64,000 nt of DNA. Origin: Chroococcidiopsis sp. CCMEE 29 (lineage in GTDB: Bacteria; Cyanobacteriota; Cyanobacteriia; Cyanobacteriales; Chroococcidiopsidaceae). This document shows, piece after piece, positions 1-64,000 of this stretch. The stretch spans positions 4,295,001 to 4,359,000 of the forward strand of contig NZ_CP083761.1 in NCBI RefSeq assembly GCF_023558375.1, written 5' to 3'. Position 1 is the stretch's first letter. Each line of letters begins with the position of its first letter. The translations under genes and the position numbers were made by a program. The notes beneath the pieces were generated by a model, which saw nothing but the letters and a program-made list of their open reading frames with translations, did no database searches and was not told where the DNA came from.

Positions 1-79
1 CTCGATAGAAAGATGGAACTGTAGCGAGATATTTTTAGCCTAGACGTTGGGTGTTGTTACTACTTCAAAGGGCGATCGC

Positions 80-1039
80 ATGGTTCTCCACAAACTTGAG
101 GAGTTTTATCCAAATTATCGGGAAGAACTTTTTGATGGCGAAGATATTAAGGGGCTTGATGTTTACGCTAGGAGGACAGGCGAGAAGATTGGCAGCATTG
201 CTACTGTGTTAGTAGATCGGCAAGGGCGCTTTCGCTATTTCATTATTAATACTGGTTTTTGGATTTTCGGCAAAAAATTTCTGCTACCAGTTGATTATTG
301 CCAAGTTAGCGTACAAGCACGACGCATATACGCCACAGGCATTCTGAACAAAAAGCAAGTGGAAGTGCTGCCAGAGTACAACAGCAGGACTAGAATCAAT
401 CGCTCTTATGAAGAGCGACTAACAGAGGCTTATCATAAATCTGCTATCCAGTATGCATATAAATCAGCCGTGCCTGTAGAAGCGTCTGTACCCCTGGAAA
501 CATCAGCATCTCTGGATAGAGCCTATACCCCCTCTCGTTCAGGGGGTATTTTGACTTCTGCAATGAACTACGCTGGTCGCGATCGCCATACCTACAACTA
601 CCAACAAGGTGTATCTGTGGATGACTTGAATGGTCGTGCTCCCACAACCACGAAATTGTATGAAGAACGGTTAGTCGCTAATAAACGCCGCCGTCAAACA
701 GGGGAAGTAGTGGTTAGCAAGCAAGTTCAAACAGAAAAGGCACGGGTTTCGTTACCGCTAAAAAAGGAACGAGTAGTTATTGAGCGTACTAATCCAACAA
801 CCTCTAGAAATATAGCCTCTCTTAGTAATTTTGAGTTCCGTGAAGGGGAATTAGCACGCATGAAAGTTTATGAAGAAACTCCTGATATTCACAAGGAAGC
901 CTTTGTGCGTGAAGAAGTCAAAATTAAGAAAGAAGTAAAGCGAGATACAGTTCAAGCGGAAGAAACGGTGCGTCGAGAAATGTTAGACATCGATAGTGAA
1001 GGTCATCAGGTTGTTGATAGAAGAATTGATCGGCGCTAA
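80..1039 (+). CDS. PRC-barrel / DUF2382 (YsnF/AvaK-type) domain protein
   Basis: The N-terminal ~90 residues form a PRC-barrel, with the motif GFWIFGKKFLLPV. The C-terminal ~110 residues are a DUF2382 domain, seen as LYEERLVANKRR followed by alternating charged blocks and the ending RREMLDIDSEG. The reading frame opens at a TTG at 47, but alignment to the paralogue at 1345 (MALYKIEEF versus MVLHKLEEF) puts the start at the ATG at 80. The family is associated with stress responses in cyanobacteria, but its biochemical role is not established. It is the first of three tandem related genes. A stem-loop followed by a T-run at 1095-1130 closes the transcript. Confidence 0.85.
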   Translation: MVLHKLEEFYPNYREELFDGEDIKGLDVYARRTGEKIGSIATVLVDRQGRFRYFIINTGFWIFGKKFLLPVDYCQVSVQARRIYATGILNKKQVEVLPEYNSRTRINRSYEERLTEAYHKSAIQYAYKSAVPVEASVPLETSASLDRAYTPSRSGGILTSAMNYAGRDRHTYNYQQGVSVDDLNGRAPTTTKLYEERLVANKRRRQTGEVVVSKQVQTEKARVSLPLKKERVVIERTNPTTSRNIASLSNFEFREGELARMKVYEETPDIHKEAFVREEVKIKKEVKRDTVQAEETVRREMLDIDSEGHQVVDRRIDRR

Positions 1040-1094
1040 AAAGATTGTATTTAAAAATTTTAACTCCAAAGCCCTGAAATTAGTAATAAAGCTT

Positions 1095-1130
1095 AACAGG
1101 TAAGGCAATAATAAGCTCTACCTGTTTTTT
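1095..1130 (+). terminator. Rho-independent terminator after the first PRC/DUF2382 gene
   Basis: The arms AACAGGTA (1095-1102) and TACCTGTT (1119-1126) are perfectly complementary, and the second runs into a T-tract ending at 1130. The position 56 bp past the stop codon fits a transcription terminator. Confidence 0.7.
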
Positions 1131-1344
1131 GATTAGTAAAAATGTTCTACTTATCCCAATTAAAAACTTTCAATTGTTGAGATTAATGAAGTAATTGCCA
1201 TTATTATCTAATTGTATAAATATCTAATATCTACCCTTTGTTATGGGTTAAATTGATTTGATTATGTCATTGGGAAGATGAGAAAAAGTATTTAACCTTT
1301 TAGATTTATATTGTGTAACAAATTTACAGTGGGAGAAGAATAGC

Positions 1345-2286
1345 ATGGCTCTTTACAAAATAGAAGAATTTGCTCCAGATTATCGTGATAGTTTTGATGG
1401 TAAAGACATCAAAGGTCATGGTGTTTATACAGAAGGTGATGAAAAGGTTGGTACAGTCAGCGATATTCTAGTAGATGAAGAGGGTCGTCTTCGCTACTTT
1501 GTCGTCGACTTAGGCTTCTGGATTTTTGGTAAGAAAGTGTTGCTGCCGGTTGGTCGTTCTCAGATCGACTATCAAGCTGATCGAGTCTATGCCGTGGGTT
1601 TGAGCAGACAGCAAGCAGAAGACTTGCCTGAGTTCAATGAAAACATGACGGTTGATTATGACTACGAAGAGCGGGTAAGAGGCGTTTATCGTACTCCTGC
1701 TGCTGGAGCAACTGGTACTCGGGCTACAGAACTACCTGTAGAGAGAGCAACACCTTTAGAGGCATCAGCACCTCTGGATAATGCATACGCAGCTTCTGGA
1801 ACAGGCGCTTACAGCCGCGATACCTATAACTATCAGCAAGAACCGGCACTGTATGGGCTAAATGAGCAGAACCATCAAAATCTGAGACTGTACGAAGAAC
1901 GGCTAGTTGCTAACAAACGCCGTGTTAAGACAGGGGAAGTTGCAATTGGCAAGCACGTTGAAACAGAAACTCAGCGAATTTCTGTGCCAGTTGAAAAAGA
2001 GCGGGTTGTGGTTGAGCGCACTACGCCAACAGATGCTGGAAGACCGGTTGCTCCTGGGGAAGCTACTTTCCGCGAAGGAGAAGTAGCACACATGGAGATC
2101 TATGAGGAAACTGCTGACGTTCGCAAAGAAGCTGTTGTGCGTGAAGAAGTAAATATCCGCAAAGAAGTAGACCGCGAAACAGTTCAAGCTGAAGAAACAA
2201 TTCGTCGAGAAGAGTTAGATATCGATGCTGAGGGTCGTGTAATTGACGATAAAACTGATAGGACGCGTAGAGATCGGAGTATTTAA
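1345..2286 (+). CDS. PRC-barrel / DUF2382 domain protein, paralogue of preceding gene
   Basis: This 313-residue protein has an N-terminal PRC-barrel (residues ~1-95, GFWIFGKKVLLPVG), a low-complexity Ala/Thr linker (~115-165) and a C-terminal DUF2382 domain (~185-300, LYEERLVANKRRVKTGE through RREELDIDAEG). It is strongly collinear with the protein encoded at 80-1039, so the pair arose by tandem duplication. The ~300-bp spacer before it holds an AT-rich promoter region, and a purine-rich stretch (gtgggagaagaa) precedes the ATG as a plausible ribosome-binding site. DUF2382 proteins are often stress-induced. No catalytic residues are apparent, so a structural or binding role is inferred. Confidence 0.88.
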   Translation: MALYKIEEFAPDYRDSFDGKDIKGHGVYTEGDEKVGTVSDILVDEEGRLRYFVVDLGFWIFGKKVLLPVGRSQIDYQADRVYAVGLSRQQAEDLPEFNENMTVDYDYEERVRGVYRTPAAGATGTRATELPVERATPLEASAPLDNAYAASGTGAYSRDTYNYQQEPALYGLNEQNHQNLRLYEERLVANKRRVKTGEVAIGKHVETETQRISVPVEKERVVVERTTPTDAGRPVAPGEATFREGEVAHMEIYEETADVRKEAVVREEVNIRKEVDRETVQAEETIRREELDIDAEGRVIDDKTDRTRRDRSI

Positions 2287-2315
2287 CTCATACTGCAGTG
2301 AATGCGTTTGAGCGA

Positions 2316-2343
2316 GTATAAGCGGATGCGAACCCGCTTATAC
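2316..2343. other. Perfect stem-loop downstream of the second DUF2382 gene
   Basis: GTATAAGCGG (2316-2325) and CCGCTTATAC (2334-2343) form a 10-bp perfect stem. There is no T-run after it, so it may be an RNA-stabilising hairpin or weak terminator rather than a classical terminator. Confidence 0.45.
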
Positions 2344-2460
2344 ATAAATTAAATCGGGTGCAGGCAGGGTATCCTTAATAATCTCTGCCTCTACATAAAA
2401 AAATAAAAGACATTGATTGTAACTAATTAAAAAGCAATCTTTAGGAAGTCAGTTTTTAAA

Positions 2461-3414
2461 ATGAGTAATTCTGTAAACAACAATACTCGTATCGATGCCT
2501 TGGTTGAAAAACTGAGGCAAAAGCTAAATAATTTTGTAGTAATTGACCCTCAAGGTGAGCAAATAGGTGAAGTAAAGGACTTAATTCTGGATGCTAATCG
2601 TCAGCTTAATTTAGTTGTATCGCAAGTTACAACTGATACGTATTCTCGTTTGTTTCTATTAGTTAGCAAGCTGATCCAGAAGATTGACCCGCCTAATCAA
2701 GCCGTTTTAGTAAATATCAATAAATCAGATATTCAGAATTTACCTGAACATGTAACGCCGCTTACACCAAGTATCGCCCTTTCAGAAGCGTCGACCAATC
2801 AACAAATGTCTGCTTATGAGGTAGCAGCAGATATGACATCAGATAGCGATCGCAACGATGCCTTTAATGTAAATACACAACTAGGTGTTACAGCAGCGCA
2901 GTTGGTTGAATCAGCAGAGAGCAAAGTAGACGTGGATGACAATATTACGCTAAATCCGATTGAAAATGAAAAAGTCTTGGGCGAAGAAATCATTCGTTTG
3001 TTAGGAGAACGATTGATTGTTGATCGTAGCAAGCGAAAGGTTGGTGAAGTAATTGTACGCAAAGAGATCGAAACCCGGATGGTAGAAGTTCCAGTCCGGT
3101 ATGAGAAATTAATTGTTGAACAGGTTAGTCCAGAACATCAGCAACTCGCAGAAATTGACTTAGGGCAAGGAGAAATTCCGGGACTTGAACTGTCTGAGGC
3201 GGTGGTTACAGAGGCTAAGGCTACCCGTTTAGATGGGAAGTTGACTGTGAGTACTGAATTAAATTCGCCTAAAATTGCCAGTTTGCTATTAAATGCGATC
3301 GCGCTTGAGCGTAATCATGGATGTAAGCAGGTGCGCATAGAAATCGTGGTTGAAAACGAGGAACGTCAGAAAACTTACCAAGAATGGTTTGATCGCTGCT
3401 CTGTCACCAACTAG
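2461..3414 (+). CDS. PRC-barrel protein with degenerate DUF2382 region
   Basis: This 317-residue protein has a PRC-barrel-like start (FVVIDPQGEQIGEVKDLILDANRQL, residues ~25-90). It also has a shortened DUF2382-like segment (LLGERLIVDRSKRKVGEVIVRKEIETRMVEVPV, ~180-225). The C-terminal ~70 residues are unlike the two upstream paralogues and include VRIEIVVENEERQKTYQEWFDRCSVTN. It appears to be a diverged third member of the cluster. The function is unknown; a stress-related role is inferred only from family and neighbours. Convergent terminator hairpins separate it from ftsH. Confidence 0.8.
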   Translation: MSNSVNNNTRIDALVEKLRQKLNNFVVIDPQGEQIGEVKDLILDANRQLNLVVSQVTTDTYSRLFLLVSKLIQKIDPPNQAVLVNINKSDIQNLPEHVTPLTPSIALSEASTNQQMSAYEVAADMTSDSDRNDAFNVNTQLGVTAAQLVESAESKVDVDDNITLNPIENEKVLGEEIIRLLGERLIVDRSKRKVGEVIVRKEIETRMVEVPVRYEKLIVEQVSPEHQQLAEIDLGQGEIPGLELSEAVVTEAKATRLDGKLTVSTELNSPKIASLLLNAIALERNHGCKQVRIEIVVENEERQKTYQEWFDRCSVTN

Positions 3415-3476
3415 GGGTTAGGGGTCAGAGTAAGATTCTTTCCTGACCCTTTGTTTGTCATTTGAACTGAAACAAT

Positions 3477-3522
3477 AAGGGCAACTCTGAGAAGTTCCAG
3501 AGTTGCCCTTAGTTTTGTTTTA
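3477..3522. terminator. Bidirectional terminator between convergent genes
   Basis: Arms at 3477-3489 (AAGGGCAACTCTG) and 3498-3510 (CAGAGTTGCCCTT) make a perfect 13-bp stem with an 8-nt loop, followed on the plus strand by agttttgtttta. It lies between the convergent DUF2382 gene and ftsH and probably ends both transcripts. A weaker hairpin (ggtcag/ctgacc) sits just before it at about 3423-3449. Confidence 0.8.
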
Positions 3523-3567
3523 GATTTAATCCAAAATGGACGAATTACGACCAGGTGCTGCGGCAGC

Positions 3568-5406
3568 TTATGCTAAAGCAGCGGTTCTGACGTCATTATT
3601 TGCCAACAAATCTTGTAGCTCTTCGGCATCTACCGTTTCTTTCTCAACCAGCATTTGAGCTAGCTGATCTAGAATTGGGCGATTGTTGAGCAATACTTCT
3701 TTGGCACGACGGTATGCTATTTCAACAAGCTGGCTAACTTCATCATCGATCACAGAGGCTGTCTCTTCCGAGAAATCACGCTCAGCGACGATATCTCGAC
3801 CAAGGAACATATTACCTTGCTGACGACCGAGAGCGACTGGACCAAGGCGATCGCTCATACCAAATCGAGTCACCATCTGTCGCGCCACACGCGCTACTTG
3901 TTGCAGGTCATTCGAGGCACCAGTGGTTACTTCTTCTTCACCAAAGATCAGCTCTTCAGCAATCCGTCCACCCAAAGCCACTGCCATCTGATTTTCTAGA
4001 TAAGAGCGGCTAAAAAGACCTGTATCCATCCGGTCTTCGCTGGGTGTAAACCAAGTTAAACCACCAGCACGACCACGCGGAATAATGCTGATTTTCTGCA
4101 CCGGGTCATAATCAGGCATCAATGCGCCAACTAGGGCATGACCGGCTTCATGATAGGCAACCAGGGTTTTGCGCTTTTCGCTCATCACCCGGTCTTTCTT
4201 CTCGGGACCCGCTAAGACTCGGTCAATCGCATCATTGACCTCATCCATTGAGATTTCCGTTAGATTCCGCCGTGCTGCCAGAATTGCTGCTTCATTCAGT
4301 AGATTGGATAGATCCGCACCGGTAAATCCAGGAGTCCGACGGGCAATCTTGTCCAGATCCACATCCTTTGCCAGCGTTTTACCACGGGCATGGACTTTGA
4401 GAATTTCTAACCGTCCGGCATAGTCGGGTCGATCCACGACAACTTGCCGGTCAAAACGACCAGGGCGCAGTAATGCTGCATCTAGTACATCTGGACGGTT
4501 GGTAGCAGCAATAATAATGATGCCAGTGTTGCCCTCAAAGCCGTCCATCTCAGTCAACAGCTGGTTGAGAGTTTGCTCCCGCTCATCGTTGCCCCCGCCT
4601 AAGCCAGCACCCCGCTGACGACCAACGGCATCGATTTCATCAATGAATACGATACAGGGTGCATTTGATTTTGCTTGCTCGAATAGGTCGCGGACGCGAG
4701 ATGCACCCACACCGACGAACATTTCGACAAACTCAGAACCGGAAATTGAGAAGAAGGGAACACCTGCTTCCCCAGCTACGGCACGAGCTAGCAATGTTTT
4801 ACCAGTTCCTGGCGGACCAACTAATAGCACGCCTTTGGGAATTTTGGCACCTACTGCGGTAAAGCGATCGGCGTTCTTCAGAAAGTCTACGACTTCGTTC
4901 AATTCCAGTTTTGCCTGGTCAATGCCAGCGACATCACCAAACGTTACCTGCGTTTGTGGCTCCATTTGGACTCTGGCTTTGGACTTACCAAAGTTCATTG
5001 CTTGGCTGCCTGGACCACTCTGAGCGCGTCGCAATAAGAAGAACAAGCCAACCAGGAGCAGGACTGGGACAAATAAACTGCTCAATGCCCTAAACCAAAA
5101 ACCATCATCGGTTTGAGGCAAAACAGAAATATCGACATTGTTTTGACTCAAAATATTGATTAGCTCAGGGTCGTTGGGTAAGTTGACCACAACTTGGCTG
5201 CCGTCCTGTGGCTTGACAAGAGCCCTACTACGGTCAGCGCTGAGCCTGACTTGTGCAACTCTACCTTTTTCAACTGCTTGAATAAAATCGCTGTATCGCC
5301 ATGTCTCTCTACTCTGGGGTTGTCTGTCAAAGAATGCTGTTCCTAAGGCAATGACAACAATCGCCAGCAGTGCGTACAGCCCCGCATTTCTCCACCGTTT
5401 ATTCAC
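3568..5406 (-). CDS. ftsH: ATP-dependent zinc metalloprotease FtsH (FtsH3/slr1604 type)
   Basis: This is a membrane-anchored AAA+ protease that degrades membrane and unassembled proteins; in cyanobacteria FtsH complexes act in photosystem II repair. It has a TM segment at residues ~8-26, a lumen-facing domain, a second TM at ~108-125, Walker A GPPGTGKT at 197-204, Walker B VFIDEID at 253-259, and the zinc protease motif HEAGH at 419-423. The length of 612 residues is normal. The stretch [23 protein letters not shown] before the AAA module resembles the FtsH3-type subunit from memory of Synechocystis slr1604; the paralogue assignment is less certain than the family. An STRR-like GGGATTA repeat lies upstream at 5509-5527. 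Confidence 0.96.
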
Positions 5407-5508
5407 CGGGGTCTTCCTCCTAAGCTTATGAGCGAGGGCGCTTAATTTTAATGTTAACTAATCTTAATCTAGCTGAAAATCCTGCTAGTTGTCAGGGTTG
5501 CTTGGCGC

Positions 5509-5527
5509 AGGGATTAGGGATTAGGGA
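5509..5527. repeat. Short heptanucleotide repeat (GGGATTA-type STRR)
   Basis: AGGGATTAGGGATTAGGGA is about 2.5 direct copies of a 7-mer in the ftsH/aminotransferase spacer. The 7-base period matches cyanobacterial short tandemly repeated repetitive sequences and resembles the heptamers embedded in smc. Confidence 0.6.
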
Positions 5528-5553
5528 AAACCCATACCACACTTCCTCTTCCG

Positions 5554-6360
5554 TCAAGTAAGAAATAGCTTTCTTAATTGCTGCAAACTGGAGTGGTAAG
5601 GGTCATACTTAAGCTGGATTACCCCTCGCCCCTCAATAACGGTGTGGATAGGAATGACTTCTACAACGCTGTTGCTGTAGGCTATCGCTTCAAATCCTTG
5701 CACTATCTCGCGCCCCCAAGGTTCCTCTTTTACCTGCTGATCGTGACTCCTAAGCCAGTTAATCAGTTGCGATCGCATGACTCCTGGTAAGATTCCCGCT
5801 GTCAAGGGAGGTGTCCACCAACTACCATCCTGCCATCCCCAAAGATTGCCTGTAGTGGTTTCTAGCCAACTGCCGCTTTCATCCACCAAAATCGCCTCTT
5901 GAGCTGACATCTGTTGGGCTGTAGCTCTCGCTAACCAAGCGCTTAGGTAGTTGCCTGTTTTATATGCAGGTAAACATCTCTGAAATTGTGTACCTGCTAT
6001 CACACTAGCTGCATCACCATGGTGCTGCCGTTTTGTCAAATTATCTGGTAAAAACCGCCCGACAATCCACTCTCTTCCATCGGGGAAAATTGTCAATCTC
6101 AACACGGGAAATTGCTGCATCAATGCTTCTGCCCCTTGCCGCAATCGGTTCCACTCCGGCTGCTGCCAGTCAAAGGTTTGCAAAGTCGTGAGCAGGCGAT
6201 CGCAGTGTCTTTCCCAGTTTGTCAAAGGACTGTCGAGCGACTGGTGATAAATCCGCAGCGTTGTAAACACCGTCGCCCCATACAATAACCCTGGATCGTC
6301 AATTGCTAGTTCCAGAGTGTTTGCCTGAATTAGATTGCCGTTATACCAGTAAATAACAAT
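5554..6360 (-). CDS. Aminotransferase class IV (aminodeoxychorismate lyase-like)
   Basis: This is a PLP-dependent fold-type IV enzyme. The closest functional guess is 4-amino-4-deoxychorismate lyase (PabC, folate synthesis), but branched-chain or D-amino-acid aminotransferase is not excluded. The family signature is clear: a PLP-lysine context PAYKTGNYL and the later EAILVDESGSWLETTTGNLWG. Family proteins start with a (F/I)YWYNG-like strand, which begins here at 6354-6360. No ATG, GTG or TTG lies between there and an ATG at 6480, deep inside the upstream gene. I therefore infer an ATT start at 6360 or 6354, preceded by GGAAG and GAGG; the stop of the upstream gene (6365-6367) is 4 bp away, suggesting translational coupling. 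The extended frame would start at 6480. Confidence 0.8.
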   Translation of the reverse strand: MVIYWYNGNLIQANTLELAIDDPGLLYGATVFTTLRIYHQSLDSPLTNWERHCDRLLTTLQTFDWQQPEWNRLRQGAEALMQQFPVLRLTIFPDGREWIVGRFLPDNLTKRQHHGDAASVIAGTQFQRCLPAYKTGNYLSAWLARATAQQMSAQEAILVDESGSWLETTTGNLWGWQDGSWWTPPLTAGILPGVMRSQLINWLRSHDQQVKEEPWGREIVQGFEAIAYSNSVVEVIPIHTVIEGRGVIQLKYDPYHSSLQQLRKLFLT

Positions 6361-6364
6361 ATCC

Positions 6365-7162
6365 TCAGTCTTCCTTTGGTGTTTGAATCTCCATGACTCC
6401 TTGAGGATTAACAGATAGCTTTCCACCCAGCGCCTCAATTCGTTTAATTGCTGTCTTGCGAGTTGCCTCATCAACGGCATTGTTTAACACCATTGACCAA
6501 GCAGCAATCTGAGCTGTTTTACTATTAGGATTACGAGCTAAAAACTCAGCCGTTTTTCGCGAAATTGCTCCGACTTGTTTACTCTGTTCATCTGAATATG
6601 TATTAGCCCACTGCGCTGCCGTTTCAAATGATTTTTTCGCTGCCTTCGCATCTCCTAAGAATAAGAGTTCATCAATTGCTTTATAACGCCAAATATAATA
6701 TGAGTTTTGCGGCACTGTGGGAGAAACTGTCTTTAATCCTTGTTCCATTAAAGCTATAGACCGTTCTGGCATTCCAGCAAACATAGAGGTGCTGGTAGAA
6801 AGGAACAGGTAAGCCTGTAGAAAGTGTGGATCGCGACCTAAAATCACTTCAAAGTATTCTGGGCTAAGCCTGTAACCCGTTTTTTGACGAGCTTCATCAT
6901 CTCCGAAATACTGCAAAAAGTTAATTAATGTCCAATCTGCTGTTAAGTTATTAAAACCAAATGTGGGCAGTTTTTGCAGGAGATTAAGACGGACTTCTTC
7001 AGATTGTATTTCTCTTTTGAGTGTTTCTGGCGAAGCCGTTTTTTTGCTGGCAATCAGTTTATTTAATTGAGGCAATTGTAATAAGCCGATTCCTAACATA
7101 CATAAAAGAGCGACAAGAAATACATTGAGTGATTCTCGGAAGTTTTGACGAGATACAAACAT
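6365..7162 (-). CDS. Conserved membrane-anchored TPR-like hypothetical protein
   Basis: This 265-residue protein has one N-terminal membrane segment (residues ~12-28, FLVALLCMLGIGLLQL) followed by a helical region. The helices resemble tetratricopeptide repeats, for example LQAYLFLSTSTSMFAGMPERSIALMEQGLKTVSP and KAIDELLFLGDAKAAKKSFETAAQWA. I do not recognise a characterised family member; similar proteins are widespread in cyanobacteria as hypotheticals. It would be membrane-tethered with the repeats on one side of the membrane, suggesting a scaffold. It lies directly upstream of the class IV aminotransferase, with only 4 bp to that gene's inferred start, so the two are probably co-transcribed. 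Confidence 0.75.
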   Translation of the reverse strand: MFVSRQNFRESLNVFLVALLCMLGIGLLQLPQLNKLIASKKTASPETLKREIQSEEVRLNLLQKLPTFGFNNLTADWTLINFLQYFGDDEARQKTGYRLSPEYFEVILGRDPHFLQAYLFLSTSTSMFAGMPERSIALMEQGLKTVSPTVPQNSYYIWRYKAIDELLFLGDAKAAKKSFETAAQWANTYSDEQSKQVGAISRKTAEFLARNPNSKTAQIAAWSMVLNNAVDEATRKTAIKRIEALGGKLSVNPQGVMEIQTPKED

Positions 7163-7378
7163 TTTATCTTCTTAATTAAGTGATGCTAAAAATTCTTGTC
7201 AAAATATAAGCCTTGCGTTTTTTAGCGCCCTAGTCTCAAAATTGAGTGTAGGTTCCCAAGCCTTGAATTTAGGATACCCAAACAGACCGTTGAAATTTGG
7301 ACAATTTTGTTTGTTGCCCTCAGTTTTACGCTATACCTCTACATCGGTTGGCGATCGCGCGTTAGAGACAGTCTGGCT

Positions 7379-7639
7379 TTATTGAAACACAAGCAGCCCC
7401 GAACCTCGGATGTTTTGACTATACATCTCACGTTCCCACCGTACCCCTGACTGTGCCAAAACTTCAGCTACATTGTCTAATGGGGCAAGTACCAGCAGCC
7501 CATCCATGATTGTATCTATATCTTCCAACCCACAGCGTTCTTCGATAGGGGAGTTTTCTGAATCAATGGTAGAACCTGTGCCGTCTTCTGAGACTAGCTT
7601 AGTTAAGTAAACTTGAACACGAGGGTTATCTAAGTTCAT
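7379..7639 (-). CDS. Small hypothetical acidic protein
   Basis: This 86-residue protein starts MNLDNPRVQVYLTKLVSEDGT and ends GSGLLVFQ. It is acidic, has no membrane segment and no recognised domain. The start is an ATG at 7639 with no competing start, and composition and codon use look like genuine coding sequence. The downstream neighbour is the TPR-like gene, but the 217-bp spacer argues against a tight operon. Function unknown. Confidence 0.55.
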   Translation of the reverse strand: MNLDNPRVQVYLTKLVSEDGTGSTIDSENSPIEERCGLEDIDTIMDGLLVLAPLDNVAEVLAQSGVRWEREMYSQNIRGSGLLVFQ

Positions 7640-7806
7640 GATTAGAACTTCAGAGCAACGATGCGGCAGTTCAGCCTTCTAGCTACGGCTTTACTTACTT
7701 CTCTAACTCGCCCAATTATACTACACGCTATTACGGCTCATTAGGATATGCTGGCGGCTATTAGCTGCATTCTGGCTAGTGAGCAAAGTTATCTTTACTG
7801 GATTGC

Positions 7807-8076
7807 ATGGAAGATGCCTTGAGTCTCAATAAAATGATCCAACTGGGCTTTGGACGAATTTGTCCAAAGTCCAATTTTTGTTGGGTGAAGTTCTACGGCA
7901 TGGCAACTTGCTTCGGCATCTCTCCTGAGGGGATTGGCACAGTAGGGATGATCCTCAACTTCATCGTCACTTTAGGTGTCTCCCGCCTGACACCGCCACC
8001 GCCGCTAGAAGTGCAGGAGATGGTGGAAGAACTGCGATCGCCAGCAGGAGAATTACCAGCTGAGGCAGTGCATTAA
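7807..8076 (+). pseudogene. Remnant of sodium:solute symporter (C-terminal end)
   Basis: From about 7913 the translation reads GISPEGIGTVGMILNFIVTLGVSRLTPPPPLEVQEMVEELR. I recognise this as the C-terminus of large cyanobacterial sodium:solute symporter (SSF) proteins, which have a last TM helix followed by a Pro-rich tail and a helix. The preceding ~35 residues do not look like symporter sequence, and the 500-residue transporter body is absent. This is most likely a deletion remnant whose 5' part was lost, rather than a functional 89-residue gene. It ends 4 bp into the convergent gene at 8073. Confidence 0.6.
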
Positions 8077-8735
8077 CGAGGGCGTACTAAATCTTTCTGC
8101 AACGTCAAGTTTAAATCTGTATCAGCGTCAACTACCACTACTTCTACTTCTCTGCGACCTCTATTCAGCAGCAGTTCTCCAAGCACGCCGACTCCAGCAC
8201 CCGTCAAGACTGTTCCCAAGTTAATGCTGCCAAATATTTCACTTAGCACAGCAGCTGCTGCTGCACCGATCGCAGCGCCTCTGAGAATGTTTGGATTTGA
8301 TCCTTTTGTGATCGTCTCGGTGTCAGTAATTACCTGAGATCTTGCATTAATTGGCAAGCGCCGACCATTTCTATAAATCAGTTCTTTGGCAAAAAACTGA
8401 GTCCCACCCGAAGCTGGTCTTAATTCACCCTCGATCCGACTACCCGCTGGAATCACGGTGGTTCCACGATAACGAATGTTGTCTGCTACGGTCAGCGTCA
8501 CGGATGCTGTTTCCCTAGGCGTAACAATAATTCTTTCAGCCTCGTCGTATCGAACTGGAATTCTGCTTCCCGCTGGGAGTAAGACTCTTGAGGATTGTGA
8601 AAAGAGTTGCCCAACAACATGTGGGGAATCTGCCACAGCAGGAGCAGAAATCACCAGTGGGACAGCTGCTGTCGAGGTCATTCCCAGTGCCATGAGTAAT
8701 GCAGCTTTGGACTGCCAGCGATTGTAAATCAACAT
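8073..8735 (-). CDS. Secreted conserved hypothetical protein with glycine-zipper segment
   Basis: This 220-residue protein has an N-terminal signal peptide (residues ~1-35, ending APAVADS). A beta-rich middle follows (LLPAGSRIPVRYDEAERIIVTPRET, and GTTVIPAGSRIEGELRPA). A hydrophobic Gly/Ala segment comes next (ILRGAAIGAAAAAVLSEIFGSINLGTVLTGAGVGVLGELLL, ~148-190), with an acidic/basic C-terminus. The double AGSRI motif resembles conjugation TrbI/VirB10-like beta domains, but no assignment is justified. It is probably periplasmic or outer-membrane associated. It is transcribed divergently from arsR, sharing a 168-bp region with a strong palindrome at 8790-8805. Confidence 0.7.
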   Translation of the reverse strand: MLIYNRWQSKAALLMALGMTSTAAVPLVISAPAVADSPHVVGQLFSQSSRVLLPAGSRIPVRYDEAERIIVTPRETASVTLTVADNIRYRGTTVIPAGSRIEGELRPASGGTQFFAKELIYRNGRRLPINARSQVITDTETITKGSNPNILRGAAIGAAAAAVLSEIFGSINLGTVLTGAGVGVLGELLLNRGRREVEVVVVDADTDLNLTLQKDLVRPR

Positions 8736-8789
8736 ACAATCTATTCCCCCTAGAGTGTAAACTTTAGTAGTAAATTAGACTCAAGAACG

Positions 8790-8805
8790 ATCGGAATGTT
8801 CCGAT
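8790..8805. promoter_or_regulatory. Palindromic candidate operator between divergent gene and arsR
   Basis: ATCGGAA-TG-TTCCGAT is a perfect inverted repeat, flanked by CTCAA and TTGAG that extend the symmetry imperfectly. It sits ~100 bp upstream of arsR and ~55 bp upstream of the divergent secreted-protein gene. A dimeric repressor site is inferred; the protein that binds it is unknown. Confidence 0.4.
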
Positions 8806-8903
8806 ATTTGAGCTATCAACTTCCTTGTTTCACGATCTGTAATAAAACTGCTGGGTCAAAATAGCGTTAGCATACGCTTAGCAAGGTATTTCAATTAAAA
8901 TTG

Positions 8904-9233
8904 ATGCAGACTACTTTCCCTGCCACTTCAGATTTAATAGTTTCTGGTTTTCATGCACTTTCCGATCCCCTGCGAATTAGTGTCTTGGAACTCCTACGGG
9001 AGCATGAGCTTTGCGTTTGTGAGTTGTGCGATGCCTTGGGGGTTACTCAGTCTAAACTTTCATTTCACTTAAAAACCCTGAAAGAAGCCAGCTTGGTTCG
9101 CTCTCGACAGGATGGACGCTGGATTTACTACAGTCTTAATCTGCCCCAGTTTGTTGTCCTGGAGCAGTACTTAGCGGAGTACCGCCGCTTCAGCCAAGTG
9201 TTACCCGCTCGTCCCTGCCAAGACGTATCCTGA
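8904..9233 (+). CDS. arsR: ArsR-family metalloregulatory repressor
   Basis: This winged-helix repressor releases DNA when arsenite or antimonite binds its cysteines. The metal-binding motif ELCVCELCDAL (residues ~32-42) has the classical CVC pair in the alpha-3 helix, followed by the recognition helix TQSKLSFHLKTLKEASLV and the wing RQDGRWIYYSL. The frame opens at a TTG at 8901, but the ATG at 8904 is the natural start. The length of 109 residues is normal. It heads the arsenic cluster and is separated from pstS-like/acr3/arsH/arsC by a second promoter region at 9284-9316, where it would be expected to act. Confidence 0.93.
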   Translation: MQTTFPATSDLIVSGFHALSDPLRISVLELLREHELCVCELCDALGVTQSKLSFHLKTLKEASLVRSRQDGRWIYYSLNLPQFVVLEQYLAEYRRFSQVLPARPCQDVS

Positions 9234-9283
9234 TCCATCAATTTTCTTCAATAGGTGAGCAGCTCATCGCAACTAAAATTTAC

Positions 9284-9316
9284 TTGACAAATCAATTTAT
9301 TTTGAAATGATATAAG
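9284..9316 (+). promoter_or_regulatory. Promoter with candidate ArsR operator upstream of the pstS-like gene
   Basis: A consensus -35 TTGACA is at 9284-9289. An A/T-rich -10 region (tgatata) begins at 9308, about 18 bp later. The imperfect palindrome ATCAATTTATTTTGAAATGAT spans the spacer, the arrangement typical of ArsR repression by blocking polymerase. The motif is read from sequence; its binding by the ArsR encoded next to it is inferred. Confidence 0.55.
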
Positions 9317-9349
9317 CATACCCCTTAAATATGACATGGGGCGAGGGCG

Positions 9350-10408
9350 ATGAATGCAACGACTCATAGATTGATGCTGGGAACCTTGGCTGTAACAACT
9401 AGCGTTACAGCGATGCTTAGTTCCTGCACTCAAACCACACATCAGCAGCCAAAGCTAACTGAAGCCAGTAATGCTGCTACAGTTTCAACAGTTAAAATCG
9501 ATGGTTCCAGCACTGTCTACCCAATTACAAAGGCAGTGGCTGAGGACTTTAAATCCAGCAAAACGGGCAAGAACGCCCAGGTTACAGTTAACTTCTCCGG
9601 TACCACAGGTGGATTCGAAAAGTTTTGTAACGGAGACACAGATATCAGTGACGCTTCAAGACCGATCCTGACAGCAGAGATGGAAGCCTGTAACAAAAAC
9701 AGCATCAGGTACATAGAGCTACCCGTTGCCTTTGATGCCCTGACTATAGCTGTCCATCCACAAAATAATTGGGCTAAAGACATCACTGTAGCGGAGTTGA
9801 AAAAGATTTGGGAACCAGCTGCCCAAGGAAAAATCACTCGTTGGAACCAAGTTCGCTCATCGTGGCCCGATCGCCCGCTTAAACTGTATGGTGCAGGCAA
9901 TAAGTCTGGCACCTTTGACTACTTCACAGAAGCGGTTGTAGGTAAAGTTAGAGCCAGCCGCAACGACTATGTAGCTAGTGAGGATGATAATGTCTTAGTT
10001 GAGGGCATCAGCAAAGACCCAAACGCTTTGGGGTACTTTGGCTTCGCTTATTATGAAGAAAATCAAGATAAGTTAAAAGTGCTTGCAATTAACAACGGTG
10101 AAGGACCAGTGTTGCCTTCGCGTCAAACCGTGGAGAAAGCACAGTATCAACCCCTTTCTCGACCTCTGTTTATCTACGTCAATGCCAAGGCTGCTCAAAA
10201 TAAACCAGCGGTCAAAGAGTTTGTCGATTTCTACAACGAAAAAGCACCAACATTAGTTAGCTCTGTGGGCTATGTGCCTTTACCAGAGGAAGCCTACGAC
10301 CTCAATCATGTCCATTTCTACACAGGCAAAGTGGGAACAGTGTTTGAGGGGGAAGCTGAGCTAAGCCTGACGATTGGTGAGTTATTAAGGAAACAAGCGA
10401 AGTTCTAA
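9350..10408 (+). CDS. SphX/PstS-like phosphate (or arsenate) binding lipoprotein
   Basis: This is the solute-binding component of a phosphate ABC transporter type. The N-terminus is a lipoprotein signal with the lipobox LSSC (Cys at residue ~26). The fold follows SphX/PstS: DGSSTVYPIT, then SGTTGGFEKFCNGDTDISDASRPI and GAGNKSGTFDYFTEAV, which carry the anion-contacting Ser/Thr/Asp/Arg residues. No PstC/A/B genes are nearby. Instead it is first in a cluster with acr3, arsH and arsC and follows the putative ArsR-controlled promoter. This suggests it scavenges phosphate under arsenate stress or binds arsenate; which of the two cannot be told from sequence. Two copies of a ~71-bp repeat follow the stop. 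Confidence 0.88.
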   Translation: MNATTHRLMLGTLAVTTSVTAMLSSCTQTTHQQPKLTEASNAATVSTVKIDGSSTVYPITKAVAEDFKSSKTGKNAQVTVNFSGTTGGFEKFCNGDTDISDASRPILTAEMEACNKNSIRYIELPVAFDALTIAVHPQNNWAKDITVAELKKIWEPAAQGKITRWNQVRSSWPDRPLKLYGAGNKSGTFDYFTEAVVGKVRASRNDYVASEDDNVLVEGISKDPNALGYFGFAYYEENQDKLKVLAINNGEGPVLPSRQTVEKAQYQPLSRPLFIYVNAKAAQNKPAVKEFVDFYNEKAPTLVSSVGYVPLPEEAYDLNHVHFYTGKVGTVFEGEAELSLTIGELLRKQAKF

Positions 10409-10410
10409 CC

Positions 10411-10552
10411 AGTAGGGGCGGGTTCATTAAACATCCCTGTGCAGCCAAAAGCTTATCAGTGAAATCCGCCCGTACAGGAGTGAGTAGGGGCGGGTTCATT
10501 GGACATCCCTGTGCGCCAAAAGAGCATCAGTGAAACCCGCCCGTACAGGAGT
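10411..10552 (+). repeat. Tandem pair of a dispersed ~71-bp element
   Basis: Unit 1 is 10411-10482 and unit 2 is 10483-10552. Both begin AGTAGGGGCGGGTTCATT, contain ACATCCCTGTGC and ATCAGTGAAA, and end CCGCCCGTACAGGAGT. The ends are partly complementary (GGGCGGGTT versus AACCCGCCC), so each unit can fold into a hairpin. Related single copies occur at 20336-20400 and 61025-61097. The pair lies between the pstS-like gene and acr3 and may attenuate or process the transcript. Confidence 0.8.
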
Positions 10553-10636
10553 AATTATTCAATTGTTTTTCTTGATACATCAATTTTTCTTGAAACAAGC
10601 TATTTTAAAAGCAATTTCTCAACTCAAATTAATCTG

Positions 10637-11791
10637 ATGAGTTCAAACAATCCTCAAGCAAGTGCGTTACCCGTTCAAGCTGGGAGTAAACTAAGTTTTT
10701 TTGAAAGATACCTCACCGTTTGGGTATTTTTGTGCATCTTCGCTGGCATCGCACTAGGTCGATTGTTTCCAGGTATTGCCGTCACCCTGGATGCCATGAG
10801 CATCTATCAGGTGTCAATTCCGATCGCGGTCTGCTTGTTTTTCATGATGTACCCGATCATGGTGAAGATTGACTTCACCCAAGCCGTGAAGGCAGTCCGT
10901 GCTCCCAAACCCGTCATTCTTACCCTGGTAGTGAACTGGTTAATCAAGCCATTTACGATGGTGGTATTTGCTCAGTTTTTCTTGGGATGGCTGTTTCGTC
11001 CTTTGCTTGTGGGAACAGAGTTGATTCGGGGTAGCGAAGTAGCGCTGGCAAATTCCTACATTGCAGGCACGATTTTGCTAGGGATTGCACCTTGTACAGC
11101 AATGGTGCTGCTGTGGGGGTATCTCTCCTATGGCAATCAGGGACACACTTTGGTAATGGTGGCAGTGAACTCACTGGCGATGCTGTTTTTATATGCACCG
11201 CTGGGGAGGTGGTTATTAGCAGCGAATGATTTAACAGTGCCTTGGCAGACGATTGTGCTGTCGGTGCTGATATATGTAGGCTTGCCGTTGGTAGCAGGGA
11301 TGTACAGCCGTTACTGGATTCTCAAACACAAGGGACGGCAGTGGTTTGAGCGGCGGTTTCTCAAGTATCTCAGTCCGATCGCGATCGCGGCTCTCCTAAT
11401 TACTCTGGTGCTGCTATTTGCCTTCAAGGGAGAGCTAATTGTTAATAATCCGCTGCACATTTTGTTGATTGCCGTGCCGCTGTTTATTCAAACCAATTTC
11501 ATTTTCCTGATTAGTTATGTAGCAGCTTTAAAACTCAAACTCACTTATGAAGATGCTGCACCCGCCGCATTAATTGGAGCGAGTAATCATTTTGAGGTAG
11601 CGATCGCGACTGCTGTAATGTTGTTTGGCTTAAATTCTGGTGCTGCACTCGCCACCGTGGTAGGCGTGTTAATCGAAGTGCCAGTGATGTTGATGCTGGT
11701 AGAGGTTTGCAAGCGCACAGCAGCTTGGTTTCCACGGGAACCAGAAAAAGCATCATTGCGAGATCCTCGTTGCGTCAGTGCTTTCAAATGA
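10637..11791 (+). CDS. acr3: ACR3-family arsenite efflux transporter
   Basis: This ten-TM carrier expels As(III) from the cytoplasm. The open frame extends back to 10499, but its first 46 residues overlap the repeat unit and look non-coding; the ATG at 10637 ([11 protein letters not shown]) gives a 384-residue protein of usual length. Diagnostic residues are present: the conserved Cys in [18 protein letters not shown], essential for As(III) transport in characterised Acr3 proteins, and the Glu in [18 protein letters not shown]. It lies 13 bp before arsH, consistent with one transcript. Export removes the arsenite produced by the ArsC encoded downstream. Confidence 0.96.
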
Positions 11792-11804
11792 TGAGTATTA
11801 AGTA

Positions 11805-12473
11805 ATGACAACCTGGAACCACAAACCGAGAATCTTGTTTTTATATGGCTCTTTGCGAGAGCGTTCCTATAGCCGTCTACTAGCAGAGGAAGCCGCTAGA
11901 ATCATTGAGGAATTTGGCGCAGAAGTCCGGTTTTTTGATCCGCGTGAGTTACCCGTTTACGGCAGTGTACCGGATACCCATCCCAAGGTACAGGAAATAC
12001 GGGAACTAAGTCTCTGGTCGGAAGGGCAAGTGTGGTCAAGCCCTGAGATGCATGGCAATATCAGCGGCATGATGAAAAACCAAATTGACTGGATTCCTTT
12101 AACTCTAGGAGCAGTTAGACCAACTCAAGGCAGAACCTTAGCAGTCATGCAAGTAAGCGGTGGTTCTCAGTCTTTTAATGCAGTTAATACGCTGCGGATT
12201 TTGGGACGTTGGATGCGGATGTTTACGATTCCAAATCAGTCTTCGGTTGCGAAAGCTTACCAAGAATTTAACGAAGATGGAACGATGAGGGATTCACCTT
12301 ACCGCGATCGCGTTGTGGATGTAATGGAAGAACTTTACAAGTTCACCCTGCTACTGCGTGACAAAGTTGATTATCTAACAGACCGCCACAGCGAACGTAA
12401 AGAAAAAGCAGCTGAGGAGATTATCAAAGTAGCGAATAGCGCCCTTGAGCTTAGCTCTAGTAAAGATAGCTAG
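11805..12473 (+). CDS. arsH: ArsH NADPH-dependent FMN reductase / organoarsenical oxidase
   Basis: This flavodoxin-fold protein of 222 residues has the FMN-phosphate loop [19 protein letters not shown] near residues 15-30. It also has the family block [23 protein letters not shown] and the [27 protein letters not shown] segment. Characterised ArsH proteins reduce FMN, quinones or metals with NADPH, and some oxidise trivalent methylarsenicals to less toxic forms. It starts 13 bp after acr3 and is followed at 38 bp by arsC. The gene order acr3-arsH-arsC parallels arsBHC of Synechocystis. Confidence 0.95.
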
Positions 12474-12511
12474 CTGTTTGAACCTAGAAAGCCTTAACAA
12501 AAAATAACGCC

Positions 12512-12907
12512 ATGAAACATGTAATGTTTGTTTGCAAGAAAAATTCCCGCCGTTCTCAAATGGCAGAAGGCTTTGCCCGTACCTTAGGCAATGGTAAGAT
12601 TGAAGTCACCAGTTCTGGACTGGAAGCTAGCTCTGTAGATCCCACCACGGTTCAAGTGATGTCTGAAATTGGCATTGATATCAGCGCTCAGACATCTAAG
12701 CCATTGAATAATTTCAACCCGGAAGATTATGATGCAGTGATTTCCTTGTGTGGCTGTGGGGTGAACCTGCCAGAAGAGTGGGTGTTAAGAGAAGTTTTTC
12801 AGGATTGGCAACTAGACGATCCAGAGGGGCAAACAATAGACACTTTTCGCCGGGTGCGGGATGAAGTGAAGGAAAGGGTGGCAACATTGATTCAATCTCT
12901 TAGCTAA
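12512..12907 (+). CDS. arsC: Arsenate reductase ArsC, glutathione/glutaredoxin type
   Basis: This low-molecular-weight phosphatase-fold reductase converts arsenate to arsenite for export by Acr3. The P-loop is VCKKNSRRSQ with the nucleophile at Cys8 and Arg14; the resolving cysteines Cys80 and Cys82 are in SLCGCGVNLPEEW. These three positions coincide with those of Synechocystis ArsC, which uses glutathione and glutaredoxin. The 131-residue length is typical. The Asp loop is QDWQLDDPEG. It is the last gene of the arsenic cluster; a palindromic repeat follows at 12983-13061. Confidence 0.95.
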   Translation: MKHVMFVCKKNSRRSQMAEGFARTLGNGKIEVTSSGLEASSVDPTTVQVMSEIGIDISAQTSKPLNNFNPEDYDAVISLCGCGVNLPEEWVLREVFQDWQLDDPEGQTIDTFRRVRDEVKERVATLIQSLS

Positions 12908-12982
12908 GTTGCTAACTTCCATTTCGACAATAGTTTTATTCTCCTACCTCAATTTCTGAGTGAACTATCTTTGCCACCATAA

Positions 12983-13061
12983 CTATAGCAATCTGGTTTG
13001 ATTTGTGGTGCAGGCTGGAAGCCTGCACCACATCTCACAACTTAATTTAGGATTGCTATAG
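12983..13061. repeat. MITE-like element with terminal inverted repeats and inner hairpin
   Basis: The ends are exact 11-bp inverted repeats: CTATAGCAATC at 12983-12993 and GATTGCTATAG at 13051-13061. Inside is a 12-bp perfect stem, TGTGGTGCAGGC (13004-13015) and GCCTGCACCACA (13021-13032), with a 5-nt loop. No coding capacity is present. It sits between convergent arsC and the UPF0060 gene and may also serve as their terminator. Confidence 0.75.
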
Positions 13062-13092
13062 AAAGAAAGGGGCTGTTTTGTTGCTAATGATG

Positions 13093-13422
13093 TTAACCTC
13101 TAGGCCAATACATAATCACAAAAACACCTATAAGTGCAATCAAAGCACCAATCAAGTCGAACTTGTCAGGAGCGATCCTGTCGACTTGCCAGCCCCAGAG
13201 AATCGCAAGGATGATAAAAATACCACTATAAGCTGCATAAACTCGTCCAAAGTTGGCAGGTTGTAGCGTTGGAATCATCCCATACAGGAATAATATTACT
13301 GCTCCAACCAGACCAAACCAGAAACTCTTCTCCTGCCGCAACCATAACCACACCAGGTATCCGCCACCAATTTCACATAGCCCAGCTAAGACAAAATAGA
13401 AGAGTGATTTAACAATTTCCAT
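13093..13422 (-). CDS. UPF0060 (YnfA) family four-TM membrane protein
   Basis: This 109-residue protein is made almost entirely of four hydrophobic helices. It has the family signatures [18 protein letters not shown] and [20 protein letters not shown], and ends [15 protein letters not shown]0060/YnfA proteins are small-multidrug-resistance-like inner-membrane proteins; the substrate is unresolved in most species. The ATG at 13422 is 15 bp from the divergent ATG at 13438, which makes one of these starts questionable or implies overlapping promoters. It is convergent with the arsenic operon, and no arsenic role can be deduced. Confidence 0.92.
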
Positions 13423-13437
13423 GTAGTCCTATGTAGG

Positions 13438-14475
13438 ATGGTGGAGTTGGCTGGTATCAATTTAATTGGTTTGAGTAGCTATCGATTCACTTGGTTTGAT
13501 TGGTTTTGCCTCTGGTATCCTCCAGGGTGGCTGATTTTATTTAACCGCCACTGGCAACATTATCATGCCGATCCCGATGGTTGGAATTGGCTGGAATATG
13601 GTTTGTTTCTGATTCCGGGTGGATTTTATTTAGCATTGCTAATCCGCTGGTTACGCTTGGGTTGCCGTTTACCTCGGAATCAGGGTTATGAGTTTGAGCC
13701 AAAGTATCAGCAAGCTTTCAGCGATGAAATTCTGGCTCCCATCGTGAAACATTATTTTCGCGGCGAGCTACAACAAGTTGAGAACTTGCCCCAAACAGGA
13801 CCCTTGATTATCGCCATGAATCATGCTGGGATGTGTTTTCCTTGGGACTTTTTGGCGTTAGCTTATCTCCTAAACGAAAAACGGGGATGGGTTTTGCAAC
13901 CGCTTGCTGGTGCTGCCTTATTTGACCACCCTTGGGTAATTTGGTGGTTGCCTCCTGGATGGTCGCAGGTATTGGGTGGTATCAGAGCAGAGTTAGATGA
14001 ATTTGAGGCTGCACTCGCTCAAAAAACAATTCTACTTTACCCTCCAGAAGGTTTACGCGGTCCGAGGAAGGGGTGGCAAAAACGCTATCAACTACAAACT
14101 TTTGATTTGAGCTTTATTCGCTTGAGCGATCGCTATCAAATTCCCATTCTCCCAGTTGTTTGCTTAGGGAATGAATCCTTGCATCCTTTGGCTTTCAACC
14201 TCAAAAAATTAGCTAAACAATTCCAGCTACCGTTCTTGCCAATTTCCATTTTGATCCCAGTCTTTGTTCTCTTCCCATCAATGGGTGTTTGGGCAATGAG
14301 AAGTCGCCTACGTTACTTCATTCAGCCGCTCTATCAAACTGAGTCAACAGCAGCGACTAATGCAGAGCAAATTCAAGCACAAAAGTCTTCTTTAAGGGAA
14401 GAGCGCGCAGTTACTTACCGACAAGCGCAAGCATTTCGAGAAAAGCTGCAAAATCAAATTAGCCAGTTATTTTAA
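13438..14475 (+). CDS. PlsC-like glycerolipid acyltransferase
   Basis: The middle of this 345-residue protein matches the 1-acylglycerol-3-phosphate acyltransferase fold: LIIAMNHAGMCFPWDF (residues ~123-138), then QVLGGIRAELDEFEAALAQKTILLYPPEGLRGPR (~177-210), where YPPEGLR is acceptor-binding block III. The N-terminal ~80 residues contain hydrophobic segments, suggesting a membrane protein. The catalytic box is unusual: His129 is followed by Asp137, seven rather than four residues away. The substrate is not deducible. The start at 13438 is only 15 bp from the divergent ynfA-like gene, so a later start is possible. Confidence 0.75.
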   Translation: MVELAGINLIGLSSYRFTWFDWFCLWYPPGWLILFNRHWQHYHADPDGWNWLEYGLFLIPGGFYLALLIRWLRLGCRLPRNQGYEFEPKYQQAFSDEILAPIVKHYFRGELQQVENLPQTGPLIIAMNHAGMCFPWDFLALAYLLNEKRGWVLQPLAGAALFDHPWVIWWLPPGWSQVLGGIRAELDEFEAALAQKTILLYPPEGLRGPRKGWQKRYQLQTFDLSFIRLSDRYQIPILPVVCLGNESLHPLAFNLKKLAKQFQLPFLPISILIPVFVLFPSMGVWAMRSRLRYFIQPLYQTESTAATNAEQIQAQKSSLREERAVTYRQAQAFREKLQNQISQLF

Positions 14476-14567
14476 AATCATTTTCCCTCTCTATACTGAC
14501 CGTGCTAACCTGTTGAGCATCATTACTCTGATACACTTGTACTTCAAAGCCTAACTGCCCAGCGCAC

Positions 14568-17500
14568 ATGGTATATATCAAGCGCCTGGAACTCTCGCAC
14601 TTCAAATCCTTTGGCGGCACCACCCAAATTCCTCTGCTGCCAGGATTTACTGTCGTTTCTGGACCAAATGGCTCAGGCAAGTCAAATATTCTCGATGCCT
14701 TGCTATTTGCCCTTGGTCTTGCCAGTTCCAAAGGAATGCGGGCAGATCGCCTACCTGACTTAGTTAGCCACAACCACAGCAACCGGGGACGCTCCACCGT
14801 AGAAGCTAGCGTTACCGTTACGTTTGACTTGGAAGGGGAGGCAGGGGAAGCAGGAGAAGAGAGGGGTCAGGGATCAGGGGTCAGGGATCAGGGATTAGAA
14901 GAGCAGGGGAAGCAGGGGGAGAAAATTCAATCCAAAATCCAAAATCCAAAATTGGTAGAATGGAGTGTCACCCGCCGGCTACGAGTTACTCATCAAGGTA
15001 CTTACACTTCCACGTATTACATCAATGGCGAATCCTGTACCCAGACAGAACTCCACGAACAACTAAACAAGCTACGGATTTATCCAGAAGGCTACAATGT
15101 GGTACTGCAAGGGGATGTCACCGGCATTATTTCGATGAATCCGCGAGAGCGGCGAGAAATTATTGATGAGTTGGCTGGGGTGGCAACGTTCGATCGCAAG
15201 ATTATTCAGGCTAAGGAAACGCTCAATGAAGTGAAGGAGCGGGAAGACCGCTGCCGGATTGTCGAAAAAGAATTAATTGCCCAACGTGATCGCTTGTCCC
15301 AAGACCGCATCCAAGCGGAAAAATACCAAAAGCTCCGCACTGAATTTCAACACAAGCAGCAGTGGGAAGCCGTTTTAGTTTGGCGATCGCTCCAAAAACA
15401 ACAGGAACAACTAATTGAGCAAATCCAAGCAGGCGATCGCACTTCAGCTGAGTTGGCAACTAAGCTAGCTACCCTAACCGCAGAAATCCAACAGGTAACG
15501 GCTGAACTCAACCAATTAAATGCGCGAGTCAAAACACTGGGAGAAGAAGAACTTCTGCGGCTGCAATCTACCCTAGCGACTCAGGAGGCAGAACGACGGC
15601 AACTACACCAACGGCAAGGTGAGTTAGCAAGTGCTTATGAAACTACTACACAAGCCATTAGACAAAAACAGCTGGAAAGTGAGCAGCACAACCATTCCCT
15701 AGAACAGCTAGAGCAAGAACAACAGCAGGTAGAGACGCAAATCATTGCATCCTTAAAGCAACGAGATGAAGCGCAACAAGCCCTCGATCAAAGCCGAGCA
15801 GCAGCAAGTGCGATCGCAGATGCTTCCGATGTCTGGGTGCAGCAACAAACCGCCCTTAACCGTCAAATCGAAACTTTGCTGCAAACTCTAGAACCCCAAC
15901 GCACGGAGCAAGCTCAGTTAAGAGAACGGAATAGCCAACTCAATCGGCAAATTCAAGATCAAAGCCAACTGATTGAAACCATAGAGCCGGAAATTGCTAA
16001 TAACCAGCATCAGCTTGCTAATGTAGAAACGCAATTAATTGCTGATGCAGATAAAATTGCCTCCTTAGCTCAGTCCCTAGCAGCGACAGAACAAGAACTA
16101 CAAATCCAGCAGCAAACCCAGAACCGATTACTGCAAGAGCAACGAGAAAAACAACGCCAGTTAGATAAACTGGAAGCCCAAGTCCAAGCAATACAGGAAA
16201 CTCAAGGAACCTACGCCACCAAAGTCATCCTACAATCGGGGCTTAGTGGTCTATGTGGCTTGGTTGCCCAGCTCGGTAGAGTTGAACCCCGCTATCAACT
16301 GGCTTTAGAAACAGCAGCGGGGGCACGTTTGGGGCAGTTAGTGGTAGACGATGATGGCGTAGCAGCAGCTGGAATTGAATTGCTGAAACAAAAACGAGCT
16401 GGAAGAGCAACCTTCTTACCCCTGAACAAAATTCAGCCGCAGCGGTTTTCTCCAACGATGGCGCTGCGATATACCGATGGATTTATTGACTATGCAATTA
16501 ATTTAATTGAGTGCGATCACCGTTACCAGAATGTATTCGCTTATGTTTTCGGCAGCACAATTGTCTTTGACAATCTGGATACAGCGCGGCGCCACCTGGG
16601 ACAATATCGGATCGTCACTTTGGCAGGTGAACTGCTAGAACCCAGTGGAGCGATGACGGGTGGTAGTAGTCCCCAGCGTTCAGGGTTGCATTTTGGTACT
16701 AGTGACACCACAGAATCTGATGAGGCAGTTGGGTTACAAACTCGGTTGCAAGAGATTGAGCGGATTCTAGAGCGCTGTAATCAGGCAATTAGTTCGCTCG
16801 CAGCAAAGACAAAACATCTGGCTCAAGCACTGACAGAGGCGCGGCAACAGCAGCGAGAAAACCAACTGCACAGCGAGCAGTTACAGAAAGAAATTAAGAG
16901 TTTAACCCAGCAACTGGCTGGGGGGCGATCGCAACTTTCCCAAACTACCGAACAATTAGCAATTGCTCAATCACGTCTGGAAGTACTGGATCGAGATTTA
17001 CCAGTACAGGAGGCTGAATTACACCAGTTACGGCAAACTTTAGCCCAATTGGAACAGTCTCAAGTAAATAGCCAATGGCAACAAATGCAGGCAACGATTA
17101 AAAATCACGAACAACAGTTGCAATCACGAACTGAGGCACTCCGCGCCGCAGAGCAACGGTTAAAAGATTTGGAAAATCATTGTCAGCGCCTGCAAGACAA
17201 AATTCAGGAATGCGAACAGCGATCGCAGGAATACCAGCGGCAAGCAGCAGAAATTAGCACTCAGGATTCAGAAGTTAAGATTCATTTGGCAGAGATTAGT
17301 CAGCGCATGGAGGAGATTCATGCCGGTTTGATTCAGATAGAGCAACGGATGCAAGCACAGAGGCAGGAACGCGATCAGGTTGAAAATAAACTGCGCGAAC
17401 TGCATTTGACTCAACAACAGTTGGAATGGCAGCAGCAAAAACTTCAGGAAACCCAGTCAACTCGACGTGAAGAATTAACAAGCTTGCGAACTCAGCTGCA

Positions 17501-18194
17501 AACCCAAATGGCTGAATTACCCGATCCCCTCCCAGAGGTGCCAGCTCAACTGGATTTAGAACAGCTGCAACGGGAGCTGCGATCGCTCTCTAAACGTCTC
17601 CAAGCAATGGAACCCGTTAATATGCTGGCGCTGGAAGAATACGAACGTACCACTACCCGCCTCGACGAGCTGAGCCAAAAACTCGTGACTTTAGAAGCCG
17701 AGCGTACCGAATTACTATTGCGGATTGAAAACTTTACCACCCTGCGGCAACGCGCTTTTAACGAAGCCTTCGATGCCGTGAATCAAAACTTTCAGGCTAT
17801 CTTTGCCACTTTATCCGAGGGCGATGGCTACTTGCAACTTGATAACCCCGAAGATCCCTTTAATAGTGGTCTCAACCTGGTTGCTCATCCGAAAGGTAAA
17901 CCAGTGCAGCGGCTAGCTTCTATGTCTGGTGGGGAAAAATCTCTGACTGCCCTTAGCTTTATCTTTGCCTTGCAGCGCTACCGTCCCTCCCCTTTTTATG
18001 CCTTTGATGAAGTTGATATGTTTCTTGACGGGGCAAATGTAGAACGATTAGCTAAAATGATTAAACAGCAGGCACAACAAGCACAGTTTATAGTAGTAAG
18101 TCTGCGCCGACCAATGATAGAATCAGCCGAACGTACTATAGGCGTTACTCAAGCCCGAGGAGCTTATACTCAAGTCTTAGGACTAAAATTGTAA
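14568..18194 (+). CDS. smc: Chromosome segregation protein SMC
   Basis: This condensin ATPase of 1208 residues has Walker A [9 protein letters not shown] at residues ~32-40, a long coiled coil, and a hinge around residues ~540-690 ([35 protein letters not shown]). The second coiled coil is followed by the C-terminal signature [46 protein letters not shown]. Residues ~88-129 (nt ~14832-14953) are foreign to the family. They encode Gly/Glu/Gln-rich sequence from short tandem repeats, inserted in frame in the N-terminal head between beta strands, yet the rest of the ATPase is intact. Transcription appears independent of the acyltransferase. Confidence 0.97.
   Translation: [1208 protein letters not shown]
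14832..14953 (+). repeat. In-frame STRR-like repeat insertion within smc
   Basis: Three repeat types are fused: G-rich GGGGAAGCAGG-type units (14834-14858 and 14903-14921), heptamers GGGTCAG/GGATCAG in about five copies (14864-14898), and TCCAAAA heptamers in three copies (14930-14952). The stretch translates without a stop and replaces nothing recognisable. Related G-rich units occur in mfd and uvrA. Confidence 0.75.
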
Positions 18195-18275
18195 AGTTTC
18201 AATACCTCTGCTTGAGCTTTTGTTAATAATAGTAGTGATCATTAACCGGATTCGAGATCAGGACTCCGCATAGAA

Positions 18276-19280
18276 ATGACCTCTGAGAACATTATTAAAC
18301 GCTCCGACATCTTGAACACTAAGGCGATCACTGATGACAATGCCAAGGTATTAGGGGTAGTTAGCCAATTATGGGTAGATATTGACCGGCGGGAGGTTGT
18401 AGCCCTTAGTTTGCGAGACAACCTGATCGCGTTTGCCGGGGTGCCAAAGTATATGTACCTTAACAGCATCCGCAAGATTGGTGATGTCATCCTAGTTGAT
18501 AATGAGGATGTAATCGAAGATATCGACGCTGAAGCCTATAGCAGCCTGGTTAACTTCGAAGTGATCACAGAAACGGGTGAGCTTTTAGGTCGGGTGCGAG
18601 GTTTCGCCTTCAATCCGCAAACTGGTAAGCTTTATTCCCTGATCATTGCTTCTTTAGGCTTACCGCAAATTCCGGAGCAACTTCTGAGTACCTATGAGTT
18701 ACCGATTGAAGAAATCGTCAGCAGTGGTCCTAACCGCCTGATTGTGTTTGAGGGAGCAGAAGAACGGGTGAACCAGTTGACGGTAGGGTTGTTGGAGCGC
18801 CTTGGTATTGGTAAAGCTCCTTGGGAGCGCGATGAAGAAGAGTACTATACTCCCACCACTATCAGACCAGAGAATCAATTGAGTAGTGGAGTACCCTTGC
18901 AAGCGCCAGCACCCAGATCGCAACCAATTCGGACTAGTCAACCGGTGGTGCAGGAAACTTGGGATGAAGATGATTACGAATATGAGCCAGTGCAGCCTCA
19001 ACCTCAGCCTCAACCTCTGCGTCAACGCCAATATGAACCGATTCAATATGAGGAAGATATAGAGGAAGAAGAGAACTGGAGTGAGGCGACGGATCGCGAT
19101 CGCTATCCAACAAGATATGCTGAACCAGCACCCAGGTACCCCGAACCAGAACCCTACGCGCAGAAGGAATACGTAGAAGACTATGAGCTAGAAGGCGATG
19201 CTTGGGACGATGAGCCAAAGCCTGTGAATATTCCGAAGAAAACGAAGCAGCCAGAGTACGAAGAAGAAGGCGGTTACTAA
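18276..19280 (+). CDS. PRC-barrel domain protein with acidic, Pro/Gln-rich tail
   Basis: This 334-residue protein has two PRC-barrel-like units: residues ~3-85 (GVVSQLWVDIDRREVVALSL) and ~90-170 (LLGRVRGFAFNPQTGKLYSLIIASLGLPQIPEQLL). A disordered tail (~200-334) is rich in Asp/Glu/Tyr/Pro/Gln, with PQPQPQPQPL and repeated YAEPAPRYPEPEPY blocks. The barrel pair is of a type common in cyanobacteria and without assigned biochemistry. It follows smc by 81 bp in the same orientation and is closed by a strong terminator at 19345-19375. The tail may be a flexible interaction region; this is inference. Confidence 0.82.
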   Translation: MTSENIIKRSDILNTKAITDDNAKVLGVVSQLWVDIDRREVVALSLRDNLIAFAGVPKYMYLNSIRKIGDVILVDNEDVIEDIDAEAYSSLVNFEVITETGELLGRVRGFAFNPQTGKLYSLIIASLGLPQIPEQLLSTYELPIEEIVSSGPNRLIVFEGAEERVNQLTVGLLERLGIGKAPWERDEEEYYTPTTIRPENQLSSGVPLQAPAPRSQPIRTSQPVVQETWDEDDYEYEPVQPQPQPQPLRQRQYEPIQYEEDIEEEENWSEATDRDRYPTRYAEPAPRYPEPEPYAQKEYVEDYELEGDAWDDEPKPVNIPKKTKQPEYEEEGGY

Positions 19281-19344
19281 GCTAGGCGACTTAAATCAAC
19301 TAAATCCGCCTTGCATGACCAAACAAACTCACTGAGCGTAAGAT

Positions 19345-19374
19345 CCGGGTTGGTTATTACCAACCCGGCTTTTT
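19345..19374 (+). terminator. Rho-independent terminator before hslO
   Basis: The arms CCGGGTTGG (19345-19353) and CCAACCCGG (19360-19368) pair perfectly across a 6-nt loop and are followed by cttttt. It ends the PRC-barrel gene transcript 50 bp before the hslO start. Confidence 0.88.
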
Positions 19375-19425
19375 GTGTTGGTTGCTATCGTGAAAAAGTA
19401 TCTAGAGTGAAATGTAAGGTTTTTC

Positions 19426-20322
19426 ATGGCAGATCAGTTAATTCGTGCCACAGCAGCTGAAGGAGGAATTCGCGCTGTAGGTGTCATTACGACCCGCCTG
19501 ACTGAAGAAGCGAGGCAGCGGCACAATCTTTCCTATGTAGCAACAGCGGCTCTAGGTCGCACCATGTCAGCTAGTTTGTTGCTTGCCTCCAACATGAAAC
19601 GTGCCGGATCGCGAGTCAATATTCGGATCAAGGGCAATGGTCCCTTAGAGGGGATTTTAGTGGATGCTGGCTTAGATGGAACCGTGCGCGGTTATGTAGA
19701 TAACCCAGCTATTGAACTCCCACCGAATGGCAAGGGAAAATTGGACGTAGGTGGCGCGGTTGGACGAGATGGGTACCTATACGTAGTCAGGGATGTAGGA
19801 TACGGATACCCTTACAGTAGTACAGTCGAACTAGTTTCCGGCGAAATTGGCGATGACGTGACTCACTACCTAGTAAGTTCTGAACAAACACCTTCAGCTC
19901 TGGTGTTGGGTGTATTTGTCGGAGCAGAAGGTGTGACGGCATCTGGAGGAATCCTGATCCAAGTCTTACCGAAGGCAGCAAGAGACGAAGCACTGATTCA
20001 AACTTTAGAATCGCGGGTAGCGGCGCTGTCGGGATTTACACCCCTATTGCAAGCCGGTAAAACGCTACCGGAAATGTTTGAACAATTATTGGGAGATATG
20101 GGGCTAGCTATCTTACCAGAAACCCAGTTATTGCGTTTTGACTGTGGTTGCTCATTTAATCGGGTTTTAGGTGCCTTAAAGATGCTTGGGGAAGCCGAGC
20201 TACAAGACATGATTGAAAAAGATGATGGAGCTGAGGCAACTTGCCACTTTTGTGGACAAGTATATCAGGCAAGCAGCGATGAACTGGCTCAGCTAATCGT
20301 AGATTTGAGAGCTGAATCATGA
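19426..20322 (+). CDS. hslO: Redox-regulated chaperone Hsp33
   Basis: This cytoplasmic holdase is activated by oxidation. The 298-residue length is normal. The N-terminal domain has the family stretch GNGPLEGILVDAGLDGTVRGYVDNP; the C-terminal zinc centre is CGCSFNRVLGALKMLGEAEL followed by CHFCGQVY, a CxC/CxxC arrangement whose four cysteines form the redox switch. It stands alone between the terminator at 19345 and a dispersed repeat at 20336. The start ATG at 19426 has no competing upstream candidate. Confidence 0.97.
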   Translation: MADQLIRATAAEGGIRAVGVITTRLTEEARQRHNLSYVATAALGRTMSASLLLASNMKRAGSRVNIRIKGNGPLEGILVDAGLDGTVRGYVDNPAIELPPNGKGKLDVGGAVGRDGYLYVVRDVGYGYPYSSTVELVSGEIGDDVTHYLVSSEQTPSALVLGVFVGAEGVTASGGILIQVLPKAARDEALIQTLESRVAALSGFTPLLQAGKTLPEMFEQLLGDMGLAILPETQLLRFDCGCSFNRVLGALKMLGEAELQDMIEKDDGAEATCHFCGQVYQASSDELAQLIVDLRAES

Positions 20323-20335
20323 CCGCAGCAAGATT

Positions 20336-20400
20336 AGTAGGGGCGGGTTTAACAGAACTGTTTGGTTGCCCCTGTATACGTCTGAATCAATCCGCCCTGA
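20336..20400 (+). repeat. Single copy of the dispersed ~70-bp element
   Basis: It begins AGTAGGGGCGGGTTTAACAG and ends in TCCGCCCTG, matching the start and inverted end of the units at 10411-10552. It lies 13 bp after the hslO stop, a position where it could act as transcript-end hairpin. The internal sequence has diverged. Confidence 0.65.
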
Positions 20401-20510
20401 AAAATTTGGGTCGCAAAACATAGCTTTTTCCAGGATGGAACGGTAGGATGACAACGACGGCTTTTTCTAACCAGAATTAAAGTCGTAGTAAGAAAATTGG
20501 GGTTTGGGCA

Positions 20511-22493
20511 ATGAGAGATCAGAGTATGCCAGAGGGATGGTCTGCTGGTAAATCTTCCAGAATGGAGGATACGAGCAAGTTTCCCAAGTCTCAACCAGGA
20601 AATCCTGGCTCACAATACCTAGAGGATGCTACTTTACCACCTGAGCCACCAGGCAAAACTGAGCCGCCGAGTCCTCTTAAGCCAAAGCGGTACTGGTGGA
20701 AAAACTGGGTGATTTGGGCGGCATTGGCGAGTTTGTCTTCTGGCAGTGTGGCATTCATTGCAGTAACAATGTTACTGAAGCTGCCGTCTGCCCCAAACTG
20801 CCCTGCTATTTTCTGGCCGTTGGCTTCGGCATCAGTAAGGCTCTACTGTGCTCAAGTGGCGGCGAATAAGCAAACGGCAGCTGACTTATTGAAAGCGATT
20901 GCCCTTGTCCAAGCTCTGCCAGATAATCACCCGTTGCGCCTAGAAGCTAATCGTTCTATCGAACAGTGGTCGCAAGACGTTTTGGCTCTGGCAGATGAGG
21001 AGTTTCAGGCGGGTAGGATAGAAGAAGCGATCGCCCTTGCTCGTAAAATTCCCCAAAATGTTCCTGCTTATGAATCGATAGAAGCGCAGATTTCTCAGTG
21101 GCAGTCTGTTTGGTCAGAAGCAGAAGCAATCTATAAAGAAGTAGAAGCACAACTGTCTGAACAACGCTGGCATCAAGCGTTTATGGCTGCTGTGCGGTTG
21201 CTTAATGTGGGCAATAACTACTGGGCAACCACTAAGTATGCAGAACTGAATCGTCTGATTGAAACAACGCGGGCAGATGCTAATAAATTGGCAAAAGCTC
21301 AAGATTTAGCCAATAGTGGCGGCTTAGATAATCTACTAAAAGCACTCAAGCTGGCACAGTCAATTGGTGCAAGTAGTTATATACATCAGAAAGCCCAAGA
21401 CATAATTCCAGCGTTTGGGCGGCAAATGCTCGATCTAGCTCAAGCAGCCCTAGACCGCAAGGAAGCGGATGAAGCGATCGCGATCGCGAATCAAATTCCT
21501 GCCAATACGGGTCTCCAAGCAGAAGCCCAGGATTTTGTTACCCTGGCTGAGGCATGGCGCAGCGCTTGGATGAACACGATTCCAAGTTTGGAAGCAGCAA
21601 TTTTGACTGCTCAGAAGATTGGCTTAGACAGACCTTCATACAGCAAAGCTCAGGAACTGATCGCTCGTTGGCAGCTAGAAATTGAAGACGTTGCTCATCT
21701 CGATCGAGCGCGCGAACTTTCCCAAGGGGGAACCATAGGAGACTTAACAGCAGCAATCACAGAAGCCCAACTTATTCCTGAGACAAACCCTCGTGCCGAC
21801 GAAGCTAGGCAAGAGATTGACAGTTGGCGGCGGCAAGTCGAGACAATTGAAGATAGACCTTATCTTGACCGAGCGGAAGAACTAGCGCTACCGGAGGACG
21901 AGGCTTCCTTGCAAATAGCAATCAATGAGGCAAGTCAGATTACTAGAGGTCGCGCCCTTTACCGAGAAGCCCAAAGGAAAATCCGCAGATGGACGGGTCA
22001 GATTGAGCGGATTCAAGACCAGCCTTATTTAGACCAGGCAAGAGAACTGGCAAGTAGTGGCAACCTTCCCGCTGCCATTGCTGCTGCTCAACAGATTCAA
22101 CCAGGAAGGGCACTTTCTGGTGAGGCGCGAGCCGCAATCAATGATTGGCAAGGACAAATCCAAGCCAGACAAAATTGGCGACAGGCGCGCCGAATTGCAC
22201 TTGTGGGAACACCAGATGCCTTAGTGGAGGCAATTCGCCTAGCAAATCGAGTGCCAGCGAATAACCCGCTACGAATAGATGTCAATGCGGCAATCAACCA
22301 ATGGAGTCGAGTATTGTTGAGAATTGCCCAAGACCGAGGTGCGTATGATATTCCCGGCGGGATAGCGATCGCTAAGCAAATTCCACGTAGCAGTGACGCT
22401 TATCGGGTAGCGCAAGAGCAAATTGCAACTTGGGAACAGTTTTTAAATCCTGCTAATTTTAAGCCTGCATCTAACTTACAGCCGAATAATTAA
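20511..22493 (+). CDS. Large repeat-containing membrane-anchored hypothetical protein
   Basis: This 660-residue protein has a Pro-rich cytoplasmic start (~40-65, PPEPPGKTEPPSPLKP), one TM helix (~75-95, WAALASLSSGSVAFIAVTMLL) and a long helical region. That region is built from degenerate ~45-60-residue repeats of the type EAIAxAxxI followed by AxxxIxxWxxxxE; at least eight can be counted (e.g. EEAIALARKIPQNVPAYESIEAQISQW, PAAIAAAQQIQPGRALSGEARAAINDW). I do not recognise a characterised family; cyanobacterial homologues are sometimes labelled chromosome-segregation-like only because of helix content. Alternative Met starts occur within the first 20 residues. Confidence 0.75.
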   Translation: MRDQSMPEGWSAGKSSRMEDTSKFPKSQPGNPGSQYLEDATLPPEPPGKTEPPSPLKPKRYWWKNWVIWAALASLSSGSVAFIAVTMLLKLPSAPNCPAIFWPLASASVRLYCAQVAANKQTAADLLKAIALVQALPDNHPLRLEANRSIEQWSQDVLALADEEFQAGRIEEAIALARKIPQNVPAYESIEAQISQWQSVWSEAEAIYKEVEAQLSEQRWHQAFMAAVRLLNVGNNYWATTKYAELNRLIETTRADANKLAKAQDLANSGGLDNLLKALKLAQSIGASSYIHQKAQDIIPAFGRQMLDLAQAALDRKEADEAIAIANQIPANTGLQAEAQDFVTLAEAWRSAWMNTIPSLEAAILTAQKIGLDRPSYSKAQELIARWQLEIEDVAHLDRARELSQGGTIGDLTAAITEAQLIPETNPRADEARQEIDSWRRQVETIEDRPYLDRAEELALPEDEASLQIAINEASQITRGRALYREAQRKIRRWTGQIERIQDQPYLDQARELASSGNLPAAIAAAQQIQPGRALSGEARAAINDWQGQIQARQNWRQARRIALVGTPDALVEAIRLANRVPANNPLRIDVNAAINQWSRVLLRIAQDRGAYDIPGGIAIAKQIPRSSDAYRVAQEQIATWEQFLNPANFKPASNLQPNN

Positions 22494-22545
22494 TCCTAAC
22501 CATCCCAAACTCAAGCTGCCCTTGTGACATGCTATACAGCCTCCA

Positions 22546-22959
22546 CTATTGCTGGTTTAGGAGTGATTGGAATTTTTGATACAACTCCTGTCGGTTTGAT
22601 TCCTGAAGTAAATAGCGGCTAACAAACCAGATTGAGTAGGCAATACCAATCAGCTGAAAAGTTGGTGCCAGTAGTGGAATATCATTTAGAGCATCCACTA
22701 CCGCAAATACCACCCTAAGGGCAATAAATGCTACCAGAATCAGTGCCAAGCTGATAACTAACTGTTTGTAATCATTCCAAAACCTACCTAAGTTTTGAGT
22801 CAGCTGGGACAAAAAGATGTAAACTTGGGTGAAAATCCACCGACCTTTCTGCACAGACTGAGAAGTTGGGGAGAAGTTTGACATCGGTGCAGGTTCTAAT
22901 GCCACTGTAGTCTCTGGAGTGTTGGGATCTTTGAATTCTGGTTGTTGTTGGGATTCCAT
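22546..22959 (-). CDS. CAAD-domain thylakoid-type membrane protein
   Basis: The C-terminal ~85 residues (LGRFWNDYKQLVISLALILVAFIALRVVFAVVDALNDIPLLAPTFQLIGIAYSIWFVSRYLLQESNRQELYQKFQSLL) match the CAAD domain. That domain has two TM helices and a short amphipathic tail; it is known as an appendage of some cyanobacterial aminoacyl-tRNA synthetases and as free proteins like plant CURT1. The frame runs back to 23148, but the upstream part is unlike the family; the ATG at 22959 (MESQQQPEF) is the likely start, giving 137 residues. The N-terminus is Pro/Thr-rich and probably stromal. It may act in membrane curvature or complex anchoring; this is inference from homologues. Confidence 0.85.
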   Translation of the reverse strand: MESQQQPEFKDPNTPETTVALEPAPMSNFSPTSQSVQKGRWIFTQVYIFLSQLTQNLGRFWNDYKQLVISLALILVAFIALRVVFAVVDALNDIPLLAPTFQLIGIAYSIWFVSRYLLQESNRQELYQKFQSLLNQQ

Positions 22960-23110
22960 AAAAAGTTTAAAGCTGTTAACTACTAAATAACTTGATGCTG
23001 TAGCAGCATCTAATCTAGAAGAAAATATGGTTGTTGCTTTTTTCAACCATAGGTTAACTCTAAAACAATGCTGCATTAACTCCAAGCTTTCTCTGCTTCC
23101 CCTGCTCCCT

Positions 23111-24619
23111 TCAGCCAGCTGCAATTTGCCTAACCACAGTAAGCGCACAGTAGCTTACACCAGCCGTCCCTTCACCTGGATGGGTTGAGTCACCAACTAG
23201 CCACAGATGCTTGATAGGAGTGCGATTGGCAAAACCAAAAGGTCCAAAAGTAGGGACTCGTTGACCAATACCGCCAACAATACCTCGATCGCGAGCTGTA
23301 AACCGAGCAAAAGTACGAGGTGTAGCAGCTTCTTGATACTTAATTGTGTCTGATGTCAGGTGGAAGAATTGCGACAGTCGGGCGATCGCCTCTCGTGTAT
23401 ATCTCTCCTTCATCGCCTGATAATCATCACATTACCACCAAGGCGTAGGATCAACGAAGGAAGAAGCAATAATTGTTGCCATACCTGTGGGAGCGCGACC
23501 GTCTCCCGGATGGCTAACTGAGACAAACAGAGAATTATTCTCCCCAATCGGACCATCAGCATCGTACATAAATTGTAAGTGAGGCGGACACCCAGGCGGA
23601 ATCGCGCTTTCGTCTACGCCTAAGTACACTACAAATGCACCCGAAGCTTGAGGTAGTTTCTCTACACGATGCTTGTAACCCTTGGGAGCGTCGTCCAACA
23701 CCTGCACCAAGTTTTGCACCGTTACATTAGCAACCACATGGTCTGCTGGTTCTCTCCAGACTTCCCCGGTTGTTTGATTCCGAACTACCACCCCTATGGC
23801 TTTGCCATCTTTTACCTGAATGTGTTCAACGGTGTGGCGCATCAACAGCTTACCTCCATCTCTCGTTAGGGCTTCCACCAGGCGATCGCTCAACACCTGC
23901 ATACTGCCCTGAAGATGATACAGTCCTTGCGGCAACTGAGAAACATTCAACGCTGTAGCAGCATAAAGTAGAGCCGTTTCCTCTGCATTCACTTGGGAAT
24001 AAAGTTTTAGTTGCAAGTCAAGAAAAGTTCTTAGTCGCTGGTTATTTGCTAATCCATAGCCACGTAAAGCATCTCCCACTGTTAACAAAGTGTAGGGTAG
24101 GGTAATCAACGTCCCCGGACGGACTGCTTTAGTTAGCTGCCATAAGTCCCAGCGACTACGGGGAGGCAGCACTGGGTCGCGCCCTTGAAACTTCCAGCTC
24201 GCCTTGAATAAAGTTGCCAATAGCTGCCAGAACGGTTCACTGCCTGGAAACTGCCGTTGCCTTTCCGCCTTCCACTTTTCAGGGTCGCGCCAAACGTTAA
24301 TTGGTTTAGTTTCTCCCGGTAAATACACCGCACAAGCTGGATCGCAAGGTGTCGCCGCTGGTAGTTCAATTCCTAATTCCGAGAAAATGCGGTGGTGAAT
24401 CCCACCAGGTTCCAATCCCGCTACTTGAGTAGCGCCCACATCAAAGGTAAATCCCTTGCGTTTAAAGGTAGAAGCGCATCCTCCTGGCACAAGGGCTTGA
24501 TCCAAGACTAAGACTTGGTAGCCTTGATGAGCGAGTAATGCCCCAGCAGTAAGACCGCTAATCCCAGCTCCAATGACGACTACACGGAACCTGTTATTGC
24601 CAATGGAATTACTTGGCAT
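23111..24619 (-). pseudogene. crtD: CrtD-type carotenoid C-3',4' desaturase, interrupted by one TAA codon
   Basis: Two pieces in the same frame (24619 to 23432, and 23413 to 23111) join to a ~503-codon gene. The N-terminal FAD motif is VVVIGAGISGLTAGALLAHQGYQVLVLDQ, followed by PGGCASTFKRKGFTFDVGATQVAGLEPGGIHHRIF, typical of CrtD, which desaturates myxol/lycopene-type ends. The C-terminal piece has LWLVGDSTHPGEGTAGVSYCAL, the second FAD-contact motif. The junction reads ...TPWW, TAA, CDDYQAMKERY: a single in-frame stop at 23432-23434 with no frameshift, most simply a CAA-to-TAA change. The start is the ATG at 24619, with a GTG at 24637 as alternative. Either a recent pseudogene, readthrough, or a sequencing error. 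Confidence 0.85.
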
Positions 24620-24869
24620 GAATGAATAACGAATCACTATATAAAAATTAACATTATCTGAACTACTGCCAGTGGCTTACGCCTCAAACAGTTTCTGACG
24701 CTTCGCTTGGTTGAGTTGCCTAAAACCTCAGCCTTTGTGCATTAACAGCTATAGCAGTTCCGGCTTTTTCAACTATCTGATGGAGAAACTGACACTGTAA
24801 ATGTCCCACAAGTGTTCTTCAACTGTTGGTCTGACTTGCTTTGCTTGCTGCCTAATGGAGCGATGGAGC

Positions 24870-25682
24870 TTAGGCTTTGTGCTTAAATCCTTGCCGGAAA
24901 AGCCACTGCATGATTCCAGGCAAGAAATTATAAGCTGCCTTTGACACATTTGCAGAGCCTACCAGCACCTCAGACCGTTGATGTTTTACTGCATCCCAGA
25001 TCGCCTGTGCAACATCTTCAGGTTTCTCAATTACGGGGGTACTCAATACCTGATTGAGCTGATCTACACGGGCTTGAGCATCTTCTTTATCCTTGCCCTG
25101 AAAGATTGCCCGTTCCATGAAACTACTCTTGATCAAGTTGGGATAAATTCCACACACGTGAATGCCTTTAGGCTTTAATTCCGAGTGCATTGCTTCAGTT
25201 AAACCAGTCACGGCAAACTTACTAGTATTGTAGGGAACTAAGTAGGGGACAGGCACTTTGCCGCCAATGGAACTCAGGTTAACAATTGTTCCGGTACCGC
25301 GTTCGATGAAATGAGGTAATAGTGCTTGGATAGTATGGATATACCCCCATAAATTAGTATCTATAGCCTGATGCCAATCTTCCAGGGAAAATTCCTCTAC
25401 TGGTCCTGAAATGTAGATACCTGCATTATTGATCAGCACATCGATAGCGTTATATTGTTCCAGTGCCTTCTGAATAAGTATTTTTACCTGCTCAGGGTCT
25501 TTAACATCAGTGGGAACCGTTAATGCTTGACGGCCAAGGGATTGAATTTCTTGACCGACTGCTGCTAAGCGATCGGGCTGACGCGCTGCCAGTACTAAGT
25601 CATACCCTTGACTAGCAAATAATAAAGCAGTTGCTTTGCCGATGCCTTGAGAAGCACCTGTAATTAGAACTGTAGGAGCCAT
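24870..25682 (-). CDS. Short-chain dehydrogenase/reductase
   Basis: This NAD(P)-dependent Rossmann enzyme is of classical SDR type. The cofactor motif TGASQGIGKATALLFASQGYDLVLAAR is at residues ~8-36; the NNAG motif is in VLINNAGIYISG; the catalytic Ser is in SSIGGKVPVPYLVPYNTSKFA with Tyr-x3-Lys (YNTSK). The C-terminal sequence (ANVSKAAYNFLPGIMQWLFRQGF) is hydrophobic and may bind membrane. The frame opens at a TTG at 25694; the ATG at 25682 (MAPTVLITG) is preferable. The substrate cannot be read from sequence. Confidence 0.9.
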   Translation of the reverse strand: MAPTVLITGASQGIGKATALLFASQGYDLVLAARQPDRLAAVGQEIQSLGRQALTVPTDVKDPEQVKILIQKALEQYNAIDVLINNAGIYISGPVEEFSLEDWHQAIDTNLWGYIHTIQALLPHFIERGTGTIVNLSSIGGKVPVPYLVPYNTSKFAVTGLTEAMHSELKPKGIHVCGIYPNLIKSSFMERAIFQGKDKEDAQARVDQLNQVLSTPVIEKPEDVAQAIWDAVKHQRSEVLVGSANVSKAAYNFLPGIMQWLFRQGFKHKA

Positions 25683-25805
25683 GCTTTGAGTCAAAAGACG
25701 CTATATCAATAAGATCCATTAGCTTGCTCTAGCTTCTAATTCACCTCTCTCCCTTGAGGGAAATATTCAGAGACATGCATCCAGAAAATTAGCTAGGCAA
25801 AAGAG

Positions 25806-27125
25806 TTAGTCTTCTTTCGGTTGTTCAGATAGCTTAGTCTGCATCGGTACTACTAACACCTTATCAACCCGATTGCCATCCATATCCATCACTTCAAACC
25901 GCATACCCTGCCATTCAAAATAATCTGCCGCACTGGGGATACGCCCTAGATGAGTAATCACAAATCCGCCTAAAGTTTGATAGCTACCTCGATGCTCTCC
26001 TGGCATCTCCTTAATCTCGAAAAGTTCCAAAAACTCATCCACTGGCAACATACCATCCAATAACCAAGAACCATCCTCCCGTTGTACTACTTGCGGTTCT
26101 TCCAGCTCATCAGCAGAAGGAACATCCCCAACAATTTCTACCATAATGTCGTTGAGGGTAACCAATCCCTGAATCACGCCGTATTCATCTACAACTAACG
26201 CTAAGTGAATCCCAGTCTGCTTGAACAATTCAAGAATTTTTAATCCACGGGTGCTTTCTGGGACAAATACGGGCTGTTGCAAAGATACTGTTAGGTCAAG
26301 CGGTTGACCAGACAAACAGCGCCCTAATAAGTCAATGACATGTACCATTCCCAGAACGTTATCAAGACCACCTTGGCAGACCGGAAACCTAGAATGGCAG
26401 CTATCTATCATTTTTTGGCGGTTTTCTTCGGCTGAGTCCTCTAAGTCAAGCCAGACAATATCTGGGCGTGGTGTCATCAAGGCGCTGACTGGTCGGTCTC
26501 CTAGGCGAAACACGCGCTCCACCATATCTTGTTCTGCTGCCTCAAACGTTCCCGCCTCCGTGCCTTGCTCGATCAAGACCCGCAGATCTTCCTCTGTCAC
26601 CAGCGGTTCGGTGACAGGTCCAATGCCCAATACCCGTAACACCAAGTCCGTGGAAGCGCTCAACAGATCAACGAGTGGGGAGGCAATCCTAGCCAGCACC
26701 CGCATTGGAATAGCGACATTAGCGGCAATTTGTTCAGGGCTATTTAACGCCAGACGCTTTGGCACCAATTCGCCAATGATTAATGATAGGTAGGTGATGC
26801 CTACAACCACAATGCCAAAACTGAGCGCTTGACTATACGGTGCCAGCGCTGGGATGCGGTTTAAGAAGGTTGCCAAAGATCTGCTTAGGGTCGCTCCACC
26901 ATAGGCACCAGCCAAGATGCCAATCAGCGTAATTCCAATCTGACCCGTGGAGAGGAAACGATTTGGGGCATCTGCCAGTTCTAGGGCGACGCGGGCTTTG
27001 GCATTCCCCTGATTCGCCATTTGTTGCAGCCGTACCTTTCGTGCCGAGATGATCGCAATTTCTGACATGGCAAACACGCCGTTAGCAACGATCAGCAGGA
27101 GAATGATCAGAATTTCGAGAGTCAT
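25806..27125 (-). CDS. CNNM/CorC (HlyC-CorC) family transporter-like protein with CBS pair
   Basis: The N-terminal DUF21/CNNM membrane domain has about four helices (residues ~1-190) and includes VANGVFAMSEIAIISARKVRLQQMANQGNAKA. Two CBS domains follow (MTPRPDIVWLDLED, and ALVVDEYGVIQGLVTLNDIMVEIVGDV), then a C-terminal CorC_HlyC domain. Family members are implicated in Mg2+/Co2+ or Na+ efflux; the ion is uncertain. The frame extends to 27161, but the ATG at 27125 (MTLEILIILLLIVANG) fits homologous starts better. CBS domains suggest nucleotide-dependent control. Confidence 0.9.
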   Translation of the reverse strand: MTLEILIILLLIVANGVFAMSEIAIISARKVRLQQMANQGNAKARVALELADAPNRFLSTGQIGITLIGILAGAYGGATLSRSLATFLNRIPALAPYSQALSFGIVVVGITYLSLIIGELVPKRLALNSPEQIAANVAIPMRVLARIASPLVDLLSASTDLVLRVLGIGPVTEPLVTEEDLRVLIEQGTEAGTFEAAEQDMVERVFRLGDRPVSALMTPRPDIVWLDLEDSAEENRQKMIDSCHSRFPVCQGGLDNVLGMVHVIDLLGRCLSGQPLDLTVSLQQPVFVPESTRGLKILELFKQTGIHLALVVDEYGVIQGLVTLNDIMVEIVGDVPSADELEEPQVVQREDGSWLLDGMLPVDEFLELFEIKEMPGEHRGSYQTLGGFVITHLGRIPSAADYFEWQGMRFEVMDMDGNRVDKVLVVPMQTKLSEQPKED

Positions 27126-27531
27126 AGAGGATATTATTAGAATTGCCGCTATCTTCGGCACACGCGCTTAATCTCTTAGTATCCAGTATCGAAGGTGTTG
27201 CAAATAACGGCTGCAAAATGTACAGAAATTAGTAGTTGTCATTCATCAACGGTCAACGCGTAATTAATAGTCTAATCAGCCCTCTTATAACCAGGCTTCT
27301 ACCGCTGGCAGACTTTATAAAATGGTAGAGATGGTTTTTTACCTGCCTTTACAAACATCGCGCAATTTATGCCTCCTCAGCTGTGGTGAACAGAAAGCAA
27401 AGTTATACTGCAAACTTACTTGTCAAATTGCTAGGGAGGTAAAGACCCTCGCAGCTTGGCTAACGAATTGCATCACTCCTTTAGTTACCGTTACCTTTAT
27501 TTTCAAACTTTAAAGACTGACTGTTGAACCT
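27126..27531. other. Intergenic region between the divergent CNNM and mfd genes
   Basis: This region of about 400 bp has no supportable gene. A 63-codon frame at 27322-27513 on the plus strand has no family resemblance. It is likely to hold divergent promoters; I see no clear consensus pair, hairpin or repeat. Confidence 0.5.
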
Positions 27532-30500
27532 ATGGCTTTTTCTTCTATTGTTCGTGCCTTAGGGCGATCGCCGCTCACAGCAGAACTGCTATCTAAACTG
27601 CAACGTCAGCAAGTATGCCGTCTCAGCGGCATCCCCCGCCTTCCCAAAGGGTTAGTGGCATCTGCCCTGGCACAAGCTGAGCAACGCCCTCTATTGGTAG
27701 TATGTGCCACGCTCGAGGAAGCTGGACGTTGGGCAGCTCAACTAGAGGCAATGGGTTGGCAGACAGTGCATTTTTACCCTACCTCTGAGGCATCGCCCTA
27801 CGAACCATTTGACCCCGAAACTGAGATGACTTGGGGGCAGATGCAAGTTTTGGCGGATTTGATCCAAGTAAACACGGCAGCAGGGGAAGCAGGGGGAGAA
27901 CCCCCCCCTCGCCCCTCGTCATTGGCAATTGTGGCAACAGAGCGATCACTACAACCGCATCTGCCACCCGTGGAAGCCTTCAAGCCTTACTGCCTGACCC
28001 TCCACAGAGGGATGGAATTAGACCTAGACACCTTTAGTGAGCGATTGGCCCAGCTGGGTTACGAGCGTGTGCCGCTGGTAGAAATGGAAGGTCAGTGGAG
28101 TCGGCGCGGCGATATTGTTGATGTGTTTCCAGTGTCGTCTGAATTACCGGTGCGACTGGAATGGTTTGGTGACGAGTTAGAGCAGCTCCGAGAGTTTGAT
28201 CCAACCACCCAGCGAAGCGCAACCACCAGTGCTAATCAAACTCGCAGTGCTTCTGGTGGTACAACACTCGACAAGATCGATCGCTTGGTTCTTACCCCCA
28301 CTAATTTTGGTCCAATCGTCAGGGCATCTGTGACTGATCGACAGGCACTCATGGTTAAAGCCTTCCTCTCACCAGAAGAACAAGAGCAGTTTGATGCGGG
28401 TCAACCTCCAGAGGGGAGTCGTCGCTTCCTGGGTTTAGCCTTTGAGCAACCAGCTTCGCTCCTGAACTATTTACCAGAGAATACACTGATTGCCATTGAT
28501 GAACTGGAACAGTGCCAAGCTCATAGCGATCGCTGGCTGGAACACGCTGAAGAGCAGTGGCAGCTTTTGGAGCAGGGGGAGCAGGGGGAGCAGGGGGAGA
28601 GTTTCACCTCATTGCCTAAAATCCATCAGTCTTTTGAGGACTCGTTGGCGACTGCAACTGAGTTTAAGAAATTATACTTATCAGAACTAGTAACCGAATC
28701 AGACCCCTCGCCCCTCGCCCTACGCCCCTCGCCCCTAAATCTGGCTAGTCGTCCCGTACCAGCAACACCTCATCAGTTTGGCAAACTGGCGGAAACACTG
28801 CGGCAAGAGCGCGATCGCGGTCTATCTATTTGGCTGATCTCCGCCCAGCCTAGTCGGTCTGTCTCTTTATTGCAAGAACACGACTGCCCTGCCCAGTTCA
28901 TCCCTAACCCCCGCGACTACCAAGCCATTGACAGACTGCAAATCCAGCACACTCCGGTAGCAGTTAAATATTCTGGGCTTGCCGAACTGGAAGGTTTTAT
29001 CCTGCCTACGTTCCGACTGGTAGTTGTAACTGACCGCGAATTCTTTGGTCAGCACTCCCTGGCAACTCCCAGCTATATCCGCAAGCGCCGCCGCGCTGCC
29101 TCTAAACAAGTTGACCCCAACAAGCTGCGTCAAGGTGATTATGTGGTTCACAGAAACCACGGGATCGGCAAATTTATCAAGCTGGAAAGCCTGACAGTCA
29201 ACAGAGAAACCCGCGAGTATTTGGTGGTGCAATATGCTGATGGCTTACTGCGAGTAGCAGCTGACCAGGTGGGATCTTTGTCTCGGTTTCGCAGTACCAG
29301 CGACGGTGCCCCAGAACTGCACAAAATGTCTGGTAGGGCTTGGGCTAATACTAAAAATAAAGCCCGCAAAGCGATCAAAAAATTGGCAGTTGATTTGCTA
29401 AAACTTTATGCCCAGCGATCGCAGCACAAAGGCTTCGCTTACCCACTAGATTCGCCCTGGCAGGAAGAACTTGAAGACTCTTTCCCATATCAGCCAACAA
29501 CTGACCAGCTTAAAGCAGTGCAAGATGTAAAGCGGGATTTAGAGAGCGATCGCCCTATGGATCGTCTTGTCTGCGGTGATGTCGGTTTCGGCAAAACCGA
29601 AGTAGCCATTCGAGCCATATTTAAAGCTGTCACCGCTGGTAAACAAGTTGCCATGCTTGCCCCCACTACCATCCTCACCCAGCAGCACTACCATACGCTC
29701 AAAGAACGTTTTGCCCCCTACCCGATTCAGGTAGGGTTGCTGAATCGCTTCCGCACTGCTGAGGAACGGCGCGATATTCAACGGCGACTGGCAACAGGTG
29801 AACTAGATGTCGTTGTAGGTACACACCAGCTATTAGGTAAGGGGGTTACGTTCCGAGATTTGGGACTGCTGGTGGTAGATGAAGAACAGCGATTTGGCGT
29901 TAACCAAAAAGAGAAAATTAAAGCGCTTAGAACCCAAGTAGATGTCCTAACTCTTAGCGCGACTCCCATTCCTCGCACTCTGTATATGTCGCTATCGGGA
30001 ATTCGAGAGATGAGTTTAATTACCACACCGCCCCCGTCACGCCGTCCGATTAAAACTCATCTAGCGCCTTATGGTCCTGAAGCTGTACGCAGTGCGATTC
30101 GCCAAGAATTAGATCGGGGAGGGCAGGTGTTTTACGTAGTACCGCGCGTGGAGGGAATTGAAGAAACTGCTGCCAACTTGCGGGAAATGGTGCCAGGCGG
30201 GAGAATTGCGATCGCTCACGGTCAGATGGATGAAGGCGAGTTAGAATCCACCATGCTCACTTTCAGCAATGGGGAAGCCGATATCCTTGTCTGCACAACC
30301 ATTATTGAGTCTGGCTTGGATATTCCGCGAGTCAATACCATCTTGATTGAAGATTCCCACCGGTTTGGTCTATCTCAGCTGTACCAGTTGCGTGGACGAG
30401 TCGGTCGGGCTGGAATTCAGGCTCATGCATGGCTGTTTTACCCCAAGCAGCGGATATTATCGGATGCAGCACGGCAGCGTTTACGGGCAATTCAAGAATT

Positions 30501-31140
30501 CACCCAACTGGGGTCTGGCTATCAGCTGGCAATGCGAGATCTAGAAATTCGCGGTGTGGGCAACCTGCTGGGAGTAGAACAGTCCGGTCAGATGGAAGCA
30601 ATTGGCTTCGACCTTTACATGGAAATGCTGGAAGAATCGCTGCGGGAAATTCGCGGTCAAGAAATTCCCCAAGTTGACGATACACAAATTGACCTGCATC
30701 TCACCGCCTTCATTCCTGCCGACTATATCCCGGATTTAGATCAAAAAATGAGTGCTTATCGGGCTGTTGCCGCTGCTAAATCTAAGGAGGAGTTAACTCA
30801 AATTGCTGCAGAGTGGAGCGATCGCTATGGTTCCATTCCCGCTGCTGCGATGCAGTTGTTGCGAGTGATGGAACTGAAACAGGTGGCGAAGTCCTTAGGA
30901 TTTAGCCGGATTAAACCAGAGGGCAAACAGCACGTTATTCTAGAAACTCCAATGGAAGAACCAGCTTGGAATCTGTTGGTTGCAAATTTAGCAGAACACT
31001 TGCGATCGCGCTTTGTCTACTCCCCTGGTAAGGTAACAGTCCGAGGTTTAGGAGTGCTCAAAGCAGAGCAGCAGCTACAAAGTCTGATTGATTCTCTGAG
31101 AAAAATGCAAGGCGCAATTCCAGAAGTAGCGATTGTTTGA
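27532..31140 (+). CDS. mfd: Transcription-repair coupling factor Mfd
   Basis: This SF2 translocase displaces stalled RNA polymerase and recruits UvrA. The 1202-residue protein has an N-terminal UvrB-like domain ([37 protein letters not shown]), the RNA-polymerase-interacting domain (~530-590, [17 protein letters not shown]), and helicase motifs [15 protein letters not shown] and [15 protein letters not shown]. The RecG-like TRG region is [34 protein letters not shown], followed by a C-terminal TRCF domain. Three low-complexity inserts are in frame: residues ~114-130 ([15 protein letters not shown]), ~347-358 ([10 protein letters not shown]) and ~392-402 ([13 protein letters not shown]). Helicase motifs are undisturbed, so function is probably retained. 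uvrA lies at 56452 in the same window. Confidence 0.96.
27881..27919 (+). repeat. In-frame repeat insertion 1 in mfd
   Basis: The stretch contains GCAGGGGAAGCAGGGGGAG followed by two CCCCTCG heptamers, translating to [15 protein letters not shown]. It lies in the N-terminal domain, where homologues are ordinary sequence. The G-rich part matches the smc insert. Confidence 0.6.
28569..28604 (+). repeat. In-frame repeat insertion 2 in mfd
   Basis: Three tandem copies of the 9-mer GGAGCAGGG (with small variation) encode [11 protein letters not shown] period of nine keeps frame. It lies between the UvrB-like and RNA-polymerase-binding domains, an apparently tolerant linker. Confidence 0.65.
28705..28738 (+). 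repeat. In-frame heptamer repeat insertion 3 in mfd
   Basis: About four heptamers of the type TCGCCCC/TCGCCCT/ACGCCCC/TCGCCCC encode [10 protein letters not shown]. The 7-base period is typical of cyanobacterial STRRs but must be read with total length in frame to keep the gene open. Confidence 0.6.
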
Positions 31141-31202
31141 GTGGTTCAAGCTTAACCCCCTTTCCAGTTTTTGGACTATTTGTAATAACTGAAATGATAG
31201 AT

Positions 31203-32873
31203 ATGGCTGATTTTTGGGAAGAATCGCTGACTGAACAGGAAGGCTGTTTGCTACAGCCTTTTATTACTAATTTGGATCGATCTGTCTTTGGTCTGCGAAA
31301 TTTACCTGAAGTAGTGAAAGGTGCCTTATTCTCGCGCTATAGTCGCAGCGATAAAAGTTTGCGTCGTATACTTCTTGATGAGTTCATCAAAGCACCGGAA
31401 GCTAGCTTTGCGCGGATTGTCAGTGGAGTAGCTGACAATAATGCCGACCAATTAGTGGCGGTTCAACAAGCAGAAGCGTTTTACGATCGCGTCTTGATAG
31501 GTTATGGCGATGACTCAGTGGCAGAACTAGGAGGCGCACACATTGCCTGTGAAGGAATTAGTAATATTGCCGCAAAAGCTCTTGAGGATAGTCGGTTAGG
31601 AATTTCTCCTTTAGAGAAGTCAACCAGATATGTCCCGTTTAATCAAAAAATCAATGGACGCTACCGCTACTATCGGGAATCGTCAATTATGGCATCCAGT
31701 CATGGGTCGCGTTATGAGGCAACATTAGACCATTTATTCGATACTTACACTGCATTAATCGATCCTTTGTTAAGTTGGGTGCAGGCTCATACCCCTCAAG
31801 ATCCGACAATCTCTGAACGAGCCTATAAGAACGCAACAAGAGCTAAAACTTTAGATTTGTTGCGCGGTTTACTACCAATGGCAACGCTGACTAATGTTGG
31901 CTTGTTTGGCAATGGACGCGCCTTTGAATATTTACTAGTAAAGCTTGCTGCCTCACCTCATCAAGAAGTTCGTGCGCTTGGATTAGCTATGCAACAAGAG
32001 CTCGATCAAATGATCCCCTCATTTGTCAAGCGGGCAAAAACTGAACGGGGTGCTCAATATGCGGGTTATTTATCAACAAATTGCGAACGCACAGCACTGC
32101 TTGCACAAAAACTTTTAGGGCAGATGAAGCCAGCATCAACACAGCACTTGCTTCAAGTTAGCAAATCCGCTCAACCTGGTGACTCCTCGATTCAATTAAT
32201 TGAGTACGACCCAGATGCAGAAGTAAAGGTTGTTGCAGCCATTCTTTATCCTCACACCCATTTGACATTCGAGCAAATCAAAGAATACGTCACTGGTTTA
32301 TCAACTACAGAGCGAGTAGAGATTATCAGCACCTATGTCGGTGAACGCGGATCGCGATTTCATCGCCCAGGACGCGCTTTCGAGGAAACATATTATACAT
32401 TTGATTTGCTAGCCGATCTAGGTGCCTATCGCGATTTACATCGACATCGCGTTCTTAGCCAAGAACGCCAACACTACTCTGTTCGTCACGGTTATGTAGT
32501 TCCAATTCAACTAGAAGAAGCAAACCTTGCAGAACCCTACCGCAAAGCTTTAGAGTGTGCCGCCGAAACAACTGAGTTGATTGCTAAAGACTTGCCCAAT
32601 GCAGCACAATACGTTATACCCTTCGCTTATCGGCTGCGCTGGCGAATTAAGTTGAATCTGCGAGAAGTTTATCATCTGGTTGAATTACGAAGTTCGCGAC
32701 AAGGGCATCCTTCCTATCGCATAATTGCCCAAGAAATTTATCGGCAAATTAGTGCTGTTCACCCAGCATTGGTAGCTAACATGTATTTTGTAGACCTCAA
32801 TGACTATGCTTTAGAGCGATTAGCGGCAGAGCAACGAATTGATACAAAATTGAAGCAACAAAATCAAAAATAA
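31203..32873 (+). CDS. Double-length ThyX-like (FAD-dependent thymidylate synthase family) protein
   Basis: This protein has 556 residues from the ATG at 31203 (MADFWEES); the frame opens upstream inside the end of mfd. Both halves look like ThyX folds. The N-half has GLFSRYSRSDKS-like sequence, then LEKSTRYVPF (Ser140, with the EKSTRY pattern where ThyX has NEQSxRY) and LLPMATLTNVGLFGNGRAFEYLLVKLAASPHQEVRALG. The C-half has FDLLADLGAYRDLHRHRVLSQERQHYSVRHGYVVP (RHR at 414-416) and LREVYHLVELRSSRQGHPSYR. Neither half has a complete RHRx7S motif. Family members are annotated as thymidylate synthases, but dUMP methylation is not assured. It follows mfd by 62 bp. Confidence 0.82.
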   Translation: MADFWEESLTEQEGCLLQPFITNLDRSVFGLRNLPEVVKGALFSRYSRSDKSLRRILLDEFIKAPEASFARIVSGVADNNADQLVAVQQAEAFYDRVLIGYGDDSVAELGGAHIACEGISNIAAKALEDSRLGISPLEKSTRYVPFNQKINGRYRYYRESSIMASSHGSRYEATLDHLFDTYTALIDPLLSWVQAHTPQDPTISERAYKNATRAKTLDLLRGLLPMATLTNVGLFGNGRAFEYLLVKLAASPHQEVRALGLAMQQELDQMIPSFVKRAKTERGAQYAGYLSTNCERTALLAQKLLGQMKPASTQHLLQVSKSAQPGDSSIQLIEYDPDAEVKVVAAILYPHTHLTFEQIKEYVTGLSTTERVEIISTYVGERGSRFHRPGRAFEETYYTFDLLADLGAYRDLHRHRVLSQERQHYSVRHGYVVPIQLEEANLAEPYRKALECAAETTELIAKDLPNAAQYVIPFAYRLRWRIKLNLREVYHLVELRSSRQGHPSYRIIAQEIYRQISAVHPALVANMYFVDLNDYALERLAAEQRIDTKLKQQNQK

Positions 32874-32971
32874 CCTCCAACGTCCTGATGTTTCAGATAG
32901 TCCTTTAGAAACGTTTATTAAAGCACTAAACATATTGAATTACATTACACCGCAACTGAGGGAGTGATCCT

Positions 32972-33553
32972 ATGGCTTTGACTGCTTCGACCATGTTACC
33001 TTTGGGTACCAAGGCACCAAATTTCCAACTGCCGGATGTTGTGTCTGGGAAGACGATTTCGCTATCCACCTTTGCTGGCAAGCAGGCACTGTTGGTGATA
33101 TTCCTATGTAAGCATTGCCCGTTTGTGCAGCATATAAAAGATGAATTGGCACGGCTGGGTAAAGATTATGTCGATCGTAATGTTGGGATTGTTGGCATCA
33201 GTGCCAATGACGTGAGTAACTACCCGGATGATGCACCAGACAAGTTGAAGGCAATGGCTGAAGAACTGGGGTTGCCATTTCCTGTTTGCTATGACGAGAG
33301 CCAAGAGATAGCGAAGGCTTACACAGCTGCTTGCACACCGGACTTCTTTTTGTTCGATGCCGATCAGCAGCTAGTATATCGCGGACAGCTAGATGATAGC
33401 CGACCGAGCAACGGTAAGCCTGTTACTGGTGCGGATTTACGCGCGGCTCTTGATGCGGTGCTAGCGGTTAAACCTGTTAACCCAGAACAAAAGCCTAGTG
33501 TGGGATGCAACATTAAGTGGAAACCTGGTAACGAACCTAGCTATTACGGGTAA
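32972..33553 (+). CDS. Thioredoxin-fold redoxin (AhpC/TSA-like)
   Basis: This 193-residue protein has a peroxiredoxin-like beginning (LPLGTKAPNFQLPDVVSGKTISLSTFAGKQALLVIFLCKHCPFVQHIKDELARLGKDY). The CKHC pair replaces the CGPC of thioredoxin. FPVCYDESQEIAKAYTAACTPDFFLFDADQQLVYRGQLDDSRPSNGKPV continues the fold with the cis-Pro region (TPDFFLF). It is a cytoplasmic single-domain protein of a widespread cyanobacterial group. A peroxidase or disulfide-reductase role is inferred from the motif. It has no membrane or signal sequence. It is 98 bp after the ThyX-like gene. Confidence 0.9.
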   Translation: MALTASTMLPLGTKAPNFQLPDVVSGKTISLSTFAGKQALLVIFLCKHCPFVQHIKDELARLGKDYVDRNVGIVGISANDVSNYPDDAPDKLKAMAEELGLPFPVCYDESQEIAKAYTAACTPDFFLFDADQQLVYRGQLDDSRPSNGKPVTGADLRAALDAVLAVKPVNPEQKPSVGCNIKWKPGNEPSYYG

Positions 33554-33719
33554 TATCGGAAACAAAGAAGCGAGTCTTCGAGTCTTAATTTAGAGACTTG
33601 CAGCTAAGTTGCTTTAACAAGGCAACCTATTTTATGCGCTCCTAGTCAACCAAGGGGCGCTAATTCTTTGGCGTGAATGCAGCAACTTATTGATCCGGAT
33701 TAGTAACTCAGTTAAAAAC

Positions 33720-34199
33720 ATGAAACTAAAGATTCTTGCTATCCTCGCTCTGTTCGCTCCTCTATGGTTAATATCTCCAGCCAAAGGTTATAGTCAGGCA
33801 GATTTGGAACAGTTAAAAAAAACGGGTTCCTGTCCTCGATGTGACTTGAGTGAAGCTTCCCTAGACCGTTTGAACTTGGTTGGTGCCAACCTGCGAGATG
33901 CAAACCTAAATCGAGCTAGTATGTTTCAGGTTAATTTAGCGGGTGCTAACCTCAGCGGGGTGAATCTTGAGGCTGCTAACTTAACGGGTGCTAATCTAAG
34001 TAGTGCTTCTTTGATAGGTGTAAATCTAAAATCTGCAACACTGGAAAATGCTGACCTGACTGGTGCTGGTCTCATTGCTGCCAATTTAGAAGCTACCAAC
34101 TTGCGGGGTGCCAGGATGGAGTTGGTAAATTCTAGGGGGGCTAATTTCAGGCTGACAACTATGCCAAGTGGTGTCGTCACATCGGATCGTGGCTATTAG
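33720..34199 (+). CDS. Secreted pentapeptide-repeat protein
   Basis: The start is the ATG at 33720 (MKLKILAIL), giving 159 residues with a signal peptide ending around PAKGYSQ. The mature part starts with a short helix and a CPRC pair, then ~20 A(N/D)LxxA-type pentapeptides (LVGANLRDANLNRASMFQVNLAGANLSG ...), forming a right-handed quadrilateral beta helix. The C-terminus (TMPSGVVTSDRGY) leaves the repeat. Such periplasmic or luminal repeat proteins are abundant in cyanobacteria, with mostly unknown function. A further signal-peptide gene lies 75 bp downstream on the same strand. Confidence 0.85.
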   Translation: MKLKILAILALFAPLWLISPAKGYSQADLEQLKKTGSCPRCDLSEASLDRLNLVGANLRDANLNRASMFQVNLAGANLSGVNLEAANLTGANLSSASLIGVNLKSATLENADLTGAGLIAANLEATNLRGARMELVNSRGANFRLTTMPSGVVTSDRGY

Positions 34200-34274
34200 C
34201 TCCTTACCTACATTTGACTGTTAATGCGTCTCCAAAGTTGGGATTACTAAGAGAACTAATCCCTTGGTGACGCT

Positions 34275-34772
34275 ATGAAATTCTTACGTTTGAGTGCTAC
34301 ATTGTCTACGGCTGTCATTTCTTTGCTGCCAGGTGTCCCCGCTGCGGCTCAAGAACCTGATTACCTTTGCTTCATCACTACCCCGTCCGGTCAGGTTTTA
34401 GACTTGTCAGAGTCCCTCTGCGGTTCCAAAAAATCTAAATCTGAGGTTGCTGCCAACAGCGACCAAGCATTTGTTGAAGACTACACGCGCAGTGTGATGG
34501 CATATCCAGATGTGCGCGATAGCTTGCTGGCAACTATCCAACAATCACCCGACCTAAACATCCGTCAGGCAAAAAATATCTGCGATCAACTGAAATCGGG
34601 TATTTCCCTTGAAGCAATAAAAATTAAGCAGTCTGAGGAGATTGTTGAGCAAGCAGGTATTGTTAATGCAACTATTACCAATAACTTGGCTACTAAGTAT
34701 TATTGCCCGGAGTTAAGCATTAAGAGGGGTCACTCTTCGGGGGTCGGGGGTGAGGGAAATCCCCACGCATAA
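34275..34772 (+). CDS. Secreted hypothetical protein (DUF732-like)
   Basis: This 165-residue protein has a signal peptide ending near PAAAQ (residue ~25). The helical segment DVRDSLLATIQQSPDLNIRQAKNICDQLKSGISLEAI resembles DUF732 (Cys-linked helical) proteins. Residue pairs Cys35/Cys49 and the later Cys102 and YYCPE may form disulfides. The last ~15 residues (RGHSSGVGGEGNPHA) come from a G-rich repeat-like stretch that may have lengthened the protein. Function unknown; it would be periplasmic. Confidence 0.65.
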   Translation: MKFLRLSATLSTAVISLLPGVPAAAQEPDYLCFITTPSGQVLDLSESLCGSKKSKSEVAANSDQAFVEDYTRSVMAYPDVRDSLLATIQQSPDLNIRQAKNICDQLKSGISLEAIKIKQSEEIVEQAGIVNATITNNLATKYYCPELSIKRGHSSGVGGEGNPHA

Positions 34773-34825
34773 ATGCAGGGGATTGGTTTGGTTTGGTCAT
34801 ACTGCTAGAGCAGTAGGTGTATGAT

Positions 34826-34862
34826 GTTGTCCAGAGGACAACCTCTACTTGTCCAGAGGACA
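34826..34862. promoter_or_regulatory. Duplicated palindromic operator candidate
   Basis: TGTCCAGAGGACA occurs twice, at 34828-34840 and 34850-34862, with centres 22 bp apart (two helical turns). The first copy is part of the longer palindrome GTTGTCCAGAGGACAAC at 34826-34842. The pair ends 17 bp before the HTH gene start at 34879, a typical autoregulatory operator placement. Confidence 0.5.
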
Positions 34863-34878
34863 GAGGACACACTCGACC

Positions 34879-35435
34879 ATGAGCAATGCACAGTTAGATA
34901 GCTTCCCAGTGAGCGAGTTACAGCATCGATACAATATGCGCTCAGCTGTCTACACCCGCTTGGAAGCGCTCGACATTAAACCAGAGAAACAGAGGGTCGG
35001 GCATACGTTAATAGTGAGCAGTTGCAGCTATTAGATGCCCTGGGCGAACACATTGAGAAAGGAGGCACTACAGCTGAGTTTGTCGAATCGTTGGCTGATT
35101 CAGGACAAGTAGAAAAATCCTCTGGACAAGCTGGACAATTCACAATCACAGAACAGCAATCAGCATTAGCCGGATTGATTGAAGCGATCGCCTCCAGACT
35201 AATGCCGATTATGGCTTCCCAGTTGAAGCCAGCCCACGACCCCCTGGCTAGTTTGAGGGGATTGGAAGAGGCATACCGTAACCAATGGCTGCTATCCCCA
35301 TCGGAACTTGCCCAACTGCTCAAGCTCTCCCCCAAGACTGTGCGCGGTTACGGTGAGCAGTTTGAGGATGCAGGGTTTGTCTTCACTAGGGCTGGAACCA
35401 GAAAGCGGGGAGAGGTGGCTTGGAAGATCAGTTAG
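34879..35435 (+). pseudogene. HTH-type regulator, frameshifted
   Basis: The first frame begins at the ATG at 34879: MSNAQLDSFPVSELQHRYNMRSAVYTRLEALDIKPEKQR. It leaves frame near 34994. The second frame continues from there as GRAYVNSEQLQLLDALGEHIEKGGTTAEFVE, a MerR/excisionase-like DNA-binding start. It then runs through a linker to a C-terminal winged-helix-like part (LSPSELAQLLKLSPKTVRGYGEQFEDAGFVFTRAGTRKRGEVAWKIS). Joining the two needs one base more, so a 1-bp deletion near 34994 is likely; no slippery sequence suggests programmed frameshifting. The 5' region has two operator-like palindromes (34826-34862). If alive, the product would be ~185 residues. Confidence 0.75.
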
Positions 35436-35895
35436 TTAGAAGGATAACGGATTACGGGGTACAACAAAAGTCGGATTCTAAGTGGCGATATGATACCACA
35501 TCTCCCCGCTGTGGCAAATATTTTCAGCAGCAGATGAAGAAGGTTGACACGGTGAAGGAATACCGAAGAAGCAATCTTCTTGACCCACCACGGCGTACAC
35601 TCCAGAATACTGCCCTCGTGTTCTGGGGTGTAGGTCAAAGTAAGCGTTAGAGCACTTTTACATAATACTGTTTTGGTTTGTTTTTCCAACCAGGTATTCG
35701 AGCATCAAAGATTCTCTATGCTTCTTCTTCTGAACCATAGTAGCTACCTACTATAGCATCTTCCTCGCCTGGTACTTTCTGCATTAATTGATAATTTTTT
35801 TATTCACCGTATCCACTGTCTACCTCCTGTTATGTCATCAACCGCCAAGTAGCTAACCCACTCTCGGAAATATTAATCCCCCACGAGCTTTTGAA
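35436..35895. other. Gene-poor spacer with a 22-codon frame and possible remnant
   Basis: No complete gene is supported in this 460-bp spacer. On the minus strand, 35784 to 35647 reads MQKVPGEEDAIVGSYYGSEEEA, then TAG, then RIFDARIPGWKNKPKQYYVKVL, TAA. The composition looks protein-like across the stop, so it may be a small gene broken by a nonsense codon. No family is recognised. Confidence 0.3.
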
Positions 35896-36231
35896 CTAAA
35901 AAACGCCATGCTGTACAGCATCCATTCGTGTGATTCGGTCATACAAGGACACAATCTTCTCAGCTATTTCTGAAGCTTCTAGATCTGTCATGGCATTAGT
36001 GCTTGCCCGAACACTGTCTTCGTTCCCAGATGGTTCTACTGCTGTTAATTCCCTTGTGATTTCTTCAAACTCATTACGCATATCTTCTGGTAACTCATCT
36101 GGTTTATGGACTTCCAAAAGCATTAGAGAACCAGTGTAAGCGTTAAATAATCTTTCTTGTATGCTGCTCGTACCAGAAGCCAGCGATGAAACAGCAACAT
36201 AAAACTTTTCCCACGTGTAGTTAAGAGACAT
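35896..36231 (-). CDS. Hypothetical small helical protein
   Basis: This 111-residue protein starts MSLNYTWEKFYVAVSSLASGTSSIQERLFNAYTGSLMLLEV and is acidic in its second half. No TM segment or known motif is seen; mixed amphipathic helices are predicted by eye. The start at 36231 has no alternative nearby. It lies downstream of the 801-residue gene, on the same strand after a 266-bp spacer, so it may be part of the accessory region. Function unknown. Confidence 0.6.
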   Translation of the reverse strand: MSLNYTWEKFYVAVSSLASGTSSIQERLFNAYTGSLMLLEVHKPDELPEDMRNEFEEITRELTAVEPSGNEDSVRASTNAMTDLEASEIAEKIVSLYDRITRMDAVQHGVF

Positions 36232-36497
36232 AAATTTCCCCTCTCATTGTTCTATAGTTTTAGATACCTGGCATAACAAAGCAATCCCTGCTTTAGCCAA
36301 CCAACCGCCCCAGCCCCGCCAGCTTCCTCTCCAAGCTAGCCAATTGCTCTTGCAGATCAGTGTTTGCTCTCTTGCTGTCTAATTGCTATGTCACCCAGAA
36401 AAGGGATAACGGTAGAAGTTAGGGGCTGCAGATAACCTTGAACAAAGCAGAAAGATCATCTGCTGCAACGGTTTGTCAGCCAGCTTTATGTGCTGGG

Positions 36498-38903
36498 CTA
36501 TAAACAAAGCTGTTGCTTCCAGCCTTCCAATAAATTCTGACTAAAAAGTCTATCTCCCTCCTGCCAGCTATATTCTCCAATAGCTTCTCCTACAGATACA
36601 TTCGCATGATGCGGCAAGACATCTTCCTCAACTAGGAGCGCATCAATATGCAGTCGCCACGGTTCTGTTACTTCGTCTCCTTTTTGACCACCTAGATAAA
36701 ACTTATCATTCAGTAACAGATGTACTCCAATACCTCTTTCAGCAGCAGTTTGTGCAACGGTAGTAACAAGAGTATGTAAGTCACAGTTAACTGACGCAGT
36801 AACAACACCCAAAACTACTGCTTTGGCACTAACAAGGCTTGCTGTTTTAACCACTCGTTCAAGATGATTAATTATTTCGTTTGCTATTTCGTCATCAACT
36901 ATACGGCAAGACTTGCATTCAGTAAGTATTAGAATGTCCCCAACAAGAACGAATAGATCAATCTCTGCAAAGCTCTGCTTGTCACCCAACCGCAAGAGGT
37001 CTCCTCCTAATTGGATGTGTCCAGAAGAAGCAAGCCCAGACAGAAAAACCGCTGTCGCAAGTATAGCTTGTCCGTCACTGTTGAGAAAACGAGCTGCTAG
37101 CTCATTAGGTTTATATGCAAATTCTAAACTGCACAAATTTTGCAACTGGAAATTCTCTACACAACCCGTACATTCAACGAATTCGTTGACTTTTTCAAGT
37201 TTGTACCAGTCGTGTAGTCCACAGCTTGGACACTTCAGTGGGTGTCCTCGGTATAGTAGCCCTGCTTCCAATAATTCTGGAAGATTTTGGTCAACTATCT
37301 TCCTTGCCTCTCCCTTATCCAGATTGAAACTACTCTTCAGAAATTCGACTATTTGTGAATATTTGAATCCACATTGTTTAGCCCTATCGGAACCAAGAGC
37401 AACGAATATTTTTGTCCCTCCTGAATTAATTAAACGAGATGTTTTAGCAAAACCACCAAAACGCTTAATAAATCCCTGAGCATAACGAGTATGATCATTG
37501 AGTTGGAACAGGAAACCAGCATTTTTTAACCATTTAGCAATAATTTCCTTACTTTCAGGAATGTATATACAGCATTCCTCATTGGAAACTGCTAGTCCAG
37601 TAACTCCCTTTGCAGCAGGTCGAATAGGTTGTGTCTTTCGCTGTTGCCAATCCTTTGATAGAGAACTTGTAGAATTCTCTGAATATTCAACTTGTTCTAT
37701 CCGATTAGATAGGAGTACAGCGGAAGTTTGCATAAAAGGTGCAGAAAATGACTTGCCAGAGGAAAACTCAATCTCTGCATCATACCCAAAAACACAATCT
37801 GAATTTTCGTATCCAGAAGGTACTACAGGACTAAAGCGGATGGATTTATCTAATAAAGAAATTTCTCGTGTTGTGATGATGGGCTTGCTAGAGTAAACGC
37901 CGCCTGGGTGAAAGACAAAACCAGAATCCTCATAGAATACCCTCACAAAAATATCACGCTCAAGTTCGTTAAAGACGGCATGAATGTTGTTCGCTAGCTC
38001 TGTTGCATCATCAAGTGATAACGTGGCATAAATTATTAGTTCACGCATTGAAGGAAAAAAGCTCGATAAAATTGAAATACATTCTTTCAAGCTTTCAACA
38101 AAATTTTCTTTCGGCAAAATTAGTTTATTACTATAACCTATGTCTAGACGGCGAGAGTTCCAGAAACTAGCAGCAATGTTAATCTCACCTGATTCAAAAA
38201 GGAACAAATTACAAACTTTCTTGTGATTTTGCACTTGCCAATTCCATGAAAATTGCGTATGCGTAATCTCACTTTTTGTTAGGGATATTGGGCTTGTGAA
38301 AAATCCTATAGCTGTTAGCAAGCACGTTTTAAGCAAATTCTCAGTAGAGGGAATTGAGATCAACTGAGCATTTAGATGATTTCTGAGATATTCTTGATAT
38401 CGATTTGACGGTCTACCAAATTGTAGAAAAATTTCCGTGTTAAACAGGGAGCTATCTAAAAGTAGATGAATATTACTATCAGATAGTGGTTTTTGATATA
38501 CATAATTTAAGACCGTAATAATGTGTGGAAATTCTCGGCGACTGAAACTATTCAGCGTTTCAACTGGAAGACCGAGGAGATGATTGTTAATGCTGACTAT
38601 GTCTTCAATTCGCTCTGAAGAGAGTTTTAGGTAACGACTTGGAAATTGATCTAGAATCTCGACGCAATTATCTGGTAAGTCTTCTTCCGGTAAGAAAATA
38701 TAGTCAGGATTGATTGAGTATATGACGTGCTGTAAGAGAGTGGATTGATCAGTATTGTTGAGCACTGGAAAGATAGCGTTTGAAAAACCTCCCCATAAAT
38801 GGCTGTAAAGTGTCACTGCATTAGTTAGGTCTGTTGCCGTCTTTACTAGGTAGACCAAACGGAGAGGGCGTGGTTTCAGCTTTAGTACTGCCTCATGCTG
38901 CAT
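36498..38903 (-). CDS. 801-residue unrecognised protein with zinc ribbon and PD-(D/E)xK-like nuclease motif
   Basis: I do not recognise the full protein. The first ~550 residues start RLVYLVKTATDLTNAVTLYSHLWGGFSNAIFPV (residues ~15-47) and have no motif I can name. Residues 558-581 have CPSC followed by CTGC, a four-cysteine zinc-ribbon pattern. Downstream, AEIDLFVLVGDILILTECKSCR (646-667) contains Asp649 and Glu662-Cys-Lys664, the D...ExK arrangement of restriction-like nucleases, followed by a helix NEIINHLERVVKTASL. The nuclease assignment is motif inference. The gene begins 55 bp after the PIN gene on the same strand, after an XRE-ImmA gene, so they may be one operon. Codon use looks AT-richer than the surrounding housekeeping genes. 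Confidence 0.8.
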   Translation of the reverse strand: MQHEAVLKLKPRPLRLVYLVKTATDLTNAVTLYSHLWGGFSNAIFPVLNNTDQSTLLQHVIYSINPDYIFLPEEDLPDNCVEILDQFPSRYLKLSSERIEDIVSINNHLLGLPVETLNSFSRREFPHIITVLNYVYQKPLSDSNIHLLLDSSLFNTEIFLQFGRPSNRYQEYLRNHLNAQLISIPSTENLLKTCLLTAIGFFTSPISLTKSEITHTQFSWNWQVQNHKKVCNLFLFESGEINIAASFWNSRRLDIGYSNKLILPKENFVESLKECISILSSFFPSMRELIIYATLSLDDATELANNIHAVFNELERDIFVRVFYEDSGFVFHPGGVYSSKPIITTREISLLDKSIRFSPVVPSGYENSDCVFGYDAEIEFSSGKSFSAPFMQTSAVLLSNRIEQVEYSENSTSSLSKDWQQRKTQPIRPAAKGVTGLAVSNEECCIYIPESKEIIAKWLKNAGFLFQLNDHTRYAQGFIKRFGGFAKTSRLINSGGTKIFVALGSDRAKQCGFKYSQIVEFLKSSFNLDKGEARKIVDQNLPELLEAGLLYRGHPLKCPSCGLHDWYKLEKVNEFVECTGCVENFQLQNLCSLEFAYKPNELAARFLNSDGQAILATAVFLSGLASSGHIQLGGDLLRLGDKQSFAEIDLFVLVGDILILTECKSCRIVDDEIANEIINHLERVVKTASLVSAKAVVLGVVTASVNCDLHTLVTTVAQTAAERGIGVHLLLNDKFYLGGQKGDEVTEPWRLHIDALLVEEDVLPHHANVSVGEAIGEYSWQEGDRLFSQNLLEGWKQQLCL

Positions 38904-38958
38904 CTCTTACAAAATGCCAATTAAAAGACTGATCATCTGATAGTACCCAGTGGTGATA

Positions 38959-39453
38959 CTAACAGTTCTTCAAAATTGTCGCTGCAATCCACTTCCCTCG
39001 ATCTGTGATTAAGGTATCAGCCATAACAATCACCTCTTCAACTGTTCTGTGTCCGCTCTGTACCATTTGACTAAGTAATCGCAGCATCCGAATGTAGGCG
39101 ATGCCATACTCTTCGCAAACCGTAATCATCCGGCTGTCATCACTGACGCACAATAAAAAGCGGTGACGGGCTAGAGCCAAGGTGGAGCGGTCTGCTTCAC
39201 TCAGCAACGGCGAGCTGACCCGTAACTCTATGAAGCTCAAAAACATCTCTTCGGTATCGAGGACAAGGGGTTCCAGGTATTGGGTAGCAGCTTGTCGGGT
39301 AGCTAACTCTAGCCGATCTGAGTCCAGAACTTCCTGAGCAATAAACAGAGGGCTGTACTGCTGTTGTAGCCATTCCCACTCCCCAAGCCAACAAAAGTCG
39401 ATCAGGGCTGTTGCGTCCAGAATCAGCCCCTCAGAAGATGGCATCGATGGCAT
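38959..39453 (-). CDS. PIN-domain protein, candidate ribonuclease toxin
   Basis: This 164-residue protein (start at the ATG at 39453, alternative 39444) begins with LILDATALIDFCWLGEWEWL, where the Asp and Thr match the first PIN acidic position. Later motifs are LSEADRSTLALARHRFLLCVSDDSRMITVCEEYGIAY, giving Glu/Asp plus a final SDD. PIN proteins are usually metal-dependent endoribonucleases, commonly toxins of toxin-antitoxin pairs. It overlaps the 3' end of the upstream XRE-ImmA gene by 23 or 14 bp, the overlap expected of coupled translation. The frame opens at 39492, but that would overlap the upstream gene further. Confidence 0.85.
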   Translation of the reverse strand: MPSMPSSEGLILDATALIDFCWLGEWEWLQQQYSPLFIAQEVLDSDRLELATRQAATQYLEPLVLDTEEMFLSFIELRVSSPLLSEADRSTLALARHRFLLCVSDDSRMITVCEEYGIAYIRMLRLLSQMVQSGHRTVEEVIVMADTLITDRGKWIAATILKNC

Positions 39454-40540
39454 ACGCTTTGGCTTCTCTACGAGCAAGCCGCAAATCTTCAACGGTTAAA
39501 TTGAGTAACTCTGCGGCTTTTAATTCGGAAACATGACCTGCCCAAAGAGCTTGCCAGACTAATTTGGTAAATCGTTGGTTTTCTAGGAACTCTGCGGCTG
39601 GTAAAACTGGTTCTAGCTCCATCTGTTTAGGTAGGGATTCTCCAGTCCGTCGCTTGTATTCCCCACGAATTTTCTGAATGGCATCGCCATACTTCAACTT
39701 TCCCATCTGCTCCAGTCGCATCAGCATCATTGTGTAGCTGACGCGGAAGTGAGCCTTCAACTGAATCAGGTCGTTGAATATGTCTAAGGCTCGGTCTAGA
39801 GCTTTTTGAGACACTAACAAATGACTAGCAAAGTGATTGGCGACTGCTTCCCGTGCCTTTTCTTCCTCTTTAGTTCCCTCTTCCATCAGGCTGTCTTGAT
39901 ACTCGCTGCGATGAAATATTAGGTGTCCAATCTCATGAGCCAGAGTAAATAACTGGCGCTCAATGCTGACGTTGTGGGTGTTGACTAAAACGAAGGCTCC
40001 CTGATCTGCACTACAGGCACTCAGTCCAAAAAACCCTGGAATCGGGATACTGTAGCGTAGAACTTTTAAGCCAATCTCTTCCACAGCTTCAAATAGATTA
40101 TGTATGGGACCATCTCCCAATCCCAATCGGTGGCGAAACTGATTGGCGATTTCGGCAATCCGCTTTTCGTTGCCTTCTACTTGGTGACAGGGGGTGCTTT
40201 CTGGAGCATAAGGGGGCATCCCGACTGCCTGCTCTAGAGCGGTGTAGTCTTCTAGCAGCCGCAGCACAGTAGCAGCAAATTGGGGATTTTTGTCAGAGGT
40301 ATGGGCGCGAAATCGGAAGGCAGGCAGCACTGTGCTTCCAGAAAGCCGTAGCAAGTCATCAAGCGTAACTTTCAAGGCACGAGCGAGGGCAGACAGGGTT
40401 TTGCTATCGGGTAGGGTTTTAGCGTTCTCGTAGTTGTTGATGCTCTGGCGAGTCACCCCCGCCTGCTCTGCTAGTTCCTCTTGAGAGAGGCGCAGACCTT
40501 TGCGGTAGCGGGTTAGATTGCCAGCGATGATTTCTTTCAT
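39431..40540 (-). CDS. XRE-family regulator fused to ImmA/IrrE metallopeptidase
   Basis: The N-terminal HTH (LTRYRKGLRLSQEELAEQAGVTRQSINNYENAKTLPDSKTLSALARAL, residues ~9-60) is joined to a metallopeptidase domain. That domain has the zinc motif HEIGH (~202-206) followed by HRSEYQDSLMEEG. Such proteins regulate mobile-element or toxin-antitoxin genes, and their protease removes repressors. The start is the ATG at 40540 (MKEIIAGN), not the frame's 40570. It overlaps the PIN gene. A divergent promoter region (40541-40682) separates it from the 55-residue protein. Confidence 0.9.
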   Translation of the reverse strand: MKEIIAGNLTRYRKGLRLSQEELAEQAGVTRQSINNYENAKTLPDSKTLSALARALKVTLDDLLRLSGSTVLPAFRFRAHTSDKNPQFAATVLRLLEDYTALEQAVGMPPYAPESTPCHQVEGNEKRIAEIANQFRHRLGLGDGPIHNLFEAVEEIGLKVLRYSIPIPGFFGLSACSADQGAFVLVNTHNVSIERQLFTLAHEIGHLIFHRSEYQDSLMEEGTKEEEKAREAVANHFASHLLVSQKALDRALDIFNDLIQLKAHFRVSYTMMLMRLEQMGKLKYGDAIQKIRGEYKRRTGESLPKQMELEPVLPAAEFLENQRFTKLVWQALWAGHVSELKAAELLNLTVEDLRLARREAKAYAIDAIF

Positions 40541-40682
40541 TGCTGATTCTCCCCTTTGAACGCTATGCAAGCGTTCAGTTTTTTGTCAAAATTGTTAAGG
40601 TTATATTTTCCTATTATACTTACAAATGTCAAATAGGTTTGACAAAATTTTAAACGCCCATTCTCAAGGAGGTGAGAAACAG

Positions 40683-40850
40683 ATGGCAAAAAATACTGAT
40701 AAAGGCTACCGCCGTGGCGCAGTGGACAACCGCAGCCAAGCTCATAACCCTATAACTGGTCAATGGGTAAAGCGCAATACTGAAACCGGACAATTTATGG
40801 ACGTTAAGAAGGACGGTAAGCCTTTCAAAGGTGTTCGTAAGGAAGACTAG
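40683..40850 (+). CDS. Conserved 55-residue basic small protein
   Basis: MAKNTDKGYRRGAVDNRSQAHNPITGQWVKRNTETGQFMDVKKDGKPFKGVRKED starts at the ATG at 40683. It has a near-perfect Shine-Dalgarno AAGGAGGTGAG just upstream (around 40667-40677). It is very hydrophilic, with GxW and TGxF/M turns resembling a small family seen in many bacteria near accessory loci; no function is known to me. The frame opens at 40626, but the strong RBS decides for 40683. It is divergently transcribed from the XRE-ImmA gene and lies next to the IS remnant. Confidence 0.82.
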   Translation: MAKNTDKGYRRGAVDNRSQAHNPITGQWVKRNTETGQFMDVKKDGKPFKGVRKED

Positions 40851-40857
40851 TGCATCT

Positions 40858-41914
40858 TCAGGAGACCTTTTTTGCGAGTGTTTCCAGCAAGGAGCAGCCA
40901 AAATAATCACAAACTCTGGTCTTTACTTCTTGTGCTGTCAGTTTACGTTGAGGTTCGATAATTGCCCGTTTGGCATGAATCCATTTCGGTTCAATCGCAT
41001 TCAACCAGGGAGTCTTGACCGGTAGCTGGCAGACAATCAATCGGACTCCCTTGCCCGTTCGCTTAACCTGGGCATTATGTTGTTTAATCCACTGCCGCAC
41101 TTGTTGAGATACATGCCAGGTCGCGTTATCCCAAATCAAGGACATGACTCGTTTACCCATTTCACCGACCTTTTGACACACCTACTCCAAAAAGCTACAG
41201 GTAATCTCGCGCTCCCGGTCGCTGCTCGACAAAGCGCAGTAGCATCTGAGAGTGGGATCTCGAGTACACCCCATAACAAGCCATTGCTTTGGGGTCAGTC
41301 TCAGTTTTGTCCGCCGTCTTTTCCAGCAACTGTAATGGCTGGTCCTGCTCACTCCAACTGTGCATCATCGGGTCGCGCAACGACTCCACCACACCTGATC
41401 GACAAATCCCAAGCTCCAATCTGGGTTGTGTTGACTCAACTCAATCAGTCGGTTGCGTTGGTGCTTTTTTAGTTCATACTGCTCGTCCGGCGAAAAAATC
41501 CAAGATGCGCGCTCGACTCCAGTGGATATTGCTGGCTTTGAGCACTTCCTCAATCGTGGTGCGACTCACCTGATGTTCGGTGATGCCCTGCTGCCAACAC
41601 ACTTCTGCTAGCAGGTCTAATGTCCAAGTCGAACGGGTTTTACCAAAGGTACGGGGATTGGCATGCAGCAAGGAGCGTAATCGAGAGCACTTGTCCTCAT
41701 CAAAAATAGGCTTTACCGTTTTAGGACGACTGCACTCGGCTTTGAGGCACTCTAATCCTCGCTGCTCAAAGGCGCGAATTGTATTACGGACGCTTTGCAC
41801 ACTGCAACCCACATAAGCTGCAATTTCTCTGGGTTTTGTGCCTTTTGCACTGGCTAACAGGATTTGGCAACGGCGCAGGGTAAAGGCATATACACGAGCG
41901 CAGTCCTTATTCAA
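40858..41914 (-). pseudogene. Decayed IS630-type transposase
   Basis: Pieces of one transposase lie in several frames on the minus strand. The 5' piece (41914-41474) has HTH REIAAYVGCSVQSVRNTIRAFEQRGL. Middle pieces (41553-41365 and 41419-41195) have WIFSPDEQYELKKHQRNRLIELS. The 3' piece (41181-40858) has LIWDNATWHVSQQVRQWIKQHN and LNAIEPKWIHAKRAI, the DDE_3 (IS630/Tc1) catalytic C-terminus. At least three frameshifts are needed to join them. I did not identify convincing terminal inverted repeats. It borders the accessory region to its left. Confidence 0.85.
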
Positions 41915-42129
41915 GAGCTACTCGCTCCGTTTCACTCAAGGGACAGACGTAAAGTGGGGGAAGCATCAGGACAATCAAAGCGTTGAAAGTGTCTACTCCT
42001 AGAGTAGCTTTTGCTCCTCTTTCTTGCACAATAGGTTTGATGAAGTCACATTAAGTGTGGTCAACGCGGTAGCTTTCACTTGTTTAACAATTCTTTATCA
42101 TGGGGAAAAGCTGATTAACTAATCCGTCA

Positions 42130-43332
42130 ATGCTGACCCGTATTAAAGATATAGCGATAAAACTAGCGCCTCGTTTAATTGAAATCCGCCGACACATCCA
42201 CAGTCACCCGGAATTGAGCGGTCAAGAGTACCAAACAGCTGCCTTTGTTGCTGGTGTTCTGTCTTCCAATGGGGTTCATGTGCAAGAAGCAGTAGGTAAG
42301 ACTGGCGTAGTCGGTGAAGTTCAAGGAACTGGCAGTACTGATAGCCTGCTGGCAATTCGCTCTGATATGGATGCCCTGCCGATTCAGGAACGCACTGGTT
42401 TAGAGTATGCTTCTCGGGCATCAGGGATTATGCATGCCTGTGGTCATGATGTACACACCACTGTGGGACTGGGAACGGCAATGGTGCTTTCTCAGTTGGC
42501 AGATGAGTTACCAGGTAATGTGCGCTTTGTGTTCCAGCCAGCGGAAGAGACTGCCCAAGGAGCTAGTTGGATGGTAAAAGATGGGGCAATGGACAAGGTT
42601 AGGGCAATTCTATCTTTGCACGTTTTTCCCTCTATCCCAGCCGGTTCGGTAGGGATTCGGTATGGTGCTCTGACAGCAGCAGCAGACGATCTAGAAATCA
42701 TCATTGTTGGAGAATCAGGACATGGAGCACGACCCCATGAAGCGATAGATGCGATCTGGATTGCTGCACAAGTGATTACGACACTCCAGCAAGCGATTAG
42801 CCGGACGCAAAACCCCTTACGTCCGGTGGTGTTGAGTATCGGGCAAATTAGCGGTGGACGAGCGCCGAACGTGATTGCCGATCAGGTGAAGTTGTTGGGA
42901 ACCGTGCGATCGCTTCATCCTGAAACCCGTGCCAATTTACCTAAATGGATTTCGCAAATCGTTGCTCATGTATGCGATACTTATGGCGCTCGTTATGAAG
43001 TTAACTACCGTCCTGGCACACCAGGAGTGCAAAATGATTTATTCCTGTCCCAGTTGTTACAGACTGCTGCTGAAGAAGCATGGGGGAGCGATCGCGTCCA
43101 AGTCTTAACTGAACCATCCTTGGGTGCCGAAGATTTCTCCTTATATCTGGAACACGCCCCTGGTGCTATGTTTCGACTGGGAGTAGGCTACGAAGACAGA
43201 GCTATTAACTATCCATTACATCATCCCCAGTTTGAAGTGAATGAATCTGCAATTCTCACCGGCGTTATCACTTTGGCATATAGCGCCTATAAGTATTTCC
43301 AACAAAGTAATGGCTATCTGAAGGGATGCTGA
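42130..43332 (+). CDS. M20 family metallopeptidase / amidohydrolase
   Basis: This 400-residue zinc-dependent hydrolase removes acyl or amino groups from amino acids or peptides (hippurate hydrolase/IAA-amino-acid hydrolase type). Motifs are MHACGHDVHTTVGLGTAMVL (metal ligands), FQPAEETAQGASWMVKDGAMD, GQISGGRAPNVIADQVKLLGTVRS, and the late EPSLGAEDFSLYLEHAPGAMF. Length is normal. It stands alone after the IS remnant. The substrate is not deducible. Confidence 0.93.
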   Translation: MLTRIKDIAIKLAPRLIEIRRHIHSHPELSGQEYQTAAFVAGVLSSNGVHVQEAVGKTGVVGEVQGTGSTDSLLAIRSDMDALPIQERTGLEYASRASGIMHACGHDVHTTVGLGTAMVLSQLADELPGNVRFVFQPAEETAQGASWMVKDGAMDKVRAILSLHVFPSIPAGSVGIRYGALTAAADDLEIIIVGESGHGARPHEAIDAIWIAAQVITTLQQAISRTQNPLRPVVLSIGQISGGRAPNVIADQVKLLGTVRSLHPETRANLPKWISQIVAHVCDTYGARYEVNYRPGTPGVQNDLFLSQLLQTAAEEAWGSDRVQVLTEPSLGAEDFSLYLEHAPGAMFRLGVGYEDRAINYPLHHPQFEVNESAILTGVITLAYSAYKYFQQSNGYLKGC

Positions 43333-43507
43333 TAAAAAGAATTGCCAACTACCAAAATATATAGGCAAAGCAACTGCCTCATGTTTCTTTTTGGTTAATA
43401 AATCCCCTTAATAACTCACGCCAAATCCCTATCCCACAAGAAGGATGCGATGTGTCCTGAGCAATTGATACTCTAGCAACCAGTACTTAATAACTGGTAA
43501 TTAAGCT

Positions 43508-43765
43508 ATGACATCACCTAAACCACTGCAAGGCACCGAGCTAGTTGACTGTGCCAGAGCCAACGCCAAGCAGGGAATTGAAACTGCTGCGCACCAGTGT
43601 GGCTATGGTCAAGATGTCAATACATTTGCCCAAACACTGAAGCAAGCTTGTGAGCAAATGAATTTACAGGTTAAGGAACTGAGTGAGTTGATTACTGACC
43701 AGGAGATGCTACTACAGCTAGGGAGTGGTGAAGTGGTTGCGCCGGATACTGCATCTGAGCTATAG
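43508..43765 (+). CDS. Small hypothetical protein
   Basis: This 85-residue protein reads MTSPKPLQGTELVDCARANAKQGIETAAHQCGYGQDVNTFAQTLKQACEQMNLQVKELSELITDQEMLL... It has three cysteines, a helical centre and no membrane segment. It resembles conserved small cyanobacterial hypotheticals. Its stop is 3 bp from the end of the convergent mgtE, leaving no room for a shared terminator. Function unknown. Confidence 0.65.
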   Translation: MTSPKPLQGTELVDCARANAKQGIETAAHQCGYGQDVNTFAQTLKQACEQMNLQVKELSELITDQEMLLQLGSGEVVAPDTASEL

Positions 43766-43768
43766 CTT

Positions 43769-45184
43769 CTACAACTGTAAAATCATCCGCGCTAAGTTGA
43801 AATAAATCAAAACTCCCAGTACATCAACAGCAGTTGTAATAAAAGGAGCTGACATCAAAGCTGGATCTAAACCCATTACACGGAACAAAAACGGGAGTGC
43901 TGAACCGGATACAGAAGCCAAAACCGAAATTGCTACCAAACTGGCTCCTACTGCGATCGCGACCAACCAATTTCCTTGCAGGGTGAAAGCCCATATAGTC
44001 GCGACCGATCCTAACATGGAGCCAAGCAACACCCCAGCGATCGCTTCCCGTAGAATCACCTGTAATGGTCCCATTGCTCTAATTTCCTCGGTGTTCATTC
44101 CCCGGATCACTACTGTCGAAGATTGGGCACCGACATTGCCACCCGTGCCAGTTAACAAAGGGATAAATGCTGTCAGCACTACTACCTGCTGGAGAAGCTC
44201 TTCCTCTGCCTTAATAATTGTGCCTGTAACCGTGTTAGTTAAAAGTAAAACGAACAGCCAGACAACACGCTTGCGAGCAACAGTCAATAAATCAGTCTGA
44301 AAATAGTTATCGCCCCCGGACTGTACCCCACCACCTAAAGCATAAATATCTTCAGTGGTCTCCTGCTCTAAAATGTCAATCACATCATCCACTGTAATGA
44401 TGCCCACAAGTCGCTGCTCTCGGTCAACCACAGGCACAGCCAGAAAGTCATAGCGTTTAATAATCCTTGCGACTTCTTCCTGATCTGTATCGGTATGGAC
44501 AAATATGACATCGCGAGTCATGATTTCGCCAATTGTTTGATCGGGCTCCGCAGTCACCAAATCTCGCAGTGACAAAATCCCAGTTAAGCGGCGGGCGGGA
44601 TCTGTGATGTAGAGGTAATAAATTGTTTCCGTAACCTTCGCTAAGCGACGAATCCGTTCTAGTGCTTGAGCAACTGTAAAGGTTTCCTTGAGTGATATTA
44701 ACTCTGGTGTCATAATCCGCCCAGCAGTACCAGCCTCATACCCCAATAGTTGGGCAGTGGCTTGCTGTTCAGCGGGACTGAGTTGTTCTAGCAAACGATT
44801 GACAACTTTGGCTGGCAACTCATCAAATAGCCGCGCGCGATCGTCGGGCGACATTTTATCTACAATATCGAGGACATCCTGACGCTTGAATTCCTCTAAT
44901 AACGCCTCCTGTACGCTGGAATCTAGATGTTCATAGACCTCAATCGCCTCGCCCTTAGAAATCAAGCGGAAGGCTAAGGCTTGCATTGCTTCTGGCAACC
45001 CTTCAATCGCCTCGGCAATATCTGGAGGTTGCACCGGTACTAAGATGGCTTTGGCTGCCTGCAAGTCTCTCTGTTGCAGCAGTGCCTTCAGCTGAGTTCG
45101 CACCAAGTCCCGCAGTTCTCTGCGTGAGAGATCGTGGCGTGAGACATCAGGAAAAGTTGAGGATAGATTTTTATTTTCAGTCAA
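43769..45184 (-). CDS. mgtE: Magnesium transporter MgtE
   Basis: This homodimeric Mg2+ channel has 471 residues. It has an N-terminal helical MgtE_N domain (LQQRDLQAAKAILVPVQPPDIAEAIEGLPEAMQALAFRLI) and a CBS pair (ITVDDVIDILEQETTEDIYALGG closes it). The C-terminal TM domain includes RVVWLFVLLLTNTVTGTII, LLTGTGGNVGAQSSTVVIRGM and AGVLLGSMLGSV. The frame's start is a TTG at 45184 with a strong RBS (AGGAGGG, 6 nt before); no ATG or GTG lies nearby, so TTG initiation is real or the N-terminus is short. CBS domains act as cytosolic Mg2+ sensors. Confidence 0.96.
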   Translation of the reverse strand: MTENKNLSSTFPDVSRHDLSRRELRDLVRTQLKALLQQRDLQAAKAILVPVQPPDIAEAIEGLPEAMQALAFRLISKGEAIEVYEHLDSSVQEALLEEFKRQDVLDIVDKMSPDDRARLFDELPAKVVNRLLEQLSPAEQQATAQLLGYEAGTAGRIMTPELISLKETFTVAQALERIRRLAKVTETIYYLYITDPARRLTGILSLRDLVTAEPDQTIGEIMTRDVIFVHTDTDQEEVARIIKRYDFLAVPVVDREQRLVGIITVDDVIDILEQETTEDIYALGGGVQSGGDNYFQTDLLTVARKRVVWLFVLLLTNTVTGTIIKAEEELLQQVVVLTAFIPLLTGTGGNVGAQSSTVVIRGMNTEEIRAMGPLQVILREAIAGVLLGSMLGSVATIWAFTLQGNWLVAIAVGASLVAISVLASVSGSALPFLFRVMGLDPALMSAPFITTAVDVLGVLIYFNLARMILQL

Positions 45185-45391
45185 TGCCTACCCTCCTGAG
45201 CTGGTTGAATAAAGGTGCTGCCTTTAGTCTAGGTGAGAGTGGTAATTGGCAGATCTAAACCCTACTATTTTTCAGCCTAAATTAGTTTTGATGCTAGAAA
45301 GGTTTCTGTAAGAAAAGCCCATCGCCATAACGATGAGCAATAAAGAAGATTGGTTACAAAAGATAATTTTTTTACCTCACCTCTAGATTTC

Positions 45392-45934
45392 TTAGGGTTG
45401 GGTTCGGCTACCGGGACCTACCACACCAATTTTATGTCGATAGGATAATTCAGCCCCGAACCAACCAGAGATGCTAGTCAAAGTACCCACAATAAGTGAG
45501 ATTAATAATCCCCAAGGCAATATCGCCCCTATAGGATTATCCAGACGCAGGTATAAATTAATCGCTGTCAACACTAGCAGCGTAACATTAAGAACCATAT
45601 GCGCCCAGCCAGCGGTGCGCTTGCGGACTCGTTCTATTTGCAAGAAGTCGCTCATGCCAATGATGGCTGCTATCACGCCAGTTGCCAATCCAGCAGCGAT
45701 TAACCAAAATGATGCTCGCGCCCAAAAGGGATCGCGGGTGAACCAGTACACAGCATCGGTTACCAATGCTGCGGCTAAAAACGCAATCGGAAAGAGCACA
45801 CTCAGAGGGTGTAAGGGATGCCCAACGATCGCAACCGTACTAGGCACGCCAGGGTCGCGATACTCTCTGTCATCACTTTCAAGAATCGGTGGGATATTGG
45901 GGAATGGTGTCCCAGTTGACTGTTGTGTTTCCAT
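45392..45934 (-). CDS. DUF2231 membrane protein
   Basis: This 180-residue protein has a short soluble start with HPLHPLSVLFPIAFLAAALVTDAVYWFTRDPFW, then four TM helices; the PLHPxxVxFPIA motif defines DUF2231. GLATGVIAAIIGMSDFLQIERVRKRTAGWAHMVLN follows. Function is unknown; members are cytoplasmic-membrane proteins sometimes near stress genes. It is followed by no clear terminator, and the DUF2993 gene lies upstream on the same strand (49 bp), suggesting an operon. Confidence 0.88.
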   Translation of the reverse strand: METQQSTGTPFPNIPPILESDDREYRDPGVPSTVAIVGHPLHPLSVLFPIAFLAAALVTDAVYWFTRDPFWARASFWLIAAGLATGVIAAIIGMSDFLQIERVRKRTAGWAHMVLNVTLLVLTAINLYLRLDNPIGAILPWGLLISLIVGTLTSISGWFGAELSYRHKIGVVGPGSRTQP

Positions 45935-45982
45935 GTGTTCTCCCGCTACAGCAATTAGGGTTGGGTTTAGAAACTCGCGAGC

Positions 45983-46723
45983 TCAGCCCGAAGGAATTTG
46001 TTCAACATGGGCTTGGGCTTCTAGCGTTAGTTTACCGGCTTCGACCTGTAAATTGTTAACCTTCAGCGTCATCCCTTCCAAGTCGAAGTTGCTCAGATTA
46101 AGAATTTCACTGGTTTGATCGACCAGTGCCTTTGTCAGTTCTGGCGATAACTCCTCCCCTTCACCGTATTCAACATTTTCGAGAGTAACTGTTTGTCCGT
46201 TAGGGCTAACACGAGGTACAGCCGTGAAGGCAACCTGCTCAGTTTTGCTGGTTTCACGCAACAACACCTTAGCATTCACTGCTACCTTACCTTCACCCGG
46301 TAGCCGGAAATCTACCTGTTGGGGATCAATCGTCATCGGTTGACCATTGACGTGTACCTGCTGGTTTTGCAGTTTCGTGCGGACAAATTCCGAGTTGAAC
46401 GCACGGTTAATATCGCCTTCTAATAAAACAACATGGGTACTAGCCTCTGTAGGCTGGGTCAATTCAATTTTACCGAAAGCTGCACTGAGGGGATTGATCG
46501 CAACGCCAGTCATGTGCATGTCCAGTTCTTCCATCCGCAGGTCACCCTGCATCACCATTCCTTCACCTTCAATTGTGACTGAATCCACCTGTCCCTGCAT
46601 CGCCTTAAATGGATCGGTTTTAATACTTACATCCAACTCCTCAACTTCATCTAGCTGGCTGGATAGCCCAATTTCTGCTGCCTTATTGAGTGCCTGCTCT
46701 CCCAATCCCTGTTGCTCTGACAT
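45983..46723 (-). CDS. DUF2993 family protein (LmeA-like)
   Basis: This 246-residue protein has the family pattern: N-terminal amphipathic sequence GLGEQALNKAAEIGLSSQLDEVEELDVSIKTDP, then beta-rich repeats with MQGDLRMEELDMHMTGVAINPL. DUF2993 proteins are lipid-binding-like (TULIP-type) and in Actinobacteria participate in envelope lipid synthesis; the cyanobacterial role is unknown. No signal peptide is evident. It is co-directional with the DUF2231 gene, 48 bp apart. Confidence 0.8.
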   Translation of the reverse strand: MSEQQGLGEQALNKAAEIGLSSQLDEVEELDVSIKTDPFKAMQGQVDSVTIEGEGMVMQGDLRMEELDMHMTGVAINPLSAAFGKIELTQPTEASTHVVLLEGDINRAFNSEFVRTKLQNQQVHVNGQPMTIDPQQVDFRLPGEGKVAVNAKVLLRETSKTEQVAFTAVPRVSPNGQTVTLENVEYGEGEELSPELTKALVDQTSEILNLSNFDLEGMTLKVNNLQVEAGKLTLEAQAHVEQIPSG

Positions 46724-47096
46724 CGCGCCGCAATTCCTTAGTGTTAGATTCTTGAGCCAATCTAGCGGTTTATGTTAAGTGCTGTTATCTGTCTCATGGT
46801 GGAGGGTAGGCGTTAGCCATTAGACTTAGCGAAGGATAGCACTCCTCTATCCATAAGGAGAAACACTTTTGCGCTTAGTTGTTGATGCTTTTTAATCGCT
46901 CTTTAACTACTATGAAATTAACCCAGTTGCGATCGCTTCTCCAATTGGCTTCAAGCTATCTGTTTTGAGGCTGTACACTGCTGTTTTAATCGATTTTGCT
47001 GTTGATCCGTCAAAAGAAAGATGAACCTCAGTAATTGCTATGACAAGCTTAAATAATATAACCGATAGCTAGAAATTATTGAGAGGAAACACAAAA
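46724..47096. other. Intergenic region upstream of hemerythrin gene
   Basis: This ~370-bp spacer separates divergent genes. It contains a HIP1 core but no supportable ORF, hairpin or tandem repeat that I can see. The GAGAGGAAAC at 47081-47090 is the RBS of the gene starting at 47097. Confidence 0.5.
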
Positions 47097-48137
47097 ATGG
47101 TAGCAACTTTAGATGATACCAAACGCTCTGCGATCGCTGTTAAATTAGCTGATATGAAGGCGGTTCAAGAGCTAATAATTTCTAATGAAGAAAAACTCCT
47201 ATCTCAAGTTAACGATCAAGAAATTCGTCAGCGTCTTCAGGATATGCTCGAATCGGATCGGAAAAACTTAGGGGTTCTAGAAACAGTAATTGTCCAATAC
47301 GGTGTTCAGGGAGAGCCAAGACAGGTAACCCAACAGCTAGTTGAAATGACCCAGCAAATGATGCAAGGTTCTGACCTGTCCTTGTATGATAAGTTTGCTC
47401 AGCATGAACTGTTTAAGCATGGACAGGTAATGACTGGTATCATGCTTCATAAGGCTGCTCAAGTTGTTGGCGCTGATGTCGATCTCGCTTTCGGACCTTT
47501 AAACACAGTCAACTTTGAGAACCGAGCTCATCAAGAGCAGCTCAAAGGGATGCTAGAGCAGGTTGGTACTCGTGAGCTAACTGGGCAAGAAGCCGATCAA
47601 GGACTCTGGGCTCGCGTACAAGATGCAATGGCAGCATTCAGCGGCGTAGTTGGTAGTGTAGTTACTCAAACCAGTGACAAACAGGATATGAATATCCAAG
47701 ATGTCATTCGGTTGGATCACAACAAGGTCAATACTCTTTTCACAGAGCTGCTACAGAGTGACGATCCTCAAAAGATTCAAGAGTATTTCGGTCAAATCTA
47801 CAAAGATCTAAGTGCCCACGCTGAAGCTGAAGAGCAAGTCGTCTATCCAAGAGTACGGTCTTTCTACGGTAACAACGATACCCAAGAACTGTATGACGAG
47901 CAAGCTGAAATGAAGCAGATGTTAGAGGAAATTAAGGCTTCCAGCCCCTCTTCATCTGAATTCAAGGATAAGGTCAGAAAGCTGATGGAGGCTGTTGGTG
48001 ATCATATCCGTCAAGAAGAAAGTACCATGTTTGCCGCAATCCGCAATAACTTGAGCGACGCTGAAACCGAGCAGCTGGCTACCGAGTTCAAGGCAGCTAA
48101 GAGCCAGATTCAACAAAAAATGGGTACTGTCAGCTAA
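47097..48137 (+). CDS. Hemerythrin HHE-like protein with N-terminal ferritin-like region
   Basis: The start is the ATG at 47097 behind GAGAGG; the TTG at 47079 is unlikely. Residues ~1-165 are all-helical (VKLADMKAVQELIISNEEKLLSQV..., QHELFKHGQVMTGIMLHKAAQ), possibly a second diiron-like or scaffold domain. From ~205 there is an HHE domain: MNIQDVIRLDHNKV, DLSAHAEAEEQVVYP, DEQAEMKQMLEEI and DHIRQEESTMF. Compared with the gene at 48358, the third ligand segment has EQAE where that protein has EHHE, so one or two metal-ligand His are missing. It may bind O2 or NO weakly or only play a structural role. A terminator is at 48202-48235. Confidence 0.88.
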   Translation: MVATLDDTKRSAIAVKLADMKAVQELIISNEEKLLSQVNDQEIRQRLQDMLESDRKNLGVLETVIVQYGVQGEPRQVTQQLVEMTQQMMQGSDLSLYDKFAQHELFKHGQVMTGIMLHKAAQVVGADVDLAFGPLNTVNFENRAHQEQLKGMLEQVGTRELTGQEADQGLWARVQDAMAAFSGVVGSVVTQTSDKQDMNIQDVIRLDHNKVNTLFTELLQSDDPQKIQEYFGQIYKDLSAHAEAEEQVVYPRVRSFYGNNDTQELYDEQAEMKQMLEEIKASSPSSSEFKDKVRKLMEAVGDHIRQEESTMFAAIRNNLSDAETEQLATEFKAAKSQIQQKMGTVS

Positions 48138-48201
48138 TTGAGTCTTTACACCGTCTTAACTAGACTAGAATTATAAGCAAGCTAAGTTGAGATTTACCAA
48201 G

Positions 48202-48235
48202 CCCACCACCTTAAGGTAGTGGGTTTATTTTCTTA
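48202..48235 (+). terminator. Terminator after the hemerythrin-like gene
   Basis: The arms CCCACCACC (48202-48210) and GGTAGTGGG (48215-48223) pair with one mismatch, followed by a T-rich stretch. It ends the 47097 transcript. Confidence 0.7.
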
Positions 48236-48251
48236 ACCAATTTCACCAAAA

Positions 48252-48321
48252 ATTGATTCATCTATCACAGAAATATTACTGTTAATATTGATTCATCTAT
48301 CACGGAAATATTACTGTTAAT
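48252..48321 (+). repeat. Tandem 35-bp duplication upstream of second hemerythrin
   Basis: ATTGATTCATCTATCAC(A/G)GAAATATTACTGTTAAT occurs at 48252-48286 and 48287-48321 with one mismatch. It ends 36 bp before the ATG at 48358, so it may duplicate promoter or operator sequence. Confidence 0.9.
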
Positions 48322-48357
48322 AAAGTGAAGCATGATTTTACCAGGAGCAAAGACAAT

Positions 48358-48795
48358 ATGGACATCTTTGACTTAATTAGAAAGGATCATCGTCAGATTG
48401 AAAATCTTTTTTCAGAAATTGAGAGGGCTGGCAAAACTCAAAAATTATATGAATACTTCAATCAACTTTACGAAGAAATAAGCTTACACACAGAGGTTGA
48501 AGAGAAAATCTTTTATCCAGCAATAAGCAATTATCAGGATACAGAACGACTACTTGATGAAGCTCAAAAAGAGCATCATGAAATTAAGCAAATGCTAGAA
48601 GATATTGAATCTTTTAGTCCAATTTCAGACGAATTCAAACAAAAGCTAAGTGAGCTGAAACAGGCAATTCAACATCACGTCCAGGAAGAAGAAAATGAGG
48701 TATTTACCCAAGTACAGGAGTCGATGAGTAAGGCGGAAAGAGAACAGTTAGGAAACGATTTTGAAGCTGTCAAAAGTCAACAGCAAAGTGAATAG
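48358..48795 (+). CDS. Hemerythrin HHE cation-binding protein
   Basis: This 145-residue protein starts at the ATG at 48358 (MDIFDLIRKDH). It has four ligand segments: KDHRQIENLF, SLHTEVEEKIFYP, KEHHEIKQML and HHVQEEENEVF, the H-HxxxE-HxxxH-HxxxxE pattern of hemerythrin/HHE diiron domains. Such proteins bind O2, NO or iron. It is a paralogue of the C-half of the gene at 47097. It lies behind a 35-bp duplication; the two genes are separate transcripts, given the intervening terminator. Confidence 0.93.
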   Translation: MDIFDLIRKDHRQIENLFSEIERAGKTQKLYEYFNQLYEEISLHTEVEEKIFYPAISNYQDTERLLDEAQKEHHEIKQMLEDIESFSPISDEFKQKLSELKQAIQHHVQEEENEVFTQVQESMSKAEREQLGNDFEAVKSQQQSE

Positions 48796-48847
48796 AACTA
48801 TTAAAAAAGCCTAAATACTTGGCGAATTCAATTCCCGGCTACACAAA

Positions 48848-48933
48848 CTAAGCCCATCTGCGTGGGCTATTAGAACCTAGAAGCCTGCGGAGGCAGGCTT
48901 TGTCTAGTTTAGCCCCAGACTTTCTAGTCTGAG
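48848..48933. repeat. Cluster of three short hairpins (dispersed cyanobacterial palindrome type)
   Basis: Three consecutive palindromes occur: AGCCCATCTGCGTGGGCT, AAGCCTGCGGAGGCAGGCTT, and a CCCAGACT/AGTCTGAGG pair with a short spacer. They lie between the convergent hemerythrin gene and the SDR gene. This matches the widespread repeated hairpin modules of cyanobacteria and may end both transcripts. Confidence 0.65.
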
Positions 48934-48947
48934 GGAAATTAGTGGCT

Positions 48948-49805
48948 TTAACCGTTGACTACATCACCACCGTTGGGATGTAATACCTGACCGGAAATAT
49001 AAGAAGCATCATCTGACGCTAAAAATACGTAACTCGGTGCAACTTCTTCAGGTTGACCAGGTCGTCCCATTGGCACTTGTTTGCCGAAGCTGGCAACTTT
49101 TTCCTCTGGAAAAGTTGCTGGGATGAGTGGTGTCCAAATCGGACCAGGAGCAACAGCATTGACGCGAATTCCCTTTTCTACCAGGCTCTTAGACAATGAG
49201 CGGGTAAAGGCAACGATCGCGCCTTTAGTAGAAGAGTAATCAAGTAATTGCGGATTGCCTTTATAAGCCGTTACGGAAGTGGTATTAACAATAGCACTGC
49301 CTTCTTTGAGATGCTTCAGCGCTGCCTTGGTCAGGAAAAACATGGAGAAAATATTAGTGCGGAAGGTACGCTCTAACTGTTGAGCGCTGATGTCCTCAAT
49401 ACTCTGCTGTGGATGTTGTTCAGCAGCGTTATTGACGAGAATATCGAGTTTGCCAAACTCATCTACTGTTTGCTGCACTGCTTGCTGACAGAAGCTTTCA
49501 TCACCAATATCTCCAGCAATTGCCACAGCACGACGACCTTGTTCTTCTACCATTTGTTTCGTCTGTTTGGCATCATCGTGCTCGTTTAAGTACATGATCG
49601 CCACATCTGCTCCCTCTTTCGCAAACGCGATCGCTACCGCACGACCAATACCACTATCACCACCCGTGATCAGTGCTACTTTGCCTTGCAACTTACCACT
49701 CCCCCGGTACTGGGAATCGTCAGCCTTTGGTCGTGGTGTCATTTCTGATTCCAGACCGGGTTGTTGCTCCTGATGCTGTGGTGGTTGTAATTGTTCTTCT
49801 GGCAT
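48948..49805 (-). CDS. SDR family oxidoreductase (general-stress-type, YhdF-like)
   Basis: This 285-residue SDR has an N-terminal ~45-residue Gln/Pro-rich lead (PEEQLQPPQHQEQQPG). The NADP motif is ITGGDSGIGRAVAIAFAKEGADVAIMY, the NNAA motif is in DILVNNAAEQHPQQSIEDI, catalytic Ser and YSSTK are at LDYSSTKGAIVAFTRSL, and the tail is SYISGQVLHPNGGDVVNG. Such extended SDRs are often stress-induced and annotated as glucose/ribitol dehydrogenase-like. The RBS aggagatatag precedes the ATG at 49805. An inverted repeat AACCTTGG/CCAAGGTT is just upstream (49843-49871). Confidence 0.93.
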   Translation of the reverse strand: MPEEQLQPPQHQEQQPGLESEMTPRPKADDSQYRGSGKLQGKVALITGGDSGIGRAVAIAFAKEGADVAIMYLNEHDDAKQTKQMVEEQGRRAVAIAGDIGDESFCQQAVQQTVDEFGKLDILVNNAAEQHPQQSIEDISAQQLERTFRTNIFSMFFLTKAALKHLKEGSAIVNTTSVTAYKGNPQLLDYSSTKGAIVAFTRSLSKSLVEKGIRVNAVAPGPIWTPLIPATFPEEKVASFGKQVPMGRPGQPEEVAPSYVFLASDDASYISGQVLHPNGGDVVNG

Positions 49806-49842
49806 ACTATATCTCCTATTGGCAAAAAGTCTGCTAAAACCA

Positions 49843-49871
49843 AACCTTGGATCTGTATTTGACCCAAGGTT
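49843..49871. promoter_or_regulatory. Inverted repeat in the SDR upstream region
   Basis: AACCTTGG (49843-49850) and CCAAGGTT (49864-49871) are separated by 13 nt. This lies 38-66 bp upstream of the SDR start; it could be an operator or a leader hairpin. No regulator is identified. Confidence 0.35.
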
Positions 49872-50290
49872 AGTTTGTTAAAAATTGTCAATTGTGACTG
49901 TAGACGTTCACTTCTCAACCCACACTCATAAAAGAGCCGAACTCTACACCATCAATTTGGTTTTTTGCTTACAACGTCAACGCATCTAACTTGATCCAAC
50001 TTTGCTCTGTGCTTATGTACAACTCAATACAGAACACAAACCTTAATTGATGCAGGCTTAAGCATTTTCGTCTGCAATTAATTTAGCTACTAGTTCGGTT
50101 CTTGTTTATCACTCTAGAGGTGGAAACTGCTGCTAAGTTATATCAATCTTTTGGTGTAAAGTCATTTACTTTCCAATGTTATATTTGATACTTAATATAT
50201 ATATAAAATTAATGATTGTTACTTGCGGGATATTTTGGTCAAAATGTCACCAGAGTAAGATTACAGGTATTAGGGTCGTGGGCTGAGGCA
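49872..50290. other. AT-rich upstream region of the ATP-grasp gene
   Basis: This ~420-bp AT-rich region has no supportable gene. It includes TATATATATAAAATTAATG near 50195-50214, suitable for a promoter. Upstream frames before the ATG at 50291 are not convincingly coding. Confidence 0.4.
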
Positions 50291-51898
50291 ATGCAAACTT
50301 TAAATCATTCTTTCTTTGAGCAGGCTGATCAGTTTCGACAGCTGCAAATTGAGCTGCGCGATCGCTGGCAGAGTGTCCAATTGTTTGACCAAAGTGATGG
50401 CGACATTTTGGTTATCCCCTCCCTGAGCTTAGACCAACGAGAGCTGCTAAAGATTCAAGGCGTTCATCACTATGAGGAGCGACTGCTATTCTCGTTGATT
50501 CGCTTGCAAAATCCTCGAACACGGTTAATCTATATCACCTCACAGCCGTTGCATCCCAGCGTGATTGATTACTATCTGCAACTGCTACCAGGAATTCCGT
50601 TTTCTCATGCCCGCGATCGCTTGCTGCTACTTTCAACCTACGATTCCTCCCACAAGCCCTTGACCCAGAAGATTTTAGAGCGACCCCGCTTGATGGAGCG
50701 TATTCGTCAAGCCTTGCGGTTAGAAAAGACATTTATGATTTGTTACAACGCCTCGACTTGGGAGCGGGATTTGTCTGTAAAGTTGGGTGTACCCTTATAT
50801 GCTGCCGATCCAGATTTACAGATATGGGGAACCAAAAGTGGGAGTCGGCAAATTTTTGCTGAGAGCGGAGTGCCTTGTCCTGATGGTAGCGAGAGTGTTT
50901 GGAATGTTGAAGACTTGGCAGTAGCGGCAGCTCAGTTGTGGGAACGCCAACCGCAGTTAAAACGGATGGTAGTCAAACTCAACGAAGGAATTTCAGGAGA
51001 AGGCAATGCCCTGTTGGATCTCAAACCAATTCAAAGTGTTGCCCCAGCAGCAGCATCCCATACCAAACGGGTAGCAAAATTTAAAGATCACTTTGCAACT
51101 TTGAGATTTCAAGCGAAATCTGAAACCTGGGCTAATTTTTCTAGCCGCATCCCAGAGATTGGGGCAATTGTCGAAGCTTTTGTTGAAGGAGAGGTAAAGC
51201 GATCGCCTAGCGTTCAAGGTCGCATTACACCGAACGGCGAAGTAGAAATCCTCTCCACCCACGATCAAATCTTGGGAGGACCCGATCAACAAATTTATCT
51301 CGGCTGCCGCTTTCCGGCAGATGAAACCTATCGGCTGCGCTTACAAGACTTGGGGTTAAAAGTTGGCAGAACCTTAGCAGAAAAAGGAGCCTTGGAGCGG
51401 TTTGGCGTTGATTTTATCGCTGTGCAACAACCCGAAAATGAAAATCAGTGGGAGTTTCAGGCGATTGAAATTAATCTGCGTAAGGGCGGCACCACCCACC
51501 CATTCATGACCTTGAAATTATTAACGAATGGACGTTATGAACTCTCAACAGGTCTGTTTTACAGTCAACAGGGGCGACCAAAGTACTACATTGCCACTGA
51601 CAACCTGCAAAAAGACCGCTATCGAGGGTTGTTGCCAAGCGATCTAATGGACATCATTGCCCACCATCGGTTGCACTTTGACACGGGGACTGAAACTGGC
51701 ACAGTTTTTCATCTTATGGGTTGTCTTTCCGAGTTTGGCAAGCTGGGATTGACGAGTATTGGCGATTCTCCTAAACAGGCAGAGGAAATTTATCAAAAGG
51801 TTGTCAAAGTTCTAGATGAAGAAACCCGAACCAGCAGCAATCATCCCACTTGGACTGCACAACACTGCCTACCATTTGCTTGGAACGAAGCGGAATGA
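50291..51898 (+). CDS. PGM1-type ATP-grasp peptide ligase-like protein
   Basis: The product has 535 residues from the ATG at 50291 (MQTLNHSF); the frame can run back to a TTG at 50216. It has a pre-ATP-grasp region (FDQSDGDILVIPSLSLDQRELLKIQGVHHYEERLLFSLIRLQNPRTRLIYITSQPL), then the ATP-grasp core (VKLNEGISGEGNALL, VEAFVEGEVKRSPSVQGRI, GVDFIAVQ and IEINLRKGGTTHPFMTLKLLTNG). That last motif and the overall arrangement match PGM1/pheganomycin-type peptide ligase relatives common in cyanobacteria. A carboxylate-amine ligation is expected; the partner peptides are unknown. A Ser/Thr kinase gene follows in the same direction at 150 bp. Confidence 0.82.
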   Translation: MQTLNHSFFEQADQFRQLQIELRDRWQSVQLFDQSDGDILVIPSLSLDQRELLKIQGVHHYEERLLFSLIRLQNPRTRLIYITSQPLHPSVIDYYLQLLPGIPFSHARDRLLLLSTYDSSHKPLTQKILERPRLMERIRQALRLEKTFMICYNASTWERDLSVKLGVPLYAADPDLQIWGTKSGSRQIFAESGVPCPDGSESVWNVEDLAVAAAQLWERQPQLKRMVVKLNEGISGEGNALLDLKPIQSVAPAAASHTKRVAKFKDHFATLRFQAKSETWANFSSRIPEIGAIVEAFVEGEVKRSPSVQGRITPNGEVEILSTHDQILGGPDQQIYLGCRFPADETYRLRLQDLGLKVGRTLAEKGALERFGVDFIAVQQPENENQWEFQAIEINLRKGGTTHPFMTLKLLTNGRYELSTGLFYSQQGRPKYYIATDNLQKDRYRGLLPSDLMDIIAHHRLHFDTGTETGTVFHLMGCLSEFGKLGLTSIGDSPKQAEEIYQKVVKVLDEETRTSSNHPTWTAQHCLPFAWNEAE

Positions 51899-51959
51899 TT
51901 AAGAAGTAGGGAATAGGAAGCAGGGGTAAAGATGAAGGCTAAAGGCTGAAGGAGCAAAT

Positions 51960-51987
51960 TTCATACTTCATACTTCATACTTCATAC
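51960..51987 (+). repeat. Heptanucleotide STRR, four copies of TTCATAC
   Basis: TTCATAC is repeated exactly four times (51960-51966 to 51981-51987) in the ligase/kinase spacer, directly after a G-rich GGAAGCAGGGG unit. Perfect copies indicate recent expansion or gene conversion. Confidence 0.9.
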
Positions 51988-52047
51988 TTTTCTCGCCCCT
52001 AGTTCGTAATTGTGTAGAATCTAGACAACCTGCATCTATACCTGGTT

Positions 52048-53754
52048 GTGCTTCAATCTGTTAGCAGTGTGGTTTTCTGCATCAACCCACATGACCCCCA
52101 ACATCCTCATTCTCAAGTACGGGGGAATAAGTTTTGCACAATCTGCGGCTCACCGATCGCCTTAAAAAATCGCTATATTCCCCTGCAAATATTAGGTTCA
52201 GGAGGATTTGCCAAAATCTATACAGTTTGGGATTTGGCAACGCAAACAGAGCGGGTGCTGAAGGTTTTGGTAGAAACTGCACCGAAAGCACGGGAATTGT
52301 TTAAGCAAGAGGCAGATATTTTGAAGAGTCTGCGGCATCCAGCTGTCCCCAGAGTCGAGCCAGATGGCTATTTTCAATTAAGTTTGGGAAATCCACCGCA
52401 GCGTCTATTGCCTTGTCTGGTGATGGAAAAAATCAACGGTCAGACACTGGAAGACATTCTTGAAAGCCATCCCCAAGGGTGCCCAGAAGCGTGGGTACTG
52501 AACTGGTTCAACCAGGCAGTAGAGATTTTACGGGAGTTGCATAAAAAGCAGATTATTCACCGTGACCTCAAGCCCTCTAACCTGATGCTGCGCCAGGAAA
52601 CAAATCAGCTGGTGGTGATTGATTTTGGTGGAGCAAAAAAGATTCGCTCAGCCCTATTTTGGTCTAAGGAAAGTTCTACCCGTTTATATTCTCCTGGTTA
52701 TAGTCCACCCGAGCAATCTGAAGGGCGCGATGTGGAACCAGCGGCTGATTTCTATGCCTTGGGCAGGACAATGATTCAATTGCTGACTGGTAAATCTCCT
52801 CCAGAACTAGCAGACTCAGTAACTGGGGAATTGCGGTGGCGTCATTTAGTTCGGGTGACTCCAGGATTTGCCGATTTGTTGGATGAGTTAGTGCGGGAAG
52901 ATGTACGCCAGCGACCGACAAACGCTGCCAGAATTCAAAAACGCTTGGCACAGAGTCCCCAAAAACAGCCCGGACGGCAGGTATCTTCCTCCCAGCAGGT
53001 GACCCCGCTCACTCAAAAGAGTTTGAATTGGTCGCAGCGAGTCACTTCAGCCTTTACCAAAGGGTTTTCGCAGAGCACTCGTTTCCTGGTTAAATTCATT
53101 ACCCAGTTGGTACGAGCTTGTCTAGATACAACTAAGGCAATGGTGCTAAGTGCGATCGCTGTCTGTGTCGGCACCTCAGTTGGGTTTGTTCTAGCCTATT
53201 GGTCGCCATTAGGCAGCACAGTAGACCGTCTGCTGTCTCAACAGCTGCCTTTCTTACTTCAAGATGATACTCAGATTGCACTCGGGTCAGAAATCATCCT
53301 ATTTGCAGCAGCTGGATTAGCAACGGCATGGGGACTGACAGTGGCAGGGAGTTTTGGTCAACGGCGGCGGTATTTCGTCGCCCCGCTGACCGGGTTTGTG
53401 GGCTATGGCTTAGGCTGGTTAGTTTGGCTAGCAGCCACACCTTATAATAGCTTCTGGGGCATGGCAGGATTGATTGCAGGTGCTGTTACCGTTCTTACTC
53501 TTGGTCTGGGTTTACGAAATAGTTACCTAATTCACGCTGTTTTTGCTTCAGTTGGTACTACTATCCTGTTTGCAATCCTGCTCAGTTTTAATCTCTTCCC
53601 AACTCCTATATTCCACCTCAACCCTCAACCGGGTTGGTTTGAGTTTTGGGTCTACATCACTTTTTTTAGTTTTGTCAGCCTAGCCCTTAGTTTCTGGTTA
53701 GGGATTAGTTACTACCTAATTGTGCCTTGTTTGCGCTGGCTAGGCTGGCGCTAA
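52048..53754 (+). CDS. Ser/Thr protein kinase with N-terminal zinc finger and C-terminal membrane domain
   Basis: This 568-residue protein has an N-terminal CINPHDPQHPHSQVRGNKFCTICG (Cys11/30/33) metal-binding module usual in cyanobacterial kinases. The kinase follows: glycine loop LGSGGFAKIYTVWD, Lys72, HRDLKPSN (171-178) and DFGGAKK (192-198). PGYSPPEQSEG is the activation segment anchor. Residues ~350-560 hold about six TM helices. The start is a GTG at 52048, another GTG lies 27 bp later, and no ATG precedes CINP. The sensed signal is unknown; the membrane tail suggests an envelope signal. Confidence 0.95.
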   Translation: MLQSVSSVVFCINPHDPQHPHSQVRGNKFCTICGSPIALKNRYIPLQILGSGGFAKIYTVWDLATQTERVLKVLVETAPKARELFKQEADILKSLRHPAVPRVEPDGYFQLSLGNPPQRLLPCLVMEKINGQTLEDILESHPQGCPEAWVLNWFNQAVEILRELHKKQIIHRDLKPSNLMLRQETNQLVVIDFGGAKKIRSALFWSKESSTRLYSPGYSPPEQSEGRDVEPAADFYALGRTMIQLLTGKSPPELADSVTGELRWRHLVRVTPGFADLLDELVREDVRQRPTNAARIQKRLAQSPQKQPGRQVSSSQQVTPLTQKSLNWSQRVTSAFTKGFSQSTRFLVKFITQLVRACLDTTKAMVLSAIAVCVGTSVGFVLAYWSPLGSTVDRLLSQQLPFLLQDDTQIALGSEIILFAAAGLATAWGLTVAGSFGQRRRYFVAPLTGFVGYGLGWLVWLAATPYNSFWGMAGLIAGAVTVLTLGLGLRNSYLIHAVFASVGTTILFAILLSFNLFPTPIFHLNPQPGWFEFWVYITFFSFVSLALSFWLGISYYLIVPCLRWLGWR

Positions 53755-53849
53755 ACATACCTAGTCCTGATACCAATAGCCTAACCGCTACTTAGTGGCA
53801 TGATAGTGATTGAGACAATTTTGCTCATCACTATTCACCAGAAATTGCT

Positions 53850-54398
53850 ATGAACAAGTCTCCTGAGGCTACAGCCTCAATCACCGATCTGAGTATCCCT
53901 TTGGAGCGGGATGTATTTTTACGCATTTTAATTCGAGAGTTATCTGGCACGTTGCAGGATGTGGTTGGCTTAGAGGAAGCTTCAGGATTTATTAGTGTGG
54001 TTGGTCAAAACATGGGGAGGCAGATAGGCAAAGACTATAAGGCTGCTTTGAGGGTATCCAATCTGACGCGGGAGCAAGTAGCCGATGTGCTAGTGGATTT
54101 GAAGCGGCGAATCAACGGTGAGTTTTATATCATCGAGCAAACTGATGAAAAGATTGTCTTGGGGAATCACGCTTGCCCGTTTGCCGAAAAAGTCAGCGAT
54201 CGCCCCGTCATGTGTATGATGACCTCAAATGTCTTTGGCTCCATAGCCGCAGATAATCTGGGCTACGCCAAGGTAGAACTGCAAGAGACGATCGCCATGG
54301 GTGCTGCTGGATGCAGAGTGGTAGTTTACTTGAAGCCCACTTTGGAGGCAGAAGAAAGTCAAGGAAGAGAATATTTCAAGGGAGAAGATGAGGGGTGA
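53850..54398 (+). CDS. Methanogen-output-domain-like sensor protein
   Basis: This 182-residue protein has a single domain: [49 protein letters not shown], then [68 protein letters not shown]. The CPF...C...C cysteines could form a metal or redox site. This resembles methanogen output domain 1 proteins, usually regulatory. It overlaps the next gene (histidine kinase) by 4 bp (54395-54398), strong evidence of coupling and a shared pathway. The signal is unknown. Confidence 0.75.
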
Positions 54399-56041
54399 CT
54401 CCCGAACAGTTCCTTCAATTCGCCAGGCTGTTGCCGGAACCCTCGCTGCTGATTTCTGGCGATGGCCAGACTCTAGGCGCCAACTCGCCCCTTGCGACTA
54501 TGTTAGGGCTACACCGGCAGGCACTACAGGGAAAAATGCTGTTTGAGCTGGTCACCGATCCGCCTGACAAAGTGATACAGTATCTACGCGCTTGCTCCAG
54601 AAGTCGAGCAATGGTGCTTGGCTCGTTAACGTTTCTTGCCAAGGATGGACAGACTTGCTTGTGTCGCTGCGAAGGGGCAGTCATCCGGCCATGGTCACCT
54701 GAATTGACGGCTCTAATTTTCTTACGCTTAAAAAATAGAGAATCAGCCAGTAGTAGATTTATCCTACTCAACAAGAAAATCGATCAACTGGCAAAAGAGA
54801 TCCGGGAGCGCCAACGAGCGGAAGAAGAGCGAACCCAACTCTTAGTGCGGGAGCAGTTAGCTCGAGCTGAGGCTGAGAGGCTGAATCGATTGAAGGATGA
54901 ATTTCTCTCGACCCTTTCCCATGAGCTACGAACTCCCCTCAATGCTATCCTCGGCTGGTCTCAAATCCTTCGTGCCCGTAAGATAGATGAAAAGATGATG
55001 TATCATGCCTTGGAAACGATCGAGCGCAATGCAAGGTCCCAGGTACAGCTGATTGATGACCTCCTTGATGTTTCACGCATCATCATGGGCAAGATTCGCC
55101 TCAACGTTCACGCGGTTGAGCTATTGCCAGTGATTGAGTCAGCAATGGATACAGTGCGACCTGCCGCTGATGCAAAAAATATTCGACTGCAATTGGTGCT
55201 CGATCCAGAAGCAGGTCCAGTTTTAGGGGACTCGGAGCGGTTACAGCAGATCGTCTGGAATCTTCTCAGCAACGCGATCAAATTCACACCAAAAGGTGGA
55301 CGCGTTCAGGTTGGACTGAAACGAATTAATTCCCATGTTGAAATTGTTGTGACAGACACAGGGCAAGGAATTAGTGCAGAGTTCCTACCTTATGTCTTTG
55401 ATCGCTTTCGCCAGGCAGATAGTTCCATCACCCGGTCATTTAGTGGGTTAGGGCTAGGGTTAGCGATCGTCCGTCAACTGGTGGAGTTACATGGCGGAAC
55501 GGTGCACGCCGAGAGTTTAGGAGAAGGTCAAGGAGCAACGTTTACTGTAAAGCTACCGCTGATGGCTGTTAGCCCCAAGCCTAGCAGGCTAGAGCAGGTG
55601 CATCCAACCATAGGAGGCAGCGTCCCGTTTGACTGCTCACCAAGCCTAAATGGATTGAGAATACTTGTTGTGGATGACGAGGCAGATACCCGTGCTCTAC
55701 TGATATACGCGCTAGAAGCGTCTGGAGCCGAAGTCGTAGCTGCGGCTTCAGCAGACGAAGCTATCTCTGCGCTGACCAAATCTTTAATCCCAATGGATGT
55801 GTTAATCAGTGATATTGGAATGCCAGATGAAGATGGTTATACTCTACTGCGTAGAGTGAGGGCACTGGAGAAAGAGCAAGGAGGAAAAATTCCTGCTGTA
55901 GCCCTGACAGCGTATGCCAGAACTGAAGATCGCAGGGCTGCTCTTTTAGCAGGATTTCAGTTTCATATTGCCAAACCTGTTGAACCTGCCGAATTAATTG
56001 CGGTGATTGCGAATCTGGCTGGACGAACCGGAGGCGTTTGA
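54395..56041 (+). CDS. Hybrid sensor histidine kinase / response regulator
   Basis: This 548-residue protein starts at a GTG overlapping the preceding stop. Order: PAS-like domain (~5-110, [35 protein letters not shown]), coiled coil (~125-165), HisKA with [14 protein letters not shown] (phospho-His176), HATPase with [14 protein letters not shown] and [18 protein letters not shown] and GLGLGLAIV, then a C-terminal receiver domain (~420-540) with VVDDEADTR and [13 protein letters not shown]. No TM segment is seen, so it is cytoplasmic. The absence of a separate output protein suggests phosphotransfer onward; the overlapping methanogen-output-like gene is the likely input or partner. Confidence 0.95.
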
Positions 56042-56118
56042 CATTGAAGAGGACGCGGGAACAGGGAGACGCGGGAACGCGGAGAGTTTTTCTCCCTTCC
56101 CCGTTGCACTGGGGGACT

Positions 56119-56370
56119 TCAGCCCGATACCTTATACTCCACTGAACGACAATGTTTTTTGAATTTGGGATACCCTTTCTTTTTCTCCTTTTTTTTGCAA
56201 CGAGTATAAAAGTTAGATATTGATTGCCATGCTCTTTCGGCACTAGCCTGTCTTACTGCGGAATTTAGCTTTAAGGCAAAGGAAAACTCTTTGGCTAAGT
56301 CTTTGCATAGCTTGTATAAATCTGCCTTACCAACGCCTCGATTATCCATGTTTTCGCAGAGTGAACCCAC
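56119..56370 (-). pseudogene. TnpB fragment (IS200/IS605 family)
   Basis: MDNRGVGKADLYKLCKDLAKEFSFALKLNSAVRQASAERAWQSISNFYTRCKKKEKKKGYPKFKKHCRSVEYKVSG is recognisable as an internal N-terminal segment of cyanobacterial TnpB. It lacks both the usual first ~30 residues and everything after VEYKxSGWK, where a stop follows. No RuvC motifs remain, so it is nonfunctional. It lies directly downstream of the hybrid kinase. Confidence 0.85.
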
Positions 56371-56451
56371 AGCCTACTAGCAGGGCATTGATGCAATCAC
56401 CAATCTGCCCAGGAAAATAGTTGCGTCCTAGCCGCCCAAGCTATCATGGTG

Positions 56452-59400
56452 TCATTTCGGTGGGTGTTGCTGCAATACTTGAAACAGGTATTGCCCCGTG
56501 TAGGAGCGCGGATTTTTAGCTACTTGCTCTGGTGTTCCTACAGCGATCGCTTCTCCCCCTTTATCTCCACCCTCGGGTCCTAAATCAATTACCCAATCAC
56601 TACAACGAATCACATCTAAGTTGTGTTCAATCACTAAAATTGAATTTCCTTTGTCCACTAAACGTTGTAACACATCTAGTAATTTGTGGACATCGTAAAA
56701 TGATAAACCTGTAGTCGGTTCATCGATTAAATAGAGAGTTTTTCCGGTAGCGCGGCGAGATAGCTCAGAGGCAAGTTTTACCCGCTGTGCTTCACCACCC
56801 GATAAAGTCGTTGCGGGTTGCCCCAACCGCATATAACCCAGTCCCACATCAACCAAAGTTTGTAACCGGGAATCGGCTCTGGGAATATTTTTGAAAAACT
56901 CCAAGCTTTCTTCCACTGTCATATTGAGAACATCAGCAATTGATTTGCCTTTGTACTTCACTTGGAGAGTTTCGCGGTTGTAACGTGCGCCTTTACAAAC
57001 TTCACATTGCACATAAACATCTGGTAGAAAGTTCATTTCAATTACATTCACACCTTGCCCACCACACGCTTCGCAGCGTCCACCTTTGACATTAAAGGAA
57101 AACTGCCCTGGTTTATAGCCCCTAGCTTTGGCTTCAATCGTTTGGGCGAATGCGTCTCGAATTACATCAAATATCCCAGTGTAGGTGGCTGGGTTGGAGC
57201 GCGGAGTACGACCAATGGGAGATTGGTCAATTACAATTGCTTTATCAACACAGTTGAGTCCCTTAATTGCATCTAGATGTTGGGGGAAAGGAACTTTGTG
57301 GCTGAGATGGTGTTGCAAGGCTGGGTAAAGTAGTTCATTAATCAGGGTTGATTTGCCGGAACCAGAGACACCAGTAATACAGACAAGCTTACCCAGCGGA
57401 ATTTCAACATCAATATGCTTGAGGTTATTGCGGTGAGCATTTTTAAGGAAGAGCGATCGCCCATTGCCCTCCCGTCTTTGAGCTGGAGTTTCAATTACCC
57501 TCCGTCCTGATAAGTAAGCACCTGTGAGCGAATCATCAGCCCTCAGCAATGCCTCCAAATCGCCCTGAGCAACAATGTGTCCCCCATGAATCCCCGCGCC
57601 GGGACCAATATCAACAATATGATCGGCTGCCCGGATGGTTTCTTCGTCATGCTCCACTACAATCAACGTGTTGCCTAAGTTGCGTAGTTTTGTCAATGTT
57701 TGCAACAGGCGACCATTATCTCGTTGATGCAGACCGATACTGGGTTCATCCAGAACGTAGAGTACTCCCGTTAAACCGGAGCCAATTTGGGTTGCCAGAC
57801 GAATTCGTTGGGCTTCTCCACCGGAAAGCGTCATGGCTGGGCGGTCAAGGGTAAGGTAATCTAAGCCCACATCGAGCAGAAATTGCAGTCTAGCTTTGAT
57901 CTCTCTGAGTACCAGATCGGCAATTTGGAACTGGCGATCGCTCAACCGCATGGCGCTGATTCTATGGTGACACTCCTGAATTGATACGCTAGTCAGATCG
58001 AGAATTCGGTATTGTCCCAGCCGCACAGAGAGTGCTTCTGGCTTTAGGCGCTTTCCCTGGCAGACTTCGCAAGGCTGATTAATGACATATTGTTCCAGCT
58101 TTTGTTTAATCTGTTCCGCCGTGGTTTCGCTGTACTGCCGCTGGAGCATTGGGATAACACCTGCGTAGCGTCTATATTCTTTTAGTTCCTCAACCCAGAT
58201 TGGTTGATCGGCACCATATAAGATGACGTTCTGCTGTTCTGGCGTTAGATGATTCCAGCGAGACTGAATTTCAAATCCATAAGCTTGTCCCAAGCTGTAA
58301 AGCCAAGAGAGATAGTAGGAATTGTCTTTTTCTGACCAAGGTGCGATCGCCGCATAAACTGGTGCTTGAGGATCGGGCACCACTAATTCTGGTGAAAACG
58401 TCTGCAAGCTGCCCAATCCATGACAATTTGGACAAGCACCATAAGGTGAGTTGAAGGAAAACAATCGAGGCGATAGTTCCTCCATCACTGCTCCATGTTC
58501 CGGGCAGGCGAAGTTTTCTGAAAATACTAGTTCATTAGAATTACTAGCGCTAGCTGCTTGAAACTCTGTTTCTCTCCTATCTTCTGCTTCCCCTGCTCCT
58601 CTTACTATGTAGGAAGTAGAACCCTCAGCAGCTCTTGTCTGAAATGCTGTTGGATGAACTAGGACTTCAGCCCTACGCCCTTCGCCTACATCTAGCAGCT
58701 CAATCACTGCAATGCCCTCAGAGCGACGCAAACAGGTTGTGAGTGAGTCAGTCAACCGTTCTTCTAGTCCAGGCTTCTTAATCAGTCGGTCAACGACAAC
58801 CTCAATGTTATGGGCTTGGTTCTTATCTAGTTCAATTGAGTCACTCAGTTCCCGCACTTCACCATCAACGCGGACACGAACAAACCCTTCAGAGGCTAGA
58901 CTTGACAGTAACTTGCGATGAGTGCCTTTTTTTCCGCGCACCACTGGAGCTAGAATTTGAAACTTAGTACGGTCTGGCAGCTCCATGATGCGATCGCTAA
59001 TCTCGTCAATTGTCTGCGGAGCAATCGAGCGATCGCAGATCGGACAATGGGGTTCTCCAGCTCGTCCAAACAATAGTCGCAGATAATCATAGATCTCCGT
59101 TACCGTGCCGACAGTAGAGCGGGGGTTATGAGAAGTTGATTTTTGATCGATGGATATGGCTGGACTTAAGCCCTCAATTGCTTCTACATCTGGCTTATCC
59201 AACTGCCCTAAGAATTGCCGAGCATAGGCACTGAGTGATTCAACGTAGCGACGCTGTCCTTCAGCGAAGATGGTGTCAAAGGCGAGGGATGATTTACCGG
59301 AACCAGAAACACCAGTGAAGACAATCAGGCGATCGCGTGGCAGTTCCAGGTCAATATTTTTCAGATTGTGCTGCCTCGCGCCCCGAATACGAATCATTTG

Positions 59401-59484
59401 ACTACTTTGATTTTGAGAGATGGGATGATGCCCGTTTGCGGATTCAGTTGGCTGGGTGTCTGCAATGTCGGTACTATAAGACAT
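56452..59484 (-). CDS. uvrA: Excinuclease ABC subunit A
   Basis: This DNA damage recognition ATPase has 1010 residues, about 40-70 more than usual. The first ATPase has [14 protein letters not shown] (~58-71), the zinc motif CPIC/CPNCH occurs in the UvrB-binding and insertion regions, and the second has [19 protein letters not shown] and [36 protein letters not shown] (zinc-binding). Signatures [12 protein letters not shown] and [12 protein letters not shown] are present. Residues ~265-318 (nt 58531-58692) are atypical and include [13 protein letters not shown] plus low-complexity sequence, lying between the first part and [31 protein letters not shown]. The ATPases are intact. Confidence 0.97.
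58531..58692 (-). repeat. Low-complexity in-frame insertion within uvrA
   Basis: Read on the coding strand, about 58612-58585 contains GGAGCAGGGGAAGCAGAAG, the same G-rich motif as in smc and mfd. The whole stretch encodes ~54 residues not matching the UvrA family ([35 protein letters not shown]). Confidence 0.6.
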
Positions 59485-59543
59485 GAAGGCAACACAAAAT
59501 AGTCCTTAATGATTCTAGCGTTGCTTGTTCTAGGCTTAGCGGA

Positions 59544-60107
59544 TCAGAAAATTGGGAGGCTGAAGCCTGGTAGAACGTCCTCTCCAGAAAGGGTGACTGG
59601 ATAGGTCAGCGTTTCTACGGGTTGATTGGGGCGATAGATTTCGACTTGGCGATCTTGGGGATTGATTAACCATCCGAGACGTAACCCGCTTTGCAGATAT
59701 TCCTGCATTTTTTCTTGCACTGGGGTGAGGCGATCCGTGCGAGAGCGCAGTTCAATCACAAAGTCAGGACAGATGGGCGGAAATTTTTCCCGTTCTGTTT
59801 GGCTGAGGGATTCCCAACGGTTGCGTTTCACCCAGGCAACATCAGGAGAGCGATCGCCTCCACCGGGTAGGTTAAAGATGGTTGAGGAGCTAAAAACAAC
59901 TCCTAGCCCAGTTTGCTCATTCCAAACACCAACTTTGACAATTAAGCTGGCTTCCTGGATGCCCCCTTCACCGCCTACAGGTGTCACAATAATCAATTCT
60001 CCTTTGGGCGATCGTTCCATCGCCACGTCACGGTTGGCGAGGCACAGTTGATAGAACTGCTCGTGGGTGAGATGGATGATGGGTGATAAATCCAGGACAG
60101 TTGCCAT
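59544..60107 (-). CDS. Uma2 family endonuclease-like protein
   Basis: This 187-residue protein belongs to a PD-(D/E)xK-fold family (DUF820) greatly expanded in cyanobacteria. It has LTHEQFYQLCLANRDVAMERSPKGELIIVTPVGGEGG, then GGGDRSPDVAWVKRNRW and CPDFVIELRSRTDRL (D...ExR in place of ExK), and GWLINPQDRQVEIYRP. The catalytic Lys position carries Arg/Ser, so catalysis is not assured. Function unknown; such genes are often mobile. It is in the same direction as the DUF29 gene upstream, with 54 bp between. Confidence 0.92.
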   Translation of the reverse strand: MATVLDLSPIIHLTHEQFYQLCLANRDVAMERSPKGELIIVTPVGGEGGIQEASLIVKVGVWNEQTGLGVVFSSSTIFNLPGGGDRSPDVAWVKRNRWESLSQTEREKFPPICPDFVIELRSRTDRLTPVQEKMQEYLQSGLRLGWLINPQDRQVEIYRPNQPVETLTYPVTLSGEDVLPGFSLPIF

Positions 60108-60161
60108 TGTTGTTTCCCTTTGTTTGCTCAGGGTTTTGATCGGGTTGGATTTCCCACATTT

Positions 60162-60614
60162 TTAGGCATCAGATTCGAGCCATGAATCTGGTAAAAATGC
60201 ATCATCCAGAGTAGCTTCAAGCGAGTAAGGGCAGTCTGAAGGGAATGTTTCGTAGGGTAAGTCCGTTTCTCGAACGGCAAGGTTTAGTCCTAGCTTGTAG
60301 GCAATGCTCAAGGCTTCTGATAAATAAGGCTTTAGGCTAGGATTTTCATCTAGTAGCAGCACTAATTGTTCTCTTTGTTCTCGAATGGTTGCCAGCCAAC
60401 TATTGCCGCGTTGTTGAGGCTGAAATTGCCATTTCAACAGGTGCCCTAACAAAACACTTAAGCGGTTTCTCAGTTCTTGTCGTTCCCGTCTTCCCAAGTC
60501 TGCCAATTCCTCAAGCAGATTTTGCACATCTAAACTTTGCCATGCTTGCTGTTTGAGCAGGTGGATCTGCTGCTGCGTCCAGGCATAAAAGTCTGTTTTG
60601 TAGAGGGATTTCAT
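60162..60614 (-). CDS. DUF29 family protein
   Basis: This 150-residue protein begins YKTDFYAWTQQQIHLLKQQAWQSLDVQNLLEELADLGRRERQELRNRLSVLLGHLLKWQFQPQQRGNSWLATIREQREQL. This exactly follows the DUF29 signature (YxxDFYxWxxxQxxLL, then ELxxLGRxExxEL, HLLKWxxQP). DUF29 proteins are cyanobacterial, helical and functionally unknown. It is adjacent to Uma2, a common association in these genomes. Confidence 0.94.
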   Translation of the reverse strand: MKSLYKTDFYAWTQQQIHLLKQQAWQSLDVQNLLEELADLGRRERQELRNRLSVLLGHLLKWQFQPQQRGNSWLATIREQREQLVLLLDENPSLKPYLSEALSIAYKLGLNLAVRETDLPYETFPSDCPYSLEATLDDAFLPDSWLESDA

Positions 60615-60729
60615 AAATTCATCCTTCCATAGGTATATTTCATCCGCTGTTTTCAGCGCTAGAGCTAACCTACAGCCGGTGTTGCGTCAGCCAGGCTGCA
60701 TTGCCTAGGTAATTGGTGGTGGGAGGATG

Positions 60730-61020
60730 TCAATCAGCGCTGAGGATTTGTGGCACTTTGAAAAAGTCACCCTCTTGTTCAGGCGCACGCTCTAAGATGG
60801 CTTGGCGATCGCTATAGGGTCGCAGCTCATCAGGTCGTGTCACATTACTAACATCAATTGCTCGTGTCGTGGGCGGCACATCACTGACATCGAGTTCACT
60901 CAGTTGTTCAAAATAATCCAAAATACTGCCTAGCTGAGAAGTAAATTGCTCCTCTTCTTCAGCTGACAATTCTAAGCGAGCGAGATGGGCAACCTTATGA
61001 ACTTGCTCTCGGTCAATCAT
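60730..61020 (-). CDS. gatC: Asp/Glu-tRNA(Asn/Gln) amidotransferase subunit C
   Basis: GatC stabilises the GatAB amidotransferase that converts misacylated Glu-tRNA(Gln) and Asp-tRNA(Asn). The 96-residue length is normal, with [56 protein letters not shown]...RPDE and [11 protein letters not shown] as family signatures. A copy of the dispersed element lies at 61025-61097, immediately upstream of the start, so it belongs to the gene's leader. Confidence 0.96.
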
Positions 61021-61024
61021 GGTG

Positions 61025-61097
61025 AGTAGGGGCAGGTTTAGCAGAATCTTCTATTTTATAACCAGTATGACTGATAAACTTGCCGGTACAGGAGTAG
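61025..61097 (+). repeat. Dispersed ~70-bp element, copy upstream of gatC
   Basis: It begins AGTAGGGGCAGGTTTAGCAG and ends TGCCGGTACAGGAGTAG, matching the ends of the units at 10411-10552. It lies 4 bp upstream of the gatC start on the opposite strand and could occlude or modulate its initiation region. Confidence 0.65.
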
Positions 61098-61546
61098 AGT
61101 AGTATTGTCAAATTAAGTTGGCATAAAAGCAGACAGTCACTATTTTCCTGAAAAAACAGCTTGTTCATGGGAAAATTATCCCAGTTTTTGTTCTCTCCCG
61201 TCACCCCTCACTTAACTTGACAATACCACACAACCTCTAAAAAGGCGGGCGATCACCATTTCTGGACTAGAGTAAGCTACTGCCGATCGAGCAGTGAGTA
61301 TCGCGTTGCTTAACTACTTGCGAGTAGACCTATAGAAAATCTGGATTTTAGGAGTGGCTTAAGATCCCTTCTGGTGCAGGTGCAATAACGGATTCGACTC
61401 AATACTCATCTTGCTTCCCTGCGACGATCAAGATTGGGCAAATTTTTCTAGGTTTAGCACCTCTAAAGTCAAAATCCGTAGATACACCATTTGTTATTGA
61501 ATTCGCGTGAGTTTAAGCTGGACAGAGAAATTTAAGGCAGAGAAAT
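61098..61546. other. Intergenic region between gatC and the restriction locus
   Basis: This ~450-bp spacer shows no supportable gene. A short minus-strand frame (61204-61013) overlaps the repeat and looks non-coding. No tRNA-like structure or terminator was seen. Confidence 0.5.
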
Positions 61547-61809
61547 ATGCCAACAAGGACACGGGCGGAGATTGCCGATCTAGTGCGGGCAGCTCGGCAG
61601 CGGCTTGATCTTACCCAAACGCAGTTGACCCAGTATCTAGGGGTGTCGTATCAAAGCGTAAACTGCTCGGGAAAAATAGGCAGAGTATGCCTTTACCAAT
61701 GACGTTGAAACTAATTGAGGCAATACTGCGGCAGATAGGTAATCGCGGCAAGGATTTATTGGCAAGATACTTTCTAGTAGCGATCTACCCTGGCAGTTAT
61801 AGAGGATAA
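61547..61809 (+). pseudogene. Frameshifted XRE-family HTH regulator upstream of hsdR
   Basis: The ATG at 61547 opens MPTRTRAEIADLVRAARQRLDLTQTQLTQYLGVSYQSVN, a Cro/C1-type HTH. In frame it continues into CSGKIGRV and stops at about 61700. A +1 shift restores ENRQSMPLPMTLKLIEAILRQIGNRGKDLLARYF, the normal continuation (SYQSVNRWENxxxxPxPMxL). The break is near 61664, where AACTGCTCGG sits in place of an expected AACCGCTGG-like sequence. It ends 8 bp before hsdR, so it may have been a controller of the restriction genes. Confidence 0.75.
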
Positions 61810-61816
61810 GCCCACA

Positions 61817-64000
61817 ATGGCAGTGTCGCTAAATTTTACTTTTCTGGCTTCTCACGATTCGCAATTGGTGCGGCTGGGTGCTCTAGCCGAGCGGTATTTC
61901 GCTGCTGACCCCAACACTTGCCTGATCAAGCTGCGGCAATTTGGGGAGCGGTTGGCGCAATTGATAGCAGCCGAAGTGGGTTTGTATGTCTCTACTGACG
62001 AGCGACAGATCGATCTATTAAGCCGTCTGCGCGATCGCGGCTTACTCAAAGGAGAGGTAGAGCGTTTATTCCACGAACTGCGGCGGACAGGTAACGAAGC
62101 GACGCATACTCTGGCAGGAAACCACCGAACAGCTCTAAGTAACCTTAAATATGCTCGCCTGCTAGGAATTTGGTTCTATCGAGTAAAAACTAAAGACTCT
62201 AACTTCAATCCCGGTCCTTTTATCCCACCAACTGATCCAGCAGTCGAAACCGAGGCACTGAAACAGGAACTAGAGAAACTACGTGCCGAATTAAGCACTA
62301 GCTTACAAGCAACTGAGTTAGCCCAAATTGCTGCCCAGCAGGAGGAATTGCGACGGCAAGGAGCTGAAGAACTAGCACTTCTAGCAGAGGCAAAGGCGCA
62401 AGAAGCTCTAAGCGACTTAGCTGCTATTCAAGCCCGTGCAGTTACTCAACCAATTCAAAATATTCAACAAACTATCCAGAAGGCTCAGCTCTTTGAGATT
62501 GACTTAGACGAGCGGGAGACACGCCGCCTAATTGATATTCAACTGCGAAACGCTGGTTGGGAGGTAGATTCAGAACAGCTAACCTACCAGAATGGTACTC
62601 GCCCCCAGAAAGGTAAAAATTTGGCGATCGCGGAATGGCCGACGCAAGCAGGACGAGCGGACTATGCTTTGTTCGTGGGACTGCAAGCGATCGCAGTAGT
62701 CGAGGCGAAGCGTCAGAGCAAGGATGTTGCTTCCGGGGCAATCGATCAAGCCAAGCGCTATAGCCGAGATTTTCAGCTAGCGGGTGATGCCATCTTACCG
62801 GGCGGTCCTTGGGGTGAATTCAAGGTTCCGTTTGTATTTGCGACTAACGGACGGGAGTTCTTGCAGCAGTTACGCACCAAAAGCGGGATTTGGTTTTGCG
62901 ATCTGCGACAAAGAGGCAACCTACGCCGTCCCCTACCAACCTGGTACAGCCCCCAAGGATTGATGGATGCGCTAGCCCAAGATGTCGAGCAAGCCCAGCA
63001 GCGACTGGAACAGGAAGGCTTCGACTACAATCTGGAACTGCGCGAATACCAAATCAAAGCGATTCAATCAGTTGAATCGGTATTAGCTCAAGGGCAGAGG
63101 GAACTGCTAATCGCAATGGCGACAGGGACGGGGAAAACCAAAACCTGTATTGCTCTAGTCTATCGACTATTAAAGACTAAGCGCTTTCGCCGGGTGTTAT
63201 TTTTAGTAGACCGCAGGGCATTGGGAGAGCAAACTACTAATGCCTTTAAGGATTCGCGGATGGAGAACTTACAAACCTTTACCGATATTTTTGACCTCAA
63301 AGAACTGGGCGATACCGCACCCGACCGAGACACGAAGGTGCAAATTGCCACAGTCCAGAGTTTTGTCAAGCGCATCCTCTACCCCGGCGATGATACGCCA
63401 GCGTTGACAGCGGATCGATTCGATTGCATTGTAGTGGATGAATGCCACCGGGGGTATTTACTCGATCGAGAGTTAAGCGATAACGAGCTAACCTTCCGCG
63501 ACGAGTCTGATTACATCTCAAAGTATCGGCGCGTGTTGGATCATTTCGATGCCGTCAAAATTGGGTTAACTGCAACTCCGGCGCTACACACTACTCAAAT
63601 CTTTGGGGAACCGATCTACACCTACAGCTACCGAGAAGCTGTAATTGATGGCTGGCTGATTGACCACGAACCCCCCTTCCAGATTCGTACCAAGCTATCC
63701 GAAGATGGCATAGTGTGGAACTCCGGCGAGGCAATGGAATTTTTCGACCCTAAAACGGGGCAACTCGACCTGGTACACGCGCCAGATGAAGTCAAAATTG
63801 AGGTTGAGCAATTTAACAAGCGGGTGGTAACTGAAGAATTTAACCGGGTCGTTTGTGAAGTCCTAGCACGAAATATTGACCCGACCCTAGCAGAAAAAAC
63901 GCTGATCTTTTGTGCTACTGATAATCATGCTGACATTGTGGTGGACCAACTCAAACTGGCTCTAGCAGACCAATACGGCAGTGTGGAAGACGACGCAGTG
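61817..64000 (+). CDS. hsdR: Type I restriction endonuclease subunit R (HsdR), partial at window end
   Basis: The frame starts at the ATG at 61817 and is open to the last base (728 codons, no stop in window). The N-terminal ~110 residues (LVRLGALAERYFAADPNTCLIKLRQFGERLAQLIAAEVG) resemble DUF4145, followed by a coiled coil (~155-215). The nuclease region has RADYALFVGLQAIAVVEAKRQSKDV (~283-300; D...ExK type). Helicase motifs: ATGTGKTKT (~435-443), VVDECHRGY (~539-547), GLTATP, and ALAEKTLIFCATDNHADIVV. This order fits EcoEI-type HsdR, which translocates and cleaves DNA once the methylation/specificity subunits recognise an unmodified site. hsdM and hsdS would be expected beyond the window. Confidence 0.93.
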   Translation, partial: MAVSLNFTFLASHDSQLVRLGALAERYFAADPNTCLIKLRQFGERLAQLIAAEVGLYVSTDERQIDLLSRLRDRGLLKGEVERLFHELRRTGNEATHTLAGNHRTALSNLKYARLLGIWFYRVKTKDSNFNPGPFIPPTDPAVETEALKQELEKLRAELSTSLQATELAQIAAQQEELRRQGAEELALLAEAKAQEALSDLAAIQARAVTQPIQNIQQTIQKAQLFEIDLDERETRRLIDIQLRNAGWEVDSEQLTYQNGTRPQKGKNLAIAEWPTQAGRADYALFVGLQAIAVVEAKRQSKDVASGAIDQAKRYSRDFQLAGDAILPGGPWGEFKVPFVFATNGREFLQQLRTKSGIWFCDLRQRGNLRRPLPTWYSPQGLMDALAQDVEQAQQRLEQEGFDYNLELREYQIKAIQSVESVLAQGQRELLIAMATGTGKTKTCIALVYRLLKTKRFRRVLFLVDRRALGEQTTNAFKDSRMENLQTFTDIFDLKELGDTAPDRDTKVQIATVQSFVKRILYPGDDTPALTADRFDCIVVDECHRGYLLDRELSDNELTFRDESDYISKYRRVLDHFDAVKIGLTATPALHTTQIFGEPIYTYSYREAVIDGWLIDHEPPFQIRTKLSEDGIVWNSGEAMEFFDPKTGQLDLVHAPDEVKIEVEQFNKRVVTEEFNRVVCEVLARNIDPTLAEKTLIFCATDNHADIVVDQLKLALADQYGSVEDDAV

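What the first reader, a model, noticed from the sequence alone, without database searches (positions are those of the whole stretch)
31203..32873. Tandem ThyX-like protein with the catalytic motif split between halves
The N-half keeps the Ser140 side (EKSTRY) but lacks RHR; the C-half keeps RHR414-416 but has His424 where ThyX has the catalytic Ser (RHR-VLSQERQ-H). Two half-motifs could combine at a domain interface of a pseudodimer, or the protein may have left thymidylate synthesis.
Basis: partly seen in the sequence, partly recalled or inferred. Interest (0 to 1): 0.55.

Follow-up and report, generated by a model that had tools for sequence, protein, structure and literature searches.

The report
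Fused ThyX with shared active site
This cyanobacterial gene joins two copies of the DNA-building enzyme ThyX in one chain, each copy keeping a different part of the active site, and it appears to be the cell's only enzyme for making the DNA building block thymidylate.

Summary
The 556-aa protein is two ThyX (Thy1, PF02511) domains in one chain. Published structures of ThyX tetramers show each site built by three subunits: A gives RHR and Arg174, C gives Ser88/Arg90/Tyr91, B gives Thr55/Arg165 (T. maritima numbering). In 126 tandem relatives (bacteria, plasmids, phages; down to ~21% identity) A residues sit in the C-half (R78, H79 126/126; R174 125/126) and C/B residues in the N-half (S88, R90 126/126; T55 125/126). 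RHR occurs in 0 of 126 N-halves, S-x-R-[YF] in 0 of 126 C-halves. An AlphaFold model (pLDDT 90.9) has both domains. The window's genome has no ThyA, no other ThyX and no thymidine kinase; in 24 of 26 relatives' genomes the tandem gene is the only thymidylate synthase found; nine of 26 loci place dUTPase just upstream. Best reading: a working flavin-dependent thymidylate synthase, a homodimer with two composite sites instead of four. The duplication was noticed in 2009 and called uncharacterised; the role-partitioned site is what is new here. His424 is not a catalytic residue: that position is variable. Enzyme activity and oligomeric state are untested.

The parts
31203..32873 (+). Tandem (duplicated) ThyX gene, 556 aa, ATG start, stop codon included
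31290..32072 (+). N-half ThyX domain (about residues 30-290): donor of the B and C subunit roles
   Evidence: hhalign to canonical ThyX, probability 97.8; AlphaFold secondary structure
32175..32807 (+). C-half ThyX domain (residues 325-535): donor of the A subunit role
   Evidence: hhalign probability 97.8; VIA-align Z 17.3, 193 aligned, rmsd 2.4 to T. maritima ThyX 1o26
31341..31346 (+). S47-R48, S/R in 123 and 125 of 126 tandem proteins; may correspond to the folate-loop Ser30 (by eye)
   Evidence: correspondence is inference
31509..31517 (+). D103 (H53 position; His in 65, Asp in 60 of 126) to S105 (T55 position, FAD phosphate, subunit B role; Ser in 125 of 126)
   Evidence: the H53 correspondence of residue 103 is by neighbouring alignment
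31587..31595 (+). D129-S130-R131, where canonical ThyX has RHR (lost in the N-half)
31614..31631 (+). E138-K-S140-T-R142-Y143: E86/S88/R90/Y91 of ThyX (subunit C role)
   Evidence: S140 and R142 126/126, Y143 121/126
31863..31865 (+). R221 = ThyX R147, 126/126
31911..31919 (+). N237-G-R239 = ThyX N163/R165 (FAD, subunit B role); R239 111/126
32442..32450 (+). R414-H415-R416 = RHR motif (subunit A role); R414 and H415 126/126, R416 112/126
32466..32474 (+). R422-Q-H424: positions of S88 and R90, lost in the C-half; 424 is variable
32688..32690 (+). R496 = ThyX R174 (dUMP activation, subunit A role), 125/126

Best explanation
It is a flavin-dependent thymidylate synthase whose homotetrameric ancestor was turned into a two-domain chain. 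Shown: two ThyX domains in one chain and strict partition of the ThyX active-site residues between them. Inferred: two chains pair to mimic the 222 tetramer. Each working site takes RHR and Arg496 (R174) from a C-half, which hold FAD and activate dUMP. It takes Ser140/Arg142/Tyr143 (S88/R90/Y91) from one N-half, and Ser105/Arg239 (T55/R165), which hold FAD, from the other N-half. By 222 geometry this gives two complete sites per dimer, and the two positions that would need RHR from an N-half are dead. FAD then passes the CH2 of CH2-THF to dUMP as in canonical ThyX, and the cell depends on it for dTMP.
For: Subunit roles in canonical ThyX: PMC6514825 section 9. The PBCV-1 structure agrees on Q75/R182 from one monomer and S88/Q89 from another (PMC3498832 passages). 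Partition over 126 proteins: R78 2 N vs 126 C; H79 2 vs 126; R174 12 vs 125; T55 125 vs 6; S88 126 vs 2; R90 126 vs 27; Y91 121 vs 35; R147 126 vs 0; R165 111 vs 67. Among the 66 proteins not fetched by an RHR-like pattern the split is the same. The unsupervised invariant columns of A2 and A3 are largely these residues. AlphaFold pLDDT 90.9, pTM 0.91 with 74 rows. Sole thymidylate synthase found in its own genome, no thymidine kinase found, and sole one found in 24 of 26 relatives' genomes. dUTPase just upstream on the same strand in 9 of 26 loci (Pfam PF00692 checked in 4 of 9). N-halves and C-halves each form one clade (34 proteins sampled; support 0.94 and 0.998), so probably one old fusion.
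Against: R165 is also kept in 67 of 126 C-halves and a basic residue stands at the R174 position in many N-halves (K 61, R 12 of 126), so role B and R174 are less cleanly split than S88/R90/RHR. In one of 26 genomes a canonical Thy1 coexists (G294) and in another a ThyA-like gene, lacking the C-terminal ~110 aa of a relative, lies next to it. In Chloroflexota 5 of 98 tandem genomes also have a PF00303 hit. NCBIfam's ThyX equivalog cut-off is missed (55.3 against 87.9 bits). The pattern of the viral scan required RH, so C-half RH in those 59 proteins is not independent. The window itself has no dUTPase beside the gene.
Confidence: 0.82

Rival explanations
1. The protein has left thymidylate synthesis and is another flavin-linked nucleotide methylase or a flavin oxidase, as known for some ThyX relatives.
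For: Solved relatives with other roles exist: PolB UMP/dUMP methylase (4p5b) and a C. glutamicum ThyX titled 'not required for thymidylate biosynthesis' (3ge9) appear in the fold list. The equivalog cut-off is missed.
Against: It is the sole thymidylate synthase found in its genome and in 24 of 26 relatives' genomes, and no thymidine kinase was found in its own. dUTPase, the maker of dUMP, is just upstream in 9 of 26 loci. The catalytic residues are kept, only split.
Confidence: 0.1
2. Each half forms its own complete site with relaxed motif needs, so the assembly still has four sites like a normal ThyX tetramer.
For: N163/R165 are kept in both halves of many bacterial members, and Arg131 (R80 position) is kept in 63 of 126 N-halves.
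Against: R78/H79 are missing from 124 of 126 N-halves and S88 from 124 of 126 C-halves, R147 from all 126 C-halves; RHR and Ser88 are among the residues that bind FAD and dUMP in the structures described.
Confidence: 0.05
3. It is an inactive remnant, or works only with a separate canonical ThyX as partner.
For: One relative's genome (G294) has an additional canonical Thy1 frame of 269 aa.
Against: 25 of 26 relatives' genomes and the window's own have no second Thy1. Active-site residues are invariant from cyanobacteria to large phages, which does not fit loss of function.
Confidence: 0.03

Closest known systems
Canonical homotetrameric ThyX / flavin-dependent thymidylate synthase (T. maritima TM0449, M. 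tuberculosis ThyX; PF02511, TIGR02170)
   Same: Same fold (C-half Z 17.3 to 1o26) and the same FAD, dUMP and catalytic residues overall
   Different: Two domains per chain; no single domain holds the whole motif; predicted two sites per assembly, not four; NCBIfam equivalog cut-off missed
'ThyX with a domain duplication' of Chloroflexi (Valas and Bourne 2009, PMC3224940, Discussion section read whole)
   Same: Very probably the same protein family: found here in 98 of 301 Chloroflexota genomes plus one fragment
   Different: [quoted passage not shown] it says nothing of split residues, phages or cyanobacteria
Microcystis phage Ma-LMM01 / MaMV thymidylate synthase (phrog_36506; A0A7D4)
   Same: Full-length two-domain relative with the same split
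   Different: About 25% identity; phage gene; annotated simply as thymidylate synthase
Thermus thermophilus Thy1 with an extra C-terminal domain (6j61)
   Same: ThyX chain longer than usual, in the fold list
   Different: By its title an added C-terminal domain; not examined further

Membership tests
Thy1 superfamily (PF02511) | Match above Pfam gathering score | tested here: met
   145.9 bits against 24.8, two stretches
Thy1 superfamily (PF02511) | ThyX fold | tested here: met
   C-half: VIA-align Z 17.3, 193 aligned, rmsd 2.4 to 1o26_C. N-half: profile-profile probability 97.8; its fold was barely tested by structure
Canonical ThyX (TIGR02170 equivalog) | Score above NCBIfam equivalog cut-off | tested here: not met
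   55.3 against 87.9 bits; 5 other tandem members also below
Canonical ThyX (TIGR02170 equivalog) | RHR and S-x-R-Y together in one domain | tested here: not met
   0 of 126 N-halves with RHR, 0 of 126 C-halves with S.R[YF]
Canonical ThyX (TIGR02170 equivalog) | FAD/dUMP contact residues present somewhere in the protein | tested here: met
   Table; subunit roles. The M. tuberculosis Arg87 position was not mapped by a call
Canonical ThyX (TIGR02170 equivalog) | Homotetramer with four sites | not testable with these tools
   No multimer prediction; two-chain assembly is inferred
Duplicated ThyX of Chloroflexi (Valas and Bourne 2009) | ThyX domain duplication in one chain | tested here: met
   Chloroflexota members
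Thymidylate synthase by function | Makes dTMP from dUMP | not testable with these tools
   Only indirect: sole synthase found in genome, no thymidine kinase found, dUTPase neighbour in relatives

The most novel reading that the evidence does not exclude
One fusion event fixed a division of labour in a formerly symmetric four-site enzyme: N-halves became pure dUMP/lid donors and C-halves pure FAD/RHR donors. The two abolished site positions may have been turned into regulatory pockets (for example for dTTP or folate), so that half of the enzyme senses instead of catalysing.
Probability: 0.12. Interest if true: 0.75.

Novelty: new variant of a known kind. Interest (0 to 1): 0.6.

Why it matters
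It would be the essential dTMP-making enzyme of many Chloroflexota and some cyanobacteria and a common enzyme of large phages, yet I found no characterised member. It is a natural experiment on a site built by three subunits: evolution has labelled which residues must come from different subunits. It makes subunit-role questions in ThyX testable with single mutations in one chain (one S140A or R414A change removes a role from the whole enzyme), and it predicts half the number of sites per assembly.

Tried and rejected
First AlphaFold job with 27 close rows (A1) gave pLDDT 54.2, pTM 0.38 and was not used. The second with 74 diverse rows gave 90.9.

Considered and rejected: His424 as a replacement catalytic residue (variable). 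Rows with two Thy1 matches at about 1e-20 as further tandem proteins: the tandem profile finds only 5 of 292 genomes in the phylum sample, so those two-match rows are something else (perhaps interrupted single ThyX; not examined).

Literature: ten searches. The only statement on a duplicated ThyX that I saw is PMC3224940 (passages, Discussion). The library holds open-licence PMC papers only, so absence of a paper on the split site is not proof. Papers seen as passages only: PMC3498832, PMC8316439, PMC9931769, PMC5954106, PMC7824862, PMC10286775, PMC10733785, PMC1971073. Sections read whole: PMC11940539 section 10, PMC6514825 section 9, PMC3224940 section 10.

Rows dropped before counts: from the 66-protein set, the own copy L059, repeat fetches L064-L066, contig-end fragment L060 and four Herpetosiphon repeats L067-L069, L071. 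From the viral set, six apparent duplicates of 66; only one of the 24 Microcystis-phage-like contigs was used. From alignment A3, intein-like L143 and L171, partial L134, and 10 of the 26 close relatives (selection). Tree: 34 of 126 proteins and 7 of 31 canonical rows. In Chloroflexota, 7 of 106 hits were single-domain frames and one (G537) a fragment; my tally of 98 is read off the table.

Full report
What is there. The frame 31203-32873 (+) encodes 556 aa between mfd (27532-31140) and a peroxiredoxin-like gene (32972-33553). Pfam Thy1 matches it in two stretches; searched over the genome, the only Thy1 matches are the two halves of this frame. NCBIfam's ThyX equivalog model matches below its cut-off (55.3 against 87.9 bits).

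Mapping the halves. Profile-profile comparison matches each half to canonical single-domain ThyX (probability 97.8 for both). Through that alignment, T. maritima positions map as follows (N-half / C-half): 55 S105/R391; 78-80 D129-S130-R131/R414-H415-R416; 88 S140/R422; 90 R142/H424; 91 Y143/Y425; 147 R221/Q469; 163 N237/N485; 165 R239/R487; 174 K247/R496. T. maritima numbers 55-180 come from the chain printed, counted so that RHR is 78-80 as in the papers.

Subunit roles in known ThyX. The review PMC6514825 (section 9) describes one M. tuberculosis site. FAD is held by RHR of subunit A and by Ser71 and Arg190 of subunit B. dUMP is held by Arg95 and Arg199 of A and by Arg87, Ser105 and Arg107 of C, with Tyr108 of C as lid. 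I equate these with T. maritima 78-80, 55, 165, 174, 88, 90 and 91 by alignment (Arg87 was not mapped). PBCV-1 ThyX agrees: Gln75 and Arg182 come from one monomer, Ser88 and Gln89 from another (PMC3498832 passages). R174 is reported to activate dUMP, with S88 and Y91 assisting (PMC8316439 passages). His53 lies on a third monomer (PMC11940539 section 10).

The split follows the roles. Relatives were gathered from genomes (26 loci; Chloroflexota; a divergent family of the same phylum), plasmids (10 records), phages (14 records) and viral contigs (65 loci). In 126 distinct proteins (66 from the other sources, 60 from viral contigs; 59 of the latter came from an RHR-like pattern) the counts are (N-half / C-half): R78 2/126, H79 2/126, R80 63/112, R174 12/125 (role A); S88 126/2, R90 126/27, Y91 121/35 (role C); T55 125/6, R165 111/67 (role B); R147 126/0. 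RHR is in 0 of 126 N-windows and S.R[YF] in 0 of 126 C-windows. In the 74-row alignment A3 eight columns are invariant (E117 E138 S140 R142 R221 R414 H415 R496); all but E117 map to ThyX positions 78, 79, 86, 88, 90, 147 and 174. Counter-evidence: K or R stands at the R174 position in 73 of 126 N-halves, and R165 is kept in both halves of most bacterial members.

Geometry (inference). If A-role residues come only from C-halves and B- and C-role residues only from N-halves, then in a 222 assembly of two chains each C-half site uses both N-halves, in swapped roles for the two sites. That gives two complete sites and two dead ones. A layout with two C-halves in the A and B positions is disfavoured because C-halves lack the T55 residue (6 of 126).

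Structure. With 27 close rows AlphaFold failed (pLDDT 54.2). With 74 diverse rows the chain models at pLDDT 90.9, pTM 0.91, with a similar order of elements in both halves. The C-half matches T. maritima ThyX with dUMP and FAD (1o26_C: Z 17.3, rmsd 2.4, 193 aligned). The N-half was not tested alone. No coordinates were available, so the composite pocket was not measured.

Function. The genome (99.99% complete) has no PF00303 ThyA match, no other Thy1 and no PF00265 thymidine kinase match; PMC3498832 notes that thyX can be deleted only where Tdk is present. In the 26 genomes of relatives, 26 carry the tandem gene, 1 also a canonical Thy1 (G294) and 1 also a ThyA-like frame (G293). That frame lies next to the tandem gene and lacks the C-terminal ~110 residues, including the pterin-binding domain, of its 75%-identical relative. 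In 292 genomes of the phylum, Thy1 is in 250 and ThyA in 41. Comparing the two lists, 3 genomes have both (one ThyA hit below cut-off with stops), so 38 have ThyA only and 4 have neither. None of the 5 tandem genomes is in the ThyA list. In 301 Chloroflexota genomes, 98 carry the tandem kind (plus one fragment), and 5 of these also have a PF00303 match (G394, G410, G483, G561, G596). A dUTPase gene lies directly upstream on the same strand in 9 of the 26 loci (four of nine confirmed by Pfam), but not in the window itself nor upstream of the 40 further loci scanned in the same call, whose flanks are short. The Tunturi_5 phage copy follows a dCMP deaminase, and the Euzebya plasmid copy has dcd two small genes upstream.

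Origin. In a tree of 34 proteins split into halves plus 7 canonical rows, all N-halves and all C-halves form one clade each (0.942, 0.998), which fits a single old fusion later spread across phyla and phages.

What is known. [quoted passage not shown] I saw no mention of a split site there or in my ten literature searches (calls listed under Tried and rejected). The finding is therefore a new, mechanistically explained variant of a known enzyme kind; activity remains to be shown.

Noticed in passing
L143 and L171 (viral contigs), frames of 903 and 910 aa: Tandem ThyX frames interrupted by an in-frame insertion of roughly 300 aa or more that looks like an intein, at the H53/T55 site (GYGHS|C...GN|SVAEH) of the N-half.
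   Followed up: partly
L004:3555-4757 (-), Gloeocapsa sp. contig: A C-terminally shortened ThyA-like gene sits between the tandem thyX and the peroxiredoxin gene, as if a replacement had begun and failed.
   Followed up: partly
L197:1477-2997 (same-family genome G005) and rows: The ThyA-like proteins of ThyX-less cyanobacteria are about 500 aa, with a weak PF00303 match; the G005 one has a C-terminal PterinBD-DUF4346 domain and lies near dcd: a large ThyA form.
   Followed up: partly
rows G019, G054, G058 and others: Cyanobacterial genomes with two Thy1 matches near 1e-20 that the tandem profile does not hit; possibly single ThyX split by an intein or intron.
   Followed up: no
window residue D103 (31509-31511): The likely His53 position of ThyX is Asp in the cyanobacterial/Chloroflexota group (60 of 126) and His in most phage members (65 of 126 in all); H53D mutants of T. 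maritima ThyX have solved structures (4kar, 4kas by title).
   Followed up: no
L100 (Parabacteroides distasonis plasmid record NZ_OY725790): A 41%-identical tandem ThyX on a 278-kb element assigned to Bacteroidota.
   Followed up: no
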